From Roseococcus sp. SYP-B2431 (GTDB taxonomy: Bacteria; Pseudomonadota; Alphaproteobacteria; Acetobacterales; Acetobacteraceae): DNA of 64,000 bases. Position 1 is the stretch's first letter, and each line of letters starts with the position of its first letter. Location: contig NZ_SJXD01000025.1 in assembly GCF_004336745.1 (NCBI RefSeq), positions 1 through 64,000 on the forward strand, written 5' to 3'. Below the pieces are notes generated by a model. It saw only the letters and a program-made list of their open reading frames with translations, was not told the DNA's origin and did no database searches. The position numbers and the translations under genes are program-made. Below, in pieces: positions 1 through 64,000 of the stretch.

Positions 1-1
1 G

Positions 2-712
2 GCCGCGCCGCCGGCCCCGCAGCCGCCGCGCCCCACGGCCGCGGCGCCGCCGCCCGAGCCCGCGCCCTCGCCCGTTCCCGTACCGCCGCGCCCGCAGCAG
101 CAGGCCCAGGCGCCGACGCCGCCCACCCCGGCCGCGCCCACGCCGGCGCCCCAGCGCCCGACGCCGCCTTTGCCGCTGCCGCCGCCCCCGGTGCCGCCGC
201 CGCCCGAGCCCTCGCAGGCGCCCGGCACCGGCCGGACCCCGCCGGTCGCCCGGCCGCAGGAGCGCAGCCAGTCGGTCCTGAACACGCTCGAGCGCCTGCG
301 CCAGGCGCAGCAGCAGCAACAGCCGCCGACGGCGCGGGCCAATCCACGCGCGGCCAGCGCGCCCGACCGGACCGGCGGCACGCCCACCGGCGTCGCGAAC
401 CTGACCGCCGCCGAACGCACCGGCCTCGCCGACAAGATCGGCGAGTGCTGGGCCGTGGACGCCGGCGCGCCCAATATCGCGAGCATCGTGGTCGAGCTGC
501 GGGTCCAGGTGGATGCCGGCGGCGTGGTGCGGCAGGTGACGCCGAATGGCGGCTCGCCGCCCAGCGAGCCGCGGGCCCGCATGGTCTACGAGGCGGCCCG
601 CCGCGCGCTGCTCGACCCCCGATGCAACCCGCTGCCGCTGTCGCGCGATAGGCTGGAGGCACTGCGCAACACTGTCTTCCGCTTCAACCCGCGCGAGCTG
701 GGGCTGCGGTGA
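2..712 (+). CDS. tolA: TolA C-terminal part (partial, 5' end outside window)
   Basis: The reading frame is open from the first bases of the window, so the true start lies upstream. About 130 visible residues are a Pro/Ala/Gln-rich linker, the low-complexity periplasm-spanning arm expected of TolA. The last ~100 residues form a compact domain (from about LTAAERTGL to RFNPRELGLR) with a GECWAVDAG segment and a VELRVQVDAGG strand, like the C-terminal domain of alphaproteobacterial TolA that contacts TolB and Pal. TolA couples the TolQR inner-membrane motor to the outer membrane during constriction. Placement directly before tolB, pal and cpoB supports the call. tolQ and tolR are presumably just upstream. 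Confidence 0.85.
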   Translation, partial: AAPPAPQPPRPTAAAPPPEPAPSPVPVPPRPQQQAQAPTPPTPAAPTPAPQRPTPPLPLPPPPVPPPPEPSQAPGTGRTPPVARPQERSQSVLNTLERLRQAQQQQQPPTARANPRAASAPDRTGGTPTGVANLTAAERTGLADKIGECWAVDAGAPNIASIVVELRVQVDAGGVVRQVTPNGGSPPSEPRARMVYEAARRALLDPRCNPLPLSRDRLEALRNTVFRFNPRELGLR

Positions 713-789
713 GGCTTCCACCCTTGACCCGGCCCTCGCAAAGGCCAAGGTGCGCCCCGGAGGGGCCCAGGTAACCGGAGAATCCGATC

Positions 790-2166
790 GTGACGCTCAA
801 CGTGAATCGCCGCTCGCTGCTGGCCGGCGGCGCCGCCGCCATGGTGGCGCCCGGCATCTGGACCACCCCGCTTCCGGCCGCGGCCCAGGGGACGGGGGGC
901 GGCAATCCGCCGACCATCGTGGACATCACACGTGCGCGGACAGAGCCCATCCCCATCGCCATCCCCGACATGGCGGGCACGGGCGGCGAGGGCGCGCGGC
1001 TCGGCCAGCAGATCTCGCGCGTCATCACCAACAACCTGCGCAATTCCGGCCTGTTCCGTCCCGTGGACCGGCAGGCCTTCATCCAGACGGCCGAATCCGC
1101 GGCCGCGACGCCGCGCTTCCAGGACTGGCGCGTCATCGGCGCCGTGGCGCTCGTGACCGGGCGGGTGGACGGCAGCGGCGACCGGCTGCGCGTGGAATTC
1201 CGCCTCTGGGACATCCTGCCGGAGCAGCAGGCGCTCGGCACGGCCTACAACGCCACCAGCAGCAACTGGCGGCAGATCGCCCACATCATCTCCGACGACA
1301 TCTACAAGCGCATGCTGGGCGAGACCGGCTACTTCAACACGCGGATCGCCTATATCGCAGAGACCGGCCCGCGCGACCGGCGCGTCCGCCGCCTCGCCAT
1401 CATGGACCAGGACAGCGAGAACAACCGCTTCCTGACCGACGGCCAGTTCGCCGCGCTGACGCCGCGCTTCCATCCGGACGCGACCCGCATCGCCTTCATG
1501 TCCTACCAGCGCAACGAGCCGCGCGTGTACCTGTTCAACCTGGACAGCGGGCGGCAGGAGGTGCTGGGCAATTTCGGCGGCATGACGCTCTCGCCGCGCT
1601 TCTCGCCGGACGGGCGCTCGGTGGTGCTCTCGGCCGTTCGCGGCGGCGACGCCAACATCTACTCCGTGGACCTGGGCTCGCGGCGCGAGCGGCAGCTCAC
1701 CAGCGGCGCCGGCCTCGACGTCTCGCCCTGCTACTCGCCGGACGGCACGCAGATCGTCTTCAATTCCGACCGGGGCGGCGACCAGCAGCTCTATGTCATG
1801 GATGCGGGCGGCGGCGGCGCGCGGCGCATCAGCTTCGGCAACGGGCGCTACGCCACGCCGGTCTGGTCGCCGCGCGGCGACCTGATCGCCTTCACCCGCA
1901 TCGGACGCGGCCAGTTCGCCATCGGGGTGATGCGGCCGGACGGCTCGGGCGAGCGCATCCTCTCCGAGGGCTGGGGCATGGAGGGGCCGACCTTTGCGCC
2001 CAATGGCCGCGTGCTCATGTTCTATCGGGAGTCCCCGGCGCGGGACAATCGGGGCGGCGGCTATTCGGCCCGCATCTCGTCCATCGACATCGCCGGCTTC
2101 AACGAGCGGCCGATTGTGACGGCGACGGATGCAACCGACCCGAGTTGGTCGCCGTTGATCAGCTGA
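790..2166 (+). CDS. tolB: Tol-Pal system beta-propeller protein TolB
   Basis: 458 aa, GTG start with GGAG about 10 bases upstream. The N-terminus has a twin-arginine pair (R7-R8, NRRSLL) followed by a hydrophobic stretch and an Ala-rich cleavage region, so export looks Tat-type rather than the usual Sec. Residues ~35-170 are the TolB N-terminal alpha/beta domain. Residues ~200-455 are a beta propeller with repeated SPDG-type turns (FSPDGR, YSPDGT, WSPRGD). TolB is periplasmic and shuttles between TolA and Pal. It lies between tolA and pal in the canonical order, and length and architecture are normal for the family. Confidence 0.96.
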
Positions 2167-2227
2167 CGCGGCGGCGGGTCGTTTCGGCAGGCTATCGACT
2201 TGTGCCCGAATTCGGCCTTTCGCCGGT

Positions 2228-2246
2228 AGAGTATAGAATAGTCGCT
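2228..2246 (+). promoter_or_regulatory. Candidate promoter for pal
   Basis: In the 211-base tolB-pal gap there is an AT-rich island (GTATAGAATA, 2231-2240) that stands out from the GC-rich surroundings. TAGAAT at 2234-2239 could be a -10 box with a weak TTCGGC at 2211-2216 as -35 (17-base spacer). This would give a leader of about 130 bases before the pal ATG. Seen: the island and spacing. Inferred: promoter function. Confidence 0.3.
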
Positions 2247-2377
2247 CTGCAAATGGCGCGTGGCGCTACGCCTTGATTGCGCCATGTGGGAGAGTTAGTC
2301 GTGAGCCGTGATGCTGCGCCGCGAAGACGCGGGGCAGCCGCAAAGATGAACAGATCCCAAGGCAGTAGGAGAACACC

Positions 2378-2857
2378 ATGGCCGCCACGAAGACCTTCCT
2401 AGCTGCCGTCGCGGCCGCAGGGCTGCTCGCCGCCTGCTCGTCCGATCCGGAAACCACGGCCAGCACGGGCGGCGCCGGCGCCGGCAGCGGGTCCGTCCGC
2501 CCCGGCAGCCAGGAAGACCTGGTCGCCAATGTCGGCGACCGCGTGTTCTTCGATACCGCCCTCAACGGCATCCGCCCCGACCAGCGGCCGGTGCTGGTGC
2601 GCCAGGCCCAGTGGCTGGGCCAGTACCCGCAGAACCAGGTCATGGTCGAGGGGCATGCCGACGAGCGCGGCACGCGCGAGTACAACCTCGCCCTCGGCCA
2701 GCGCCGCGCCAATTCCGCGCGCGACGTGCTGGTGGCCAGCGGCGTGGCCGGCTCGCGCATCCAGACCATCAGCTACGGCAAGGACCGTCCGGACGCGCTG
2801 GGCTCCAACGAGGACGCCTGGGCGCGCAACCGCCGCGCCGTGACCGTCGTCCGCTAA
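2378..2857 (+). CDS. pal: Peptidoglycan-associated lipoprotein Pal
   Basis: 159 aa, ATG preceded by TAGGAGA. A lipoprotein signal peptide ends in LLAAC with the lipidated Cys at residue 20, then comes a short Ser/Gly linker. Residues ~50-159 are an OmpA-type peptidoglycan-binding domain with the typical FFDTALNGIRP start, GHADERGTREYN loop and NRRAVTVVR end. Pal is anchored in the outer membrane and binds diaminopimelate-containing peptidoglycan, tethering the envelope through TolB. Third gene of the tol cluster. Length and motifs are complete. Confidence 0.96.
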   Translation: MAATKTFLAAVAAAGLLAACSSDPETTASTGGAGAGSGSVRPGSQEDLVANVGDRVFFDTALNGIRPDQRPVLVRQAQWLGQYPQNQVMVEGHADERGTREYNLALGQRRANSARDVLVASGVAGSRIQTISYGKDRPDALGSNEDAWARNRRAVTVVR

Positions 2858-2869
2858 GCGGCCCGCACC

Positions 2870-3706
2870 GTGCGGCGCATCGCGCTCCTGCTCGGCCTGA
2901 CGCTGCTGGCGGCACAGCCCGCCGGCGCCCAGATGGACAGCCGCGAGGGCATCGCGCTGCAGAACCAGATCCTGCAGCTGCGGCAGGAGATGGAGCAGCT
3001 GCGCCGCGGCGGAGGCGGAAGCCTGCCACCGCCCGCTCCCTCGCGCGGCGGTTCCGGCGGCGGCAGCGAGCTCATGGGCTCCCTGCTCGACCGCGTGAAC
3101 ACGCTCCAGGACGAGGTCAGCCGCCTGCGCGGCCGGGTGGACGTGCTGGAGAACCAGAACCGCCGCCTCCGGGAGGAGTTCGAGAAGTACCAGGGCGACA
3201 TGGAATTCCGGCTCGGCCAGGGTGGAGGCGGGGGCGCTCCGGCATCCGCTCCGGCCCGCGCCCCTGCGCCCGTCGCGCCGCCGCTCGCGCCGCCCGCGAC
3301 CAGCACCGGCGCGGCGCCGCCCCGCACGCCCGACCGGGCCCTGGCGGAGGGCAATGCCGCGCTCGGGCGGCGAGACTATGCCACCGCGGAGACCGCGGCC
3401 CGTGAGGTGCTCGCCAGCCGTTCCGGTGCGAATGCGGTGGCCGGCCAGATGCTGCTGGCCGATGCCCTGGCCGGCAGGCGCGACTTCGGCAATGCGGCGA
3501 TCGCCTATAACGATGCCTTCAGCCGCGCCCGCACCGGGCCGCGCGCGCCCGAGGCGCTGATCGGCCTCGCCAACTCCTTCCAGGGCCTCGGCAACAAGCG
3601 CGAGGCCTGCGACACGCTGAACGACCTGCGCAGCCAGTTCCCCAACCTGCGCCCGCCGCTGGCGGCCCAGGCCGCGGCGGCGCGGCAGCGCTCGCAGTGC
3701 AGGTAG
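2870..3706 (+). CDS. cpoB: Tol-Pal system protein CpoB (YbgF)
   Basis: 278 aa from a GTG start 12 bases after the pal stop. A Sec signal peptide occupies residues 1-22 (ending AGAQ). Then come a heptad-rich coiled coil (~25-50 and ~65-110, many Leu/Gln/Glu), a Pro/Ala-rich linker and TPR-like helices from ~150 to the end (ALAEGNAALGRRDY onward). This is the standard CpoB plan of coiled-coil trimerisation plus TPR. CpoB is periplasmic and coordinates peptidoglycan synthesis with Tol-driven constriction. It is tightly linked to pal and to tilS. Confidence 0.93.
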   Translation: MRRIALLLGLTLLAAQPAGAQMDSREGIALQNQILQLRQEMEQLRRGGGGSLPPPAPSRGGSGGGSELMGSLLDRVNTLQDEVSRLRGRVDVLENQNRRLREEFEKYQGDMEFRLGQGGGGGAPASAPARAPAPVAPPLAPPATSTGAAPPRTPDRALAEGNAALGRRDYATAETAAREVLASRSGANAVAGQMLLADALAGRRDFGNAAIAYNDAFSRARTGPRAPEALIGLANSFQGLGNKREACDTLNDLRSQFPNLRPPLAAQAAAARQRSQCR

Positions 3707-3707
3707 C

Positions 3708-4895
3708 TTGACCGGCGCCCTGCCGGTCGCCGGAGCGGAATTCGCCGCGCTCATGGCCCCACTGGGGCCTTTCACCGATCTGATCGCGGTGGGCTGCTCC
3801 GGCGGCCCGGATTCGCTGGCGCTGACGCGGCTCGCCGACGGCTGGGCGCGCGGGCGCGGCGGCTCGGTGCTGGCGCTGATCGTCGAGCACGGGCTGCGCG
3901 CGGAAAGTGCGGCGGAGGCCGCGGCGCTGGCGGCGGGGCTGGCCGCCCTGGGCATCACGGCGCGCATCCTGCCGCTCGGGCTGCCCTCCGGCCCCGGCCT
4001 GCAGGAGCGGGCGCGGCGGGCCCGCCGGGCGGCGCTCCTCGCGGCGTGCCGGGAGGCGGGCGCCCCGCACCTGCTGCTCGGCCATCATGCGGAGGACCAG
4101 GCGGAGACGGTGCTGTTCCGGGCGCTGCGCGGCAGCGGCGATGCGGGCCTGGCGGGAATGGCGCCGCTGGCCGTCGCGCCCGAGGCGCTGATCCTCCGGC
4201 CCCTGCTGGCCATCCCCAGGGCGCGGCTGGCCGCCAGCCTCGAGGGCTGGCCCCTCCGGCCCGTCCAGGACCCTTCCAACGCCGACCCGCGCTTCGCCCG
4301 GGCGCGGCTGCGCGCGGCCGGCGGCACGGTCGCGGCCGGGGGCTTCTCCCGCCGCCGCGCCCGGATGGCCGCGCGCGTGGCCGCGCGGCTGGCGGCTTCC
4401 GTCCGCCTCCTGCCCGAGGGCTGCGCGGAGATCGCGCCGGAGCGGCTGGGGCGCGACGCAGTGGCGCGCCAGCTCATGGCCGCGCTCATCCGCGCCGTGG
4501 GCGGCGGCGAGCACGCGCCGGCCGCATCGGCCGTGGCCGCCCTGCTGGCGCGCGGCTCCGGCTCGCTGGGCGGCGCCACCTGGCTGCGCGGGGGCCGCTG
4601 GCTGGTCCCGGAGGCCGGCGCCGGGCTGCGCCGCTTCCGCTTCGCCGTGCCGGAGGGCTTCGCCGCCGGCCCCCTCGGTCCGGACCTGGCGGCCCTCCGG
4701 TCCCGGGCGCGGCACCTCCCCGCCGCGGCCCTGGCGGCGCTTCCGACCCTTCGTCGGTCCGCGGACGGCATGCTGGTCCCGCCGCCGCACTTGGCCTATC
4801 TTCTTCCTGAAATGGCGGTAAGTTTCCCGCCGGCCTTCGCTCCGATCTTCGTTCCCTTGGGCGGTCCCGTCACCGAATGTCACTTCGCGGGATGA
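3708..4895 (+). CDS. tilS: tRNA(Ile)-lysidine synthase TilS
   Basis: 395 aa, TTG start one base after the cpoB stop. The ATP-pyrophosphatase motif SGGPDS is at residues 31-36, followed by an EHGLR segment and [19 protein letters not shown], all diagnostic of TilS. The enzyme attaches lysine to C34 of the AUA-decoding tRNA-Ile, using ATP, in the cytoplasm. The C-terminal third is Ala/Arg-rich and weakly conserved, as is common in alphaproteobacterial TilS. The position between cpoB and ftsH is the usual one. The TTG start is inferred from spacing, since no ATG lies nearby. Confidence 0.93.
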
Positions 4896-4986
4896 ATTCT
4901 CTTCGGCTCCCGGGATTTTTTGGGGCGATGGACACCCTATGTTCACCAAGCGCCGGCTCAATGGCAGGCGAAGGGGATATCGCGAC

Positions 4987-6909
<1,923 letters not shown>

Positions 6910-6986
6910 TGGCCACTGCGTCGCTCCATGGATGAGGAATCCGGCCGCGAGGCGGCCGGCGCCGCCGCCCCGGGCCTGAGGGCCCA

Positions 6987-8012
6987 ATGACTCCTGAATG
7001 GCTGGAGCCGCTGGGCCTGCTGAATGGCCCGGCGGCTTTCGCCGCCATCCGTGACGGGCTCGCCCTGCCGCTGCAGGGCGGGCCCATCGCGTTCTCGCTA
7101 GTGCGGGGGCCGGAAGGCTCGATCCTGCCGCCGCCGGAGGATCACCCGGCGCTGGAACGGCTGACGCGGACCCTGCCGGACTTCGCCGGCATCGCGCGGC
7201 ATCGCGCGCGGCCGCTGGTCATGGGGATCGTGAACTGCACGCCGGACAGCTTCTCCGGCGACGGGCTGGGCGAGGGCCATGCGGCGGCGATCGCGCGGGG
7301 GCACGCCATGCTGGAGGCCGGCGCCGACATCCTGGACATCGGCGGCGAGAGCACGCGTCCCCATGCCGCGCCCGTGACGGTGGAGGAGGAGATGGCGCGC
7401 GTGCTGCCGGTGATCCGCGCGCTCGCCACCTCCGCGCCGGTCAGCATCGACACGCGCAACGCCCGCACCATGGCCGCGGCCCTGGAGGCGGGCGCCGAGA
7501 TCGTCAACGACGTGAGCGGGCTGCGGCACGATGCCGCGGCGCTGCGGGTCGTCACGCAGGCGCGCTGCCCCGTGGTCCTCATGCACGCGCTCACCACCGA
7601 TCCGCGCACCATGCAGCGCGACATCCGCTACGAGGATGCCGCCATGGAGGTGGCCCGCTTCCTGGAGGCGCGGGTGGAGACGCTGGAACGGCTGGGAATC
7701 CCGCGCAGCCGCATCGCGGTGGATCCCGGGATCGGCTTCGGCAAGCGGGCGCGGGACAATCTGGAGCTGGTGGCGAGGCTGCCGCTGCTGGCGAATATCG
7801 GCTGCACCATCCTGCTCGGCGCCTCGCGCAAGGCCTTCATCGGGCGCGTCACTGGCGTGGAGGAGCCTGGTCAGCGCGTGGCGGGAAGCCTCGCCGTCGC
7901 GCTCGCGGGGGCGGCGAACGGCGCGCATATCCTGCGCGTGCACGACGTGGCCGAGACCGTGCGGGCGCTGCGGATGGCCGAGGCGCTGGCCGCCGGCTTC
8001 GAGGAGGACTGA
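6987..8012 (+). CDS. folP: Dihydropteroate synthase FolP
   Basis: 341 aa, ATG start. The two family signatures are clear: VMGIVNCTPDSFSGDG (residues 78-93) and DILDIGGESTRPHA (~114-127), with a C-terminal LLGASRKAFIGR segment. It condenses p-aminobenzoate with dihydropterin pyrophosphate in folate synthesis and is the target of sulfonamides. The protein carries a ~75-residue N-terminal extension before the TIM barrel, which smaller FolP proteins lack. It lies 77 bases after ftsH, so the two are probably co-transcribed. The glmM gene that often follows is not here. Confidence 0.95.
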   Translation: MTPEWLEPLGLLNGPAAFAAIRDGLALPLQGGPIAFSLVRGPEGSILPPPEDHPALERLTRTLPDFAGIARHRARPLVMGIVNCTPDSFSGDGLGEGHAAAIARGHAMLEAGADILDIGGESTRPHAAPVTVEEEMARVLPVIRALATSAPVSIDTRNARTMAAALEAGAEIVNDVSGLRHDAAALRVVTQARCPVVLMHALTTDPRTMQRDIRYEDAAMEVARFLEARVETLERLGIPRSRIAVDPGIGFGKRARDNLELVARLPLLANIGCTILLGASRKAFIGRVTGVEEPGQRVAGSLAVALAGAANGAHILRVHDVAETVRALRMAEALAAGFEED

Positions 8013-8025
8013 GCCTCGCGAGGCT
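8012..8025. terminator. Short palindrome between convergent folP and methyltransferase genes
   Basis: AGCCTCG/CGAGGCT forms a perfect 14-base palindrome that touches the stop codons of both convergent genes. It could help stop transcription both ways, but it has no loop spacing or T-tract, so the terminator role is only a suggestion. Confidence 0.25.
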
Positions 8026-8710
8026 ACCAGGCGGTCATGGCGGTGGCCGTCGGGAATTCGACATGGTTGATCGTCACCTGCTCGAATCCCGCGCGCAGGA
8101 CATAGGTCCAGACATCGGCGCCGAACTCCGTCTCGACCCGGAAGTCGTGCAGGTCGTCGCCGGGCGCGCCGTGATAGCTGGGCGGCAATCCCTCGCGGCT
8201 TCGGGACAGGCGCTGGACGACCGTGGGCACGGTGAAGCAGAGGCGCCCGCCCGCTGCCAGCACGCGCCGGCACTGCTCCAGGGCGACGATGGGCCGGGGG
8301 ATGTGCTCCAGCGTGTCGGAATGGATCACGAGATCGAAGCTGCCGCCCGGATAGGGCAGGGCCTGGGCATCGACCTCAGGGTAGTCGGCGCGCCGGTAGA
8401 AGGGCAGGGCCTGCATGGCCTGCGAGATTCCCTCCACCCCGTTCAGGTCCAGCACGCGGAGGGTCTGCGTGGCCGGATCCGCGACCATCTCGCGCAGCGT
8501 GCCCTTGTGGCCGCAGGCGGCGAGAACGGCGCGGCCGAGCGCGACGATCCGGAGGTTGGCGCCGCAGGCCGTGCAGATCCTGCCCTGCTGGCGGTCGATA
8601 TAGGCGGCCTCCTCCTTACTGAGCCCCCATTCCGCGATCAGGGCCGGCCAGATGACCGGGACATCCTTGAAGGCGTCTCCGCCGCAGACCGAGCAGGTCA
8701 ATTGGGTCAT
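8024..8710 (-). CDS. Class I SAM-dependent methyltransferase with N-terminal zinc ribbon
   Basis: 228 aa from the ATG at 8710 (MTQLTCSVCGG). Four cysteines (C6, C9, C46, C49) in two CxxC pairs suggest a zinc ribbon of the type seen before sugar or lipid methyltransferases. Residues ~75-220 are a Rossmann methyltransferase: LRVLDLNGVEG for motif I and FDLVIHSDTLEHI for motif IV. The longer upstream open frame lacks family similarity and covers the neighbouring cupin, so it was not used. The substrate is unknown. It converges with folP and lies just downstream of a cupin gene on the same strand. Confidence 0.85.
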   Translation of the reverse strand: MTQLTCSVCGGDAFKDVPVIWPALIAEWGLSKEEAAYIDRQQGRICTACGANLRIVALGRAVLAACGHKGTLREMVADPATQTLRVLDLNGVEGISQAMQALPFYRRADYPEVDAQALPYPGGSFDLVIHSDTLEHIPRPIVALEQCRRVLAAGGRLCFTVPTVVQRLSRSREGLPPSYHGAPGDDLHDFRVETEFGADVWTYVLRAGFEQVTINHVEFPTATAMTAW

Positions 8711-8751
8711 GTGCCGCGAATCCTCAGCATGGCGGGACTCGCCGGCCCGCC

Positions 8752-9186
8752 TCACGGCCGACCCATATAGCGGGGCCCGGCGGCAGGCGAGAGGCCCGCC
8801 GGCGCTAAGGCAGGATCGTAGCTGTGGCACTCGTAGAGGATGCAGCCGCCCTCGCTGCGGAAGGGGCCATGCCAGGCGCCGGGCGGGCGCGAGGCATAGG
8901 TCATCGGCCCGAATTTCTCGCCGCCCCTGCCCTGCGCGTCGTTGCCGACCCAAAGGTCGCCGCTGACCAGGAAGACCTCCTCCCAATAGTCGTGCACGAA
9001 GGGCGCGGTGGTGAAGGCGCCCGGCTGGAAGCGCAGCAGCCGCGTGCGGCAGCCGCGCCCGTTCGCCTCGTCCAGCTCGCCGGCCAGGATCTTCTGCTGG
9101 ATGCCGGCGGGGTAGCCGGCCGGGGTCTCCCAGCCCGTGTCGAGGTCCAGCGCGTGGAATTCGAGATGGGCCTTGTTGATCGCCAC
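8752..9186 (-). CDS. Cupin-domain protein
   Basis: 144 aa from a GTG at 9186. The start is fixed by AGGAGGAG six bases upstream and by the sequence AINKAHLEFHALD, which begins the fold. A single cupin barrel is predicted: acidic/aromatic VHDYWEEVFLVSGDLWVG in the first motif and PPGAWHGPFRSEGGCILYE in the second, with His/Glu that may bind a metal. Such proteins include small dioxygenases and isomerases, and the substrate cannot be told here. It is followed by the methyltransferase gene on the same strand after 41 bases. Confidence 0.78.
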   Translation of the reverse strand: MAINKAHLEFHALDLDTGWETPAGYPAGIQQKILAGELDEANGRGCRTRLLRFQPGAFTTAPFVHDYWEEVFLVSGDLWVGNDAQGRGGEKFGPMTYASRPPGAWHGPFRSEGGCILYECHSYDPALAPAGLSPAAGPRYMGRP

Positions 9187-9504
9187 GTGCTGCTCCTCCT
9201 CGGCTGCCTGTACCCCCGGCCGCGGAAGGCCGCCGCGGCCGCCGGACGGCAGGCGCGAGCCGGAAACATCGGCCTGGGACAGCCGGGTAGTTAAACCGGC
9301 CCGCCGGGAAGGCAAGGCGGAATCGCCGGTCCCGGGGGCGCGAGCCGGCGCCGGCTGCCCCGCCCGGGCCACGCATGAAGTGAAAACCGGGCTTGCGGCG
9401 CCAGGCGCCGCAAGCCATCCTATGTCCGGTTGAGGAGACAAAATCTCGCATGGATCGGCCGGCCCCCTTGGTGCCGGCCCTAGTGTCGTTCCAGGAGAAT
9501 CCCG
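9187..9504. promoter_or_regulatory. 318-base divergent intergenic region with two hairpins
   Basis: This is the only gene-free stretch over 300 bases. It separates the cupin gene (leftward) from the solute receptor gene (rightward), so it should hold both promoters. Two inverted repeats stand out: a perfect 12-base one at 9391-9415 (listed separately) and a 7-base GGCCGGC/GCCGGCC stem at 9457-9479 with a 9-base loop, 25 bases before the receptor ATG. CCAGGAGAAT just before 9505 is the ribosome binding site. I see no clear -35/-10 pair. Confidence 0.5.
9391..9415. repeat. Perfect 12-bp inverted repeat upstream of solute receptor gene
   Basis: GCTTGCGGCGCC at 9391-9402 is followed by one base and its exact complement at 9404-9415. 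It lies about 90 bases before the receptor start at 9505. It may be an operator for a dimeric regulator or a leader hairpin. There is no T-run, so an intrinsic terminator is unlikely. Confidence 0.5.
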
Positions 9505-11091
9505 ATGTCGATTGCCCGCCGTCACCTCGCCGCCGCGCTCGCGGCTCCCGGCTTCCTCAGCGCCGCCACGCGCGAGGCCATGGCCCAGGATCGCCGCAAG
9601 GTGATCCGCTCCGTCCCGATCGGGGACCTTCGCTCGCTCGATCCGATCTGGACCACCGCCTATCTCGTGCGCAACCACGGCTACCTGGTCTTCGACACGC
9701 TCTTCGCGCTCGACGCCGCGAACAAGCCGCAGCCCCAGATGGTGGGCGCCTACGAGGAAAGCGGCGACGGCCGGAACTGGACCTTCCAGCTGCGCGAGGG
9801 TCTGCGCTGGCATGACGGTGCGCCGGTCACGGCGGCGGATTGCGTGGCCTCGATCCGGCGCTGGGGCGCCCGCGACACCATGGGCCGCGCGCTGATGTCC
9901 GTCACCGAGGCGCTGGAGGCGCGCGACGCCCGGACCTTCGTGCTGACGCTCCGCCGGCCGGTGGGCTTCGTGCTGGAGGCGCTCGGCAAGATCGACAGCA
10001 ACGTGCCCTTCATGATGCCGGAGCGCCTCGCCCGCACCGATCCCAACACCGCGGTGACCGAGATGGTCGGCTCGGGTCCCTTCCGCTTCCTGCGCGATCA
10101 ATGGGTGCCGGGGGCGCGCACCGTCTATGAGCGTTTCGCCGACTACGTTCCGCGCAGCGAGCCGGCCAGCCAGGCGGCCGGCGGCAAGGTCGTGAAGTTC
10201 GACCGGCTGGAATCCGTCTACACGCCGGATTCGGCGACCGCCGCCGCTGGCCTCACCACGGGCGAGTTCGACCTGCTGGAAAGCCCCGCGCCCGACCTGA
10301 TCCATCGTCTCTCGCGCACACGCGACGTCGTCGTCACGCCGAACGATCCGCTGGGCTACACGCTGTTCTGCGTGCTGAACCACCTGCACCCGCCCTTCGA
10401 CAAGGTCGAGGCTCGGCGCGCGCTGATGACGATCATCAAGCAGTCGGACATGATGAACGCGACCGTCGGTGACCGCACGCCGTGGCGGGAATGCGGCGCG
10501 CCCTTCGGCTGTTCGGGCAACGAGGAGCCGCAGTTCCAGCAACTCGGCTGGCCGCGGCAGGACGACGCGGCCGCGCGCGAGCTCTTCCGCGCCTCGGGCT
10601 ATGACGGGCGCCCCGTCGTGGTGATGGATCCGGCCGACAATGCGACCCTGCATCCGCCTGCGCTGGTGCTGGCGGACGCGCTGCGACGGCTGGGCGCCAA
10701 CGTCGATCTCGTCTCGATGGACTGGGCCACGCTCGTGCAGCGACGTGCCTCCCGGAATCCACCAGGGCAGGGCGGCTGGAACTGCTTCATCACCAACGCC
10801 ACCATCACAGGTACGCAGAACCCCCTGCTCAACAGCTTCGTGACGCATTGCGAAGGTGCCTATTTCGGCTGGCCCTGCGACCGCCGCGTGCCGGAGATGA
10901 CCACGGCCTGGGCCGCGGAGACGGACGCGGCGAAGCGGGGCGAGATCCTGAAGCAGCTCGAGCGCGTGCATGTGGAAAGCGTGACCAATATCCCGCTCGG
11001 CCAGTACCGCAGCGTGATCGCGCATCGGCGCAACCTGCGCGGGCTGATCCCGGCCCCGGCGCTGTTCTACTGGAACATCGAGCGGGTTTAG
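9505..11091 (+). CDS. ABC transporter substrate-binding protein, family 5 (peptide/opine type)
   Basis: 528 aa, ATG with CCAGGAGA before it. The signal region starts MSIARRHLAAALAAPGFLS and ends near AMAQD, with an RR that may be Tat. The mature protein shows the family-5 plan: RSLDPIWTTAY near the start, ENWTFQLREGLRWHDGAPVTAADC-like core (here NWTFQLREGLRWHDG), and a late KRGEILKQLERVH segment. These periplasmic receptors bind oligopeptides, nickel or other small solutes for DppBCDF-like transporters. No permease or ATPase gene is adjacent, so it is an orphan or works with a distant transporter. The ligand is unknown. Confidence 0.88.
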   Translation: MSIARRHLAAALAAPGFLSAATREAMAQDRRKVIRSVPIGDLRSLDPIWTTAYLVRNHGYLVFDTLFALDAANKPQPQMVGAYEESGDGRNWTFQLREGLRWHDGAPVTAADCVASIRRWGARDTMGRALMSVTEALEARDARTFVLTLRRPVGFVLEALGKIDSNVPFMMPERLARTDPNTAVTEMVGSGPFRFLRDQWVPGARTVYERFADYVPRSEPASQAAGGKVVKFDRLESVYTPDSATAAAGLTTGEFDLLESPAPDLIHRLSRTRDVVVTPNDPLGYTLFCVLNHLHPPFDKVEARRALMTIIKQSDMMNATVGDRTPWRECGAPFGCSGNEEPQFQQLGWPRQDDAAARELFRASGYDGRPVVVMDPADNATLHPPALVLADALRRLGANVDLVSMDWATLVQRRASRNPPGQGGWNCFITNATITGTQNPLLNSFVTHCEGAYFGWPCDRRVPEMTTAWAAETDAAKRGEILKQLERVHVESVTNIPLGQYRSVIAHRRNLRGLIPAPALFYWNIERV

Positions 11092-11137
11092 AGCACGATC
11101 CGCTGAGGCGGAATCGCCGAAGCGGTGAATCGTCCTC
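11091..11137. repeat. Intergenic palindromic element, copy A
   Basis: A 47-base imperfect palindrome that begins on the last base of the receptor stop codon. It has GAGCACGATCCG at one end and CGGAATCG in the centre. Aligned without gaps to copy B (reverse complement), about 30 of 47 positions agree, including the central CGATTCCG and outer TGCTC. It sits between convergent genes. The layout resembles the GAGCATGATCC-type intergenic palindromes widespread in alphaproteobacteria. Confidence 0.55.
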
Positions 11138-11151
11138 TCAGGCGCGATGAC

Positions 11152-11180
11152 GAGGCGCGCAGATATGAATCGCGCGCCTC
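11152..11180. terminator. Hairpin between convergent receptor and cupin genes
   Basis: GAGGCGCGC (11152-11160) pairs perfectly with GCGCGCCTC (11172-11180) around an 11-base AT-rich loop. It overlaps the stop of the leftward cupin gene. A transcription-ending role for both convergent genes is plausible, but no T-tract follows on either strand. Confidence 0.35.
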
Positions 11181-11673
11181 AACGCCCCGGCGGGAGGGCG
11201 CCGAACACGGTCTCCGCCTCGATCTGCAGCACGTCGGCGGGGCGGGGGAAGGGGGCGGGCTGCGCGTCGTCCTCCTGACGCGCGCGGCCGATGCGCTCGA
11301 AGAAGATGTCGAGCCCGCCCGGCATCATCAGCCACAGGAAGACCAGGGGGGCCTCCGGCGCCGCCTCGAAGCGGTGCAGACGCCCCTTGCCCAGGAAGAA
11401 GCAGGCGCCCCTCTCCATCGGGTGCCGCGTCGCGCCGTCGAGCAGCGCCTCGCCGCGCCCCTCGAGGACGAAGATGACCTCCTCGTTGTCGGGATGCCGA
11501 TGCTCACGCACGAAGCAGCCGGGATCGACCGTCTGCGTGCCCATGGCGAAGGGGGTTTCGGCGCCGATCTCCTGCGCGGCGAGCAGGCAGCGCACGAAGC
11601 CGTTGGCCGGCACGGGCTGCCAGAAGGAACGGCCGCCCTCGGGCGGCACGACGACGAGCGGGGCTTGCGGCAT
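11179..11673 (-). CDS. Cupin-domain protein (dimethylsulfoniopropionate-lyase/quercetinase-like fold class)
   Basis: 164 aa, ATG start. One cupin domain is visible: REHRHPDNEEVIFVLEGRGE (H58, H60 and E64/E65 are candidate metal ligands) and a second motif around GKGRLHRFEA. The last ~40 residues are an extension with PAPFPRPADVLQIEAETVF. Cytoplasmic, as no signal peptide is seen. Single-domain cupins of this type are often oxygenases or regulatory binding proteins. No specific reaction can be assigned, and the family name is only a guess at fold level. It converges with the receptor gene and lies downstream of the CoA-transferase gene on the same strand. Confidence 0.78.
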   Translation of the reverse strand: MPQAPLVVVPPEGGRSFWQPVPANGFVRCLLAAQEIGAETPFAMGTQTVDPGCFVREHRHPDNEEVIFVLEGRGEALLDGATRHPMERGACFFLGKGRLHRFEAAPEAPLVFLWLMMPGGLDIFFERIGRARQEDDAQPAPFPRPADVLQIEAETVFGALPPGR

Positions 11674-11781
11674 GGCGTCGATCCTCCGCGACGGGAGGCC
11701 GGCGATGCAAGCGTCAAAGGGGCGGCCCGGGGGGAATTCCGGCTTGCGCCGCGCGCGCAGGCGACAGGCCCGGCTCCGCCC

Positions 11782-13023
11782 TCAGGCGGCGGCTGCGCCG
11801 TGCAGGATCACGCCCTCGGCGCGCAGCCGGGCCAGCTCCTTGCCGCCGAGCAGCGGCAGCAGCAGCGCGTCGTTGTCCTCGCCAAGGGCGGGGGCGGGGT
11901 TGCGCAGGATGCCGGGCGTCCTGGACAGGCGCGGGATCTCCCCATGCATGGGGAGCCAGCCGCCGGGCATCTCCTCGTCCGGCACCTCGATCAGCGCCTC
12001 GCGCTCGGCGACGTAGCGGTCCTCGTCCAGCCCGGCGACATCCATGATCGGGCCGATGGTCACGCCGTCGCGATCGAACTGCTCCAGGGCTTCGGCGAGG
12101 GTGATGCCGGCGATGTAGTCGCGCACCACGCCGTCGATCTCGTCGAGGTGGCGGATGCGGTCCGAATTGGTGCGGAAGCGCGGATCCTCGAGGAGCTCCG
12201 GCCGGCCGAGGCTCTTCATCAGCTTCGCGAACATCGCCTGGGTGGAGCTGGAGAGGCCCACCCAGCCGCCGTCCTTCGTCCGGTAGGCGTTGCGCGGCGC
12301 GGTATTGGTGCTGCGGCTGCCCGTCCGCGGCTTCTTCTTTCCGGAGATGCGGTAGTTGGCCATCTGCGGCTCGAGCATCGCGAAGATGGGCTCGAAGAGC
12401 GAGACGTCGATCACCTGGCCCTCGCCGGTGGCCCTGGCGTGGTGCAGCGCGATCATCGCGGCCGAGGCGCCGTAGAGCCCGGCATAGGCGTCGGCCATGA
12501 ACATGGGCGGCAACACCGGCTCGCGGTCGGCGAAGCCGTTGATGGCGGCGAAGCCCGAATAGCCCTCGACCAGCGTGCCGAAGCCCGGCTTGTGCGAGAA
12601 GGGCCCGGTCTGCCCCCAGCCGGAGATGCGGACCACCACCAGCGCGGGATTCAGCGCCAGGAGCACGTCGGGCGCCAGGCCCATCTCCTCCAGCACGCCG
12701 GGCCGGAAGCTCTCGACGAAGATGTCGGCGGTCGCGGCCAGCTTCCGCACCACCTCGATGGCAGCGGGATTACGCAGCTCCAGGCAGAGGCTGCGCTTGT
12801 TGCGGCAGAGCGTCTTCCAGGAGGTCTCGACGCCGCCGGTCTTCCAGGCGCGGAGGGAATCCCCGGCCGGGGGCTCCACCTTGATCACCTCGGCGCCGTG
12901 GTCGCCCAGCACCTTGGTCAGGACATTACCGGCCACCAGGCGCGAGAGGTCCACCACGCGGAGGGCGTCCAGGGCCCCCTTCGCCTGCGCGTCGAAGGGG
13001 CGCCGGCGCAGCTTCGCAGTCAT
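11782..13023 (-). CDS. CaiB/BaiF family (family III) CoA transferase
   Basis: 413 aa. The ATG at 13023 is preferred because GGAAGGG lies nine bases before it; a GTG six bases upstream is in the same frame but too close to that site. Typical features: ALRVVDLSRLVAGN at the N-terminus, GAEVIKVEPPAGD, ETSWKTLCRNKRSLCLELRN-type core (in shorter form CRNKRSLCLEL), and MFMADAYAGLYGA, where the Asp aligns with the catalytic aspartate that forms the anhydride. These dimers move CoA between carboxylates. The donor and acceptor cannot be read from sequence, and no acyl-CoA enzyme is adjacent to help. Confidence 0.9.
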   Translation of the reverse strand: MTAKLRRRPFDAQAKGALDALRVVDLSRLVAGNVLTKVLGDHGAEVIKVEPPAGDSLRAWKTGGVETSWKTLCRNKRSLCLELRNPAAIEVVRKLAATADIFVESFRPGVLEEMGLAPDVLLALNPALVVVRISGWGQTGPFSHKPGFGTLVEGYSGFAAINGFADREPVLPPMFMADAYAGLYGASAAMIALHHARATGEGQVIDVSLFEPIFAMLEPQMANYRISGKKKPRTGSRSTNTAPRNAYRTKDGGWVGLSSSTQAMFAKLMKSLGRPELLEDPRFRTNSDRIRHLDEIDGVVRDYIAGITLAEALEQFDRDGVTIGPIMDVAGLDEDRYVAEREALIEVPDEEMPGGWLPMHGEIPRLSRTPGILRNPAPALGEDNDALLLPLLGGKELARLRAEGVILHGAAAA

Positions 13024-13233
13024 CGTCACAAACCCTTCCCAGGGCGCAGACGCTATGGGCCGGGGCGGGGCGGGTCAATGCGGGCGCGGAACGCGCCGGG
13101 GGGCTGCGGGCTTTGGCCTCGTCCATGGCATCGGTCAGCAAGACCGACGCCACCGGCCGCGCGACAGACGCGACAGAAGCCCCGGCCCGTCCTATGGCAC
13201 GCTTCCTCCAGACATGTCCCCTCGTGAGACTCC

Positions 13234-16700
<3,467 letters not shown>

Positions 16701-16704
<4 letters not shown>

Positions 16705-16744
16705 AGACTTCGCCGTTCGCGAGGGCTCACTGCAAAGTCTCTAG
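16701..16744. repeat. 10-bp inverted repeat at the kinase stop codon
   Basis: CTAGAGACTT (16701-16710, containing the kinase TAG) and AAGTCTCTAG (16735-16744) are exact reverse complements around a 24-base spacer. It lies directly before palindromic element B, so this 137-base convergent gap is nearly all inverted repeats. Possible stop signal or mRNA 3'-end stabiliser. Confidence 0.5.
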
Positions 16745-16757
16745 CCGTTTGCTTTTC

Positions 16758-16804
16758 GAGCATCTTTATCCGACCAGACGATTCCGTCTGGTCGGATGAT
16801 GCTC
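16758..16804. repeat. Intergenic palindromic element, copy B
   Basis: A 47-base near-perfect palindrome: outer arms GAGCATC/GATGCTC, a three-base bulge (TTT), then a perfect 13-bp stem (ATCCGACCAGACG, 16768-16780; complement 16785-16797) with an ATTC loop. It lies between the convergent kinase and response-regulator genes. No T-run follows on either strand, so it is better read as an intergenic repeat than a standard terminator. It is the best-conserved of three related copies. Confidence 0.65.
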
Positions 16805-16841
16805 TCGATCAGGACCTTGCCGGGCCTTCGATCGGCTCGCT

Positions 16842-17555
<714 letters not shown>

Positions 17556-17717
17556 CTGCGACTTCCCTGCAACGGCTCTCCTGCGACTCGCCCTCTCGAC
17601 ATGGCGCGCAGGATGACAAGCGCGAGCGGGATTGCAAGTATTGAGGTGAAATTCCGGCGGGGTGTTGTTCCGCCGCTGCGCGTCCGGCCCGGGAGCGCGA
17701 CGATCCGGCCCGCTTCC

Positions 17718-18956
17718 TCAGTGCTGCCCCATCAGCGCCAGGCCCTCGGCCACCGAGACGAACTCGCCGCCGGCCACCACGCGCTCCGCCCCGAAGCGGT
17801 CCTCGAAAAGCCGGCGGACGGCGGGGACCAGCGAGGATCCGCCGGTGAGGAAGACGCGGTCCACCTCCCGCGGTGCCAGGGCGGCATCGCGCAGGGCCGC
17901 GTCCACGGCGCCGGCGATGGCGGCGAGCTCGGGCGCGATCCAGGCCTCGAAATCTGCGCGGGCGATGTCGGTCTCCACGCTGAAGCCGGCGTGGCGGAAG
18001 CTGAGGCGGGCCTGGTCGGCGCCGGAGAGCGCGGCCTTCACGCCCGAGACGGCGCGGTAGAGGGCATAGCCGGCCTCGTCCTCGATGAGCGTGACGAGAT
18101 GCGCGAGGCGTTCCGGCTCGGCCGCGGTCCGGGCGACATCGGCGATGTCGCGCAGGGTCTTCGGCGCGCGCATGAGCGAGAGCAGGTGCCAGCGCGCGAA
18201 GGCGATGTACCAGCCGGGCGGGATGGGCAGGTCGTTGCCCCAGGGCCGGTAGGTGCCGCCCTTGCCCAGCAGCGGCGAGACCACGTGGTCCATGATGCGG
18301 AAGTCGAAGGCGTCGCCGGCGATTCCCACGCCGGAATGGCCGAGCGGCGTGACGCGGCGCGGCGGCCCCGGATCGAAGCGCAGGACGGAGAAGTCGCTGG
18401 TGCCGCCGCCGAAATCGGCGACGAGGACGGTGGCCGGCGCGTCGAGGGACTGCGCGAAGCGGTGGCCGGCGGCCGCGGGCTCGAAGGCGAGCTGGACCTC
18501 CGGCAGGCCGGCGGCGGCGAAGGCGTCGGTGAGGCGCCGGTGGCCGAAGGCGTCGTCGGCCGTCTCGCCGACGAAGCGCACGGGACGGCCGACGACGACC
18601 TGCGCGCCGGCGAGCTCGTCCTGGAAGGGGGCCAGCAGATGGCCCAGGAAGGCCGCGATCAGCCTCTCCAGGTTCCAGGATCGGCCGAGGATGCGCGTCT
18701 CGGAGAAGCTGCGCTGCGCGAGGTAGCTCTTCATGGACATGATGAGGCGCGCGTCGAAGGGATCGTCGAGATAGGCTTCGATGGCGCGCGGGCCCGCGGC
18801 ATTCCGCGGGCGGCCCTCGGCATCCTGCCAGAAGCAGAGGACGGACCGGAACACCTCGGCGGTGTCATGCTGGAGCACGGCGACGCTGCCGTCGGCGCGC
18901 CGGGCGGCGACCACGCTGTTCGTGGTGCCGAAATCGATGCCGATGACGGAGGACAT
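17718..18956 (-). CDS. Hsp70-family protein, YegD-like
   Basis: 412 aa from ATG 18956, which gives the canonical first strand SSVIGIDFGTTNSVVA. It contains the actin-fold ATPase motifs of Hsp70: phosphate 1 (GIDFGTTN), phosphate 2 (LVADFGGGTSDFSVL) and the adenosine motif (VFLTGGSSLVPAVRRLF). There is no room for a normal DnaK substrate-binding and lid domain, so it resembles YegD, a short Hsp70 of unknown client. Cytoplasmic. It is monocistronic: a GC-poor gap of 162 bases separates its end from the response-regulator start, and 244 bases separate it from the divergent Bug gene. Confidence 0.88.
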   Translation of the reverse strand: MSSVIGIDFGTTNSVVAARRADGSVAVLQHDTAEVFRSVLCFWQDAEGRPRNAAGPRAIEAYLDDPFDARLIMSMKSYLAQRSFSETRILGRSWNLERLIAAFLGHLLAPFQDELAGAQVVVGRPVRFVGETADDAFGHRRLTDAFAAAGLPEVQLAFEPAAAGHRFAQSLDAPATVLVADFGGGTSDFSVLRFDPGPPRRVTPLGHSGVGIAGDAFDFRIMDHVVSPLLGKGGTYRPWGNDLPIPPGWYIAFARWHLLSLMRAPKTLRDIADVARTAAEPERLAHLVTLIEDEAGYALYRAVSGVKAALSGADQARLSFRHAGFSVETDIARADFEAWIAPELAAIAGAVDAALRDAALAPREVDRVFLTGGSSLVPAVRRLFEDRFGAERVVAGGEFVSVAEGLALMGQH

Positions 18957-19200
18957 GGGTTCAACCGGAAGGAGAGGGGCGCGCCTTGAAGCCTGGGCGC
19001 GCCCGCTTGGCAACCCTACCGGCCCACGAGGCCCCGATCGCGTCATCCGGAGCGCCGGAGCGGGGCCGTCACGGAAGCGAATGGCCGGGCTCCCATCGCG
19101 CGGAATCGATCATCGCGAGAGGCTCTATCGCCATCCGGCTTCCTCTGCTCATATCCCGCCGGGAGAACAAAACGCTGGCCTTATACTCATTGGAGGAAAG

Positions 19201-20202
19201 ATGCCTGTTTTGTTCCGTCGATCCCTGGCCAGGCTCGCCTGCTGCCTCTCCGCCTCGGGTCTCGCCACCTCGGGCCTCGCCGCGCCAGCGCTCGCCCAGT
19301 CGCCGCTGCCTTCCGGCACGGTACGCCTGGTCGTGCCCTACAATCCGGGCGGGATCACCGACATCCTCGCGCGCGGACTCATGCAGCCGATGACGGCGAC
19401 GCTCGGCAACTCCGTCGTCGTCGAGAACCGTCCGGGCGCCAATGGCAGCATCGGCGCGACGCTGGTCGCGCGCTCGCCGGCGGATGGGCTGACCATGCTG
19501 GTCGGCGTCACCGATACCCACGCCGTCAATCCGGCGGCGATGCGCAACCTGCCCTATGTGCCGGAGCGCGACTTCGTCCCAGTCAACCTCATCACCCGCG
19601 TGCCGCTGGCGCTGGCCGTGGGGCCGGCGCAGCGGGGCATCCAGGACCTGCGCGCCTTCGTCGCGGCGGCCAAGGCGCGGCCGGGCGGGCTGACGCATTC
19701 CAGCTGGGGCGTGGGCAGCACCTCGCAGATCGCCATGCTGCGGATCGGCGAGACGGCGGGGATCGAACTGCTGCACGTGCCCTTCACCGGCGCCGCGCCG
19801 GCGGCCCAGGCGCTGGCCGCGGGCCAGGTGGATTCGATGATCCTGCCCGCCGGCGCGGCCGAGGCGCTGGCGCGCGACGGCAATGTCCGCGTGCTCGCGG
19901 TGCTCTCGCCCGAGCGGCTGCCGCTGCTGTCCGGCGCGCCGACGATGAAGGAGCAGGGCGTGGACCTCTCGGTCAGCATCTTCCAGGCGATCTTCGCGCC
20001 CGCCCGCACGCCGGCGCCGGTCGTGGCGCTGCTCAACCAGGCCGTGGCGCGCGGACTGCAGGACCCGCAGATGCTGGAGATCCTGCGCGGCCAGGCCTCG
20101 GTGGGCGAGCCGATGACGACCCCGCAGCTCGCCGAGCTCGTGAAGCAGGAGCAGGAGGCCTGGGGCCGCGTGGTGCGTGGCGCGAATATCCGTCTCGACT
20201 AG
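19201..20202 (+). CDS. Bug-family (tripartite tricarboxylate transporter type) solute receptor
   Basis: 333 aa from ATG 19201 with GGAGGAAAG directly before it. An in-frame upstream extension exists but lacks a signal peptide. Residues 1-36 form a Sec signal ending LAQS. The mature part has the Bug hallmarks: RLVVPYNPGGITDILAR, NSVVVENRPGANGSIG, and HVPFTGAAPAAQALAAGQVDS. These periplasmic receptors bind carboxylates such as citrate, nicotinate or terephthalate-type acids. No tctA or tctB lies nearby. It is 20 bases ahead of a flavoprotein and a 2Fe-2S protein, suggesting that the bound acid is the substrate of that redox pair. Confidence 0.9.
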   Translation: MPVLFRRSLARLACCLSASGLATSGLAAPALAQSPLPSGTVRLVVPYNPGGITDILARGLMQPMTATLGNSVVVENRPGANGSIGATLVARSPADGLTMLVGVTDTHAVNPAAMRNLPYVPERDFVPVNLITRVPLALAVGPAQRGIQDLRAFVAAAKARPGGLTHSSWGVGSTSQIAMLRIGETAGIELLHVPFTGAAPAAQALAAGQVDSMILPAGAAEALARDGNVRVLAVLSPERLPLLSGAPTMKEQGVDLSVSIFQAIFAPARTPAPVVALLNQAVARGLQDPQMLEILRGQASVGEPMTTPQLAELVKQEQEAWGRVVRGANIRLD

Positions 20203-20222
20203 GCACGCGCAGGGGCAGGGCT

Positions 20223-21923
20223 ATGAACATGACGACGAAAAGCGCCGCCGATGCGCGGCATCTGGAAGCCGACGTGCTCGTCATCGGCGCGGGCGGCGCG
20301 GGCATGTATGCCGCCATCGAGGCGGCGCGGCGCGGCGCCGGCCGCGTGCTACTGCTGGACCGCAGCCTGATCGGCCGCGGCGGCGCAACGGTGATGGCGC
20401 AGATGACCGTTGCCGCCGCGGTTGGACCGGACGACCATTGGGAGCACCACCTCGCCGACACGCTCGCGGCGGGGCGCGGGCTTTCCGATCCGAAGCTCGC
20501 GGCGCTGCTCTGCGAGGTGGGCGCCGATTGCATCCTGGAGATGGATGCCTGGAAGGTCGGCTGGGCGCGCAGCGGTGACGGCTTCGCCGCGGTGCAGGCG
20601 CCGGGGCACGACCGGCCACGCTGCGTCTATGTGGACTTCCTCTCGACCGGACCGGCGGTCTCCCGCGCCCTGCGCGCGCAGGTGCAGCGCGTGGGCCCGG
20701 CGATCCGCCGCATCGGGGAGGTCGCGGTGACCGACCTCGTGGTGCAGGACGGCGCGGTGACCGGCGCGGCCGCGCTGCATGTGGCCACGGGCGAGGCGCT
20801 GACCATCGGCGCCGCCGCCACCATCGTCGCGACGGGCGGCCTCACGCGGCTCTACGCGCGCAACAGCGCCAGCCTCAACATGTCCGGCGATGGCTATGCC
20901 CTGGCGCTGCGCGCGGGGGCGGTTCTGCAGGACATGGAGTTCGTGCAGTTCTTCCCGATCGGGCATCTGGCACCGCGGCTGATCGGCATGGACCCGATCA
21001 TGTGGGATCCCTTCCGCTACAAGCTCGGAGGGCGGCTGCTGAACGGCGCGATGGAAGACTTCCTCGGCCGCTGGGGCGGCGATGCGGAGAACGGCAGGTA
21101 CAGCACCACGCGCGATCTCGCGACTTACGCCATCACCAAGGAGGCCGAGGCGGGACGCGGCTCGCCCTCCGGCGGCGCCTGGCTCAGCTTCACCCACGTG
21201 CCGGAAGCCGAGCTGCGCGGCGCCTTCGGTCCGGTGATCGACCGGCTGGCGGCCAATGGCATCGACCTGACGCGCGATGCCGTCGAGGTCTCCCCCATCG
21301 CGCATTACCACATGGGCGGCGTGCGCGTGGACACGGCGATGCGCACCAACGTTCCGGGCCTGCTCGCGGCGGGCGAGGCGGTGGGCGGCGCGAACGGCGC
21401 GAACCGGCTTTCCGGCAATGCGATCACCGAGGCGCTGGCCTATGGGCGCATCGCCGGGGCGGAGGCGGCGCGCATCGCCGCCTCGGGCGAGACGCCGGCC
21501 TTCTCGCCGGCGGCCGCGTCGGAGGCCGTCGCTCGGCTTGTGGCGAGCTCCAGGCCCATGAACACGGCCGGGATGGTCGCGCGGCTGCAACGGCTGATGT
21601 CCCGGGATGTCGGCCCCTTCCGCACCGCGGCCGGGCTGGCGCGGGCCTCGCAGGCGCTGGGAGCGCTGCGCGCCGAGGTCGGCGAGGCGCCGCCGGGCGC
21701 TCCCGGCGTGGCGCACGACCTCGCCCGGCTCGACTGGTTCGACCTGCGCCAGATGATCCCGGTGGCCGAGGCGGTGGTGCAGGCGGCGACGGCGCGCACC
21801 GAGAGCCGCGGCGCGCATCAGCGCGAGGATTTTCCGGAGACGGACGAGGCCTGGCGCCTCAACCAGCTCCTGGAGCTGCGCGGCGAGACGACCACCCTGT
21901 CGCGCCTGCCGGTGGCCGCCTGA
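20223..21923 (+). CDS. FAD-dependent flavoprotein, fumarate reductase/succinate dehydrogenase type
   Basis: 566 aa, ATG. Dinucleotide-binding motif GAGGAG at residues 22-27 (VLVIGAGGAGMYAA), GRGGATVMAQMT loop, and HYHMGG at 361-366, which matches the His-containing active-site segment of SdhA/FrdA-like proteins, then GEAVGGANGANRLSGNA. No signal peptide, so cytosolic. It probably oxidises or reduces a C-C bond in a dicarboxylate-like substrate. Its stop overlaps the next start by one base (TGATG), so it is translationally coupled to the 2Fe-2S protein that likely carries its electrons. A TcuA/SdhA-like function is an inference. Confidence 0.88.
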   Translation: MNMTTKSAADARHLEADVLVIGAGGAGMYAAIEAARRGAGRVLLLDRSLIGRGGATVMAQMTVAAAVGPDDHWEHHLADTLAAGRGLSDPKLAALLCEVGADCILEMDAWKVGWARSGDGFAAVQAPGHDRPRCVYVDFLSTGPAVSRALRAQVQRVGPAIRRIGEVAVTDLVVQDGAVTGAAALHVATGEALTIGAAATIVATGGLTRLYARNSASLNMSGDGYALALRAGAVLQDMEFVQFFPIGHLAPRLIGMDPIMWDPFRYKLGGRLLNGAMEDFLGRWGGDAENGRYSTTRDLATYAITKEAEAGRGSPSGGAWLSFTHVPEAELRGAFGPVIDRLAANGIDLTRDAVEVSPIAHYHMGGVRVDTAMRTNVPGLLAAGEAVGGANGANRLSGNAITEALAYGRIAGAEAARIAASGETPAFSPAAASEAVARLVASSRPMNTAGMVARLQRLMSRDVGPFRTAAGLARASQALGALRAEVGEAPPGAPGVAHDLARLDWFDLRQMIPVAEAVVQAATARTESRGAHQREDFPETDEAWRLNQLLELRGETTTLSRLPVAA

Positions 21924-22312
21924 TGCCGATAGCGACGCTCTCCATCCACCGCGGCGGCCTCGGCGAGGCCCCGCGGCGCGACGCCTTCGAGATCGGCTTC
22001 GAGCCGGGCGAATCCATCCTCGACGCCCTCCGGCGCCTGCGCGTCGACCGCGACCCGACGCTGGCCTTCCGCTATGCCTGCCTCAACGCGAATGCGTGCA
22101 AGGAGTGCATGATGCTGCTGGACGGCAAGGTCGTCTACGCCTGCACCGCCCGCCTCGAGCCGCGCGAGATGCGGCTGGACCCGCTGCCCAACAAGGCCCT
22201 GCTGCGCGACCTCGCCACCGTCATCGCGCCGCCCGACGAGAGGCTGGCCGAGGGAGGATCGGCCAGGGAGGGATTGGCCAGGGAGGGATTGGCCAGGGAG
22301 GGATTGAAATGA
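21923..22312 (+). CDS. Stand-alone 2Fe-2S protein, SdhB/FrdB N-terminal-like
   Basis: 129 aa, ATG overlapping the previous stop. Cysteines C53, C59, C62 and C74 follow the Cx5Cx2Cx11C spacing, close to the 2Fe-2S site of succinate dehydrogenase iron-sulfur subunits (Cx4Cx2Cx11C). The C-terminal 4Fe-4S/3Fe-4S half of SdhB is absent, so this is a one-cluster electron carrier, probably paired with the coupled flavoprotein. The last residues come from a 15-base tandem repeat (REGLA units) that looks like recent slippage. No membrane anchor subunit is encoded nearby. Confidence 0.8.
   Translation: MPIATLSIHRGGLGEAPRRDAFEIGFEPGESILDALRRLRVDRDPTLAFRYACLNANACKECMMLLDGKVVYACTARLEPREMRLDPLPNKALLRDLATVIAPPDERLAEGGSAREGLAREGLAREGLK
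22265..22306 (+). repeat. 15-bp tandem repeat at 3' end of the 2Fe-2S gene
   Basis: AGGGAGGGATTGGCC occurs perfectly at 22265-22279 and 22280-22294, with a third partial copy at 22295-22306. A diverged unit precedes them. It is in frame (RE-G-L-A units) and each unit contains GGAGG. The last copy would act as a ribosome binding site for an ATG at 22309 that overlaps the stop. Confidence 0.8.
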
Positions 22313-22375
22313 GCACGCTTCCCGGATCGGGACGTGGCGCTGGAGCGCGGACCGTTTCCGGCCCGCGCCGTGCAA

Positions 22376-23290
22376 TCACTTCGCCTGGTAGGGGTGCGTC
22401 GCCACCCAGTGCTTCGCGATGTCCACCCGCCGCGTGATCCAAACATCGGGCTTGCTGGCCATGTGGTCCAGCAGCCGCTGCAGTCCCATCGCGCGCGCCG
22501 GGTGGCCGATCAGCCGCATGTGCAGGCCCACCGACATCATCTTCGGCTGGCCCTTCGCCCCCTCGTCATAAAGCATGTCGAAGGCGTCGCGGATGTAGGA
22601 GAACCACTGGTCGGAAGTCCCCATCCAGCCCGCATACTTGCCGTCGTTGTTGGTCAGCGAATAGGGCACGACGAGATGCGGCCTGCCATCCACGGTCAGC
22701 CAGAGCGGCAGCTCCTCGCCGTAATAGTCGCTGTCGTAGAGGAAACCGCCCTCCTCGACGACGAGGCGGCGCGTGTTCACCGAGGGCCCGTAGCGGCAGT
22801 ACCACCCGTCCGGGCGGTGGCCGACGGTCTTCCGCAGGCTCTCGACGGCGAGGCGGATATGCTCGCGCTCCTCCTCCTCGCCGAGCTCGAAATGCTTCAC
22901 CCAGCGCCAGCCATGCGAGCAGACGTCGAAGCCGGCGGCGCGGATCGCGGCTGCGGCCAGCGGGTTGCGCTCCAGCGCCATCGCGCAGCCGAAGACCGTG
23001 AGCGGCAGGTTGCGTTCCTGGAAGAGGCGCAGCAGCCGCCAGAAGCCCACGCGGCTGCCGTATTCGAACATGCCCTCGCCGGCGAGGTCGCGCCCGGACT
23101 TCACCTGGCTGCCGCCGAGCGCTTCCGTCAGGCCCACCTCCGTGACGCCGTCGCCATGCTCGAAGGAAAGCTCCGAGCCCTCCTCGTAATTGATCACGAA
23201 ATTGACGGCGAGCTTCGCGCCGGCTGGCCATTGCGGATCGGGCGGGTTCCCGCCGTAGCCGATGAAATCGCGCTGAACCTCGTAGGGCAT
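22376..23290 (-). CDS. Polysaccharide deacetylase-family protein, PuuE allantoinase-like
   Basis: 304 aa from ATG 23290 (MPYEVQRDFIGYGG). The N-terminal PPDPQWPAGAKLAVNFVINYEEGSE and the SHGWRWVKHF metal-site segment match the NodB-fold PuuE/chitin-deacetylase branch rather than secreted sugar deacetylases. There is no signal peptide, so cytosolic. PuuE-type enzymes hydrolyse allantoin without a canonical metal centre; others in the branch act on amides of unknown identity. No other purine-degradation gene is visible nearby, so the reaction is uncertain. It converges with the 2Fe-2S gene after 63 bases. Confidence 0.8.
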   Translation of the reverse strand: MPYEVQRDFIGYGGNPPDPQWPAGAKLAVNFVINYEEGSELSFEHGDGVTEVGLTEALGGSQVKSGRDLAGEGMFEYGSRVGFWRLLRLFQERNLPLTVFGCAMALERNPLAAAAIRAAGFDVCSHGWRWVKHFELGEEEEREHIRLAVESLRKTVGHRPDGWYCRYGPSVNTRRLVVEEGGFLYDSDYYGEELPLWLTVDGRPHLVVPYSLTNNDGKYAGWMGTSDQWFSYIRDAFDMLYDEGAKGQPKMMSVGLHMRLIGHPARAMGLQRLLDHMASKPDVWITRRVDIAKHWVATHPYQAK

Positions 23291-23341
23291 GGAACCTCGT
23301 CCGGATGAAGCGGGGATTAATCCCGGCAATCCCGGATGGGT

Positions 23342-24028
23342 TCAAGCCTCCTCCAGCAGCCGGTAGCCCACCCCCGGCTCGGTGCGCAGCAGCCGCGCCG
23401 CCTCGCCGAGCTTCTGCCGCAGCTGGCCGACATAGACGCGCAGGTATTGCGTGTCCTCGGCATGGGCGGGGCCCCAGACCTCGGTGAGCAGACGCCGCTG
23501 CGTCACCACCTTGCCGAGGTCGCGCGCCAGCGCGGCCAGCAGCTCCCATTCGCGCGGCGTGACGGCGATCTCCTGGCCCTCCACCCGCACCATGCGATGC
23601 TCCAGATCCACCCGCAGCGGGCCGGTGGCGACGGTCGGCGCAGGCGTCTCGGTCAGCAGGGCCCTGCGCGTGGCGGCGCGCAGCCGGGCGAGCAGCTCCG
23701 CCAGTCCGAAGGGCTTCTCGACATAGTCGTCCGCGCCGGCGTCGAGCGCCGCCACCTTCTCCGCCTCGCGGTCGCGCGCGCTGACGACGATGACCGGGAT
23801 CTGGCTGAAGGCGCGCAGCCGCTCCAGCACCTCCTTGCCGTCCAGGTCCGGCAGGCCGAGGTCGAGCAGGATGCAGGCCGGCCCGCGCGCGGCGGCCAGG
23901 CGGAGCCCCTCGCGCGCATTGTCCGCGCGCAGCGGCGCATAGCCGGCGGCCTCCAGCGCGGGGCCGAGGAAGCGGTGGATCTGCGGCTCGTCGTCGATGA
24001 CGAGGATGGCGGGCGGGGCAGGGCTCAT
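23342..24028 (-). CDS. kdpE: KdpE response regulator
   Basis: 228 aa, ATG overlapping the kdpD stop by four bases. Receiver with acidic DDE at 12-14 and phospho-acceptor D56 (CILLDLGLP), conserved Lys in YVEKPFGLAEL, then a winged-helix DNA-binding domain with VTPREWELLAALARDLG and RTEPGVGYRLL. It activates kdp transcription under potassium limitation when phosphorylated by KdpD. Last gene of the operon. Family length is normal. Confidence 0.95.
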   Translation of the reverse strand: MSPAPPAILVIDDEPQIHRFLGPALEAAGYAPLRADNAREGLRLAAARGPACILLDLGLPDLDGKEVLERLRAFSQIPVIVVSARDREAEKVAALDAGADDYVEKPFGLAELLARLRAATRRALLTETPAPTVATGPLRVDLEHRMVRVEGQEIAVTPREWELLAALARDLGKVVTQRRLLTEVWGPAHAEDTQYLRVYVGQLRQKLGEAARLLRTEPGVGYRLLEEA

Positions 24029-26709
24029 ATCGGGAATCGCAAGGTGATGCGGGTGCCGCGGCCCGCGGCGCCGGGACTTGCGACAATCGGGCTTTCCGCG
24101 GCGATGCGGCCGCCCATGGCGCCGACCAGCCCCTTGCAGATGGAGAGGCCGAGGCCGGAGCCGGCGGCGACGCTGTCGCTGCGGTTGGCGCGGAAGAAGG
24201 CGTCGAAGATGCGCGGCAGGTCGGCCGGCGGAATGCCGGGGCCCTCATCCTCCACGGCGAGCACGACCTGCGCGCCGTCCTGCCGCGCGCCGAGGCGGAT
24301 CGCGCCGCTGGAATACTTCAGAGCATTGTCCACGAGATTCTCCAGCACGCGGTCGAGCAGCGAGGCATCGAGGCCCGGCCACGGCAGACGCTCGGGGATA
24401 TCGAGCGTGATGCGGCGGCCGGGATGGAGCTTTTCCGCGCGTGCCGCCGCGTTTTCCAGCGCCACGCCCAGGTCCACCGGCTCGCGCCGGGGCGTGAGCT
24501 GGCCGGTCTCTAGCCGCACGATGTCGAGGATGGCCGACATCCAGCGTGCGAGACGCGTCGCCTCCTCCTCGATGCTGGCCAGGAGATCGGCGCGCGTGGC
24601 CTCCGGCAAGGTCGAGATGCGTAGCGTCTCCGCCGCGCCGCGGATGACGGTGAGCGGCGTGCGCAGGTCGTGCCCCAGGCTCGTCAGCAGCGCGGTGCGC
24701 AGCGCCTCCGTCTCGCCGCGGGCCCGGTCGCGGGCGGCGGCGTCGGCGAGGCGCGCGCGCTCCAGCGCGACGGCGACCTGATCCACCAGCGCCTCCAGCG
24801 CGCGATGGGCCTCGGGATCGGGACGGTCCTGCTCGGGCCGGATGCCGAGCAGGCCCAGCATCACCGCCTCGCCGTCGCGCAGGGCGGTGAGGGGGAGGAA
24901 GCGCCAGGCGCTGTTGGGCAGCGTCGCCGTGCCGCGCCCGGCTTCGCGCCGGTTGGCCATGGCCCAGCGGGCCGAGGCCATGGCGCTGTCGTCCAGCGTG
25001 GCGTGGCCGGGCGTGATGGCGCGCAGCACGGGCTCGTCGGTGGCCGCGTCGCGCGCGAACTGGCCGGGAAGCGCGGCGGCCAGCGCGTCGTCCAGGGGCA
25101 GCAGCAGGCAGGCCGGGCCGCCGGCGATGCGCGAGGCCTCCTCGACCACGGCGGTCTGCAATTCCGGCAGGGTGGCCTGGGCGTTCAGCCGCCGCGAGAG
25201 CGCCGCCAGACGGCGCAGGGCGGCCAGGCGCGAGGCCGCCATCCGCACGTTGCGGCCGAGGCGGCCCGTGGTCCCGGTCAGCAGCGCGGCGACAGCGCCG
25301 AAGATGACGGCGCCCAGCACGTCCTGCGCGGAATCGATGGTCAGCGTGTAGCGCGGCGGCAGGAACAGGTAGTTCCAGGCGAGGAAGGAGAGCGCGGCGC
25401 CGAGGCTGGCCTGGGTCGGCCCGGTGATCGCGGCGATCGCCACGATGGCCGCGAGGTAGACCATGCCCAGCCCCGCATCGGGCACGCGGCCGTCCAGCGC
25501 GTCGCAGATCAGCGTGGCGGCGCCGACCAGCAGCGGGATGGCGAACCAGCTCGTCCAGGCCGGCCAGGGCCGCTCGGGCGCGGCAGGCCGCGGGGCCGCG
25601 TTCGGCACGACATGCAGCGTGAACTCGGTCGCGCGGCGGGCCAGCGCCAGGATCAGCGTGCGGCCGAGCCAGCGCCGCCAGAGCGGCGGGTGCCCACGGC
25701 CGACGATGATGTGCGTGGCGTTGCGCATCCGCGCATGGGCGAGGATCGCGGCGGGCAGGTCGCTGGCCGTCGTCACCTCGGTCTCGGCGCCGAGCTGCTG
25801 CGCCAGCGCGAGCCCTGGGCCGGGGTCGCCGGACTGTCCCGGCTGCTCCACATGCAGCGCCAGTAGCGGCGCGCGCAGCGCCACGGCGATGCGCTTGGCC
25901 TGGTGCAGCACCGCATCCGCCGGCCCCTGGCCGGGCACCAGGGCCAGCACGCGGTCGCCCACCGGCCAGGGACCGGTGACCGCGTTGCGGCGCATCCAGC
26001 CGGTGACGTCGGCATCCACGCGATCGGCGGTGCGGCGCAGCGCCAGCTCGCGCAGCGCGGTGAGCGCGCCCTCCTTGAAGAAGCCGCGCATGGCGCGCTC
26101 GGCCTGCTCGGGCCGGTAGATTTTTCCCGCACGCATGCGTTCGAGAAGTTCCGCCGGCGGGATGTCCACCAGCTCCACGGCGTCCGCGCCGGCGAGCACG
26201 CTGTCCGGCACCGTCTCGACCACGCGGATGCCGGTGACGCGCGCCACGGCCTCGGCGCTGCTCTCCAGGTGCTGGACATTCATGGTCGTCCAGATCTCGA
26301 TGCCCGCGTCGCGCAGCTCCTCGACATCCTGCCAGCGCTTGGGGTGGCGGCTGCCGGGCGCGTTGCTGTGCGCGAGCTCGTCGAGGAGCAGGATGGCCGG
26401 GTGGCGTGCCAGGGCCGCGTCGAGGTCGAACTCCTGGAGCACCTGGCCGCGATAGGCGATGGCGCGCAGCGGCAATAGCGGAAGCGGCGCGACCGCCGCC
26501 TCGGTCTCGGCGCGGCCATGCGTCTCGACGAGGCCCACCAGAACGTCGCGCCCGGCGGCCAGGAGGCGCTTGCCCTCGGCCAGCATCTCGACGGTCTTGC
26601 CCACGCCGGGGGCGGCGCCGAGGAAGACCTTGAGGCGGCCACGCCCCTCGCGCGCCGCGAGCTCGGCCAATGCGTCGGGGTCGGCTCGGGCGGATTCGGT
26701 CTCGGGCAT
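24025..26709 (-). CDS. kdpD: KdpD potassium-responsive sensor histidine kinase
   Basis: 894 aa, ATG. N-terminal KdpD domain with P-loop GAAPGVGKT (31-39) and the DELAHSNAPGSRHPKRWQD segment, USP-like domain ~245-370, four closely spaced TM helices at ~395-490, GAF-like region, HisKA with H680 (GHDLRTPLTV), and HATPase with NLVDNALKY, DEGPGIP and GSGLGLSIC. It is an inner-membrane sensor of low potassium or turgor that phosphorylates KdpE. It is separated from kdpC by 25 bases and coupled to kdpE, so all seven genes of the set can be one transcript. Confidence 0.96.
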   Translation of the reverse strand: MPETESARADPDALAELAAREGRGRLKVFLGAAPGVGKTVEMLAEGKRLLAAGRDVLVGLVETHGRAETEAAVAPLPLLPLRAIAYRGQVLQEFDLDAALARHPAILLLDELAHSNAPGSRHPKRWQDVEELRDAGIEIWTTMNVQHLESSAEAVARVTGIRVVETVPDSVLAGADAVELVDIPPAELLERMRAGKIYRPEQAERAMRGFFKEGALTALRELALRRTADRVDADVTGWMRRNAVTGPWPVGDRVLALVPGQGPADAVLHQAKRIAVALRAPLLALHVEQPGQSGDPGPGLALAQQLGAETEVTTASDLPAAILAHARMRNATHIIVGRGHPPLWRRWLGRTLILALARRATEFTLHVVPNAAPRPAAPERPWPAWTSWFAIPLLVGAATLICDALDGRVPDAGLGMVYLAAIVAIAAITGPTQASLGAALSFLAWNYLFLPPRYTLTIDSAQDVLGAVIFGAVAALLTGTTGRLGRNVRMAASRLAALRRLAALSRRLNAQATLPELQTAVVEEASRIAGGPACLLLPLDDALAAALPGQFARDAATDEPVLRAITPGHATLDDSAMASARWAMANRREAGRGTATLPNSAWRFLPLTALRDGEAVMLGLLGIRPEQDRPDPEAHRALEALVDQVAVALERARLADAAARDRARGETEALRTALLTSLGHDLRTPLTVIRGAAETLRISTLPEATRADLLASIEEEATRLARWMSAILDIVRLETGQLTPRREPVDLGVALENAAARAEKLHPGRRITLDIPERLPWPGLDASLLDRVLENLVDNALKYSSGAIRLGARQDGAQVVLAVEDEGPGIPPADLPRIFDAFFRANRSDSVAAGSGLGLSICKGLVGAMGGRIAAESPIVASPGAAGRGTRITLRFPI

Positions 26710-26734
26710 CCGCCCGACTATAGCGCCAACACGG

Positions 26735-27274
26735 CTAGCGGAGCTGCCGCAGCGCCAGGTTGAGGCGCAGCACGTTCACGCGGGGCTCGCCGAGCAGGCC
26801 GAGCTCGCGCCCCTCGACGGAGCGCTCGACGAGCGCCGCCACCTGAGTCGCCGGCAGATTCCTCGCGGTGGCGACGCGCTGGACCTGGGCTCGCGCGTTC
26901 TCCGGGCTGATATGAGGATCCAGGCCCGAGCCGCTGGCGGTCACGGCATCGGCCGGCACGTTCCTGCTGTCGCCGAGCCGCTCCCTGATCGCGTTCAGCA
27001 AGGTTTCGCTGGTCGGACCCTGTTGCGACGCGGCCGAGGAGGAGGCGTCGTAGGGCGCCGTCGAGGTCGCCGAGGGGCGCGGGTGGAACCACTCGTCGCC
27101 CTCGAAGTTCTGACCGATCAGGGCCGAGCCGAGGACGCGGTCGCCCTGGCGGATGAGGCTCCCGCCGGCCTGCTCGGGCATCACGCGGCCGGCGACGGCG
27201 GTGACCGCCAGCGGCGCCGCGACGCCCAGCAGCAGCGTGGAGCCGAGCAGCAGCGAGAGAAGGGGGCGCAACAT
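26735..27274 (-). CDS. kdpC: KdpC subunit of the K+-transporting ATPase
   Basis: 179 aa, ATG. One N-terminal TM helix (~6-28), then the conserved GSALIGQNFEGDEWFHPRPSA block and GLDPHISPENARAQVQRVA, which are the KdpC signatures. KdpC stabilises the KdpFABC complex and supports ATP binding to KdpB; most of the protein lies on the periplasmic side. It starts two bases after the kdpB stop. Confidence 0.95.
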   Translation of the reverse strand: MLRPLLSLLLGSTLLLGVAAPLAVTAVAGRVMPEQAGGSLIRQGDRVLGSALIGQNFEGDEWFHPRPSATSTAPYDASSSAASQQGPTSETLLNAIRERLGDSRNVPADAVTASGSGLDPHISPENARAQVQRVATARNLPATQVAALVERSVEGRELGLLGEPRVNVLRLNLALRQLR

Positions 27275-27276
27275 GT

Positions 27277-29310
27277 TCAGGCAACTCCCAGGAGGGTAAG
27301 GATCACGTCGATGATCTTGATGCCCACGAAGGGCGCGACGATCCCGCCGACGCCATAGATCAGCAGGTTCCGCCGCAGCAGCGACGCCGCGCCGACGGGC
27401 GCGTAGGACACGCCGCGCAGCGCGAGCGGCACCAGGCTCACGATGATCAACGCATTGAAGATGACGGCGGAGAGGATGGCGCTCTGCGGGCTCGTGAGGT
27501 GCATCACGTTCAGCGCCATCAGCCCCGGATACTGCGCGACGAAGATGGCCGGCAGGATCGCGAAGTACTTCGCGACGTCGTTGGCGATGGAGAAGGTCGT
27601 CAGCGCGCCGCGCGTGATGAGCAGCTGCTTGCCGATCTCCACCACCTCGATGAGCTTGGTGGGGTCGCTGTCGAGGTCGACCATGTTGCCGGCCTCGCGC
27701 GCGGCCTGGGTGCCGGTCTGCATGGCCAGGCCGACATCGGCCTGGGCGAGGGCGGGCGCGTCGTTGGTGCCGTCGCCGGCCATGGCGACGAGGCGGCCTT
27801 CGGACTGCTGGGCGCGGATGTAGTCCAGCTTGTCCTGCGGCTTGGCCTCGGCCAGGAAGTCGTCGACCCCCGCTTCCGCCGCGATGGCAGCCGCCGTGAG
27901 CCGGTTGTCACCCGTGACCATGACGGTCCGGATGCCCATCCGGCGCAATTCGAGAAATCGCTCGCGGATGCCGGGCTTCACGATGTCCTTCAGCTCGATC
28001 GCGCCCAGGATCCGGCCGTCCTTCGCGACGGCCAGCGGCGTGGCGCCGGCGCGGGCGATGCGGTCGATGCCGGCGGCGAGCGCCGGCGTCACAGCCTGCT
28101 TCAGCGCCGCCGCCAGGCTGTCCACGGCGCCCTTGCGGTAGGAGCCCTGCGGCAGGTCCATGCCCGAGAGCCGGGTCTGCGCGGTGAAGGGCACGAGGCG
28201 CGCCTCGGCCGGCATCGGCGGGGCCACGACGCCGTGCTTGTCCCGCGCGAAGGCGACGATGCTGCGGCCTTCCGGCGTCTCGTCGGCGAGGCTGGCTAGC
28301 ACGGCGGCCTCGGCCACCTCCTGGATGTTCACGCCGGGCGCCACGATGAAGGAGGCCGCGGCGCGGTTGCCGAAGGTGATGGTGCCGGTCTTGTCCAGCA
28401 GCAGCACGTCCACGTCGCCCGCGGCCTCGACGGCGCGGCCGGAGGTGGCCAGCACGTTGAAGCGCACCAGCCGGTCCATGCCGGCGATGCCGATGGCCGA
28501 GAGCAGACCGCCGATCGTCGTCGGGATCAGCGTCACCAGCAGGGCCGAGAGCACGACCACGGAGGCCGCGGCGCCGCTATAGGCCGAGAAGCCGACCAGC
28601 GTGGCCACGGCGATCAGGAAGACGATCGCCATGCCCGCCAGCAGGATGTCCAGCGCGATCTCGTTCGGCGTCTTCTGGCGCGAGGCGCCCTCCACCATCG
28701 CGATCATGCGGTCGAGGAAGGTGCTGCCGGGCTCGGCGGTGATGCGGACGAGGATGCGGTCGCTCACCACCAGGGTGCCGCCGGTGACGGCGCTGCGGTC
28801 GCCGCCGGCCTCGCGGATGACGGGCGCGCTCTCGCCGGTGACGGCGCTCTCGTTCACGCTGGCGATGCCCTGCACCACCTCGCCGTCCGAGGGGATGATC
28901 TCGCCCGCCGCGACCAGCACGTGGTCGCCGCGGCGCAGCTCCGAGGCCGTGCGCGGCGCCGTGATGGCGAGGTCGGCCGGGTTCGGGACCCAGCGCGCCA
29001 CCGTCTCGCCGCGCGAGGCGCGGAGCGAGGCGGCGCGGGCCTTGCCGCGGCCCTCGGCGACCGCCTCCGCGAAAGTCGCGAAGAGCACGGTCAGCCAGAG
29101 CCAGAGCGCGACGCCGGCCTGGAAGCCCCAGGCCTGGCCGAGCGCGGCGTCGCGGATGGCGAGCAGCGTGACGAGGATGGAGACCACCTCCGTCACGAAG
29201 ATCACCGGGTTTCGGATGAGGTGCGGCGGGTTGAGCTTTTTGAATGCGTCCCAAACGGCGGCCCGGATGATGGGCCCGTCCAGAAGAGCGGGTGCGGTTG
29301 TCATCGTCAT
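27277..29310 (-). CDS. kdpB: KdpB catalytic P-type ATPase subunit
   Basis: 677 aa, ATG. Phosphorylation motif DKTGTIT with D306, actuator TGES loop (VTGESAPV), ATP-binding and hinge motifs [14 protein letters not shown] and [18 protein letters not shown], and about seven TM helices. This class IA P-type ATPase subunit energises potassium uptake through KdpA. The start is five bases from the kdpA end, in keeping with a compact operon. All catalytic residues are present. Confidence 0.97.
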
Positions 29311-29315
29311 GGCTT

Positions 29316-31010
29316 TCAGAAGGTCGTGCCGGCGATCATCGCGAAGTGTTCCGCGATGGGGCCGAGGGCGAGGGCGGGCAGGTACTGGAGCCCGCCGAGG
29401 ATCAGGATCACGCCGGCCAGCAGCCCGGCGAAGAGCGGCCCATGGGTGGGCAGCGTGCCCGGGCCTTCCGGCGCGCGCGGCTTGGCCGCCAGGCTGCCGG
29501 CGATGGCGAGCACCGGGATCGCATAGGCGAAGCGGCCGAGCATCATCGCGATGCCGAGCGTCGTATTCAGCCAGGGCGTGTCCGCCGTCAGCCCGCCGAA
29601 GGCCGAGCCGTTGTTGCCTGCCGCGGAGGTGTAGGCGTAGAGCATCTCGGTCAGGCCGTGCGGGCCGGCATTCGCCAGCGAGGAGGAGCCGATCGCGATG
29701 TTCAGCGCGGCGGCGGAAAAGCCCAGGATCACCGCCGGCAGCACCAGCACCGCCAACATGGCGAGCTTGATCTCACGCGCCTGGACCTTCTTGCCGAGAT
29801 ATTCCGGCGTGCGGCCGACCATCAGCCCGGCCACGAAGACGCTCAGCAGCGAGAAGATCACCATGCCGTAGAGGCCCGAGCCCACGCCGCCCGGCACGAT
29901 CTCGCCGAGCTGGATGAGGAAGAGCGGAATCGCGCCGCCCAGCGGCGTGAAGCTGTCCAGCATCGCGTTCACCGCGCCGCAGGAGGCGCCGGTGGTGGTC
30001 GCGGTGAAGAGCGCGGCCAGGGCCTGGCCGAAGCGGACGTCCTTGCCCTCCATGTTGCCGAGCTCGGGCGCGACGCCGGCCGCGAGGTGCAGCGGGTTGC
30101 CGCCCGCCTCGGCCGCGTAGATGCCGAGCGTCGCGACCAGCACGAAGCCCACCATCACGGCGAGCAGCGCGCGGCCCTGCCTGACGTCGCCGACGATGCG
30201 GCCGAAGGCGACGCAGAGCCCGAAGGGGATCACCACCTGGAGAATGATCTGGAACGCGGTGGCGAGCGCCGAGGGGCCCTCGAAGGGATGCAGCGAGTTC
30301 ACGCCGAAGAAGCCGCCGCCATTGGTGCCCAGATGCTTGATGGCGAGCTGGAAGCCGACGGGGCCGAGCGGGATGGTCTGCCCGGCGCCGCCCAGTGTCG
30401 TCGCCGTGACGCCGGCGTCCAGCGTCTGCGGCACGCCCATCGCGACGAAGGCGAGGCCGGCGACCAGGGCGACCGGCAGCAGCACGTAGAGCGTGACGCG
30501 CGTCATGTCCGCCCAGAAATTGCCGAGCTGCTGAAGTCCGCCCCGCACGAAGGCCCGCGCCACTGCGAAGGCGAGCGCAATGCCGGTCGCGGCCGACAGG
30601 AAGTTCTGCACCGCGAGGCCGGCCATCTGGCTGAAATGCGACATCGCCGCCTCGCCGGAATAGGCCTGCCAGTTGGTGTTGGTGACGAAGGAGATCGCCG
30701 TGTTGAAGGCCAGGAAGGGCGGCACGCCGGCGAAGCCCTGCGGGTTCAGCGGCAGCACGTCCTGCAGCCGCAGGATGGCGTAGAGCAGCGCGAAGCCAGC
30801 CGCGTTGAAGGCGAGCATGGCGAGCAGGTAGCGCTGCCAGCTCTGGCCCGCGGGATCCACGCCCGCCGCCCGCAGCAGCGCGCGGTCGAAGGTGGCGAGG
30901 AAGCCCAGGCGCCCCTCGGCGATGGCGGCGAGCCATCGCCCGATGGGCACCGCCGCGATCACGGCGATGCCCAGCACGAGCGCGATCTGCGCCCAACCGA
31001 TGAGGGTCAT
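29316..31010 (-). CDS. kdpA: KdpA potassium-binding channel subunit
   Basis: 564 aa, ATG. About ten TM helices and the filter-type Gly-rich loops typical of KdpA ([57 protein letters not shown]). KdpA belongs to the K+-channel/Trk superfamily and forms the selective entry path of KdpFABC in the inner membrane. One base separates it from the kdpF stop. Complete and of normal length. Confidence 0.97.
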
Positions 31011-31011
31011 G

Positions 31012-31101
31012 TCAGAGACTTTCAGGCCGCAGCAGGGCCCAGAGGAGATAGACGAGCAGGCCGAATGCGACGGCGCCGCCGAGCCACAATTCGAGCGTCA
31101 T
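31012..31101 (-). CDS. kdpF: KdpF small subunit
   Basis: 29 aa read directly: it begins MTLELWLGG and ends LLRPESL. One hydrophobic helix (~5-25) fills nearly the whole protein. The final R-P-E-S/L pattern and the position immediately before kdpA are those of KdpF, which sits in the membrane between KdpA and KdpB and stabilises the complex. It starts two bases after the stop of another tiny ORF. Confidence 0.9.
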
Positions 31102-31103
31102 GG

Positions 31104-31187
31104 TCACACGCGCTCGCAGGCATGAACGTAGAGGGCGAGCACGGCGAAGAGGCCGAGCCCGCCCGAAAGAAGCAGGATGTCCAGCAT
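31104..31187 (-). CDS. Unnamed 27-aa single-TM protein heading the kdp operon
   Basis: 27 aa from ATG 31187: begins MLDILLLSGG and ends YVHACERV. A single hydrophobic helix spans ~3-20, followed by a short polar tail with Cys. A weak TAGGGA lies about six bases upstream. It is two bases before kdpF and in the same orientation, so probably co-transcribed and co-translated. I believe similar tiny ORFs with a C-(D/E)-R tail precede kdpF in other proteobacteria, but this is from memory and the product has no established function. It could be a second small Kdp subunit or a leader peptide. Confidence 0.65.
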   Translation of the reverse strand: MLDILLLSGGLGLFAVLALYVHACERV

Positions 31188-31285
31188 GGCTGTCCCTATG
31201 GGTTCAGGGCGCAGAACATGCCGCCGCGGCGCGTAGCACCGCGATATGGAAGGCGGGGCCGCCGTGTAAGGGCGGCGTAAAGCCA

Positions 31286-31332
31286 GCGTCCGATCGCTTC
31301 AGGCGTCTTCCGCCTGGAGCGTGAATCGGCCG
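31286..31332. repeat. Intergenic palindromic element, copy C (diverged)
   Basis: An imperfect palindrome with arms CCGAT-GCT-CAGGCG and CGCCTG-AGC-ATCGG around TCTTC. With one- or two-base gaps it lines up with copy A (shared GATC-GCT, GGCG and TGAATCG blocks). It lies in the 152-base gap downstream of a Bug receptor gene and upstream of the kdp operon. Assignment to the same family as A and B is by eye. Confidence 0.4.
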
Positions 31333-31339
31333 CCAGCGA

Positions 31340-32308
31340 TCACTCGATCTTGATGTCGAGCGCCCGCACCGGCTCTTCCCAGCGCGCGCGGTCTTCGGCG
31401 ATGAAGCGACCGAAGGCTTCGGGCGCATTGGTGCTGAGCACCGCTGCCTGGGCCCGGAACACCTCCATCACGGCCGGCACGCGCGTGGCCTCCGCGATGG
31501 ATTGGGCGAGCTTGTTGGCCGCCTCCATCGGCGTCCGCGCCGGGGCGAGCAGGCCGAACCAGTTGCCGCCCTCGACGGCGACTCCGGCCTCGCGCAGCGT
31601 CGGCACCTCGGGCAGCAGCGGCACGCGCTCCGCCGAGGAGACCGCCAGGAGCTTCACGCGCCCGTCGCGCGCGGCGGCCTCGGCGCCGCCGGCGGTGAGG
31701 AACATGCTGTCCACCTGGCCCGCGATGACGGCCGTGATGCCCGGCGCCTGCCCAGTAAAGGGCGCGTGCAGCGCCTCCAGGCGGGCGGAGCGGAGCAGCA
31801 GCTCCATCGTGAGGTGCGAGGTGCTGCCCACGCCCCAGGAGGCGAAGGAGACGCGGCCGGGCTGCGCGCGCAGCTTCGCGAGGAAGCCCGCGAGGTCGGT
31901 CACGCCCAGCCCCTGGTTCACCGCCAGCGCGAAGGGCGCGCGGGCGAAGAGGCTGACGGGCTGGAAGTCCGCCGGATTGTAGGCCAGCCGGCGATAGACG
32001 AGCGGGTTGATCGCATGGGTCTCGGCATTGCCGAGGATGAGCGTGTGCCCGTCCGGCGCCGAGCGCGCGACGAATTCCGTGCCCAGCGCGCCGGTCGCCC
32101 CCGGCCGGTTCTCCACCACGACGGGCTGGCCGAGCGAGCCCGGCATGTGCTGGGCCAGGGCGCGCATGACGACATCGGCCAGGGCGCCCGGCGGCCAGGG
32201 CACGATGATGCGCACGGGCCGGTCCGGGAAGGCGGCCAGCGCGGGCGCGGCGAGCGCGGTCGTGCCGGCCATCGTCAGCAGCGCGCGGCGGTTGATGTTC
32301 GTGCTCAT
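31340..32308 (-). CDS. Bug-family solute receptor
   Basis: 322 aa from ATG 32308 (MSTNINRRALLTMAG), whose ATGA overlaps the stop of the preceding dehydrogenase gene. The signal has RR and a hydrophobic stretch ending LAAFP, possibly Tat. Hallmarks: RIIVPWPPGALADVVMRAL, QPVVVENRPGATGALG, APFTGQAPGITAVIAGQVDS. The last residues (ALDIKIE) are the typical Bug C-terminus. Periplasmic binding of a carboxylate is expected. Coupling to a 3-hydroxyacid dehydrogenase suggests that uptake and oxidation belong together. Confidence 0.9.
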   Translation of the reverse strand: MSTNINRRALLTMAGTTALAAPALAAFPDRPVRIIVPWPPGALADVVMRALAQHMPGSLGQPVVVENRPGATGALGTEFVARSAPDGHTLILGNAETHAINPLVYRRLAYNPADFQPVSLFARAPFALAVNQGLGVTDLAGFLAKLRAQPGRVSFASWGVGSTSHLTMELLLRSARLEALHAPFTGQAPGITAVIAGQVDSMFLTAGGAEAAARDGRVKLLAVSSAERVPLLPEVPTLREAGVAVEGGNWFGLLAPARTPMEAANKLAQSIAEATRVPAVMEVFRAQAAVLSTNAPEAFGRFIAEDRARWEEPVRALDIKIE

Positions 32309-33201
32309 GGCTTCCTGATCTCCACCCCTGCCCAGTTTTCCAGGATCTTCGCGACGGACGTGAAGTCGCTCTCCTTGCCGTAGGTGGCCGCGGTGACGCC
32401 CAGCATCTGGAGCACCGCGCTGCCCACCAGCATCGGGACGCCCATCCCCTCGGCCTCGCTCACGCAGAGGCCGACATCCTTCATCGAGAGGCCCGTGGTG
32501 AAGCCGAAATCGAAGCTGCGGGGGATGACGGCGCGCGGGAACTTGTCCTGCGTCGCGGAGTTGCGGCCGCTGCTGGCGTTGATGACCTCGCACATCAGCG
32601 CGGGGTCGAGCCCGGCCTTCACGCCCATGGCGATGGCCTCCGACGAGGCGACCAGCGCCGTGGCGGCGAGCATGTTGTTGCAGAGCTTCATCACCTGCGC
32701 CGAGCCCGGCTTCTCGCCGCAGAAGAAGGGCTTGCCGAAGACCTTCAGCACCGGCTCCAGCGCGTCGTATTCGCCGCGTGGCCCCGAGACCATCAGCGCC
32801 AGCGTGCCGGCGGCCGCGCCGGATTTTCCGCCGCTCACCGGGCAGTCGAAGGTGGTGCGGCCCGCCTCGGCGAAGCCGGCGGCGACCTCGCCGGCGACGC
32901 GCGGGCCGGTGGTGGAGAGGTCCACGAAGCAGCGGGCCCGCTGGCCGGCGATCACGCCGTCCGGGCCCAGGGCCACGTCGCGCAGGATGGCCGGGGTGGG
33001 GAGGCTGGCAAAGACGAGGTCCGCGCGGTCGCCCACCTCGCGCGGGCTGGCCGCTTCGGTGGCGCCCTTTGCCACCAGCTCGGCGACGATGCCGGGCACC
33101 CGGTCGCAGACGACGACCTTGTGGCCGGCCTCGAGCAGCCGGGCCGCCATGCGGCTGCCCATCTGGCCGAGGCCGATGAAACCCAGAACTTCGTCCGTCA
33201 C
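32305..33201 (-). CDS. 3-hydroxyisobutyrate dehydrogenase-family NAD(P)-dependent oxidoreductase
   Basis: 298 aa, ATG. N-terminal Rossmann motif GFIGLGQMGSRMA (~6-18), substrate motif DCPVSGGKSGAAAGTL (~117-132), and the catalytic-Lys region KLCNNMLA (~172-179), all diagnostic for beta-hydroxyacid dehydrogenases. It should oxidise a 3-hydroxy or 2-hydroxymethyl acid. It is the first gene of a two-gene unit with the Bug receptor. A candidate LacI-type operator lies 75 bases upstream at 33276-33291, the most symmetric of three such sites. Confidence 0.9.
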   Translation of the reverse strand: MTDEVLGFIGLGQMGSRMAARLLEAGHKVVVCDRVPGIVAELVAKGATEAASPREVGDRADLVFASLPTPAILRDVALGPDGVIAGQRARCFVDLSTTGPRVAGEVAAGFAEAGRTTFDCPVSGGKSGAAAGTLALMVSGPRGEYDALEPVLKVFGKPFFCGEKPGSAQVMKLCNNMLAATALVASSEAIAMGVKAGLDPALMCEVINASSGRNSATQDKFPRAVIPRSFDFGFTTGLSMKDVGLCVSEAEGMGVPMLVGSAVLQMLGVTAATYGKESDFTSVAKILENWAGVEIRKP

Positions 33202-33275
33202 GCGCGGCTCTCCCTTTTAGCGATCCTTGGACGGCAGGGCTCTTCAAGCGGACCCGTGCGTCTGTTCACCTTGAA

Positions 33276-33291
33276 ATGATACCGATACCAT
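33276..33291. promoter_or_regulatory. Candidate LacI-type operator, site 1
   Basis: ATGATACCGATACCAT: a 16-base imperfect palindrome (six of eight half-site positions match) with a central CG, the general form of LacI/GalR-family operators. The 10-base core ACCGATACCA recurs upstream of two other genes of this island. It lies between the LacI-family gene and the dehydrogenase it probably controls, in an AT-rich patch. Confidence 0.6.
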
Positions 33292-33319
33292 AAACGCGGC
33301 GCGGGTCCTGTCCAGCCTG

Positions 33320-34339
33320 TCAGGTGCTGCCGCGATGGATGATCTCGAAGCGCAGATCCACCGATATGGCCGCGGAGGAGCGGCCCTGGATGCGGTCCAG
33401 CAGCACCTCGGCGCTACGCCGGCCGATCTCGAGCCGCGGCAGCTTGAGCGTGGTGACGGGCGGCACGAGATGGCCGAGCAGGTCGAAATTGTCGAAGGCC
33501 GCGATGGCGACCTTGCCGGGCACCGGCCAGCCGCGCCGCGCGCATTCCAGCGAGGCGCCCATGGCCAGCACGTCGCCGGCGAAGAAGATCGCGTCCGGAT
33601 GGCCGCCGCCCTCCATCAGCCGCAGCAGCGCTTCTGCCCCGGAGGCGAGGCCGGGCGGCATCTCCAGCATCAGCCGCGGGTCGAAGCCGTGGCCCAGCTC
33701 CTCCAGGGCCGCCTTGTAGCCGCGCTGGCGGTCGCGGCTGCGCTGGTTTGCGGAAGCGGGCAGGCTGACGAAGGCGATGCGCTGATAACCGAGCCGCGCC
33801 AGGTGCTGCGTCATGGCCCGGGACGCGTCGTGGTTCGAGTAGCTCACCACCATGTCGAGCGGCTCCGGCGTCAGCGTGCCGTTCTCCACCACCGGCACGC
33901 CGGAGCGCCGGATCATGCTCACCGCGTCGGGCGTGTGCGTGGTGTCGTGCAGGATGAGGCCCGCCACGCGCTGCTCCAGGAAGGCGCGGATCGCGGCTTC
34001 CTCGGCCTCGGCGCTGTAGCCGGAATCGGCGATCATGAGCTGGTGGTCATGCCGCCGCAGCACGTCGGAGATGCCCTGGATCGTGCTGGCGAAGAGGGAG
34101 TTCTCGATGCTCGGCACCACCAGCCCGATCACCTTGGACCGGCTGGAAGAAAGGCTGCCCGCGACCTTATTGGGCACGTAGCCCACGGCGGCCACCGCCT
34201 CGGCGACGCGGGCGCGAACCTCCGGCGAGACCTTGCCCGGATCCATCAGCGCGCGCGAGACGGTCATGGTCGAGACCTGCGCCACGCGCGCCACGTCGCG
34301 CATGCGGGCCGCGCCCCTGCGGGTATCGTCGAGGGCCAT
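33320..34339 (-). CDS. LacI-family transcriptional regulator (gluconate-regulator-like branch)
   Basis: 339 aa from ATG 34339. N-terminal helix-turn-helix MRDVARVAQVSTMTVSRAL (~14-32), hinge with YVPNKVAGSLSSSRS, then a periplasmic-binding-protein-like effector domain with GLVVPSIENSLF and FDNFDLLGHLVPPVTT. The branch resembles GntR of the gluconate operon rather than LacI itself; the ligand is probably an acid or sugar acid. It lies in the middle of an island of Bug receptors and dehydrogenases, and three copies of a shared palindromic core flank those genes, so it is the likely repressor of the island. Confidence 0.92.
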   Translation of the reverse strand: MALDDTRRGAARMRDVARVAQVSTMTVSRALMDPGKVSPEVRARVAEAVAAVGYVPNKVAGSLSSSRSKVIGLVVPSIENSLFASTIQGISDVLRRHDHQLMIADSGYSAEAEEAAIRAFLEQRVAGLILHDTTHTPDAVSMIRRSGVPVVENGTLTPEPLDMVVSYSNHDASRAMTQHLARLGYQRIAFVSLPASANQRSRDRQRGYKAALEELGHGFDPRLMLEMPPGLASGAEALLRLMEGGGHPDAIFFAGDVLAMGASLECARRGWPVPGKVAIAAFDNFDLLGHLVPPVTTLKLPRLEIGRRSAEVLLDRIQGRSSAAISVDLRFEIIHRGST

Positions 34340-34352
34340 CGGCAAGGCGCCG

Positions 34353-35117
34353 TCAGACGGCGCGGACCCAGCCGCCGTCCACGTCCAGGATCGCGCCCTG
34401 GACGTAGCTGGCGCCAGGCCCGGCCAGGAAGGCGACGATCTCCGCGATTTCCTCCGGCTCGCCGAAGCGCGCGACGCCGGTGTCGGCGGCCAGTGCCGCG
34501 GCGGCCTGCCCGGCGTCGAGGCCACGCTCCTTCATCACCGTCTCGATGCGGCCCGTCAGGCGATCGGTGCGGATGCTGCCCGGGTTCACGCAATTCACGC
34601 GCACGCCGTCCCGCACGCCGCGATCGGCCATGGCCTTGGTGAAGTTCATCAGCGCGGCATTGACCGATCCGCCGATGGTGAAGTCCGCGCTGGTGACGCG
34701 GCCGCCGACGCCCGCGATCAGCACGGCATTGCCCTGCGCCTTCACCAGATGCGGCCAGGCCGCGCGCAGCAGCCGCACCGCGCCGAAGAGCTTCAGCGCG
34801 TAGCCATCCTCCCAGGCGTCGTCGCCCAGCTTGAGGAAATCCCCCCGCTGCGTGGCCCCGGCGCTATGCGCGAAGATGTCGAGTTGGCCGAGCCGCGCGA
34901 CGGTCTCTTCCACCGCCTTCGCGCAGGATTCCGCGTCGCGCAGGTCGGCCGCGATGGCGATGGCGCCGCGCAGCTTCGCCGCCTCCGCCTGCAGCGCCTC
35001 GGCCGAGCGCGCGACCAGCGCCACCTGCGCGCCGCCCGCCGCCAGCCGCCGCGCGATCGCAAGCCCGATGCCGCGGCTCGCGCCGCTGACCAGCGCCACC
35101 TTTCCCGAAAGCGCCAT
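34353..35117 (-). CDS. SDR-family protein lacking the classical YxxxK motif
   Basis: 254 aa, ATG. Cofactor motif SGASRGIG (11-18) and a C-terminal GAILDVDGGWVRAV are those of classical short-chain dehydrogenases. However, the position of the catalytic Tyr and Lys reads SADFTIGGSVNAALMNF: where YxxxK is expected there is GGSVN. Atypical SDRs with this N-A-A-L pattern exist, so it may use another proton relay or be non-redox. It ends 13 bases before the LacI-family start and begins directly at the stop of the upstream Bug gene (no gap), so it is probably co-transcribed with both. Confidence 0.85.
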   Translation of the reverse strand: MALSGKVALVSGASRGIGLAIARRLAAGGAQVALVARSAEALQAEAAKLRGAIAIAADLRDAESCAKAVEETVARLGQLDIFAHSAGATQRGDFLKLGDDAWEDGYALKLFGAVRLLRAAWPHLVKAQGNAVLIAGVGGRVTSADFTIGGSVNAALMNFTKAMADRGVRDGVRVNCVNPGSIRTDRLTGRIETVMKERGLDAGQAAAALAADTGVARFGEPEEIAEIVAFLAGPGASYVQGAILDVDGGWVRAV

Positions 35118-36077
35118 CTATTCCATCCGGATATCGGCGGCCCGCACGACGCGGCCGATTTTGTCCACCTCCTCGCGCATGAAGCGCGCGAAGTCGTCGG
35201 CGCTGCCCGCGACCACCTCGGCGCCCATGTCGAGCAGCCGCGCGCGCTCGGCGGGCTGGGTGACGATGCTGTTCAGCCCCGCATTCAGCCGCTCCACGAT
35301 GGGCCGAGGGATCCCGGCGGGGCCGACGAAGGCGTACCACTCGTCGATCACCACGCCCGGCAGCCCGGATTCGGCGACGGTCGGCACGTTCGGCAGATAG
35401 GGCGCGCGCTGAGCCGAGGTCACCGCGATGGCCCGGAGCTGGCCGTCCCGCACGAAGGGCAGGGTGGAGCTGGCATTGCCGAACATGAGGTTGAGGTGCC
35501 CGCTCACCAGGTCGGTCAGCGCGGGTCCGCCGCCGCGATAGGGCACATGCGTCATCTCCACCCCGGCGGCCAGGGCGAACATGGCGCCCGCGATGTGCAC
35601 GGAGGTGCCGATGCCCGGCGAGCCGTAGGTGAGGCCGGGATTGCGCTTCGCATGCTCGACCAGGTCGCTCACCGTGCGGATCGGCGAGGACATGGGCACC
35701 ACCAGGATATCCGCCACCCGGGCCAGCAGCTGGATGGGCGTGAGGTCGCGCAGGGCGTCATAGGGCTGGCGGGAGATCAGCGTGGAGGAGATGACCGTGC
35801 TGATCACCATGCCGAAGGTGTGCCCGTCCGGTGCCGAGCGCGCGATCTCGACGGTGCCGATGGCGCCCGAGGCGCCGCTGCGGTTCTCGACCACCACGGG
35901 CTGGCCGAAGAGCTCGGACATCTTGGGCTGCAACTGGCGGGCCAGGATGTCGGTGGTGCCGCCCGGCGGGAAGGTCACGACGAGCCGTATGGGCCGCGAA
36001 GGAAATCCCTGCGCCGAGGCGAGGGGCGGCGCCGCCAGCGCCAGCCCGCTGCCCAGGAGGCCGCGTCTTCTCATCAT
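35118..36077 (-). CDS. Bug-family solute receptor (tandem copy 1)
   Basis: 319 aa from ATG 36077; AAGGGAAG lies upstream and a second ATG follows directly. Signal peptide with RRRGLLGSGLALA ending ASAQ. Hallmarks: RLVVTFPPGGTTDILARQL, QPVVVENRSGASGAIG, THVPYRGGGPALTDLVSGH. It is about two thirds identical by eye, with one single-residue gap, to the next gene upstream, so the pair arose by tandem duplication. Its stop abuts the SDR ATG. Confidence 0.9.
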   Translation of the reverse strand: MMRRRGLLGSGLALAAPPLASAQGFPSRPIRLVVTFPPGGTTDILARQLQPKMSELFGQPVVVENRSGASGAIGTVEIARSAPDGHTFGMVISTVISSTLISRQPYDALRDLTPIQLLARVADILVVPMSSPIRTVSDLVEHAKRNPGLTYGSPGIGTSVHIAGAMFALAAGVEMTHVPYRGGGPALTDLVSGHLNLMFGNASSTLPFVRDGQLRAIAVTSAQRAPYLPNVPTVAESGLPGVVIDEWYAFVGPAGIPRPIVERLNAGLNSIVTQPAERARLLDMGAEVVAGSADDFARFMREEVDKIGRVVRAADIRME

Positions 36078-36127
36078 TCTGTGCTTCCCTTTCGTTGACG
36101 GCCTCCCGCCTCCGGCGGGTTCGGCCG

Positions 36128-37087
36128 TCATTCCACCCGGATCCGCGCCTCGCGTACCACGCGGCCGATCTTCTCGACATCCTGGGCCATGAAGCTGGCG
36201 CAGTCCTCGGCCGTGCCGCCCACCACCTCGACGCCGAGGTCGAGCAGCCGCGCGCGCTCGGCGGGCTGGCCGACGATGCCCATCAGGGCCGAGTTCAGCT
36301 TCTCGACCGCCGGCGCCGGCATGCCCGCGGGGCCGAGGCAGGCGTACCACTCGTCGATGGCGAAGCCGGGCAGGCCGGATTCCGCGACGGTCGGCACGTC
36401 CGGCAGATAGGGCGCGCGTTGCGCCGAGGTGACGGCGATGGCCCGGAGTGAGCCGTTGCGCACAAAGGGCAGGGTGGAGCCGGCATTGCCGAACATGGTG
36501 TGGACATGGCCGGCGACCAGATCCGCCGTGGCCGGCCCGCCGCCGCGATAGGGCACGTGCACCATGTCCACATGGGCCATCAGCTTGAACATCTCGCCGG
36601 AGATATGCACGGCCGAGCCGAGGCCCGGCGATGCGAAGGTCAGCGCGCCGGGGCGCCGCTTCGCCGTGTCGATCAGGTCTTGCACCGATCGAATCGGCGA
36701 GGAGACGGGCACGGCGAGGATGTTCGCCACGCGCGCGATCAGCAGCAGCGGCGTGAAGTCGCGCAGCGGATCATAGGGCTGCCGAGTGAGCAGCGCGGCG
36801 GAGATCACCGTGCTCGTCACCATGCCGAAGACGTGGCCGTCATTGGGCGCGCGGGCGATCTCCGTCGCGCCGATGGCGCCCGAGGCGCCGCCGCGGTTCT
36901 CGACGACGACCGGCTGGCCCAGCGCGGCGGAGAGCGGCGGCTGGAGCTGGCGCGCGAGGATGTCCGTCGTGCCGCCCGGCGGCCAGGTCACGATCAGCCG
37001 CACGGGCCGGGAGGGAAAGCCTTGCGCCGAGGCCACCGCCGGCATCGCCAGCGCCAGTCCGGCGCCCAGGACGTCACGTCTTTTCAT
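36128..37087 (-). CDS. Bug-family solute receptor (tandem copy 2)
   Basis: 319 aa from ATG 37087. Signal MKRRDVLGAGLALAMPAVASAQ. Hallmarks: RLIVTWPPGGTTDILARQL, QPVVVENRGGASGAIG, VHVPYRGGGPATADLVAGH. It is the sister of the adjacent downstream gene: conserved blocks such as AIAVTSAQRAPYLP are identical, while the ligand-loop region around residues 150-185 differs more, as expected if the two bind different acids. It is 28 bases after the upstream SDR. Confidence 0.9.
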   Translation of the reverse strand: MKRRDVLGAGLALAMPAVASAQGFPSRPVRLIVTWPPGGTTDILARQLQPPLSAALGQPVVVENRGGASGAIGATEIARAPNDGHVFGMVTSTVISAALLTRQPYDPLRDFTPLLLIARVANILAVPVSSPIRSVQDLIDTAKRRPGALTFASPGLGSAVHISGEMFKLMAHVDMVHVPYRGGGPATADLVAGHVHTMFGNAGSTLPFVRNGSLRAIAVTSAQRAPYLPDVPTVAESGLPGFAIDEWYACLGPAGMPAPAVEKLNSALMGIVGQPAERARLLDLGVEVVGGTAEDCASFMAQDVEKIGRVVREARIRVE

Positions 37088-37115
37088 TGTTGCTGTCCTC
37101 CCGTGTTGCGTTCTT

Positions 37116-37907
37116 CTAGCTGGCCGACCAGCCGCCATCCATCGGGATCACGGAGCCGGTGATGTCGCGTCCCGCCTCGCCGCAGAGGAGCGCAGCCATG
37201 GCGCCTATCGCCTCGGCCGTGACGAAGCGGCCGCTGGGCTGCTTGCCGGCGAGGAAGCGGGCGCTGGCCGCCTCATGGTCGATGCCGGCGGAGTCCATCG
37301 TCGCGCGGATGCGGCTCTCGATATTGGGCGTAAGGGTGGAGCCGGCGCAGATGGCGTTGCAGGTGACGCCGCTCTGCGCCGTCTCCAGCGCGACGGCGCG
37401 CGTCAGGCCGATCAGCGCGGTCTTGGTGACGACGTAGCCGACGCGGCCGGTCGCGCCGATCAGCCCGTAGATCGAGGACATGTTGACGATGCGCCCCCAG
37501 CCGCGCGCCTTCATGCCGGGCAGGGCGAGGCGGCAGAGGTGGAAGGGCGCGGAGAGGTTGACCGCGAGGTCCTTCTCCCAATCCGCCCGCGGCGTCTCCT
37601 CGACGAGGCCGAAATGCCGGATGGCGGCGTTGTTCACGAGGATGTCGACGGGGCCGAGGCGCGCCATCATGGCCTCGATGCCGGCGGGATCGGCGAGATC
37701 GGTGGCGTCGAAGCGCGCCTGGACGCCCTGGCGCTCGATGCCGGCCAGGGACGGCGCGGCCTCCCCGGCGGAGGCGAGACCATGCAGGATCACGTCGCAG
37801 CCCTGGCTGGCGAGCGCCGTGGCGACCGCGAGGCCGATGCCGCCGACCGAGCCCGTGACGAGGGCGACGCGGCCGCGCAGGCCACTTCCGACCCGCGAGG
37901 ACGCCAT
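37116..37907 (-). CDS. Classical SDR oxidoreductase (3-hydroxybutyrate dehydrogenase-like)
   Basis: 263 aa from ATG 37907. An ATG 18 bases upstream (37925) is in frame but lies inside a candidate operator, so the inner start is preferred. Cofactor motif TGSVGGIG, NNAA motif, and catalytic YVVTK with Ser in IVNMSSIYGL, so it is a complete classical SDR. The C-terminal GSVIPMDGGWSAS and the substrate region AICAGSTLTPNIESR resemble 3-hydroxybutyrate or gluconate dehydrogenases. It heads the leftward operon SDR, Bug, Bug, atypical SDR, LacI regulator. Confidence 0.9.
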   Translation of the reverse strand: MASSRVGSGLRGRVALVTGSVGGIGLAVATALASQGCDVILHGLASAGEAAPSLAGIERQGVQARFDATDLADPAGIEAMMARLGPVDILVNNAAIRHFGLVEETPRADWEKDLAVNLSAPFHLCRLALPGMKARGWGRIVNMSSIYGLIGATGRVGYVVTKTALIGLTRAVALETAQSGVTCNAICAGSTLTPNIESRIRATMDSAGIDHEAASARFLAGKQPSGRFVTAEAIGAMAALLCGEAGRDITGSVIPMDGGWSAS

Positions 37908-37909
37908 TT

Positions 37910-37925
37910 CTGTGACCGATACCAT
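37910..37925. promoter_or_regulatory. Candidate LacI-type operator, site 2
   Basis: CTGTGACCGATACCAT contains the same ACCGATACCAT run as site 1 (11 identical bases) with a central CG. It sits three bases before the SDR start at 37907, where a bound repressor would block the ribosome binding site or promoter. The left half is less symmetric than in site 1. Confidence 0.5.
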
Positions 37926-37996
37926 CCATGGAAGCTAATCTGCGCAAAGGCTTTGCCGCAAGGCCGGTGCGGACGGGTTTACTGGGCAGAGGGTCT

Positions 37997-38012
37997 GCGT
38001 TACCGATACCAG
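37997..38012. promoter_or_regulatory. Candidate LacI-type operator, site 3
   Basis: GCGTTACCGATACCAG carries the same 10-base core ACCGATACCA in the same orientation as sites 1 and 2. It lies in the divergent gap, 45 bases before the Bug gene at 38057 and 87 bases from site 2. Two sites in one divergent control region would allow joint control of both operons. Confidence 0.5.
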
Positions 38013-38056
38013 GAATGGCGCGGCCCCGAGCCCGCGCGCTTCGGGAAGGGATCTCC

Positions 38057-39016
38057 ATGCTCGCCTCACGCCGATCGCTGGCCCTGGGCGCCGCGGTGCT
38101 CGCCGCTCCGGCCCTGGCCCAATCCTGGCCGCAACGCCCCGCGCGCCTCATCGTGCCCTATGCGCCCGGTGGCGGCACCGACGTCTTCGCGCGCGCCCTG
38201 GCCGAGGGGCTTCGGCCGCTGCTCGGCCAGCCGGTGCTGGTCGAGAACCGCGCTGGCGCGAGCGGCATCGTGGGCTCCGAGGTGGTGGCCCGCGCCGAGC
38301 CGGACGGCCAGGTCTTCCTCGTCGACACCGGCAGCCACGCGCTCAACCCCCATGTGATGCCGAGCCTGCCCTACAACACGCAGCGCGACTTCACGCCCGT
38401 CGCGCTGCTCTCGCGCTTTCCCATGCTGCTCGCGGCCGGCGCGACCCAGCCCTTCCGGACGGCGATGGAGCTCGTCGCGGCGGCGAAGGCGGCGCCCGGC
38501 ACCATCGGCTTCGGCACCTCGGACGCGGCGATCTCCTATGCGGGGAACCTCTTCGCGCGGCTCGCGGGCATCCAGATGGTGGAGGTCTCCTACCGCGGCG
38601 CCGGACCCATGCTGAACGACCTGATCGCGGGCCATCTGCCGACGAGCTGGAACAGCACCGTCGCGGCCCTGCCGCATATCCAGTCCGGCCGGATCCGCGC
38701 GCTCGGCGTCTCGACCAGGGAGCGGACGGCGCTGCTGCCCGAGGTGCCCACCCTCGCGGAGGCGGGAATCGCCGGCTACGAGTTCGCCGGCTGGTACGGG
38801 ATGCTGGGCCCCGCGAACCTGCCCACTTCTATCGCCGCACGGATGGGCGCCGCCATCGAGGAGGCGCTGCGCGACCCCGCCATCCGCCAGCGCCTGCTGG
38901 GCATCGGCGCCGACCTCAAGCCGCTGGGGCCCGACGAGTTCCGCACCTTCCTCGGCGAGGAGGAGGCCCGCTGGTCAAGGGCCGCGCGCGAGGGTCTGAT
39001 CGTCCGCGCGCAATAG
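38057..39016 (+). CDS. Bug-family solute receptor
   Basis: 319 aa from ATG 38057, with GGGAAGGGA seven bases upstream. Signal MLASRRSLALGAAVLAAPALAQ. Hallmarks: RLIVPYAPGGGTDVFARAL, QPVLVENRAGASGIVG, VSYRGAGPMLNDLIAGH. It is only distantly similar to the leftward tandem pair, so it binds something else or came separately. It is divergent from the SDR operon across two candidate operators and 12 bases ahead of the MmgE/PrpD gene, so receptor and enzyme form a unit. Confidence 0.9.
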   Translation: MLASRRSLALGAAVLAAPALAQSWPQRPARLIVPYAPGGGTDVFARALAEGLRPLLGQPVLVENRAGASGIVGSEVVARAEPDGQVFLVDTGSHALNPHVMPSLPYNTQRDFTPVALLSRFPMLLAAGATQPFRTAMELVAAAKAAPGTIGFGTSDAAISYAGNLFARLAGIQMVEVSYRGAGPMLNDLIAGHLPTSWNSTVAALPHIQSGRIRALGVSTRERTALLPEVPTLAEAGIAGYEFAGWYGMLGPANLPTSIAARMGAAIEEALRDPAIRQRLLGIGADLKPLGPDEFRTFLGEEEARWSRAAREGLIVRAQ

Positions 39017-39028
39017 GAGGGAATCGAC

Positions 39029-40366
39029 ATGAGCACGGGTTTCGCCAGCGAGGTGCTGGGCCGCTTCGTCGCGGAGTCGCGGTGGGACGACATCGCGCCC
39101 GTGCTGCGGCAGGAGGCGAAGCGCTCCATCCTGAACAATCTGGGCTGCGGGCTCGGCGTGGCGAAGGATCCGGCGGTGACGACGGCGCTCGCCGTGATGC
39201 GCAACTTTTCCGGCGCGCCGGTCGCCACCGTGATCGGGCAGGGCGTGAAGCTCGACCCGATGGCGGCGTCCTTCGTGAACGCCATCGCCTGCAACCTGCT
39301 GGATTACGACGACACGCATCTCCAGACGGTCATCCACCCGACCGCGCCCGTGGCGCCGGCGCTTCTCGCGCTGGCCGAGCAGCGCGGCTTCCCGGGCGCG
39401 GCCGTGCTGCACGCCTTCCTGCTGGGCGGCGAGGTGGAGTGCCGCATCGGCAACGCCGTCTCGCCGGGGCATTACGCGCGCGGCTGGCATATCACCTCCA
39501 CCTGCGGGACCTTCGGGGCGGCGGCGGGCTGCGCGAAGCTGCTCGGGCTTTCGGCCGAGCAGACGGCGCATGCCATCGGCATCGCGGCCTCGCAGGCGGC
39601 GGGCCTCGTCGAGAACCTGCCGACGGCGGCGAAGAATGTCGGCGTCGGCAATGCGCCGCGCAACGGCATCCTGGCCGCGCTGCTGGCCGAGCAGGGCTAC
39701 AAGGCCGCGCCGGCCTCCATCGAGGGGCCGCTCGGCTTCGCGCGCGCCACGGGCGACGCGCCGGACCTTGCGCAGATCACGGAGGGGCTCGGCGCCCGCT
39801 GGGAGATCGCGCGGAACACCTACAAGCCCTATCCGGCCGGCATCGTCTTCCATGCCGTCATCGATGCCGCCCTCGCACTCCGCGAGGAGCTGAGCGCCGC
39901 GCCGGATTCCATCGCCTCCGTCACCGTCGCCGGCGATGCGCTGCTGCTGGCCCGGGGCGACCGCGTGGTGAACAACGAGCGTGACGCGCGTGTGAGCATC
40001 CACCACGGCGCCGCGCTCGGGCTGGTGCGCGGTCGCGCCGGTGTGGCGGATTTCGAGATGCCGGCGGTGACCGATCCCGCCCTGGCCGCCTTCCGCGCCA
40101 AGGTGGCGGCGAAGCTGGACGAATCCCTGCCGCGCGGCGCCGCGAGGGTCACGCTGCGCCTCGCGGACGGCCGCGAGTTCCAGCGCACGGTCCTCCATCC
40201 GCGCGGCAGCTTCGAGCGGCCGATGAGCGATGCGGAGCTGGAGGGGAAGTTCCGCGACAATGCGGCGATCGGCGGCTTCCACGCCCGCGCGGATGCGGGC
40301 ATCGCGGCGCTCTCGGGTCTGGACGGCGCGCCCGACGTGACCCGGCTCATGGCCAGCCTGGCTTAG
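39029..40366 (+). CDS. MmgE/PrpD-family protein
   Basis: 445 aa, ATG with TAGGAGGGA upstream. Family features: LGVAKDPAVTTAL, NAIACNLLDYDDTH near residue ~90 (the conserved Asp-rich stretch of PrpD-like enzymes), and HITSTCGTFGAAAGCAKLLGLS. Members include 2-methylcitrate dehydratase, cis-aconitate decarboxylase and iminodisuccinate epimerase. Coupled to a Bug receptor, it probably dehydrates or decarboxylates an imported di- or tricarboxylate. The exact reaction is not deducible. It converges with modC after 13 bases. Confidence 0.9.
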   Translation: MSTGFASEVLGRFVAESRWDDIAPVLRQEAKRSILNNLGCGLGVAKDPAVTTALAVMRNFSGAPVATVIGQGVKLDPMAASFVNAIACNLLDYDDTHLQTVIHPTAPVAPALLALAEQRGFPGAAVLHAFLLGGEVECRIGNAVSPGHYARGWHITSTCGTFGAAAGCAKLLGLSAEQTAHAIGIAASQAAGLVENLPTAAKNVGVGNAPRNGILAALLAEQGYKAAPASIEGPLGFARATGDAPDLAQITEGLGARWEIARNTYKPYPAGIVFHAVIDAALALREELSAAPDSIASVTVAGDALLLARGDRVVNNERDARVSIHHGAALGLVRGRAGVADFEMPAVTDPALAAFRAKVAAKLDESLPRGAARVTLRLADGREFQRTVLHPRGSFERPMSDAELEGKFRDNAAIGGFHARADAGIAALSGLDGAPDVTRLMASLA

Positions 40367-40379
40367 GCGGGCAGGGCGG

Positions 40380-41468
40380 CTAAGCGCCGCCTCTCGCGTG
40401 GTCGAAGGTCACGGATTTGACCATCGCCCAGAGGCCGAGCCCCGGCGTGAGTCCGAGGCGCTCCATCGCGTCCCGCGTGACGCGCGCCAGAAGTGCAGTC
40501 TCGCCGATCGCGAGGTGAAGAAAGACCTCGTGCGGCGACCCCGTGGGCGTGATGGAGCGCAGCACCGCCGGCAGCACGTTCTGCATCGAGATGCCCTCCG
40601 GCGGCGTGAGCGCCACCGAGACGTCGCGCGCGCGCAGCCGCAGCCGCAGCCGCGTGCCCACCGGCTCGGGATTCAGCGGCGCGAGCAGGCTGCCCCCGGC
40701 GAAGTCGAAGCGCGTCAGGCCACGTGCCGCGTCCTGCGCCGCGATGGTGCAGGGGATCACCACGCCCGCGTCGCGCCGCGCGGCGAGCGGCAGGTCGGTG
40801 CGGGCGGTCAGCTCCTCGACGCTGCCGGCCGCGAGGACGCGGCCCGCCTCCATCAGCACGAGGCGGTCGGCCAGCGCATCCACCTCGTCCAGCGCATGGG
40901 TGACGTAGAGGATCGGCAGCCGCGCCGCCTCGCGCAGCCGGGCGAGGAAGGGGAGGATCTCGGCGCGGCGCGCGGCGTCCAGCGCAGCCAGCGGCTCGTC
41001 CATCAGCAGCAGCCGGGGCCGCATGAGCAGCGCGCGGCCCAACGCCACGCGCTGGCGCTCGCCGCCGGAGAGCCGGGCCGGGCGGCGGTCCAGCAGGGGC
41101 GCGATGCCGAGCAGGTCCAGCACCTCCTCGAAGCCGGGGCCGGCGGCTCCGGCCGGCGCGCGGCGCAGGCCGTAGCGCAGGTTGCCCGCCACGCTCATAT
41201 GCGGAAACAGCCGCGCGTCCTGGAAGACCAGCCCGCAGCGGCGGCGCTCGGGCGGCAGCATGAGGCCGCGCGCCGTGTCGAGCAGCTTCTCGCCGTCGAG
41301 GAGGATGCGTCCCTCCTGCGGCCGCAGCAACCCGGCGACGGCGTTGAGCACGGTGCTCTTGCCGCAGCCCGAGGGGCCGAACAGCGCGGTCACGCCTTCC
41401 GGCGCGGCCGTGAAGGCCATGTCGAGCGCGAAGCCGCGGAAGCCATGCCGCAGCGCGACCTCCAGCAT
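40380..41468 (-). CDS. modC: Molybdate ABC transporter ATP-binding protein ModC
   Basis: 362 aa from ATG 41468, overlapping the modB stop (TGATG). Walker A GPSGCGKST (~33-41), signature LSGGERQRVALGRAL, Walker B LLLMDEPLAALD, then a TOBE/Mop domain at ~290-355 that binds molybdate or tungstate. This arrangement is typical of ModC. It drives uptake of molybdate through ModB in the inner membrane. Last gene of the leftward unit. Confidence 0.93.
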   Translation of the reverse strand: MLEVALRHGFRGFALDMAFTAAPEGVTALFGPSGCGKSTVLNAVAGLLRPQEGRILLDGEKLLDTARGLMLPPERRRCGLVFQDARLFPHMSVAGNLRYGLRRAPAGAAGPGFEEVLDLLGIAPLLDRRPARLSGGERQRVALGRALLMRPRLLLMDEPLAALDAARRAEILPFLARLREAARLPILYVTHALDEVDALADRLVLMEAGRVLAAGSVEELTARTDLPLAARRDAGVVIPCTIAAQDAARGLTRFDFAGGSLLAPLNPEPVGTRLRLRLRARDVSVALTPPEGISMQNVLPAVLRSITPTGSPHEVFLHLAIGETALLARVTRDAMERLGLTPGLGLWAMVKSVTFDHARGGA

Positions 41469-42163
41469 CAGAAGCGTCCCAGCAGACGGTGCATGCGCCG
41501 GGCGATGAGCTCGGCCAGCATCAGGCCGGCGAGCGCCAGCGCGAAGGAGATCAGCGCGAGCCGCGCCGCCACGGGCTCCCCGCCGGGAGTCTGCGTGGCC
41601 GCATAGATGGCGAGCGGCAGGGTCTGCGTCTCGCCGGGGATGTTCGAGGCGAAGGTGATGACGGCGCCGAACTCGCCGAGCCCGGCCGCGAAGGCCGTCA
41701 CCGCGCCGGCCAGGATGCCGGGCGACATCAGCGGCAGGGTGACGGTGAGGAAGCGGTCGACGGGTCGCGCGCCGAGCGTGCTCGCCGCCGCCTCCAGGCC
41801 GGGATCGACCTGCTCCAGCCCGAGCCGCACCGCGCGCACGATCAGCGGGAAGGACATGACGGCCGTGGCGAGCGCGGCGCCGCCGGTCGTGAAGACGAGG
41901 CGGATGCCGAACCACTCCATCAGCGGCGCGCCGATCGGTCCCCGGACGCCGAAGAGCAGCAGCAGCGCCCAGCCCACCACCACCGGCGGCACGACAAGCG
42001 GCAGGTGGACGAGGGCGTCGAGCAGGAAGCGGCCCGGAAAGCGCCCGCGCGTCAGCAGCCAGGCGATGCCGATCGCGGGCAGCAGCGAGACCAGCACGGA
42101 GCGGGAGGCGACGTCGAGGCTGAGGCGAACGGCCTGCCATTCCTCGGCGCTGAGCTGGATCAT
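41468..42163 (-). CDS. modB: Molybdate ABC transporter permease ModB
   Basis: 231 aa from ATG 42163; no clear ribosome binding site. A TTG 36 bases upstream is in frame but would place the possible Mo-box inside the gene. Five TM helices and the permease loop GLGEFGAVITFASNIPGETQT, which is diagnostic of ModB. It forms the channel energised by ModC. The periplasmic binding protein gene modA, normally just upstream, is not present. Confidence 0.92.
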   Translation of the reverse strand: MIQLSAEEWQAVRLSLDVASRSVLVSLLPAIGIAWLLTRGRFPGRFLLDALVHLPLVVPPVVVGWALLLLFGVRGPIGAPLMEWFGIRLVFTTGGAALATAVMSFPLIVRAVRLGLEQVDPGLEAAASTLGARPVDRFLTVTLPLMSPGILAGAVTAFAAGLGEFGAVITFASNIPGETQTLPLAIYAATQTPGGEPVAARLALISFALALAGLMLAELIARRMHRLLGRF

Positions 42164-42168
42164 GTAAC

Positions 42169-42192
42169 CGTTATAGTCGGCCAAAAATATCG
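42169..42192. promoter_or_regulatory. Possible Mo-box (ModE-type operator) upstream of modB
   Basis: CGTTATA at one end and AATATCG at the other form a loose palindrome (five of seven positions) over 24 bases just upstream of modB. CG-T-TATA half-sites are those of molybdate-responsive ModE operators. The position fits, but the right arm is weak and it starts only six bases from the ATG, so this is tentative. Confidence 0.3.
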
Positions 42193-42217
42193 GGGGCAAG
42201 CGCCCGCCGCCCGGGCG

Positions 42218-42973
42218 CTAAACCAACAAGGCGAAGCTGCCGCTCGCGAGCAGCACGGCCATGGCGAAGGGCTTGTAGAGGCGGATCGGGACCACGTGGA
42301 ACAGCCCCGCGCCGATGCGGACGCAGAGCATCTGGATGGGCAGGATCCAGACGACCTTCGCCAGCACCGCCCAGGTGAAGAGCCCGCCCAGGGCAGGGCC
42401 CAGCACCGAGACGATGGCGATCAGCCCGAAGAAGAGGATCAGGTTCGCGCGGTGCTGCCGGGCCTCCTCGGGGCCGGAAAGGAGATAGAGGATCACCGGC
42501 GGCCCGCTCATGCCCGTGGCGCCCTTCAGCAGGCCCGCCGAGGTGCCGACGGCGACGTTCAGCGGCAGCGGGCGGGTCCCGTGGTAGCGCCAGCCGGACA
42601 TCAGCAAAGCCCCGAAGACCAGCACGAAGCCGCCGATGAAGCGGCGCAGCAGGTCGGGATCGGCGGCGAGCAGGACGAAGGTGCCGATGGGCGTCGCCAG
42701 GCAGGCGGCGCCGCCGATCGGCAGGATCACCCGGCGGTCCGCATCCTTGAAGGCGCGCGGGAGGAGCTGGATCGAGACCACCAGCTCCAGCAGCAGCAGC
42801 ACGGGCACGCCGGCGCGCGGCTCCCAGAGCGCGGAATAGACGGGGGCGAGGATGATCGCAGTGCCGAAGCCGGCATAGCCGCGCATCAGCCCGGCAATGG
42901 CGGTGGCGAAGAGGGCCGCCCAGAGCTGCCAGCTGCCGGGCAGGGCCAGGACGGCGGCCAGGAAGTCGCTCAA
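42218..42973 (-). CDS. TauE/SafE-family sulfite/anion exporter-like permease
   Basis: 251 aa from a TTG at 42973 that overlaps the stop of the upstream DUF3553 gene (TTGA), since no ATG fits the start of the fold. About eight TM helices with the repeated TauE motif: GLMRGYAGFGTAIILAP in the first half and GTSAGLLKGATGMSGPPVILYLLS in the second. These proteins move sulfite, sulfoacetate or similar organic anions across the inner membrane. The longer upstream frame is not membrane-like and was left out. The real substrate is unknown. Confidence 0.85.
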   Translation of the reverse strand: MSDFLAAVLALPGSWQLWAALFATAIAGLMRGYAGFGTAIILAPVYSALWEPRAGVPVLLLLELVVSIQLLPRAFKDADRRVILPIGGAACLATPIGTFVLLAADPDLLRRFIGGFVLVFGALLMSGWRYHGTRPLPLNVAVGTSAGLLKGATGMSGPPVILYLLSGPEEARQHRANLILFFGLIAIVSVLGPALGGLFTWAVLAKVVWILPIQMLCVRIGAGLFHVVPIRLYKPFAMAVLLASGSFALLV

Positions 42974-43137
42974 TCCCCGACAGGCTCCAGCGTGACCACC
43001 GCGAGGTTCAGCAGAAGCTTTCCGGCGTGCTCGAAATTCACGGTGACGCGGTTGCCGATCACGGACTGCACCTGGCCGAGGCCCCAATCCGGCCGGTCGG
43101 GCTGGCGCACGCGCATCCCCGGCTCGATCTCGCTCAC
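42970..43137 (-). CDS. DUF3553 domain protein
   Basis: 55 aa from GTG 43137, with GGAGG seven bases upstream. A TTG at 43173 is in frame but has no good site. The whole protein is a small beta-barrel-like domain with RVRQPDRPDWGLGQVQSVIG and RVTVNFEHAGKLLLNLAVVTLEP, the DUF3553 family related to the C-terminal domain of UvrD/PcrA helicases and to CarD-like RNA-polymerase interaction modules. A nucleic-acid or polymerase role is an inference. It is translationally coupled to the permease downstream, which is an odd partner. Confidence 0.85.
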   Translation of the reverse strand: MSEIEPGMRVRQPDRPDWGLGQVQSVIGNRVTVNFEHAGKLLLNLAVVTLEPVGD

Positions 43138-43371
43138 CTGGCGTCCTCCGCTTCTCCCTCCCTTGAACTGCAATCGGGGCGCCGTGGGAAGATGCCCGCC
43201 CGAAAGGGCGGTGACGGGCCATCCTGGAGCCTAAAGAATCCGGCAACCCTCGCGGTGCTAGGGGAGGTGAGGCACGGTCACGGGTGCCGGCCGGTTCTGG
43301 CCTGGATCTTGCGCGGGAATGCTTTGCTTGGGCCACCCCCGGGGCCCGTTCAGATGGAAGAGAACCTTTTC

Positions 43372-43968
43372 ATGTCGACCGACCCGCGCCTCGCCGAGCT
43401 GCTCGCCTCGCGGATCTGCCACGACCTCGGATCGCCGGTTGCCAGCATCACGGCCCTGCTGCCCCAGGCGGCCGATCCCGCCGCGCACGAGATCCTGGCC
43501 GAGACGACGGTGGAGCTCGGGGCGCGGCTGAAGCTCTTCTCCGCGGCCTTCGGCGCCAGCGACGAGCTGGCCTGGGGCGATCTGGCGCCGCTGCTGCTGG
43601 GTGCGCCGATGGCCCACCGCGTGCGGTTCGAGGTGGCGGAAGCCGTGGGACAGCTGCAGCCCGGGCGCGTCCGGCTGCTGCTGGCGGCCGCGCTCCTGGC
43701 CGCCGAGGCGCTGCCGCGGGGCGGCGCCGTGCGGATCTCCCGCGATCCGGACGGCTCCGTGGCGCTCCTGCCCGAGGGACGGGACGCTCAATGGTCGCCC
43801 ACGCTGGTCCGGCTGCTCTCCGGCGGCAGCATGGAGATGGCAATCGCCGAAGGGCCGCGTCGCGTCCTGGCGCCCTGGGTTGTGGCCCAGGCCGCCGCCG
43901 AGGGGGCCGAGCTGGGCTTGGCCCTGTCGGCCGCCATCGCGATGCCGCCGCTGCTGATCGGCGGCTGA
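43372..43968 (+). CDS. ChpT-like histidine phosphotransferase
   Basis: 198 aa from ATG 43372 (MSTDPRLAELLASRICHDLGSP). Another ATG at 43354 would add six residues. The four-helix phosphotransfer region has a histidine at 17 in RICHDLGSPV, matching the acceptor of ChpT. The C-terminal part looks like a degenerate ATPase fold with no ATP-binding motif. ChpT passes phosphate from the CckA hybrid kinase to CtrA and CpdR in alphaproteobacteria. Here it heads the chemotaxis genes, 123 bases before cheA, suggesting a link to that kinase. A GAAA-tetraloop hairpin (43196-43211) lies in the upstream gap. Confidence 0.75.
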   Translation: MSTDPRLAELLASRICHDLGSPVASITALLPQAADPAAHEILAETTVELGARLKLFSAAFGASDELAWGDLAPLLLGAPMAHRVRFEVAEAVGQLQPGRVRLLLAAALLAAEALPRGGAVRISRDPDGSVALLPEGRDAQWSPTLVRLLSGGSMEMAIAEGPRRVLAPWVVAQAAAEGAELGLALSAAIAMPPLLIGG

Positions 43969-44091
43969 TTCTCGGCCTGCCTCGCAAATTGCAGCGCGAA
44001 TTCCGGCGCCGCCTTTACCCTTTCTTCGGAACCCGCGGCCCATCCTTCGAGCCGACGCCCCCGGTCGGGCGCCGCATCGAAGGGACCGCCG

Positions 44092-46629
44092 ATGGACGAC
44101 CTGCTCGCCGATTTCCTGACCGAGACGAACGAGGGACTCGCCAGCCTGGACGCGGCGCTGCTGCAGCTGGAGCGGAACCCGGCGAACAGCGCCGTCCTTT
44201 CGGAGGTCTTCCGGACGGTCCACACCATCAAGGGCACCTGCGGCTTCCTCGGCCTGCCGCGCCTCGAGGGCGTCGCGCATGCCGCCGAGAACGTGCTTGG
44301 CCTGTGGCGCGACGGGACCCTGCCGGTCACCCGGGGCGGAGTCACGCTGATCCTCTCCGCGGCGGACCGCATCAAGCAGATCGTGGCCGGGCTCGAGGCC
44401 ATGGGCAGCGAGCCCGCCGGCGACGACGCGCCGCTGAAGGCCGCACTGGACGCGGCTGCCGCGGGTGAGGCGCCCCCCAAGGCGGCCGTCCAGGCGGAGG
44501 CGCGGGCGCCCGTGGCGATGGAGGCGCTGATCGCTGCCGAGGCGCCAGCCGCTGCGCCGCCCGACGCGGCACCCGAGATTTCCGCGGGTGGCGTCAATGC
44601 GCCGCAGACCATCCGCGTCGCCGTGGACGTGCTGGAGGATCTGATGGTCCTGGTCAGCGAGCTGGTGCTGACGCGCAACCAGCTCCTGCAGCTCGCCCGC
44701 TCCGAGGAGAACGCGGCCTTCGCCGTGCCGCTGCAGCGCCTGTCGCAGATCACCTCGGATCTGCAGGACGGCGTGATGAAGACGCGCATGCAGCCCATCG
44801 GCAATGCCTGGGCGAAGCTGCCGCGCCTCGTGCGCGACCTTTCCAACGACCTGGGCAAGCGCATCGAGCTCGACATGCGCGGCGCCGACACCGAGCTGGA
44901 TCGCCAGGTGATGGAACTCATCAAGGACCCGCTGACGCATATGGTCCGCAACAGCGCCGATCACGGGCTGGAGACGCCCGAGCAGCGCCGCGCCGGGGGC
45001 AAGAGCGAGACCGGCCGCATCCTGCTCAACGCCTTCCACGAGGGGGGCCATATCGTGCTGGAGATCGGCGACGATGGGCGCGGGCTGAACACCGAGCGGA
45101 TCAAGGCGAAGGTGGTGGCGCAGGGCCTCGCGACCGAGGCCGAGCTCGCCACCATGAGCGACCGCGAGATCCATCGCTTCATCTTCCGCGCCGGCTTCTC
45201 GACGGCGGCCGAGGTCACCTCGGTCTCGGGCCGCGGCGTCGGCATGGATGTGGTGAAGACCAATATCGAGCGCATCGGCGGCATCGTGGATCTCCGCTCG
45301 CGCGAGCACCGCGGCACCACCTTCACCATCAAGATCCCGCTCACCCTGGCCATCGCGGCGGCGCTGATCGTCGAGGCGGGCGGCGAGCGCTTCGCCATCC
45401 CGCAGGCGGGCGTGCTGGAGCTGGTGCGCGTGGGCTCCGGCGACGGGCCGAAGGTGGAGCTGATCAAGGAGGCGCCGGTGCTGCGCCTGCGCGACCAGCT
45501 CCTGCCGCTCATCCCGTTGAAGCGCCTGCTGCGCCTCGAGACGGAGGCGGAAAAGCCCGATGCCGAGAGCTTCGTGGTCGTGACGCAGCTGGGCTCGCAG
45601 CTCTTCGGCATCGTCGTGGACCGGGTCTTCGACACGGAGGAGATCGTGGTGAAGCCGGTGGCGCCGATCCTGCGGCACATCACCATCTTCTCGGGGAACA
45701 CGATCCTGGGCGACGGCAGCGTGATCATGATCCTCGATCCCAGCGGAATCGCGCGCGCCACCGGCCTCGGCGTCGAGACCGCCGCGGACAATGGCGCGAT
45801 GCAGGCCCAGAGCAGCCGCCATCTGGGCCGCCACACTTCGCTGCTGCTTTTCCGGGCCGGGGAGGGGGCGCCCAAGGCGGTGCCGCTCTCGCTGGTGGCG
45901 CGGCTGGAGAACCTGGAGGCTGCGCGCATCGAGCGCGCGGGCGACAGCCTGGTGGTGCAGTATCGCGGCAGCCTGATGCCGCTGGTGCCGCTGCACGGCC
46001 TCATGGCGCTGCCGGAAGCCGGCAGCCAGGCCGTCCTGGTCTTCGGCGACGGCGTGCGCGCCATGGGCCTGATGGTGGATGAGATCCTCGACGTGGTGGA
46101 CGCGTCGCTGGACATGGACACGGCCGGCGTCCGGCCGGGCTTCCTCGGCAGCTGCGTGGTGGCCGGCAAGGTCACGGAGATTCTCGACACCGCCTTCTGG
46201 CTCAAGCGGGGCCAGGCGGACTGGTTCGAGCCGGCCACGGCCGGCGGCGGCCGGCCGAGCGTGCTGATCGTCGAGGACAGCGGCTTCTTCCGCAACCTGA
46301 TCGTGCCCTCGGTGATCGCGGCTGGCTTCGACGTCACGACGGTCGTGAACGGCCGCGAGGCGCTGCGCCTGCGCGATGCGGGCGAGCGCTTCGACGTCAT
46401 CGTCTCCGACATCAACATGCCGGAGCTCGACGGCTTCGGCCTGGCCCGCGCGGTGCGCGAGGGCGGGATCTGGGCCGACCTGCCGATGATCGCGCTCTCC
46501 GGCCGGTCCGAGCCGCGCGATGTGGAGCGCGGCCGCGCCGCCGGCTTCAGCGACTACATCGCCAAGTTCGACCGCGAAGCGCTGCTCACCAGCCTGCAGC
46601 AATGCCTGCAGCCGGCGCTCGTGCGCTGA
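44092..46629 (+). CDS. cheA: CheA-type hybrid histidine kinase with C-terminal receiver
   Basis: 845 aa, ATG. Hpt with H44 (TVHTIKGTCGF), a low-complexity linker, dimerisation helices ~175-240, HATPase with HMVRNSADHGLE, IGDDGRGLN and GRGVGMDVVKTNI, a CheW domain ~415-540, a second CheW-like region ~555-690, and a receiver ~715-840 with phospho-acceptor D773 (VSDINMPELDG). It lacks a classic P2 domain between Hpt and dimerisation. Cytosolic kinase of a chemosensory array or alternative-function pathway. The built-in receiver may serve as phosphate sink. Followed by cheW after 14 bases. Confidence 0.94.
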   Translation: MDDLLADFLTETNEGLASLDAALLQLERNPANSAVLSEVFRTVHTIKGTCGFLGLPRLEGVAHAAENVLGLWRDGTLPVTRGGVTLILSAADRIKQIVAGLEAMGSEPAGDDAPLKAALDAAAAGEAPPKAAVQAEARAPVAMEALIAAEAPAAAPPDAAPEISAGGVNAPQTIRVAVDVLEDLMVLVSELVLTRNQLLQLARSEENAAFAVPLQRLSQITSDLQDGVMKTRMQPIGNAWAKLPRLVRDLSNDLGKRIELDMRGADTELDRQVMELIKDPLTHMVRNSADHGLETPEQRRAGGKSETGRILLNAFHEGGHIVLEIGDDGRGLNTERIKAKVVAQGLATEAELATMSDREIHRFIFRAGFSTAAEVTSVSGRGVGMDVVKTNIERIGGIVDLRSREHRGTTFTIKIPLTLAIAAALIVEAGGERFAIPQAGVLELVRVGSGDGPKVELIKEAPVLRLRDQLLPLIPLKRLLRLETEAEKPDAESFVVVTQLGSQLFGIVVDRVFDTEEIVVKPVAPILRHITIFSGNTILGDGSVIMILDPSGIARATGLGVETAADNGAMQAQSSRHLGRHTSLLLFRAGEGAPKAVPLSLVARLENLEAARIERAGDSLVVQYRGSLMPLVPLHGLMALPEAGSQAVLVFGDGVRAMGLMVDEILDVVDASLDMDTAGVRPGFLGSCVVAGKVTEILDTAFWLKRGQADWFEPATAGGGRPSVLIVEDSGFFRNLIVPSVIAAGFDVTTVVNGREALRLRDAGERFDVIVSDINMPELDGFGLARAVREGGIWADLPMIALSGRSEPRDVERGRAAGFSDYIAKFDREALLTSLQQCLQPALVR

Positions 46630-46643
46630 CCGGAGGAACATCC

Positions 46644-47129
46644 ATGCCAGCCAGTCCGTCGCCCTCCCTCGAAACCCGTCCGGCGGGGGCCTTCAGCGCC
46701 GACGCCGCCGGCATGATGCTGACGCTGACCGTCGCGGGGCAGCTCTGCGGCGTCCAAGTTCTCTCGGTGCGCGACGTGCTGGGCGTGCAGGTGATCACGC
46801 GCATCCCACTGGCGCCGCGCGAGGTGGCGGGCAGCCTGAACCTGCGCGGCCGGATCGTGACGGCCGTCGACCTGCGCAGCCGCCTCGGCCTGTCGCCGCG
46901 CGAGGCCGGCAAGGGCGCGATGTCCGTCGTGGTCGAGGTCGGCGGCGAGCTCTACAGCCTGCTGGCCGATCAGGTGGGCGAGGTGCTTTCGCTCGATGCC
47001 GGGGAGCGGTCCCCCAATCCGCCGACGCTCGATGTCTCCTGGCGGGAATTCTCGCTCGGCGTGCACCGGCAGGGCGACAGGCTCCTCGTCCTGTTGGATG
47101 TCGAGCGGCTGCTCGAACTCGGCGCGTGA
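46644..47129 (+). CDS. cheW: CheW coupling protein
   Basis: 161 aa from ATG 46644 with CCGGAGGA upstream. A single CheW beta-barrel domain: LTVAGQLCGVQVLSVRDVL, IPLAPREVAGSLNLRGRIVTAVDLR, and the final VLLDVERLLEL. CheW bridges chemoreceptors to CheA in the signalling array. No receptor gene is adjacent, so it must serve receptors coded elsewhere. Confidence 0.93.
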   Translation: MPASPSPSLETRPAGAFSADAAGMMLTLTVAGQLCGVQVLSVRDVLGVQVITRIPLAPREVAGSLNLRGRIVTAVDLRSRLGLSPREAGKGAMSVVVEVGGELYSLLADQVGEVLSLDAGERSPNPPTLDVSWREFSLGVHRQGDRLLVLLDVERLLELGA

Positions 47130-47140
47130 GGGCGGACCCG

Positions 47141-47518
47141 ATGGCCAACGGCACCTGCCTGGTGGTGGATGACAGCGGTGTGGTGCGCAAGGTCGCGCGC
47201 CGCATCCTGGAGCGGCACGGCTTCACCGTGCGCGAGGCGGAGGACGGCCGGCAGGCGCTGGAGGCCTGTCGCCGCGAGATGCCGCGCGCGGTCCTGCTCG
47301 ACCGCAACATGCCGGTGCTGGACGGCATCGGCTTCCTGCGCGCTCTGCGGGCGGAGTTCGGACCGGACGAGCCGGTGGTCGTGATGTGCACCACCGAATC
47401 CGGGGCGGAGCGGATCCTCGAGGGGCTGGAGGCCGGCGCGCAGGAATATGTGATGAAGCCCTTCGACGAGGAGATTCTCTGCGGCAAGCTCGCCCAGGTC
47501 GGGCTGCTCGCGGCATGA
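47141..47518 (+). CDS. cheY: CheY-type single-domain response regulator
   Basis: 125 aa from ATG 47141, preceded by GAGGGCGG; a GTG at 47126 overlapping the cheW stop is an alternative. Pure receiver domain: acidic VVDD at 8-11, D54 (AVLLDRNMPVLDG), Thr in MCTTESG and Lys in YVMKPFDEE. No output domain, so a CheY-like shuttle acting on the motor or another target, or a phosphate sink. Confidence 0.92.
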   Translation: MANGTCLVVDDSGVVRKVARRILERHGFTVREAEDGRQALEACRREMPRAVLLDRNMPVLDGIGFLRALRAEFGPDEPVVVMCTTESGAERILEGLEAGAQEYVMKPFDEEILCGKLAQVGLLAA

Positions 47519-48588
47519 GCCTCATGTCGTCCTCCAAGCTGCGGGTGATGCTCTGCGACGACAGCTCCACCGTGCGCTCGGCGCTCGGGCGGCTGCTGGA
47601 GAGCGACCCCGGCATCCACGTCGTCGCGCGCGTCGGCGACGGCGCGCAGGCGCTCGCGGCGCTGGACCATGCATCCCCGTCGGAGCGCGCCGAAGTCGTG
47701 CTGCTGGACCTCGAGATGCCGGTCATGGATGGGATGACGGCGCTGCCGCTGATCCTGAAGCGCGAGCCGCGGCCTGTCGTCATCGTCGCGAGCGCCCTGA
47801 CCCAGCGCGGGGCGGGGGCCACCATGGCCGCGCTGCGCGCCGGCGCCTCGGACTACATCCCGAAGCCAGGGGCGGCGGGCGGCGGCCTGGCGGACCCGCA
47901 TTTCCGCGGCGAGCTGCTGGCCAAGGTGAAGGGCTGGGCGCGGCTCCGGCAGCAGCCGGCCCCGGCGCGGCCGCCTGCCGCCGTGGCGCGGCCCGCGCAG
48001 CGCGGCGCCGTGCCGAAGGCGGTCTGCATCGGCAGCTCCACCGGCGGGCCGCAGGCATTGGCCGCGCTGGTGCGGCGGCTGCCGCGGCAGATCGCGGTGC
48101 CCATGGTCATCGTGCAGCACATGCCGGCGGGCTTCACCGCGATGCTCGCGCAGCATCTCGACACGCTCGGCGGGCCGCGCGTGGCCGAGGCCCGGGATGG
48201 TGACGTGCTGGAGGCCGGACGCATCTTTCTCGCGCCCGGGGACCGGCATCTCCTGGCGAAGCCGGAGGGCGACCGGGTCGCCCTGCATCTCTCCGACGCA
48301 CCGCCGGAGAATTTCTGCCGGCCCGCGGTGGATCCCACGCTGCGCAGCCTCGTCGGCGCCTATGGGCGCGCCGTCCTGGCCGTGATCCTCACCGGCATGG
48401 GGCATGACGGGCTGGCCGGCTGCCGCGCCGTGGCGGAGGCGGGCGGCCTGGCCTGGGCGCAGGACGAGGCCTCCTCCGTGGTCTGGGGCATGCCCGGCGC
48501 CATCGCGCGCGCGGGCCTCGCCTCTGAGCAGGGCACGCCCGAAGCCCTGGGCGACGCCCTGGCCGGCCTCTGCGGGAGGCGTCCTTGA
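47515..48588 (+). CDS. cheB: CheB protein-glutamate methylesterase/response regulator
   Basis: 357 aa, ATG overlapping the cheY stop by four bases. Receiver with D65 (VVLLDLEMPVMDG), linker, then the methylesterase domain with catalytic triad S175 (GSSTGGPQAL), H202 (VQHMPAGFT) and D298 (TGMGHDGL). It removes methyl groups from chemoreceptors and deamidates glutamine, giving adaptation opposed to CheR. Cytoplasmic. Coupled to cheR downstream. Confidence 0.95.
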   Translation: MSLMSSSKLRVMLCDDSSTVRSALGRLLESDPGIHVVARVGDGAQALAALDHASPSERAEVVLLDLEMPVMDGMTALPLILKREPRPVVIVASALTQRGAGATMAALRAGASDYIPKPGAAGGGLADPHFRGELLAKVKGWARLRQQPAPARPPAAVARPAQRGAVPKAVCIGSSTGGPQALAALVRRLPRQIAVPMVIVQHMPAGFTAMLAQHLDTLGGPRVAEARDGDVLEAGRIFLAPGDRHLLAKPEGDRVALHLSDAPPENFCRPAVDPTLRSLVGAYGRAVLAVILTGMGHDGLAGCRAVAEAGGLAWAQDEASSVVWGMPGAIARAGLASEQGTPEALGDALAGLCGRRP

Positions 48589-49421
48589 TCGCTTCGACCT
48601 TCGAGTTCCTCGCCGGCATCGTGAAGGCGCGCTCCGGCGGCATCATCGGCCCGGATCAGCACTACATGCTGGAGACGCGGCTCGCGCCGCTGCTGAAGCG
48701 GGAGGCCATGCGCGACCTCGACGCCCTGGCGGCGCGGCTGAAGGCGCCGCGCGGCGAGGCCCTGGCGCAGGAGGTGACCGAGCTCCTCACGACCAACGAG
48801 AGCAGCTTCTTCCGCGACGGAAAGCCCTTCGAGCATCTGCGGACGCTGCTGCCGGCGCTGCACGCGGCGCGCCCACCGGGCCAGCCGCTGCGCATCTGGT
48901 CGGCGGCCTGCTCGACGGGGCAGGAGGCCTATTCCATCGCGATCATCGTCGCCGAGCTCGGCGAGGCCGATCCGGGGTTCCGGGCGCGGCGCGTGGAGAT
49001 TATCGGGACCGACATCACCACCGCCGTGCTGGAGCGGGCGCGCGCCGGGATCTTCACTCAGTTCGAGGTGCAGCGCGGCCTGCCGATCCGCACGCTGATG
49101 AAGCGCTTCACGCAGGAGGAGGCGCGGTGGCGCATCAGGCCGGAGGTGGCGGCGCCCTGCCGCTTCGAGAAGGCCAATCTGATGGGCGACCTGCGCGGTC
49201 TCGGCCGCTTCGACGTGATCTTCTGCCGCAACGTGCTCATCTATTTCGACGTGCCGACCAAGGCGCGCGTGCTGCGCGCCCTCGCGCAGCAGCTGACGGC
49301 GGATGGCTCGCTGTTTCTCGGCGCGGCGGAGACGGCCATCGGCATCACCGACGTCCTCGCGCCGCGAGGCGCGGAGCGCGGCGTCTATGGGCTGGCCGAG
49401 CCTCAGCGCCTCTCGGCCTGA
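48585..49421 (+). CDS. cheR: CheR protein-glutamate O-methyltransferase
   Basis: 278 aa from a TTG that overlaps the cheB stop (TTGA). N-terminal CheR helical domain, then a SAM-binding fold with RIWSAACSTGQEAYSIA (motif I) and DVIFCRNVLIYFD (motif IV). It methylates receptor glutamates with S-adenosylmethionine. TTNESSFFRD near residue 70 is the typical CheR segment. Last gene of the operon; no receptor, cheD or cheX follows. Confidence 0.94.
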   Translation: MIASTFEFLAGIVKARSGGIIGPDQHYMLETRLAPLLKREAMRDLDALAARLKAPRGEALAQEVTELLTTNESSFFRDGKPFEHLRTLLPALHAARPPGQPLRIWSAACSTGQEAYSIAIIVAELGEADPGFRARRVEIIGTDITTAVLERARAGIFTQFEVQRGLPIRTLMKRFTQEEARWRIRPEVAAPCRFEKANLMGDLRGLGRFDVIFCRNVLIYFDVPTKARVLRALAQQLTADGSLFLGAAETAIGITDVLAPRGAERGVYGLAEPQRLSA

Positions 49422-49465
49422 GGGGACGCGGGCGCCAGCGGAGGCCGGCCGTGCCGCCCGCGGCG

Positions 49466-50308
49466 TCAGCTCACGGCCCGCAGGTCGCTCAGCAGCGGCT
49501 CCACCAGCGGCGACTGGCCGGCCGCGTCGCCGAACAGGCACATCTCCGCCGTGCCGAGCGGCGGCAACCCTTCCAGCTCCACCAGCCCGTCCGGCAGGCC
49601 GGTGCGGCCGATGACCGTCACCGCGAAGCCCGCCTGCGCCGCCGCCGCGATGCCCATCAGGCTCGGCGAGGTATAGACCACCTCGTAGCCGATCCCGGCC
49701 CGGGCCAGCGCCGCCAGGGCGCGGTCGCGGAACATGCAGCCCTGCGGCAGCATGGCCAGCGGCAGCGGCCGGTCGCGCGGGACGAGAAAGTCCGGCCCAG
49801 CCGCCCAGACCACCGCCTCGGTGAAGATGACCCGGCCTTCCGTCTCGCCGTCGCGGCGCTTGCCGAGCACCAGGTCCAGCTCCTCCCGGGCGAGCGAGGC
49901 CCGCAGCTCGTGGCTGCGGCCCACCTCCACCTCGATGCGGACTTCGGGCCAGGTGCGGGCGAAGCGCGCCAGCGTCGGCGCCAGGTGCCGCGGCACGAAA
50001 TGGTCGGCGACGCCGAGGCGCAGCCGGCCCGAGACCGGCGGCGCCACGAACTGCCGCACCGCCTCCTCGTTCAGGGCCAGCATGCGGCGGGCATAGGCCA
50101 GCAGGGATTCGCCCTCGCGCGTCAGGGCCACCTGCTTGGCGCCGCGCGTGAAGACCGGCTTGCCGAGCAGCTCCTCCAGCCGCTTCACCTTCAGGCTGAT
50201 CGCCGATTGCGTGAGGCCCAGCGCCTGGCCGGCCAGGGTGAAGCCGCCGCGCTCGGCCACGGTGACGAAGCCGCGCAGCAGGTCGAGATCGAGATCGGGA
50301 ACGCGCAT
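49466..50308 (-). CDS. LysR-family transcriptional regulator
   Basis: 280 aa, ATG. N-terminal winged HTH: DLDLLRGFVTVAERGGFTLAGQALGLTQSAISLKVKRLEELLG (shown here only in part: TLAGQALGLTQSAISLKVKR). Effector-binding domain from ~90, with PVSGRLRLGVADHF. Usually activates or represses a neighbouring gene in response to a small molecule. Its convergent neighbour is cheR and the gene upstream on the same strand encodes a DUF2076 protein ending in a strong terminator, so the target is not evident. Confidence 0.92.
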   Translation of the reverse strand: MRVPDLDLDLLRGFVTVAERGGFTLAGQALGLTQSAISLKVKRLEELLGKPVFTRGAKQVALTREGESLLAYARRMLALNEEAVRQFVAPPVSGRLRLGVADHFVPRHLAPTLARFARTWPEVRIEVEVGRSHELRASLAREELDLVLGKRRDGETEGRVIFTEAVVWAAGPDFLVPRDRPLPLAMLPQGCMFRDRALAALARAGIGYEVVYTSPSLMGIAAAAQAGFAVTVIGRTGLPDGLVELEGLPPLGTAEMCLFGDAAGQSPLVEPLLSDLRAVS

Positions 50309-50333
50309 CGGGCTGTTATCGGCCTCCCGCCGC

Positions 50334-50364
50334 GCAAAAAAAAGGGCGGCCGGAGCCGCCCTTT
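50334..50364 (-). terminator. Rho-independent terminator after the DUF2076 gene
   Basis: On the minus strand AAAGGGCGGC pairs perfectly with GCCGCCCTTT (10 bp, TCCG loop) and runs into an eight-base T-tract. On the plus strand the A-run is at 50336-50343 and the stem at 50341-50364. It is 10 bases past the DUF2076 stop, and is the clearest intrinsic terminator in the window. Confidence 0.9.
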
Positions 50365-50374
50365 CCTTCAGGCC

Positions 50375-51133
50375 TCAGGCCTGGTCGTCGTAGCCGCCGC
50401 CATCGTCGTAGCCGCCGGAGGCGTCGTTGTCGTAGCCCGCGTCCATCGCCCCGTTATCCGTGTTCGCGCCGTCGTAGCCGGCGCCCGTGGCGTCCTGCGT
50501 GCCCCAGCCGGAGGAGGCGGCCGCCGCGCCCGGATCGGTCCAGGCGGAGGAGGCCGGCACCGCCTCGTTGCCGAAGCTGCCGGCGGCGCCGGTGGCGGCC
50601 GAGGCGGCGCCATGGCTGCCGCTGAAGGCGTTCATCAGCATGTTGCCCACCACGAGGCCGCCCGCGACGCCGGCCGCCGTGGTCAGCGCGGTGCCGAGGA
50701 AGCCCGAGCCCTGCCGGCCCTGGATGGCCTGCGGATTGTAGTTCGGCGGATACTGCGGCTGCGGCGGCGGCGGCATCGGCGCCGGGCGCGAGCCGCCCAT
50801 GCCGAAGAAGCCGCGATTCTGCGCGGCCTGGGCCTGGCGCGTCTGGTTCTCCAGCTCCCATTCGAGTTGCTGGATCCGGTTCTGCGCTTCGACCAGCGCG
50901 TGCTCCTGCACGAAGGCGGTCTGCGTGATGCGGAACCGCGCCTCGGGGTAGCGGTTGAACAGCTCGGTGATCAGCGCATCGGCCTCAGCCTCGACGGGCG
51001 GCAGGGGGGCCTGCTGCGGGCCGGTCTGCGGGACGCGGCCTCCCCAGGGGCCGCTGGACGCCGGCGCCGCCCGGGATGCACCGGCAACGCGGGTGACGTA
51101 TTCCGTGATGATCCGGCGTTCTTCTTCCGTCAT
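50375..51133 (-). CDS. DUF2076 domain protein
   Basis: 252 aa, ATG. The N-terminus MTEEERRIITEYVTRVAG and the block LITELFNRYPEARFRITQTAFVQEHALVEAQNRIQQLEWEL (in short: RITQTAFVQEHALVEAQ) are DUF2076 signatures. A Pro/Gln-rich stretch (~125-145), a Gly/Ala-rich hydrophobic segment (~150-175) and an Asp/Gly/Tyr-rich tail with repeated GYD units follow. No signal peptide; function unknown. The family is often near stress or membrane-associated genes. Monocistronic, as a strong terminator follows and an AT-rich 109-base gap precedes it. Confidence 0.85.
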   Translation of the reverse strand: MTEEERRIITEYVTRVAGASRAAPASSGPWGGRVPQTGPQQAPLPPVEAEADALITELFNRYPEARFRITQTAFVQEHALVEAQNRIQQLEWELENQTRQAQAAQNRGFFGMGGSRPAPMPPPPQPQYPPNYNPQAIQGRQGSGFLGTALTTAAGVAGGLVVGNMLMNAFSGSHGAASAATGAAGSFGNEAVPASSAWTDPGAAAASSGWGTQDATGAGYDGANTDNGAMDAGYDNDASGGYDDGGGYDDQA

Positions 51134-51242
51134 GGGATCCTTGCCTCCGAAGGGGCGATGCAGGCGGCCCCTCTCCGGGATGAGACGTGGCCCGATTCGA
51201 CGCCGAATTCAAGAAGTGTGCTATCCGTAATCCATTCTCCAC

Positions 51243-51653
51243 CTAGCCGACCCGCGCCGGCAGGCCGAGCCGGCCCCATTCTATGGCCGGGCAGCGGTCC
51301 ATCACCACCTCGACGCCCTTGGCGCGGGCGCGTCCGGCGGCCGGCTCGTTCACCACGCCGAGCTGCAGCCAGACGGCGCGCGCCCCCAGCGTGACGGCCT
51401 CGTCCATGACCTTGCCGGCCTCCTCGCTGCGGCGGAAGACGTCCACCAGGTCGAGCGGGCCGGCCTCGGCGAGCTTGCCCACCACCTTGCGGCCATGGAT
51501 CTCCTGGCCCTCGAGGGTCGGGTTCACGGGGGTCACGTCATAGCCGCGGTTCAACAGGAACTTCATGACGCCATAGGAAGGGCGGTCCGGCCGGTCGGAG
51601 GCGCCGACCAGCGCGATGCGCCTCGTGGTCAGGAGCAGGTCCTTGATGTCCAT
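51243..51653 (-). CDS. CoA-binding protein (YccU-like)
   Basis: 136 aa from ATG 51653; AGGAGGA lies seven bases upstream, which favours it over the ATG six bases before. A compact Rossmann domain with RIALVGASDRPDRPSYGVMKFLLNRG and TPVNPTLEGQEIHG, the CoA-binding family related to the N-terminal half of succinyl-CoA ligase. No catalytic partner domain, so probably a CoA or nucleotide sensor. It is divergent from the S49 peptidase with only 54 bases between starts, which implies a shared control region. Confidence 0.88.
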   Translation of the reverse strand: MDIKDLLLTTRRIALVGASDRPDRPSYGVMKFLLNRGYDVTPVNPTLEGQEIHGRKVVGKLAEAGPLDLVDVFRRSEEAGKVMDEAVTLGARAVWLQLGVVNEPAAGRARAKGVEVVMDRCPAIEWGRLGLPARVG

Positions 51654-51707
51654 CGTCATTCCTCCTGGGTCTTGTGCCGTCGCGGCGGGTCCGCATGTCT
51701 TGCCACC

Positions 51708-52538
51708 ATGTGGTATCCCTTCCGCCCCCGCCCACCCCTCGTCGCGCTCGTCCGGCTGGAGGGGGTGATCGCGGCCCGCGCCGGCCCCTTCGCGGGTCTG
51801 AACGCCGCTGGCGTGAACCCCATCCTGGAGCGTGCCTTCGGGCTGAAGCGCCTGAAGGCCGTGTTCCTCGCCATCAACTCGCCGGGCGGCTCGCCGGTGC
51901 AGTCTTCGCTGATCGCGCGCCGCATCCGGCAACTCGCCGAGGAGAAGAAGGTGCCGGTGATCGCCGTGGCCGAGGACGCGGCGGCCTCGGGCGGCTACTG
52001 GATCGCCTGCGCGGCGGACGAGATCATCGCCGATCCGGCCTCCATCCTGGGCTCGGTCGGCGTGATCTCGGCCGGCTTCGGCTTCCAGGAGGCGATCGGG
52101 CGCCTCGGCATCGAGCGGCGGGTTCGGACGGCGGGGACGCAGAAATCCCTCAATGATCCCTTCCGGCCGCAGGCGCCGGAGGACACCGCACGCCTGGAGG
52201 AGCTGCTCGTCCAGCTTCATGTCGAGTTCAAGGACTGGGTGCGGAGCCGGCGCGGCGCGCAGCTGAAGGCGCCGGAGGACGAGCTCTTCACCGGCCGCTT
52301 CTGGATCGGCCGCCGCGCCCTGGAGCTGGGCCTTTGCGATGGGCTCGGCGATGCGCAGGGCGAGGCCAGGCGCCGCTTCGGCGACAAGGTCCGGGTGGTG
52401 ACGGTCGGTGCCCGCCGCCGGCGCTTCCCGATGAGCCTGCTGCCGGGCGCCGGCGCCATGGTGGATGCGGGGAGGCTGGCCGCGGGGGCGCTGGAGGCGG
52501 CGGAGGAGCGGGCGGCCTGGGGCCGGCTCGGGCTGTAG
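51708..52538 (+). CDS. S49-family serine peptidase (SppA/SohB-like)
   Basis: 276 aa from ATG 51708. Catalytic dyad residues visible: Ser94 in AASGGYW and Lys146 in AGTQKSL, with the INSPGGSP loop (~60-68) and a GSVGVIS segment. This is the signal-peptide-peptidase fold of compact type. There is no obvious N-terminal TM helix: the start MWYPFRPRPPLVALVRLEG is only mildly hydrophobic, so it may be cytosolic or peripheral. Function: cleavage of leftover signal peptides or other membrane peptides. Confidence 0.92.
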   Translation: MWYPFRPRPPLVALVRLEGVIAARAGPFAGLNAAGVNPILERAFGLKRLKAVFLAINSPGGSPVQSSLIARRIRQLAEEKKVPVIAVAEDAAASGGYWIACAADEIIADPASILGSVGVISAGFGFQEAIGRLGIERRVRTAGTQKSLNDPFRPQAPEDTARLEELLVQLHVEFKDWVRSRRGAQLKAPEDELFTGRFWIGRRALELGLCDGLGDAQGEARRRFGDKVRVVTVGARRRRFPMSLLPGAGAMVDAGRLAAGALEAAEERAAWGRLGL

Positions 52539-52949
52539 CTACTCCCGCAGGGGAATCCGCACCTGGGCCAGCCAGTTCTCCAGGTTGTAGTAATTGGTCA
52601 CCCGCGAGATCTTGCCGTCCCGGATGGCGAAGAAGGCGCCGACCGGCAGCACGTAGCTCTGGCCTTCCGCCCGCGGCAGCCCGTCATCGGCGGCGAGATA
52701 GGTGCCGCGGATGGTGAACTCGGCGGCGGCGCGGTGGCCGTCGGGCGTCGCCATTACGACGAGATCCTCGACGCGCTCGCGGTAGCTGCGCTCCATCCGG
52801 ACGAGGAAGGCGCGGAAGGCCTCCACGCCATGCTCGCGCCTGCCCTGGTTGATGTCGTGCACCACGTCCTCGGTCAGGCATTCCAGCATGCCCGCCCAGT
52901 CGCCCGCGTCGAAGGCGGTGTAGTAGCGGCGGACCAGGGCCTCGCTCAT
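52539..52949 (-). CDS. NTF2-like / SnoaL-family protein
   Basis: 136 aa, ATG. A single cone-shaped NTF2-like fold: MSEALVRRYYTAFDAGDWAGMLECLTEDVVHDIN at the start (short form RRYYTAFDAGDW), and FFAIRDGKISRVTNYYN in the last strand. Such proteins are ketosteroid-isomerase-like, often small-molecule enzymes or binding proteins. The start overlaps the stop of the racemase-family gene by four bases, so it is co-translated and may act on the same molecule. It converges with the S49 gene with no gap. Confidence 0.87.
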   Translation of the reverse strand: MSEALVRRYYTAFDAGDWAGMLECLTEDVVHDINQGRREHGVEAFRAFLVRMERSYRERVEDLVVMATPDGHRAAAEFTIRGTYLAADDGLPRAEGQSYVLPVGAFFAIRDGKISRVTNYYNLENWLAQVRIPLRE

Positions 52950-53617
52950 ACGGAGACGGTCGCCGGCACGCGGGCGCCCATCACGGCCAGGATCGCGGCC
53001 ACCGCAGCGGCCTGGCAGGGTTCGATGACCGGCAGGCCGCTCGCCTCGGCCGCCACGCCCACATGCCCTGCCATGCCGGCGCAGCCCAGGACGATGACCT
53101 CCGCCCCCTGCGCCTTCAGCTCGCGCGCCGCCGCGGCGATGCGGGCCTGCGGCGCCACCGGGTCGGTCAGGACCTCCATCGGCAGGTCCAGCGGGATCCA
53201 GGCGGCCATCTGCCCCTCGACGCCGAGGCTTTGCAGCGCCCGGCGCTGGCGCGGCAGGGACTTCTGCGTGAAGCCGATGACGCCGAAGCGCTCGGCCCGC
53301 GTCAGCGCCGCGGTCACGGCGCAGCGGAACATGCCGAGCACCGGCTTGTCGGTCACGGTGCGGACGGCCTCCAGCCCGGGGTCGCTGACGCAGCCGATGA
53401 CATAGGCATCCGCCGCCTCGCGCTCGACCTCGCGGCAGAGCGGCTCGGCCACGCCGAACCAGTCGCGCCAGGTGACGATGGCCGGCGGCCCCTCGGCCAG
53501 CCGGGTCACGTCGATTCGCGGCAGCCCGGGGCCGGCGAAGGGGGCGACGGCCTCCACGATCCCGTCGGTGCAGGAGCGGGAGGAATTGGGATTGATGATC
53601 AGGATGCGGCTATGCAT
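52946..53617 (-). CDS. Aspartate/glutamate (hydantoin) racemase-family protein
   Basis: 223 aa from ATG 53617 (MHSRILIINPNSS). The longer upstream frame is not conserved-looking. Two catalytic cysteines are present: C76 (VIGCVSDPG) and C179 (VLGCAGMAG), the cofactor-independent two-base racemase pair. NPNSS at the N-terminus points to the hydantoin racemase/AroM-like branch. Likely substrate: an amino acid derivative, hydantoin or maleate-like acid. Coupled to an NTF2-like protein downstream. Confidence 0.88.
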   Translation of the reverse strand: MHSRILIINPNSSRSCTDGIVEAVAPFAGPGLPRIDVTRLAEGPPAIVTWRDWFGVAEPLCREVEREAADAYVIGCVSDPGLEAVRTVTDKPVLGMFRCAVTAALTRAERFGVIGFTQKSLPRQRRALQSLGVEGQMAAWIPLDLPMEVLTDPVAPQARIAAAARELKAQGAEVIVLGCAGMAGHVGVAAEASGLPVIEPCQAAAVAAILAVMGARVPATVSV

Positions 53618-53687
53618 TTCGGGAGCATGGCAGAAAGCGGTTTTTGTTGCCATCTTGGAGCTCGCAACAGCATTAGTGCGGTGCACC

Positions 53688-54107
53688 ATGCCCGATATCG
53701 CCCCCTCCGCCTGGGAACCGGATCGCCGTGCTCCCGAGGCGCTTTACGCCGCTCCTCCGCTGAAGACGGCGCTGTGGCGCGGCATGCGCAACCGCTGCCC
53801 GATCTGCGGCGAGGGCAAGGTGTTCAAGGGCTTCCTTCGCGTGGTGGACCAGTGCGAGAACTGCGCCGCCCCCCTCGGCAGCCTCCGCGCCGACGACGCG
53901 CCGCCCTATTTCACGATCTTCATCGCGGGCCATCTCTTCATCCCCCCGGTGCTCATGATCGAGCGGCACTTCTCGCCGCCGATGTGGATCCAGATGGTGG
54001 TCTGGGTGCCGCTCTTCGCGATCGCGACCACCCTGCTGCTGCGTCCGGTCAAGGGCGCGACGGTCGGGCTGATGAGCCGCTTTGGTTTCAACCAGCCGCG
54101 AAGCTGA
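53688..54107 (+). CDS. DUF983 membrane protein
   Basis: 139 aa from ATG 53688. A CPIC...CENC pair of CxxC motifs (RCPICGEGKVFKGFL and DQCENCAAPLG) makes a zinc or heme-binding ribbon on the cytosolic side, followed by two TM helices (~80-100 and ~107-127). DUF983 proteins occur beside cytochrome-oxidase genes in some alphaproteobacteria, but none is here. Function unknown. Four bases separate its stop from the start of the UPF0262 gene. Confidence 0.86.
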   Translation: MPDIAPSAWEPDRRAPEALYAAPPLKTALWRGMRNRCPICGEGKVFKGFLRVVDQCENCAAPLGSLRADDAPPYFTIFIAGHLFIPPVLMIERHFSPPMWIQMVVWVPLFAIATTLLLRPVKGATVGLMSRFGFNQPRS

Positions 54108-54111
54108 CGCC

Positions 54112-54582
54112 GTGGGCGAGCGCCGGCTGATCCGGATCGAGCTGCCTGACGCCCCGCCTCCGCCCTCCACCTATGCCGAGGCCGACCGGCGCCAGGCCAT
54201 CGACGACCTGCTGCGCGGCAACAGCTTCGCGCCCGCCGGGCTGGGCCCCGGCCCCTTCTCGCTGCATCTGATGGTGCGCGAAGGGCGGCTGGTCTTCGAC
54301 ATCCGCGATGCCGACGACCGGCCCTTGCGGGCCATCATCCTGGTGCTCGGGCCCTTCCGGCGTCTGATCAAGGACTATCTGATGCTGGTCGCGAATCATG
54401 AGGAGGCGGTGACCACGGGCGCCATGGACGCCCGGGTCCAGGCCATCGACATGGGCCGGCGCGGCCTCCACAACGAGGCGGCAGAGCTGCTGACGCTCCG
54501 CCTCGAGGGCAGGATCGACGTGGATTTCGAGACGGCGCGGCGGCTCTTCACGCTGGTCGCCGCCCTGCATCAGAGGGTTTGA
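54112..54582 (+). CDS. UPF0262 family protein
   Basis: 156 aa from GTG 54112. The full-length family pattern is clear: RLIRIELPDA near the start, NSFAP, GPFSLHLMVREGRLVFDIRD, LGPFRRLIKDY, and AIDMGRRGLHNEAAELL with DFETARRLFTLV at the end. UPF0262 is an alphaproteobacterial family of unknown function. It directly follows the DUF983 gene and precedes mtnA after a 152-base gap. Confidence 0.9.
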   Translation: MGERRLIRIELPDAPPPPSTYAEADRRQAIDDLLRGNSFAPAGLGPGPFSLHLMVREGRLVFDIRDADDRPLRAIILVLGPFRRLIKDYLMLVANHEEAVTTGAMDARVQAIDMGRRGLHNEAAELLTLRLEGRIDVDFETARRLFTLVAALHQRV

Positions 54583-54734
54583 GCGGGTGGCCGACCTTTC
54601 CCCGAGGGGCGGCCTCACGCAGGATCCGGCCGGGACTGCGGCCGGCGCTGCCCAACCGAGTTTCCACCCGGCGCGCTCGTCGCGCAGCGAAGCCGGACGC
54701 GCGGCGCGCGCGCCCGGCGTTTGAGGGCAAATGC

Positions 54735-55795
<1,061 letters not shown>

Positions 55796-55814
<19 letters not shown>

Positions 55815-56020
55815 GACCCGCCGAGGCGGTGGATGTCCGTCCGGCCGCGCTCGAGGAACTGCAGGCCCAGGACGATGAGCACGCCGCCCGCCGCCGCGGC
55901 GACCGCGGCCGAGCCCGGCGCGACCCGGCCCGGCGCCATGCCGTCGGTCAGCAATATGCCGACGACGCCCAAAATCAGGGCGAGGCCGAAGAGGACGAGG
56001 CTGAAACCGAAGCGCTGCAT
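55796..56020 (-). CDS. Small two-helix membrane protein, hypothetical
   Basis: 74 aa from ATG 56020, with AGGAG nine bases upstream. Two hydrophobic helices (~5-24 and ~38-58) around a short GMAPGRVAPG loop, then a polar tail. No family recognised. Its end overlaps the 3' end of mtnA on the other strand by 19 bases, which is the only odd feature. A longer upstream frame was rejected because only this region is membrane-like and has a ribosome binding site. Confidence 0.65.
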
Positions 56021-56179
56021 GGTGGTGATCTCCTGAGCTTCCTTCTCGCTCCGGTCCGGGGCGGCAAGACGGAGGAAGCAGGGCATTTTCGGGGCAGCGC
56101 TGCTTACCCCGAAGGCAAGTTGCGTCGCGGCGCGAAGCCATGGAAGCTGGCGCCGCAAGTTTCAGAAGGTCACCCCCTC

Positions 56180-57019
56180 ATGCGACGTTTCCTCCTCGCC
56201 GCAGCCCTGGCGGCCACGGTCTCGGCTCCCGCTCTGGCGCAGTCCCAGCCGCCCCTGCGATGCGGCGTGGACGGCACCTTCGCGCCCCACGCCTTCCCCT
56301 CGCTGCAGGGCGGCGTGCAGGGCTTCCAGATCGACCTCTTCCGCGAGGTCGCGCGCCGGATGGGCCGGGAGATCGTGATCGACAGCGCGAGCTTCTCGGG
56401 CCTCATCCCCGCGCTCAACGCCGGCCGCTACGACTTCCTCTGCGCGCCGACGACCGTGACGCCCGAGCGCGCGGCGGCGCTGCTCTTCACCGAGGGCTAT
56501 ATCTGGACCGAGCTGCAGTTCGGCATCCGTCGCGGCACGTCTCCCATCCGCTCCGAGGAGGATCTGCGCGGCAAGACCATCAGCGTGAACAAGGGCACGC
56601 CCTACGAGGCCTGGGTGCGCAACAACGCCGAGCGGCTGAACCTGACGCTGCTTGCCTTCGACACCCAGCCCGACGCGGTGCAGGCCGTCATCCAGGGCCG
56701 GGCCTATGCCAACCTCTCCGGCAACACCGTCATCCGCTACAGCGCGAGCCGCACGCCGCAGTTCATCGCCGACTTCGCGCTGCCGGGCACGCGCTTCCAC
56801 TGGGGCACGCCCTTCCGGCAGGATTCCGGCGCGCTGCGCAACCAGGTCGAGGACGTGATCGTCTGCATGAAGCGCGACGGCACCATCGCCCGGATGAGCG
56901 AGAAGTGGTTCGGCAGCCGGCCGGGGCCCGACCAGGCGGAGGTGATCACCTTCCCCGGCTACGGGCCGCCCGATCTGCCGGGCTACGACCCGACGCCCCA
57001 GAACCCCACTTGCGGTTGA
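56180..57019 (+). CDS. Amino-acid-type ABC transporter substrate-binding protein
   Basis: 279 aa from ATG 56180, with AGAAGG about ten bases before. Sec signal MRRFLLAAALAATVSAPALAQ. The mature domain is family 3: LRCGVDGTFAPHAFPSLQGG, GFQIDLFREVARRMG and DFLCAPTTVTPERAAAL, ending in MKRDGTIARMSEKWFG. It binds a polar or acidic amino acid in the periplasm. The C-terminal extension after ~255 is Pro-rich. It is the first gene of a three-gene transporter unit. Confidence 0.9.
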   Translation: MRRFLLAAALAATVSAPALAQSQPPLRCGVDGTFAPHAFPSLQGGVQGFQIDLFREVARRMGREIVIDSASFSGLIPALNAGRYDFLCAPTTVTPERAAALLFTEGYIWTELQFGIRRGTSPIRSEEDLRGKTISVNKGTPYEAWVRNNAERLNLTLLAFDTQPDAVQAVIQGRAYANLSGNTVIRYSASRTPQFIADFALPGTRFHWGTPFRQDSGALRNQVEDVIVCMKRDGTIARMSEKWFGSRPGPDQAEVITFPGYGPPDLPGYDPTPQNPTCG

Positions 57020-57056
57020 GGGCAGGCGAGGGGCGCCGCCCCTCGACTCCGTTTCC

Positions 57057-57737
57057 ATGAGCAACTGGGACAAGTTCACCGACAGCTTCTTCAACGCGCG
57101 CGTGGCCTGGGAATACGCGCCGAAGATCCTGGACGGGCTCTGGCTGACCATCCTGCTGGCGGCCTGCATCATCATCGCCGGCGTTCTCGCCGGGCTGGTG
57201 CTGGCCGTGATTCGCGCCATGGGCGTCCGGCCGCTGAACTGGCTCATCATCTTCACGGTGGACCTGTTCCGGGCCCTGCCGCCGCTGGTCATCATCGTGC
57301 TGATCTTCTTCGGGCTGCCCGCGGCCGGCATCTCCATGTCCGGCTTCGTCGCGGCCTGGCTGGCGCTATCGCTCGTGCTGATGGCCTTCTCCGAGGAGAT
57401 CTTCTGGGCCGGCATCACCGCCGTGCCGACGGGCCAGTGGGAGGCCTCGCGCAGCCTGGGCCTGCCCTTTCTCGTGACCTTCGTGCTGGTCATCCTGCCG
57501 CAGGCGGTCCGCATGGTGATCCCGCCGCTGGTGAACCGCACCATCTCCATCACCAAGGGCACGGCGCTGGCCTCGGTGGTGGCGGTGCCGGACATCCTGG
57601 GCGCGGCGCAGGCCGGCGTCTCCTTCTCCTTCAATCCGACGCCGCTCACGCTGGGCGCCGTGGCCTATCTGATCCTCTTCCTCCCTGTCGTGATCGTCGG
57701 CCGGTGGGTCGAGGCGCGCTTCGCGTGGAAGCGCTAG
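57057..57737 (+). CDS. Amino acid ABC transporter permease (1)
   Basis: 226 aa, ATG. Five TM helices and the HisMQ-type loop EASRSLGLPFLVTFVLVILPQA, the EAA motif that docks the ATPase. It pairs with the second permease downstream. It lies 37 bases after the receptor gene. Confidence 0.92.
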   Translation: MSNWDKFTDSFFNARVAWEYAPKILDGLWLTILLAACIIIAGVLAGLVLAVIRAMGVRPLNWLIIFTVDLFRALPPLVIIVLIFFGLPAAGISMSGFVAAWLALSLVLMAFSEEIFWAGITAVPTGQWEASRSLGLPFLVTFVLVILPQAVRMVIPPLVNRTISITKGTALASVVAVPDILGAAQAGVSFSFNPTPLTLGAVAYLILFLPVVIVGRWVEARFAWKR

Positions 57738-57809
57738 CGCCATGCGATCTTGGAGCGCCGGAGCGCGTGAGCCCGAGGAGCGGAGCGTGAACCGCCTGGT
57801 CCAAAGCTG

Positions 57810-58484
57810 ATGCAGGACTTCATCGAGGCCTTCTTCAACTTCGGGATCCTGGCCGAGGCCTGGCCGATCCTGCTCGACGGGCTGTTGCAGACCCTGCTGA
57901 TCTCCGCCCTCGTCGTGCCGCTCGGCATCCTCGGCGGGCTGATCCTGGCCCTGCTCTCCACCGCGAAGACGCGCTGGATCCGCTGGCCGCTGATGGCCTG
58001 GGTGGACGTGTTCCGCTCCCTGCCGCCGCTGGTGCTGCTGGTCTTCATCTATGCCGGCCTGCCCTTCGCCGGCTTCGAGGTCTCGGCCTTCACCGCGGTC
58101 GCGATCGGCTTCTTCCTCAACACCGGCGCCTATTACGGCGAGATCATGCGTGCCGGCATCCAGAGCGTGCCGGCCGGACAGATGGAGGCGGCGCGCTCGC
58201 TGGGGCTTTCCCGCGCGCAGGGGATGCGGCTGGTGGTTCTGCCGCAGGCCTTCCGCAACGTGCTGCCCGACCTCATCTCCAACACGCTGGAGGTGGTGAA
58301 GCTCACCTCCATCGCGGCGGTGGTGGCGCTGCCGGAACTGCTCTTCCAGGCGCGCCAGGCGCAGAGCGTGACCTTCAACGCGACGCCGATCATGGCGGCC
58401 GCGGTCGCCTATTTCATCCTGCTCTGGCCGGTCGTCCGGCTGCTGTCGAAGCTGGAGAACCGGCAGCTCGCTAGGCGAACTTGA
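57810..58484 (+). CDS. Amino acid ABC transporter permease (2)
   Basis: 224 aa, ATG. Five TM helices with the EAA loop EAARSLGLSRAQGMRLVVLPQA. It is a paralogue of the preceding gene, with which it forms the heterodimeric channel. The last 14 bases overlap the end of the MaoC-type gene on the other strand. The ATPase gene that normally completes this operon is absent, so an ATP-binding subunit must be shared from elsewhere. Confidence 0.92.
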   Translation: MQDFIEAFFNFGILAEAWPILLDGLLQTLLISALVVPLGILGGLILALLSTAKTRWIRWPLMAWVDVFRSLPPLVLLVFIYAGLPFAGFEVSAFTAVAIGFFLNTGAYYGEIMRAGIQSVPAGQMEAARSLGLSRAQGMRLVVLPQAFRNVLPDLISNTLEVVKLTSIAAVVALPELLFQARQAQSVTFNATPIMAAAVAYFILLWPVVRLLSKLENRQLARRT

Positions 58485-59325
58485 AGAGGCCGTTGCTCAC
58501 CACGACCACGGCGCGCTCGACCACGCGCGCCCGGAAGGACGCGCCGCCGGCCTCGCGCCAGATCTCCGTGCGGATGGTCTCGCCCGGATAGACCGGCGAG
58601 GAGAAGCGCAGGTCCATCCGGCCGAATTTTTCCGGACTGTAGTCGCAGAGTTCGCGCATCAGGGCGTGGCACACCACGCCGAAGGTGCAGAGCCCGTGCA
58701 GGATGGGCGCCTTGAAGCCGGCCGCGCTGGCCACGCCGGGATCGATGTGCAGCGGGTTGTGGTCGCCGTTCAGGCGGTAATAGGCGGCCTGCTCGGGCCG
58801 GGTCGCGAGGTCGAGCGTGATGTCCGGCGTGCCCTCCGGCTCCGGATGCGGCTTCTTCACCGGGCCGGGCTGGCCGCCGAAGCCGCCGTCGCCGCGGGCG
58901 AAGGTGGTCTGCTCCAGCGTCGCGAGCTTCTCGCCGGTCGCGGCGTCCACCACCACGCGCTCGGAGTAGATCATGGCGCCCTTGCCGGGGCCCCGATCCA
59001 CGATGCCGGTGACCTTCGTCGTGCCCAGGATCTCGCCGGAGGCGGGCAGGGGCTTGTGCAGGATCAGCGACTGCTCGCCATGCACGACCTTCACCCAGTC
59101 CACGCCGGTCGCCGGGTCCTTCACCCAGAAGCCGGGATAGCCGAGCACCACGGCCATGGAGGGCATGGCGCGCAGCTCCGGCTCATAGGTGAAGGGCAGC
59201 TGGCGCAGGTCCAGCGGGTCCTGGCCGAGGCCGATGGAGAGGTTGTAGAGCGCCGTGTCCTGCCAGCGGATCGTGCTGCGGATCTCCGGGATGGGGTGGG
59301 CGAGGAGCTTCTTCTCGTCGATCAC
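58471..59325 (-). CDS. MaoC-type enoyl-CoA hydratase 2 family protein
   Basis: 284 aa, ATG. A double hot-dog protein: N-terminal half with YNLSIGLGQDPLDLRQLPFTYE, C-terminal half with the hydratase-2 motif YRLNGDHNPLHIDPGVASAAGF, where Asp and His are catalytic, and LHGLCTFG. It hydrates 2-enoyl-CoA to the (R)-3-hydroxyacyl-CoA in fatty acid or side-chain degradation. It starts four bases inside the stop of the acyl-CoA synthetase gene, so the two are coupled. Confidence 0.92.
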   Translation of the reverse strand: MIDEKKLLAHPIPEIRSTIRWQDTALYNLSIGLGQDPLDLRQLPFTYEPELRAMPSMAVVLGYPGFWVKDPATGVDWVKVVHGEQSLILHKPLPASGEILGTTKVTGIVDRGPGKGAMIYSERVVVDAATGEKLATLEQTTFARGDGGFGGQPGPVKKPHPEPEGTPDITLDLATRPEQAAYYRLNGDHNPLHIDPGVASAAGFKAPILHGLCTFGVVCHALMRELCDYSPEKFGRMDLRFSSPVYPGETIRTEIWREAGGASFRARVVERAVVVVSNGLFKFA

Positions 59326-61418
59326 TTGGAGGAGATCTCCAGCACGGCATCGGCGGCGAAGGCGCCCTCGCCCTCCGGCAGCACCAGCAGGGGGTTGATG
59401 TCGATGGAGGCGAGCTGCGGCCCCGCCGCCGCGGCGAAGGTGGAGAGATTGGCCAGCGCCTGCGCCAGCGCCTTCACGTCCGCCTTCTTGCGGCCCCGCA
59501 CGCCGTCGAGGAGGGGAAAGCCCTTGAGGCCGCGGATCATGACCTCGGCCTCGGCGGCATCGAAGGGGCAGCGGCGGAAGGTCACGTCCTTCAGCACCTC
59601 GATGAAGATGCCGCCCAGCCCGACCATGGCCACCGGGCCAAAGACGGGGTCGCGCACCATGCCGAGCGCCATCTCGACCGCACCCTTGATCTGCTTCGCG
59701 ACCAGCACGCCTTCCAGACGCGCGCTGGGGGCCCGCTTCGCGGCGCGGTCCAGCAGCGTGGCGAAACCCTCGCGCACGGCGGCCTCACTGTCGATGTCGA
59801 GCAGCACGCCGCCGATCTCGCTCTTGTGGAGGATGTCGGGGCTCAGGATCTTCAGCACGACGGGGAAGCCGAACTTCTTGGCCGCCGCCAGCGCGGATTG
59901 GACATCGGCGCAGGCGCGCTCCGGCACGGCGGGGACGCCGGCGGCGGACAGGATGCGCTTGCTTTCCGCCTCCGAGGGCGTGTCGCTCGGCAGCGTCACC
60001 TGGGGCAGCAGCCCGGCCACGGTCTGGGCCTTGGCGAAGGCGTCGCCGAAGCGGCCCATGGCATGCAGCGCGTTCACCGCACGGGTGGGATCCTCGAAGA
60101 CCAGGAAGCCGTCCGCCTCCCATTCGCGGACCATGTCGGGCGGCGCGATGATGGAGAGTGCCCAGAGCCGGTCCGGATGCTCGGCCATCACCGCCTTGAG
60201 CTGCGCGCGGATCTTCGGCGCCACGGTGCGCGAGCCGCCCACCTGCGAGAAGAAGATCAGGCAGGACTTGTACTGGCCGTCGATCACCATGCTGCGGGTG
60301 AACTCGCCCACCATCTCGATCTGGTTGATGGCCTGGGCGGTGCAGTCCACCGGGTTCCGCGGCGCGCAGAAGGAGATGAGGCTGCGCAGCTTGTCCTGCG
60401 CGTCCTGCGGCATGGGCGGCATGGGCAGGCCCACCGCATCCGCCGCGTCGGAGATGAGCACGCCGGCGCCGCCCGAGACGGTCATCACGCCCAGCGTGTT
60501 GCTCGCGGGATAGATGCGCTTGGTCGCCGCATAGGCGATGTCCAGCAGCTCCTCCGTGTTGCGCGCGCGGATGACGCCGAATTCCTGCAGCACGGCGTCG
60601 GTGATGGCGTCGTCGCCGGCGATGGAGGCGGTGTGCGACTGGGCGGCGGCGCCGCCGAGCTCGCTGCGGCCCACCTTCATCATCACGATGGGCTTGCCCT
60701 TCTCCCGCGCCAGCTTCAGCGCGGCGAGGAACTTCTCGCTCTCGCGGATGCCCTCGGCATAGGCGCAGATCACGTCGATATCGGGCGACTGCGCCATCCA
60801 TCCCAGCACGTCGCCCAGCGCGACCTCGGCCTCGTTGCCGGTGGTGACGACGATGTTCGCGCCGATGTTGCGGTCGCGCGCCAGCGAGAAGAGGTGCGTG
60901 CCATAGGCGCCGGATTGGCTGGCGATGCCGATGCGCCCGCCGGGGACGGGCCAGCCGCTGTCGAAGGAGGCGGTGAAGGTGGCGTAGAAGCCGATGGCGT
61001 CGTTGAACAGGCCGAGGCAGTTGGGGCCGAGCAGGCGCATGCCGTGCTTCTTCGCGGCGGCGACCAGACGGTCCTGCTCGGCGGCGCCGGCATCGTCCAC
61101 CTCGGCATAGCCGGCGGTGAAGACGACCACGGCCTTGCAGCCCTTTGCGCCCAGCGCCTCGATGGCGTCCAGCGCGGCCGCGCCGGGCACGGCGACGATG
61201 CCGACATCGGGCACGGCGGGCAGGCTCGCCACGTCGGGATAGGCGGTCAGGCCCTGAACGGTCGGGCGCTTCGGGTTCACCGGATAGATGGCGCCCTTGA
61301 AGCCGCGCTCCTTCATATAGGCGATGGGCCGGCCGCCGATGCGGGTGGGCTCGTCGGAAGCGCCGATGATCGCGATCGAGCGGGGGCTGATGACCGGATC
61401 GAGCGAAGAGAAGTCCAT
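59322..61418 (-). CDS. ADP-forming acyl-CoA synthetase (acetate-CoA ligase family)
   Basis: 698 aa, ATG. Domains in order: CoA-binding (SIAIIGASDEPTRIGGRPI), succinyl-CoA-ligase-like flavodoxin domains with GIASQSGAYG and SHTASIAGDDAIT (the His is the likely phospho-acceptor), and a C-terminal ATP-grasp domain with FPVVLKILSPDILHKSEIGGV and AMVGLGGIFIEVLKDVTFR. It makes or hydrolyses acyl-CoA with ATP/ADP. Coupled to the MaoC-type hydratase, it probably activates the acid whose CoA ester the hydratase then uses. Confidence 0.92.
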   Translation of the reverse strand: MDFSSLDPVISPRSIAIIGASDEPTRIGGRPIAYMKERGFKGAIYPVNPKRPTVQGLTAYPDVASLPAVPDVGIVAVPGAAALDAIEALGAKGCKAVVVFTAGYAEVDDAGAAEQDRLVAAAKKHGMRLLGPNCLGLFNDAIGFYATFTASFDSGWPVPGGRIGIASQSGAYGTHLFSLARDRNIGANIVVTTGNEAEVALGDVLGWMAQSPDIDVICAYAEGIRESEKFLAALKLAREKGKPIVMMKVGRSELGGAAAQSHTASIAGDDAITDAVLQEFGVIRARNTEELLDIAYAATKRIYPASNTLGVMTVSGGAGVLISDAADAVGLPMPPMPQDAQDKLRSLISFCAPRNPVDCTAQAINQIEMVGEFTRSMVIDGQYKSCLIFFSQVGGSRTVAPKIRAQLKAVMAEHPDRLWALSIIAPPDMVREWEADGFLVFEDPTRAVNALHAMGRFGDAFAKAQTVAGLLPQVTLPSDTPSEAESKRILSAAGVPAVPERACADVQSALAAAKKFGFPVVLKILSPDILHKSEIGGVLLDIDSEAAVREGFATLLDRAAKRAPSARLEGVLVAKQIKGAVEMALGMVRDPVFGPVAMVGLGGIFIEVLKDVTFRRCPFDAAEAEVMIRGLKGFPLLDGVRGRKKADVKALAQALANLSTFAAAAGPQLASIDINPLLVLPEGEGAFAADAVLEISSK

Positions 61419-61513
61419 GATGATGCCGTTTCCTCCGAGGCGCCAACCGATCGGTCGGGCTCGTGAGCATGATGGCCGAAGGCGTTGCCGCCGTCGACCT
61501 CAGGCCCCTGGAT

Positions 61514-62593
61514 TCAGGCGTCCAGCATGCGCCGGAACACGCCGACCGCCTGCGCGAGCTGGTCGAGCGGAACCTGCTCGCGCGGCGTATGCGCATACTC
61601 GATGCTGCCGGGGCCGAGGATGACGCAGGGCGCCACGGCCTGGAGCTCCGAGGCGTCGGTGCCGTAGGGCGCGGTGCGCGGCGCCTGGCCGGTGATCTCG
61701 GCGGCCAGCCGGATCAGCGGATGATCCGCCGGCAGCTCGGGCGGGCGTCCCTCGCGCATCTCCTCCAGGGTGAGGCCATTGGCCTTCGCGGATTCCCGCA
61801 TGGCGGCGACCACGGGCGCCGGATCGATGCGATGGCTGTAGCGGAACTTGATGCGCGCGGTGGCCTTGGCCGCCGTCACGTTCACGGCCGTGCCGTGATT
61901 GTCGATGACGAGGTTGAAGTCGCTGAAGGGCGGGTCGTAGGCCGGGTCCTGCAGCGAGGTGTCGTGGCGCAGCCGCTCGAACATGGCCTTCACCTCGACC
62001 AGGAAGGGGATGAGCGCCCAGTTGGCGTTCAGCCCCTTGCCGGTGGAGGAATGCGCCTGCACGCCCTCGGCCGTCGCGGTGAAGGCGATATGGGCGCGAT
62101 GGCCGCGCACCGGGATCAGGCTGGTCGGCTCGGCGACGATGGTGCCGCGCAGCCCGGCGCGCTGCGCGAGCTTCGAATGCTCGGCGATGGTGCGGGCGCC
62201 CTGCTTGGTCGTCTCCTCGTCGGTGGTGATGAGCAGCGTGGCGCGCTTCGCGGCCCTGGCCGCCATGATGCAGGCGGCGACATTGGCCTTCATGTCCACA
62301 GAGCCGAGCCCGTGCAGGATGCCGCCGGCGACGCGGCCGCTCCAGGGGTCGTCCGTCCAGCCGGTGTCGGGCACCGTGTCCATGTGGCCGGAGAGGGCGA
62401 GGCCCCCAGGGCCGCCGCGATGCGCCACCAGGCAGCGCTTCGCGACCCCGGCGGCGTCCGTGTAGTCGAGCCGCTCGATCTCGAAGCCGTCCAGCTCGGC
62501 CTCGATCCGGTCGGCGACGGGAATGTTCGAAAGGGGGCTGCGGCTGTCGATCCGCACCAGATCGACGGCGAGACGAACGAGGTCATTTTCCAT
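61514..62593 (-). CDS. M20-family metallopeptidase (acetylornithine deacetylase/ArgE-like)
   Basis: 359 aa from ATG 62593. Metal and catalytic residues: ALSGHMDTVPD, VDMKANVAA, TDEETTKQGA, AEPTSL and EYAHTPREQV, a full M20 set. The dimerisation domain (residues ~160-280) has RGHRAHIAFTATAEGVQAHSST. Zinc-dependent removal of an acyl group from an amino acid is likely, with the ArgE/DapE branch the closest. It is divergent from the PLP enzyme (48 bases between starts). Confidence 0.9.
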   Translation of the reverse strand: MENDLVRLAVDLVRIDSRSPLSNIPVADRIEAELDGFEIERLDYTDAAGVAKRCLVAHRGGPGGLALSGHMDTVPDTGWTDDPWSGRVAGGILHGLGSVDMKANVAACIMAARAAKRATLLITTDEETTKQGARTIAEHSKLAQRAGLRGTIVAEPTSLIPVRGHRAHIAFTATAEGVQAHSSTGKGLNANWALIPFLVEVKAMFERLRHDTSLQDPAYDPPFSDFNLVIDNHGTAVNVTAAKATARIKFRYSHRIDPAPVVAAMRESAKANGLTLEEMREGRPPELPADHPLIRLAAEITGQAPRTAPYGTDASELQAVAPCVILGPGSIEYAHTPREQVPLDQLAQAVGVFRRMLDA

Positions 62594-62641
62594 GGCGGCC
62601 CAGGCTTGCCCGAAGCGGGCGCGCGCGCAACCCTGGCCGGC

Positions 62642-63760
62642 ATGGCTTCCTATATCGACCCGCGCTCCGGCCGCCTCTATCCTATTGAAATCCCACGCTG
62701 GTGCGGCGAGGACGGCGCACCGCTGCTGGTGAGCGACCTGCCCGGCATCGGGCGGGACGACATCGAGCGGGGCCTCCGCAGCATCTGGCGCTACGCCGCC
62801 GCGCTGCCCTTCCTGCCCGTACGGCCCATCACCATGGGGGAGGGCTGCACGCCCCTGGTGGAGCATGAGGTCGGGGGCACGACGACCCTGCTGAAATGCG
62901 AATGGTTCATGCCGACCGGCAGCTTCAAGGACCGCGGCGCCTCGGTGATGCTGTCCCTCCTGCGGGAGCAGGGCGTCACGGCCGTGCTGGAGGACAGTTC
63001 CGGCAATGGCGGCGCGGCGGTTTCGGCCTATGCGGCGGCGGGCGGCATGGCCGCGACGATCTTCGTCCCCGCCAGCACCAGCCCGGCAAAGACGGTGCAA
63101 AGCCGGGCGGCGGGGGCCGCGATCACCCTGGTCCCTGGCTCGCGGCAGGATTGCGCGGATGCGGCGGAGCGCGAGGCGGAGAAGATCTTCTATGCCAGCC
63201 ACAACTGGCAGCCCTTCTTCCTCCAGGGCACCAAGACGCTGGCCTATGAGCTTTGGGAAGACCTGAACTTCACCGCGCCCGACAATGTGGTCGTGCCCTG
63301 CGGCGCGGGCTCCAACGTGCTGGGCGCCTATATCGGCTTTTCGGAGCTGCTGCGGGCGGGGCAGATCGCGAAGCTGCCGCGCATCTTCGCCGCCCAGCCG
63401 GCCCATTGCGCGCCGATCGCCCGCGCCGCCCTGGGCCTCGATCCCGTGGAGGCGAAGCCCACCATTGCCGAGGGCACCGCGATCTCCAAGCCGCTGCGCA
63501 CGGCCGAATGCCTGCGCGCCATGCGCGAGAGCGGCGGCGGCGCGGTGATGCTGAGCGAGGAGGAGATCGCCGCGGCCGCGCTGAACCTGGCGAAGCGCGG
63601 CGTCTATGTGGAGCCGACCTCGGCCCAGGCGGCGGCCGCCGTGCCGAAGCTCATCGCCTCGGGCAAGATCGCTGCGCGCGAGACGACGGTGGCGGTGCTG
63701 ACCGGCACCGGCCTCAAATCCACGCCGCGCTATGCCGAGATGCTGGGGGTCGCGATATGA
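62642..63760 (+). CDS. Threonine synthase-like PLP-dependent enzyme
   Basis: 372 aa from ATG 62642. PLP-binding Lys96 in TGSFKDRGAS, the phosphate-binding glycine loop SSGNGGAAVS, and the C-terminal LTGTGLKSTP, which binds the pyridine ring. The fold is tryptophan-synthase-beta type. The N-terminal DPRSGRLYPIEIPRW and RPITMGEGCTPLV resemble threonine synthase. The reaction could instead be a beta-elimination on a related amino acid. It overlaps the M81-type gene by four bases (ATGA) and is divergent from an M20 deacylase. Confidence 0.9.
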   Translation: MASYIDPRSGRLYPIEIPRWCGEDGAPLLVSDLPGIGRDDIERGLRSIWRYAAALPFLPVRPITMGEGCTPLVEHEVGGTTTLLKCEWFMPTGSFKDRGASVMLSLLREQGVTAVLEDSSGNGGAAVSAYAAAGGMAATIFVPASTSPAKTVQSRAAGAAITLVPGSRQDCADAAEREAEKIFYASHNWQPFFLQGTKTLAYELWEDLNFTAPDNVVVPCGAGSNVLGAYIGFSELLRAGQIAKLPRIFAAQPAHCAPIARAALGLDPVEAKPTIAEGTAISKPLRTAECLRAMRESGGGAVMLSEEEIAAAALNLAKRGVYVEPTSAQAAAAVPKLIASGKIAARETTVAVLTGTGLKSTPRYAEMLGVAI

Positions 63761-64000
63761 AGAACCCGCGCATCGCGCTGCTGGGCTTTTCCATCGAGTG
63801 CAACCGCTTCGCGCCGGTCGCGACGGAGGCCGACTTCGCCTATCGCTGCCTGCTGCGCGGCGAGGCCATCGTCACGGACTCCCGCAGCGCCTCGCCCCAG
63901 GCGTTGGGCGAGATGCCCGGCTTCGTCACCGACATGGACGCGGCGGGGCGCTGGCAGCCGCGCCCCGTCCTGCTCGCCATGGCCGAGCCGAACGGCCCGG
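63757..64000 (+). CDS. M81-family (MlrC-like) metallopeptidase, partial
   Basis: 81 complete codons run to the window end with no stop. The start ATG overlaps the previous stop (ATGA). The N-terminus reads MKNPRIALLGFSIECNRFAP, with E-N-R-F-P typical of M81/MlrC, a family first known from microcystin degradation and now seen in many D-amino-acid and amide catabolic clusters. Coupled to the PLP enzyme, it likely belongs to the same amino acid route. The metal-binding residues lie beyond the window, so completeness cannot be judged. Confidence 0.85.
   Translation, partial: MKNPRIALLGFSIECNRFAPVATEADFAYRCLLRGEAIVTDSRSASPQALGEMPGFVTDMDAAGRWQPRPVLLAMAEPNGP

Follow-up and report, generated by a model that had tools for sequence, protein, structure and literature searches.

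Does the LacI-family gene that sits among a cluster of Bug solute receptors and oxidoreductases switch its neighbours together, and could it point to the compound that they handle? To our knowledge, the substrates of most Bug receptors are unknown. In the locus described here, part of a 64,000-nucleotide stretch of the Roseococcus sp. SYP-B2431 genome (hereafter, the window), a regulator and its predicted operators would tie four Bug receptors, two short-chain dehydrogenases (SDRs), a dehydrogenase and an MmgE protein into one switchable unit. Such a unit would therefore offer a simple way to the ligand: whatever frees the repressor from its operator. Judged from sequence, this Acetobacteraceae island for the uptake and oxidation of an acid is probably under a local LacI repressor that also controls itself, a well-supported switch of an ordinary type.

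Island genes and candidate operators

We assigned the genes of the island by Pfam and PDB sequence matches as follows.

31340..32308, minus strand: Bug1, TctC-family solute receptor (PF03401, 203 bits)
32305..33201, minus strand: 3-hydroxyisobutyrate-dehydrogenase-like oxidoreductase, GTG start (PF03446 and PF14833; best PDB sequence match 3cky, 2-hydroxymethylglutarate dehydrogenase)
33320..34339, minus strand: LacI-family regulator, last gene of the predicted SDR1 operon (PF00356, LacI HTH, 59 bits; PF13377, Peripla_BP, 109 bits; both above cut-offs)
34353..35117, minus strand: SDR2, short-chain dehydrogenase (PF13561, PF00106)
35118..36077, minus strand: Bug2, TctC-family receptor (PF03401, 251 bits)
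36128..37087, minus strand: Bug3, TctC-family receptor (PF03401, 222 bits)
37116..37907, minus strand: SDR1, 3-hydroxybutyrate-dehydrogenase-like SDR (start probably the ATG at 37907, not 37925)
38057..39016, plus strand: Bug4, TctC-family receptor (PF03401, 191 bits)
39029..40366, plus strand: MmgE/PrpD-family protein (PF03972, PF19305; best PDB sequence match 2hp0, iminodisuccinate (IDS) epimerase)

The regulator carries both the HTH and the periplasmic-binding-protein-like domain of the LacI/GalR family, in agreement with the original prediction of a LacI-family gene inside the island. For SDR1, the upstream ATG is disfavoured because the predicted transcription start point sits at about 37924. 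SDR2 had no PDB sequence match at an E cut-off of 1e-35, and the MmgE/PrpD protein scored 42.9 bits against TIGR02330, the equivalog for 2-methylcitrate dehydratase PrpD, far below its cut-off of 458. Naming substrates through the best PDB matches (2-hydroxymethylglutarate dehydrogenase, 3-hydroxybutyrate dehydrogenase and IDS epimerase) was dropped, as these are too distant. TctA had zero matches in the 64-kb window; genome-wide, we counted 6 TctA matches against at least 150 to TctC, the Bug receptor family.

A 10-base core had been noted upstream of three island genes, and a scan of the window confirmed it: ACCGATACCA occurs at 33281-33290, 37915-37924 and 38002-38011, always on the plus strand and upstream of an island gene. 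These are its sole copies in the window, where 100 shuffles gave a mean of 0.02. Only six copies exist in the genome (4,709,178 bases), and the three outside the island all fall within long ORFs (by eye, a topoisomerase IB-like gene, an SGGLDS-motif gene and xseA).

Judged by sequence, the site is best represented by TGNTANCGNTANCA, which is an even palindrome of the LacI type and has CG at its centre. Site 1 had been described as a 16-base palindrome centred on CG; the central CG stands, but the palindrome is imperfect, with 12 of the 16 bases in complementary pairs. With up to one mismatch, TGNTANCGNTANCA is found at 3 places in the window, against 0.14 expected, and at 7 genome-wide, four of them outside the island. 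The reversed control pattern yields 89 genome places at the same tolerance, a rough yardstick only because its base steps differ from those of TGNTANCGNTANCA. Site 1 is the sole exact match in the genome, compared with 2 exact matches to the reversed control.

33277..33290, no strand assigned: predicted operator site 1, TGATACCGATACCA, exact TGNTANCGNTANCA; precedes the dehydrogenase-Bug1 unit
37911..37924, no strand assigned: predicted operator site 2, TGTGACCGATACCA, one mismatch; covers the start point predicted for the SDR1-Bug3-Bug2-SDR2-LacI operon
37998..38011, no strand assigned: predicted operator site 3, CGTTACCGATACCA, one mismatch; overlaps the -10 box predicted for the Bug4-MmgE unit

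In keeping with a local regulon, three of the seven genome places fall within 4.7 kb of the island, and one of these sits at the promoter predicted for the operon whose last gene is lacI. We found no wider regulon in the genome: the four further one-mismatch places were inspected and none was judged a member. One lies inside an ORF that looks oxidoreductase-like by eye (L068), another within a direct-repeat array (L067) and a third at the start of an ORF or inside it (L064). The last (L063) lies 16 bp upstream of a small ORF that by eye resembles an antitoxin gene, and it probably has no connection with the island.

Conservation of the sites among relatives

The original prediction had proposed phylogenetic footprinting, and we sampled 299 genomes of the family. 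A LacI ortholog of 59-100% identity is present in 23 loci, the window counted in, and together these contain 58 sites with up to one mismatch. The motif ranks first among 1260 half-site permutations (mean 2.9 sites in these loci), and none of the 11 other same-shape permutations exceeds 4. Almost all sites (55/58) are no more than 330 bp upstream of the start of an island gene, and 0/58 fall inside the matched stretches of nine gene families. SDR1 has a site within 330 bp upstream in 23/23 loci.

In the loci examined, sites and a LacI gene occur together in one cluster. MmgE matches were present in 51 genomes, and 30 MmgE loci were scanned, with a LacI match defined at E <= 1e-60. Sites were found in 12 of the 14 loci from LacI-bearing genomes (window included) versus 0 of the 16 from genomes without a LacI match (Fisher p = 1e-6, with kinship ignored; the locus counts are not independent because the loci are related). 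Retained gene order with missing sites had been named beforehand as evidence against the prediction. Four clusters do show the same divergent gene order with zero sites at up to one mismatch; all four have no LacI ortholog in the stretch, and they therefore support the link between LacI and site. In G063 and G138, a cluster of the same gene order has no site though a LacI ortholog sits on another contig. The LacI-less cluster of G186 holds a remnant, GCGTATCGCTACCT, with three mismatches at the place corresponding to site 3. In single genomes elsewhere, the motif precedes a TauD-type dioxygenase in G059 and G168, and in G005 it precedes a metallo-hydrolase and a CoA-transferase/enoyl-CoA hydratase operon.

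Promoters and the proposed switch

Sites 2 and 3, in the divergent intergenic region, sit on promoter-like elements at conserved positions.

37956..37961, minus strand: -35-like hexamer TTGCGG, SDR1 operon (fixed position relative to the operator in 14/15 loci)
37932..37937, minus strand: -10-like hexamer TAGCTT, SDR1 operon (18 bp from the -35)
37978..37983, plus strand: -35-like hexamer TTTACT, Bug4-MmgE unit (a similar hexamer 20-21 bases ahead of the operator in 13/13 two-site loci)
38001..38006, plus strand: -10-like hexamer TACCGA, within operator site 3 (17 bp from the -35)

Ahead of site 2, TTG-18-TA is found at a single fixed position in 14 of the 15 loci (mean in shuffles, 0.012). 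These elements persist within sequence whose 60 bases before site 2, hexamers excluded, show a median ungapped identity of 33% (range 19-77%). On the Bug4 side, shuffles gave the -35-like hexamer in a mean of 0.48 loci and a maximum of 3, against the 13 of 13 observed; the TA of the -10 belongs to the operator motif, so only this -35 is independent evidence at site 3. Sites 2 and 3 are 86-87 bp apart in 11 of the 13 two-site loci, and 77 and 89 bp apart in the remaining two. We dropped looping or helical phasing between them because fixed promoter elements on both sides account for the spacing equally well.

The regulator at 33320-34339 is thus very likely a local autoregulating repressor of three island units: dehydrogenase-Bug1 (site 1), SDR1-Bug3-Bug2-SDR2-lacI (site 2) and Bug4-MmgE (site 3). 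Control of these units by LacI, as first predicted, is supported by the recurrence of the predicted LacI-type operator at the same place in relatives. A ligand-free LacI dimer would bind TGNTANCGNTANCA, covering the start point predicted for the SDR operon at site 2 and the -10 box predicted for the Bug4 unit at site 3; by the proposed mechanism, RNA polymerase would therefore be excluded from both divergent promoters. Release would come from a ligand, probably an acid imported via these Bug receptors or its oxidation intermediate, and the induced genes may handle a single acid or a small set of related ones.

Site 1 behaves differently among loci. It is present upstream of the dehydrogenase in 13 of the 20 loci having that gene; in three loci the dehydrogenase gene is missing. 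Among loci whose dehydrogenase follows lacI in the same orientation, site 1 occurs in 13/13 loci at a distance of at least 67 bp and in 0/6 at 1-64 bp, a split picked after viewing the data. With a preset cut of 70 bp, 2 loci with the site and 6 without fall below, and 11 with and 1 without fall above (p = 0.004); the lone site-less locus above the cut, L058, has its dehydrogenase 6.9 kb off on the other strand. A search for a promoter of the tested form near site 1 in the window found none. In a sister clade, site 1 lies directly upstream of a -35, a position at which repression would not be the first mode to expect.

The regulator might accordingly be a dual one, repressing the divergent SDR1 and Bug4 promoters and activating or modulating the dehydrogenase promoter from upstream. 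A promoter-like pair lies 22-23 bp past the first base of site 1 in L051, L052, L053, L054, L055 and L057 (TTGTGC-17-TAGACC in four, TTGTCC-17-TAGACC in L055 and TTGCTT-18-TAGAAC in L051), which would place the operator centre near -51. However, L051 and L055 also hold other pairs that are closer to the operator or lie over it; in L049 and L050 the end of the operator is overlapped by a weak -10-like TATCAT, a repressing layout; and no pair was found in the window, L037, L038, L039 or L048. We therefore consider dual regulation unlikely. A broader proposal, in which LacI answers to a carboxylic acid or oxidation intermediate and not to a sugar, blocks the divergent SDR and Bug promoters, activates the dehydrogenase from about -51 and, with its motif ahead of the genes noted above in G059, G168 and G005, stands at the centre of an exchangeable Acetobacteraceae regulon for acid degradation, is doubtful and offered as speculation.

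The genome encodes two LacI-type HTH genes, the second (C23:579087) about 545 kb from the island on the same contig, and this protein or another regulator could in principle bind the sites, leaving the neighbouring lacI a bystander. We judge this very improbable: the sites accompany the island lacI within the same cluster, the two proteins share 31% identity over the aligned part, their recognition helices differ (EATVSNAL vs TMTVSRAL), and the stretch around the second gene (C23:570000-585000) has none of the 7 genome motif places. No clear operator appeared among the 25 longest of 56 inverted repeats around that gene. Chance or neutral conservation of promoter sequence, to which the partial overlap of site 3 with a -10 box conserved regardless and the core of site 3 retained in G186 would lend themselves, has hardly any likelihood given the divergence before site 2 around preserved elements, the four site-less lacI-less clusters and the rarity of permuted patterns.

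Comparison with known systems

Taking the self-regulating repressor as the preferred reading, we compared the island with described systems. The regulator's best NCBIfam matches are to the GntR/IdnR branch of gluconate and idonate repressors, all below equivalog cut-offs: 299.5 of 400 bits for NF052440 (Pseudomonas GntR, the best model), 198.5 of 433 for NF011563 (GntR) and 227.2 of 500 for NF047913 (IdnR). The E. coli-type GntR operator is reported, in the available text of PMC10450161, as ATGTTACCGATAACAG, the same kind of palindrome as the island sites. The Pseudomonas plecoglossicida GntR motif given in the accessible portion of PMC12195362, AG-N2-AGCGCT-N-TCT, is unlike them, and a GntR match alone thus does not predict the island site. 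Usual GntR targets are gluconate kinase and permease (general knowledge, and the same portion of PMC12195362), whereas the neighbours of the island regulator are Bug receptors, SDRs and MmgE.

With systems that combine Bug/TctC, MmgE/PrpD and a dehydrogenase, the island shares four TctC receptors and one MmgE/PrpD protein (Pfam); it differs in the lack of a TctA match in the window. Among the open-access literature matches listed, no title or abstract start describes a LacI regulon with Bug, TctC or MmgE. Most characterised LacI-TF members sense sugars, according to the available text of PMC4052901, and the terms 'tricarb', 'organic acid' and 'Rhodospirillales' are absent from its main text. 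The spacing between sites also differs, being 77-89 bp in the island loci (13 two-site loci) versus peaks of 13, 22 and 32 bp in that text. The local LacI-TF regulons that it describes nevertheless share with the island an even palindrome with a central CG, a small local regulon, predicted autoregulation and several sites in a divergent region.

A candidate operator and the genes around it

Pfam searches bear out the original sighting of a LacI-family gene within the island: we found four TctC (Bug) receptors, one 3-hydroxyisobutyrate-dehydrogenase-type enzyme, two SDRs, one MmgE/PrpD protein and one full LacI-family regulator, whose top named models, GntR and IdnR, score under both cut-offs. 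The short intergenic gaps between gene coordinates suggest that SDR1-Bug3-Bug2-SDR2-lacI forms one operon, in which case the site before SDR1 would control lacI too. The candidate operators and regulator gene are as follows.

33277..33290: site 1, upstream of dehydrogenase-Bug1
37911..37924: site 2, before SDR1
37998..38011: site 3, before Bug4
33320-34339, minus strand: lacI

The shared 10-mer ACCGATACCA was found at all three places given for it and nowhere else in the window. Across the genome (4,709,178 bases, 31 contigs) it has six copies; the three outside the island are all within long ORFs. Site 1, described earlier as a 16-base palindrome, is palindromic without being perfectly symmetrical, as 12 of 16 bases pair. 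Rewritten as the LacI-type palindrome TGNTANCGNTANCA and allowing up to one mismatch, the motif occurs at three places in the window (0.14 expected) and seven in the genome, three of these in the island; the exact form occurs at site 1 only.

Several other features of this genome (G000) were seen along the way. A near-palindrome, TGTTGCCGGTAACA, at L063 (G000:C1:606252-606265) lies 16 bp upstream of an ORF that by eye is small and antitoxin-like, and may be an autoregulation site of another kind. One motif match, judged to be chance, adjoins an array (L067, around G000:C23:394789) with conserved unit GTCGCTCCCTCACGGGGGCGTGGATCGAAAC, variable spacers and a period of ~65, which we take to resemble a CRISPR array. 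TctC matches number at least 150 (150 of 206 candidates were scored, all over the cut-off) versus six TctA permease matches. Two matches to the LacI HTH occur in this genome; the only one besides the island's regulator, at 9076-10083 of stretch L083 (G000:C23:570000-585000), neighbours Bug-like genes and, by eye, a TauD-like dioxygenase gene, and the stretch also holds an autotransporter-like ORF. An operator for this LacI was looked for in L083 and not found.

Conservation of the sites with lacI

We sampled 299 family genomes, including the window's own; 35 had a LacI match at E <= 1e-60. Stretches were fetched for the best 25 of 41 LacI matches after the window's own. The footprinting set comprised the window and 22 loci with LacI identity of at least 59% (23 loci, 372,585 bases). 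Where close relatives of the regulator carry a name, they come from Rubritepida, Plastoroseomonas, Rhodovarius, Humitalea and Roseococcus records, along with two Acetobacteraceae MAGs. Three fetched loci with 45-53% identity, left out of this set, held two one-mismatch places in total.

Allowing up to one mismatch, we counted 58 sites across the 23 loci, of which 27 match exactly and none falls inside the matched stretches of the nine gene families. The true half-site ranks first among 1260 permutations (permutation mean 2.9), and the 11 other permutations of the same shape gave at most four sites. A site lies within 330 bp upstream of SDR1 in 23/23 genes and of the dehydrogenase in 13/20. One group carries two imperfect operators 77-89 bp apart in the divergent region; in a second clade (L051-L055, L057) a single exact palindrome stands in their place.

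Clusters with and without lacI served as natural controls. MmgE matches occurred in 51 genomes, and we scanned 30 loci in stretches of 3.0 to 4.3 kb. Sites were present in 12/14 loci from LacI-bearing genomes and 0/16 from genomes without a LacI match. G186 and G245, which lack a LacI match in genera with LacI-bearing members, keep SDR1 and MmgE divergent; no one-mismatch site was found in the cluster stretch and no exact site genome-wide. The G186 divergent region retains a remnant with three mismatches, and those of the other three clusters that have no lacI in the stretch gave nothing at up to three. In the two LacI-bearing exceptions, G063 and G138, the Bug3-SDR1-Bug4-MmgE cluster and lacI are on different contigs; no one-mismatch site was found in that cluster, and the SDR1 gene adjoining lacI does carry one. 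In the loci examined, sites thus accompany a lacI that lies in the same cluster.

Predicted promoters and the dehydrogenase unit

The following promoter elements in the divergent region are predicted from sequence pattern.

37956-37961/37932-37937: SDR1-side -35/-10 elements
37978-37983/38001-38006: site 3-side -35/-10 elements

Among the 15 loci with LacI at least 74% identical, 14 carry a TTG-18-TA arrangement whose two parts stand 37 and 13 bases upstream of the beginning of site 2 (500 dinucleotide shuffles: mean 0.012, maximum 1), amid 60 bases whose remainder has a median ungapped identity of 33% (range 19-77%). Given this fixed position, site 2 would begin at about the predicted transcription start, which argues that SDR1 begins at the ATG at 37907. 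The arrangement is absent from the remaining eight loci, two of which show a pair placed elsewhere. Facing Bug4, a -35 of TTTAC- or TTGC-type lies 20-21 bases ahead of site 3 in each of the 13 loci that hold two sites at one mismatch (shuffles: mean 0.48, maximum 3); L041 and L044, 2 of 15 loci, have a single such site in the divergent region. The site 3 -10, TANCG, falls within the operator and is not independent evidence, because it belongs to the operator motif.

The operator-promoter relation at the dehydrogenase is the least secure part: the site is upstream of the -35 in six loci, and over a weak -10 in two, while no promoter pair was found in five, the window included. Site 1 is missing at seven dehydrogenase genes: six start 1 to 64 bp after lacI, so that transcription from site 2's promoter could extend into them, and one, that of L058, lies 6.9 kb from lacI on the opposite strand. 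All 13 with a site have a gap to lacI of at least 67 bp, and that of L055, 4.7 kb away, has two sites. The 67-bp split is post hoc; at the 70-bp cut fixed beforehand, two genes below have a site and six do not, and 11 above have one and one does not (p = 0.004). This amounts to about two events, because five of the six close cases belong to one genus (g37).

Possible further targets and probable history of the island

Among relatives, the motif also precedes other genes: Bug1 in G216, G248, G278 and G239; a TauD-type dioxygenase gene in G059 (L051) and G168 (L141, gene named by eye); and, in G005, an enoyl-CoA hydratase/CoA-transferase/thiolase-like operon and a metallo-hydrolase, with further sites in a neighbouring stretch. 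We infer that these candidate targets fit acid degradation through CoA esters.

In rpoB, the window's genome shares 93-97% identity with four genomes of its own genus and 89% with four from elsewhere in the sampled genera. Its LacI shares 87% identity with the nearest copies outside the genus (the comparison set names G216, G248 and G278) but 74-75% with three copies from within it; in three further same-genus genomes no LacI match was found. Because the LacI order opposes the rpoB order, transfer of the island from one genus to another is likely.

Together, good comparative evidence supports the original reading of the LacI protein as predicted regulator of three island units, consistent with a local LacI-type repressor regulon. 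As a system, such a predicted regulon is ordinary.
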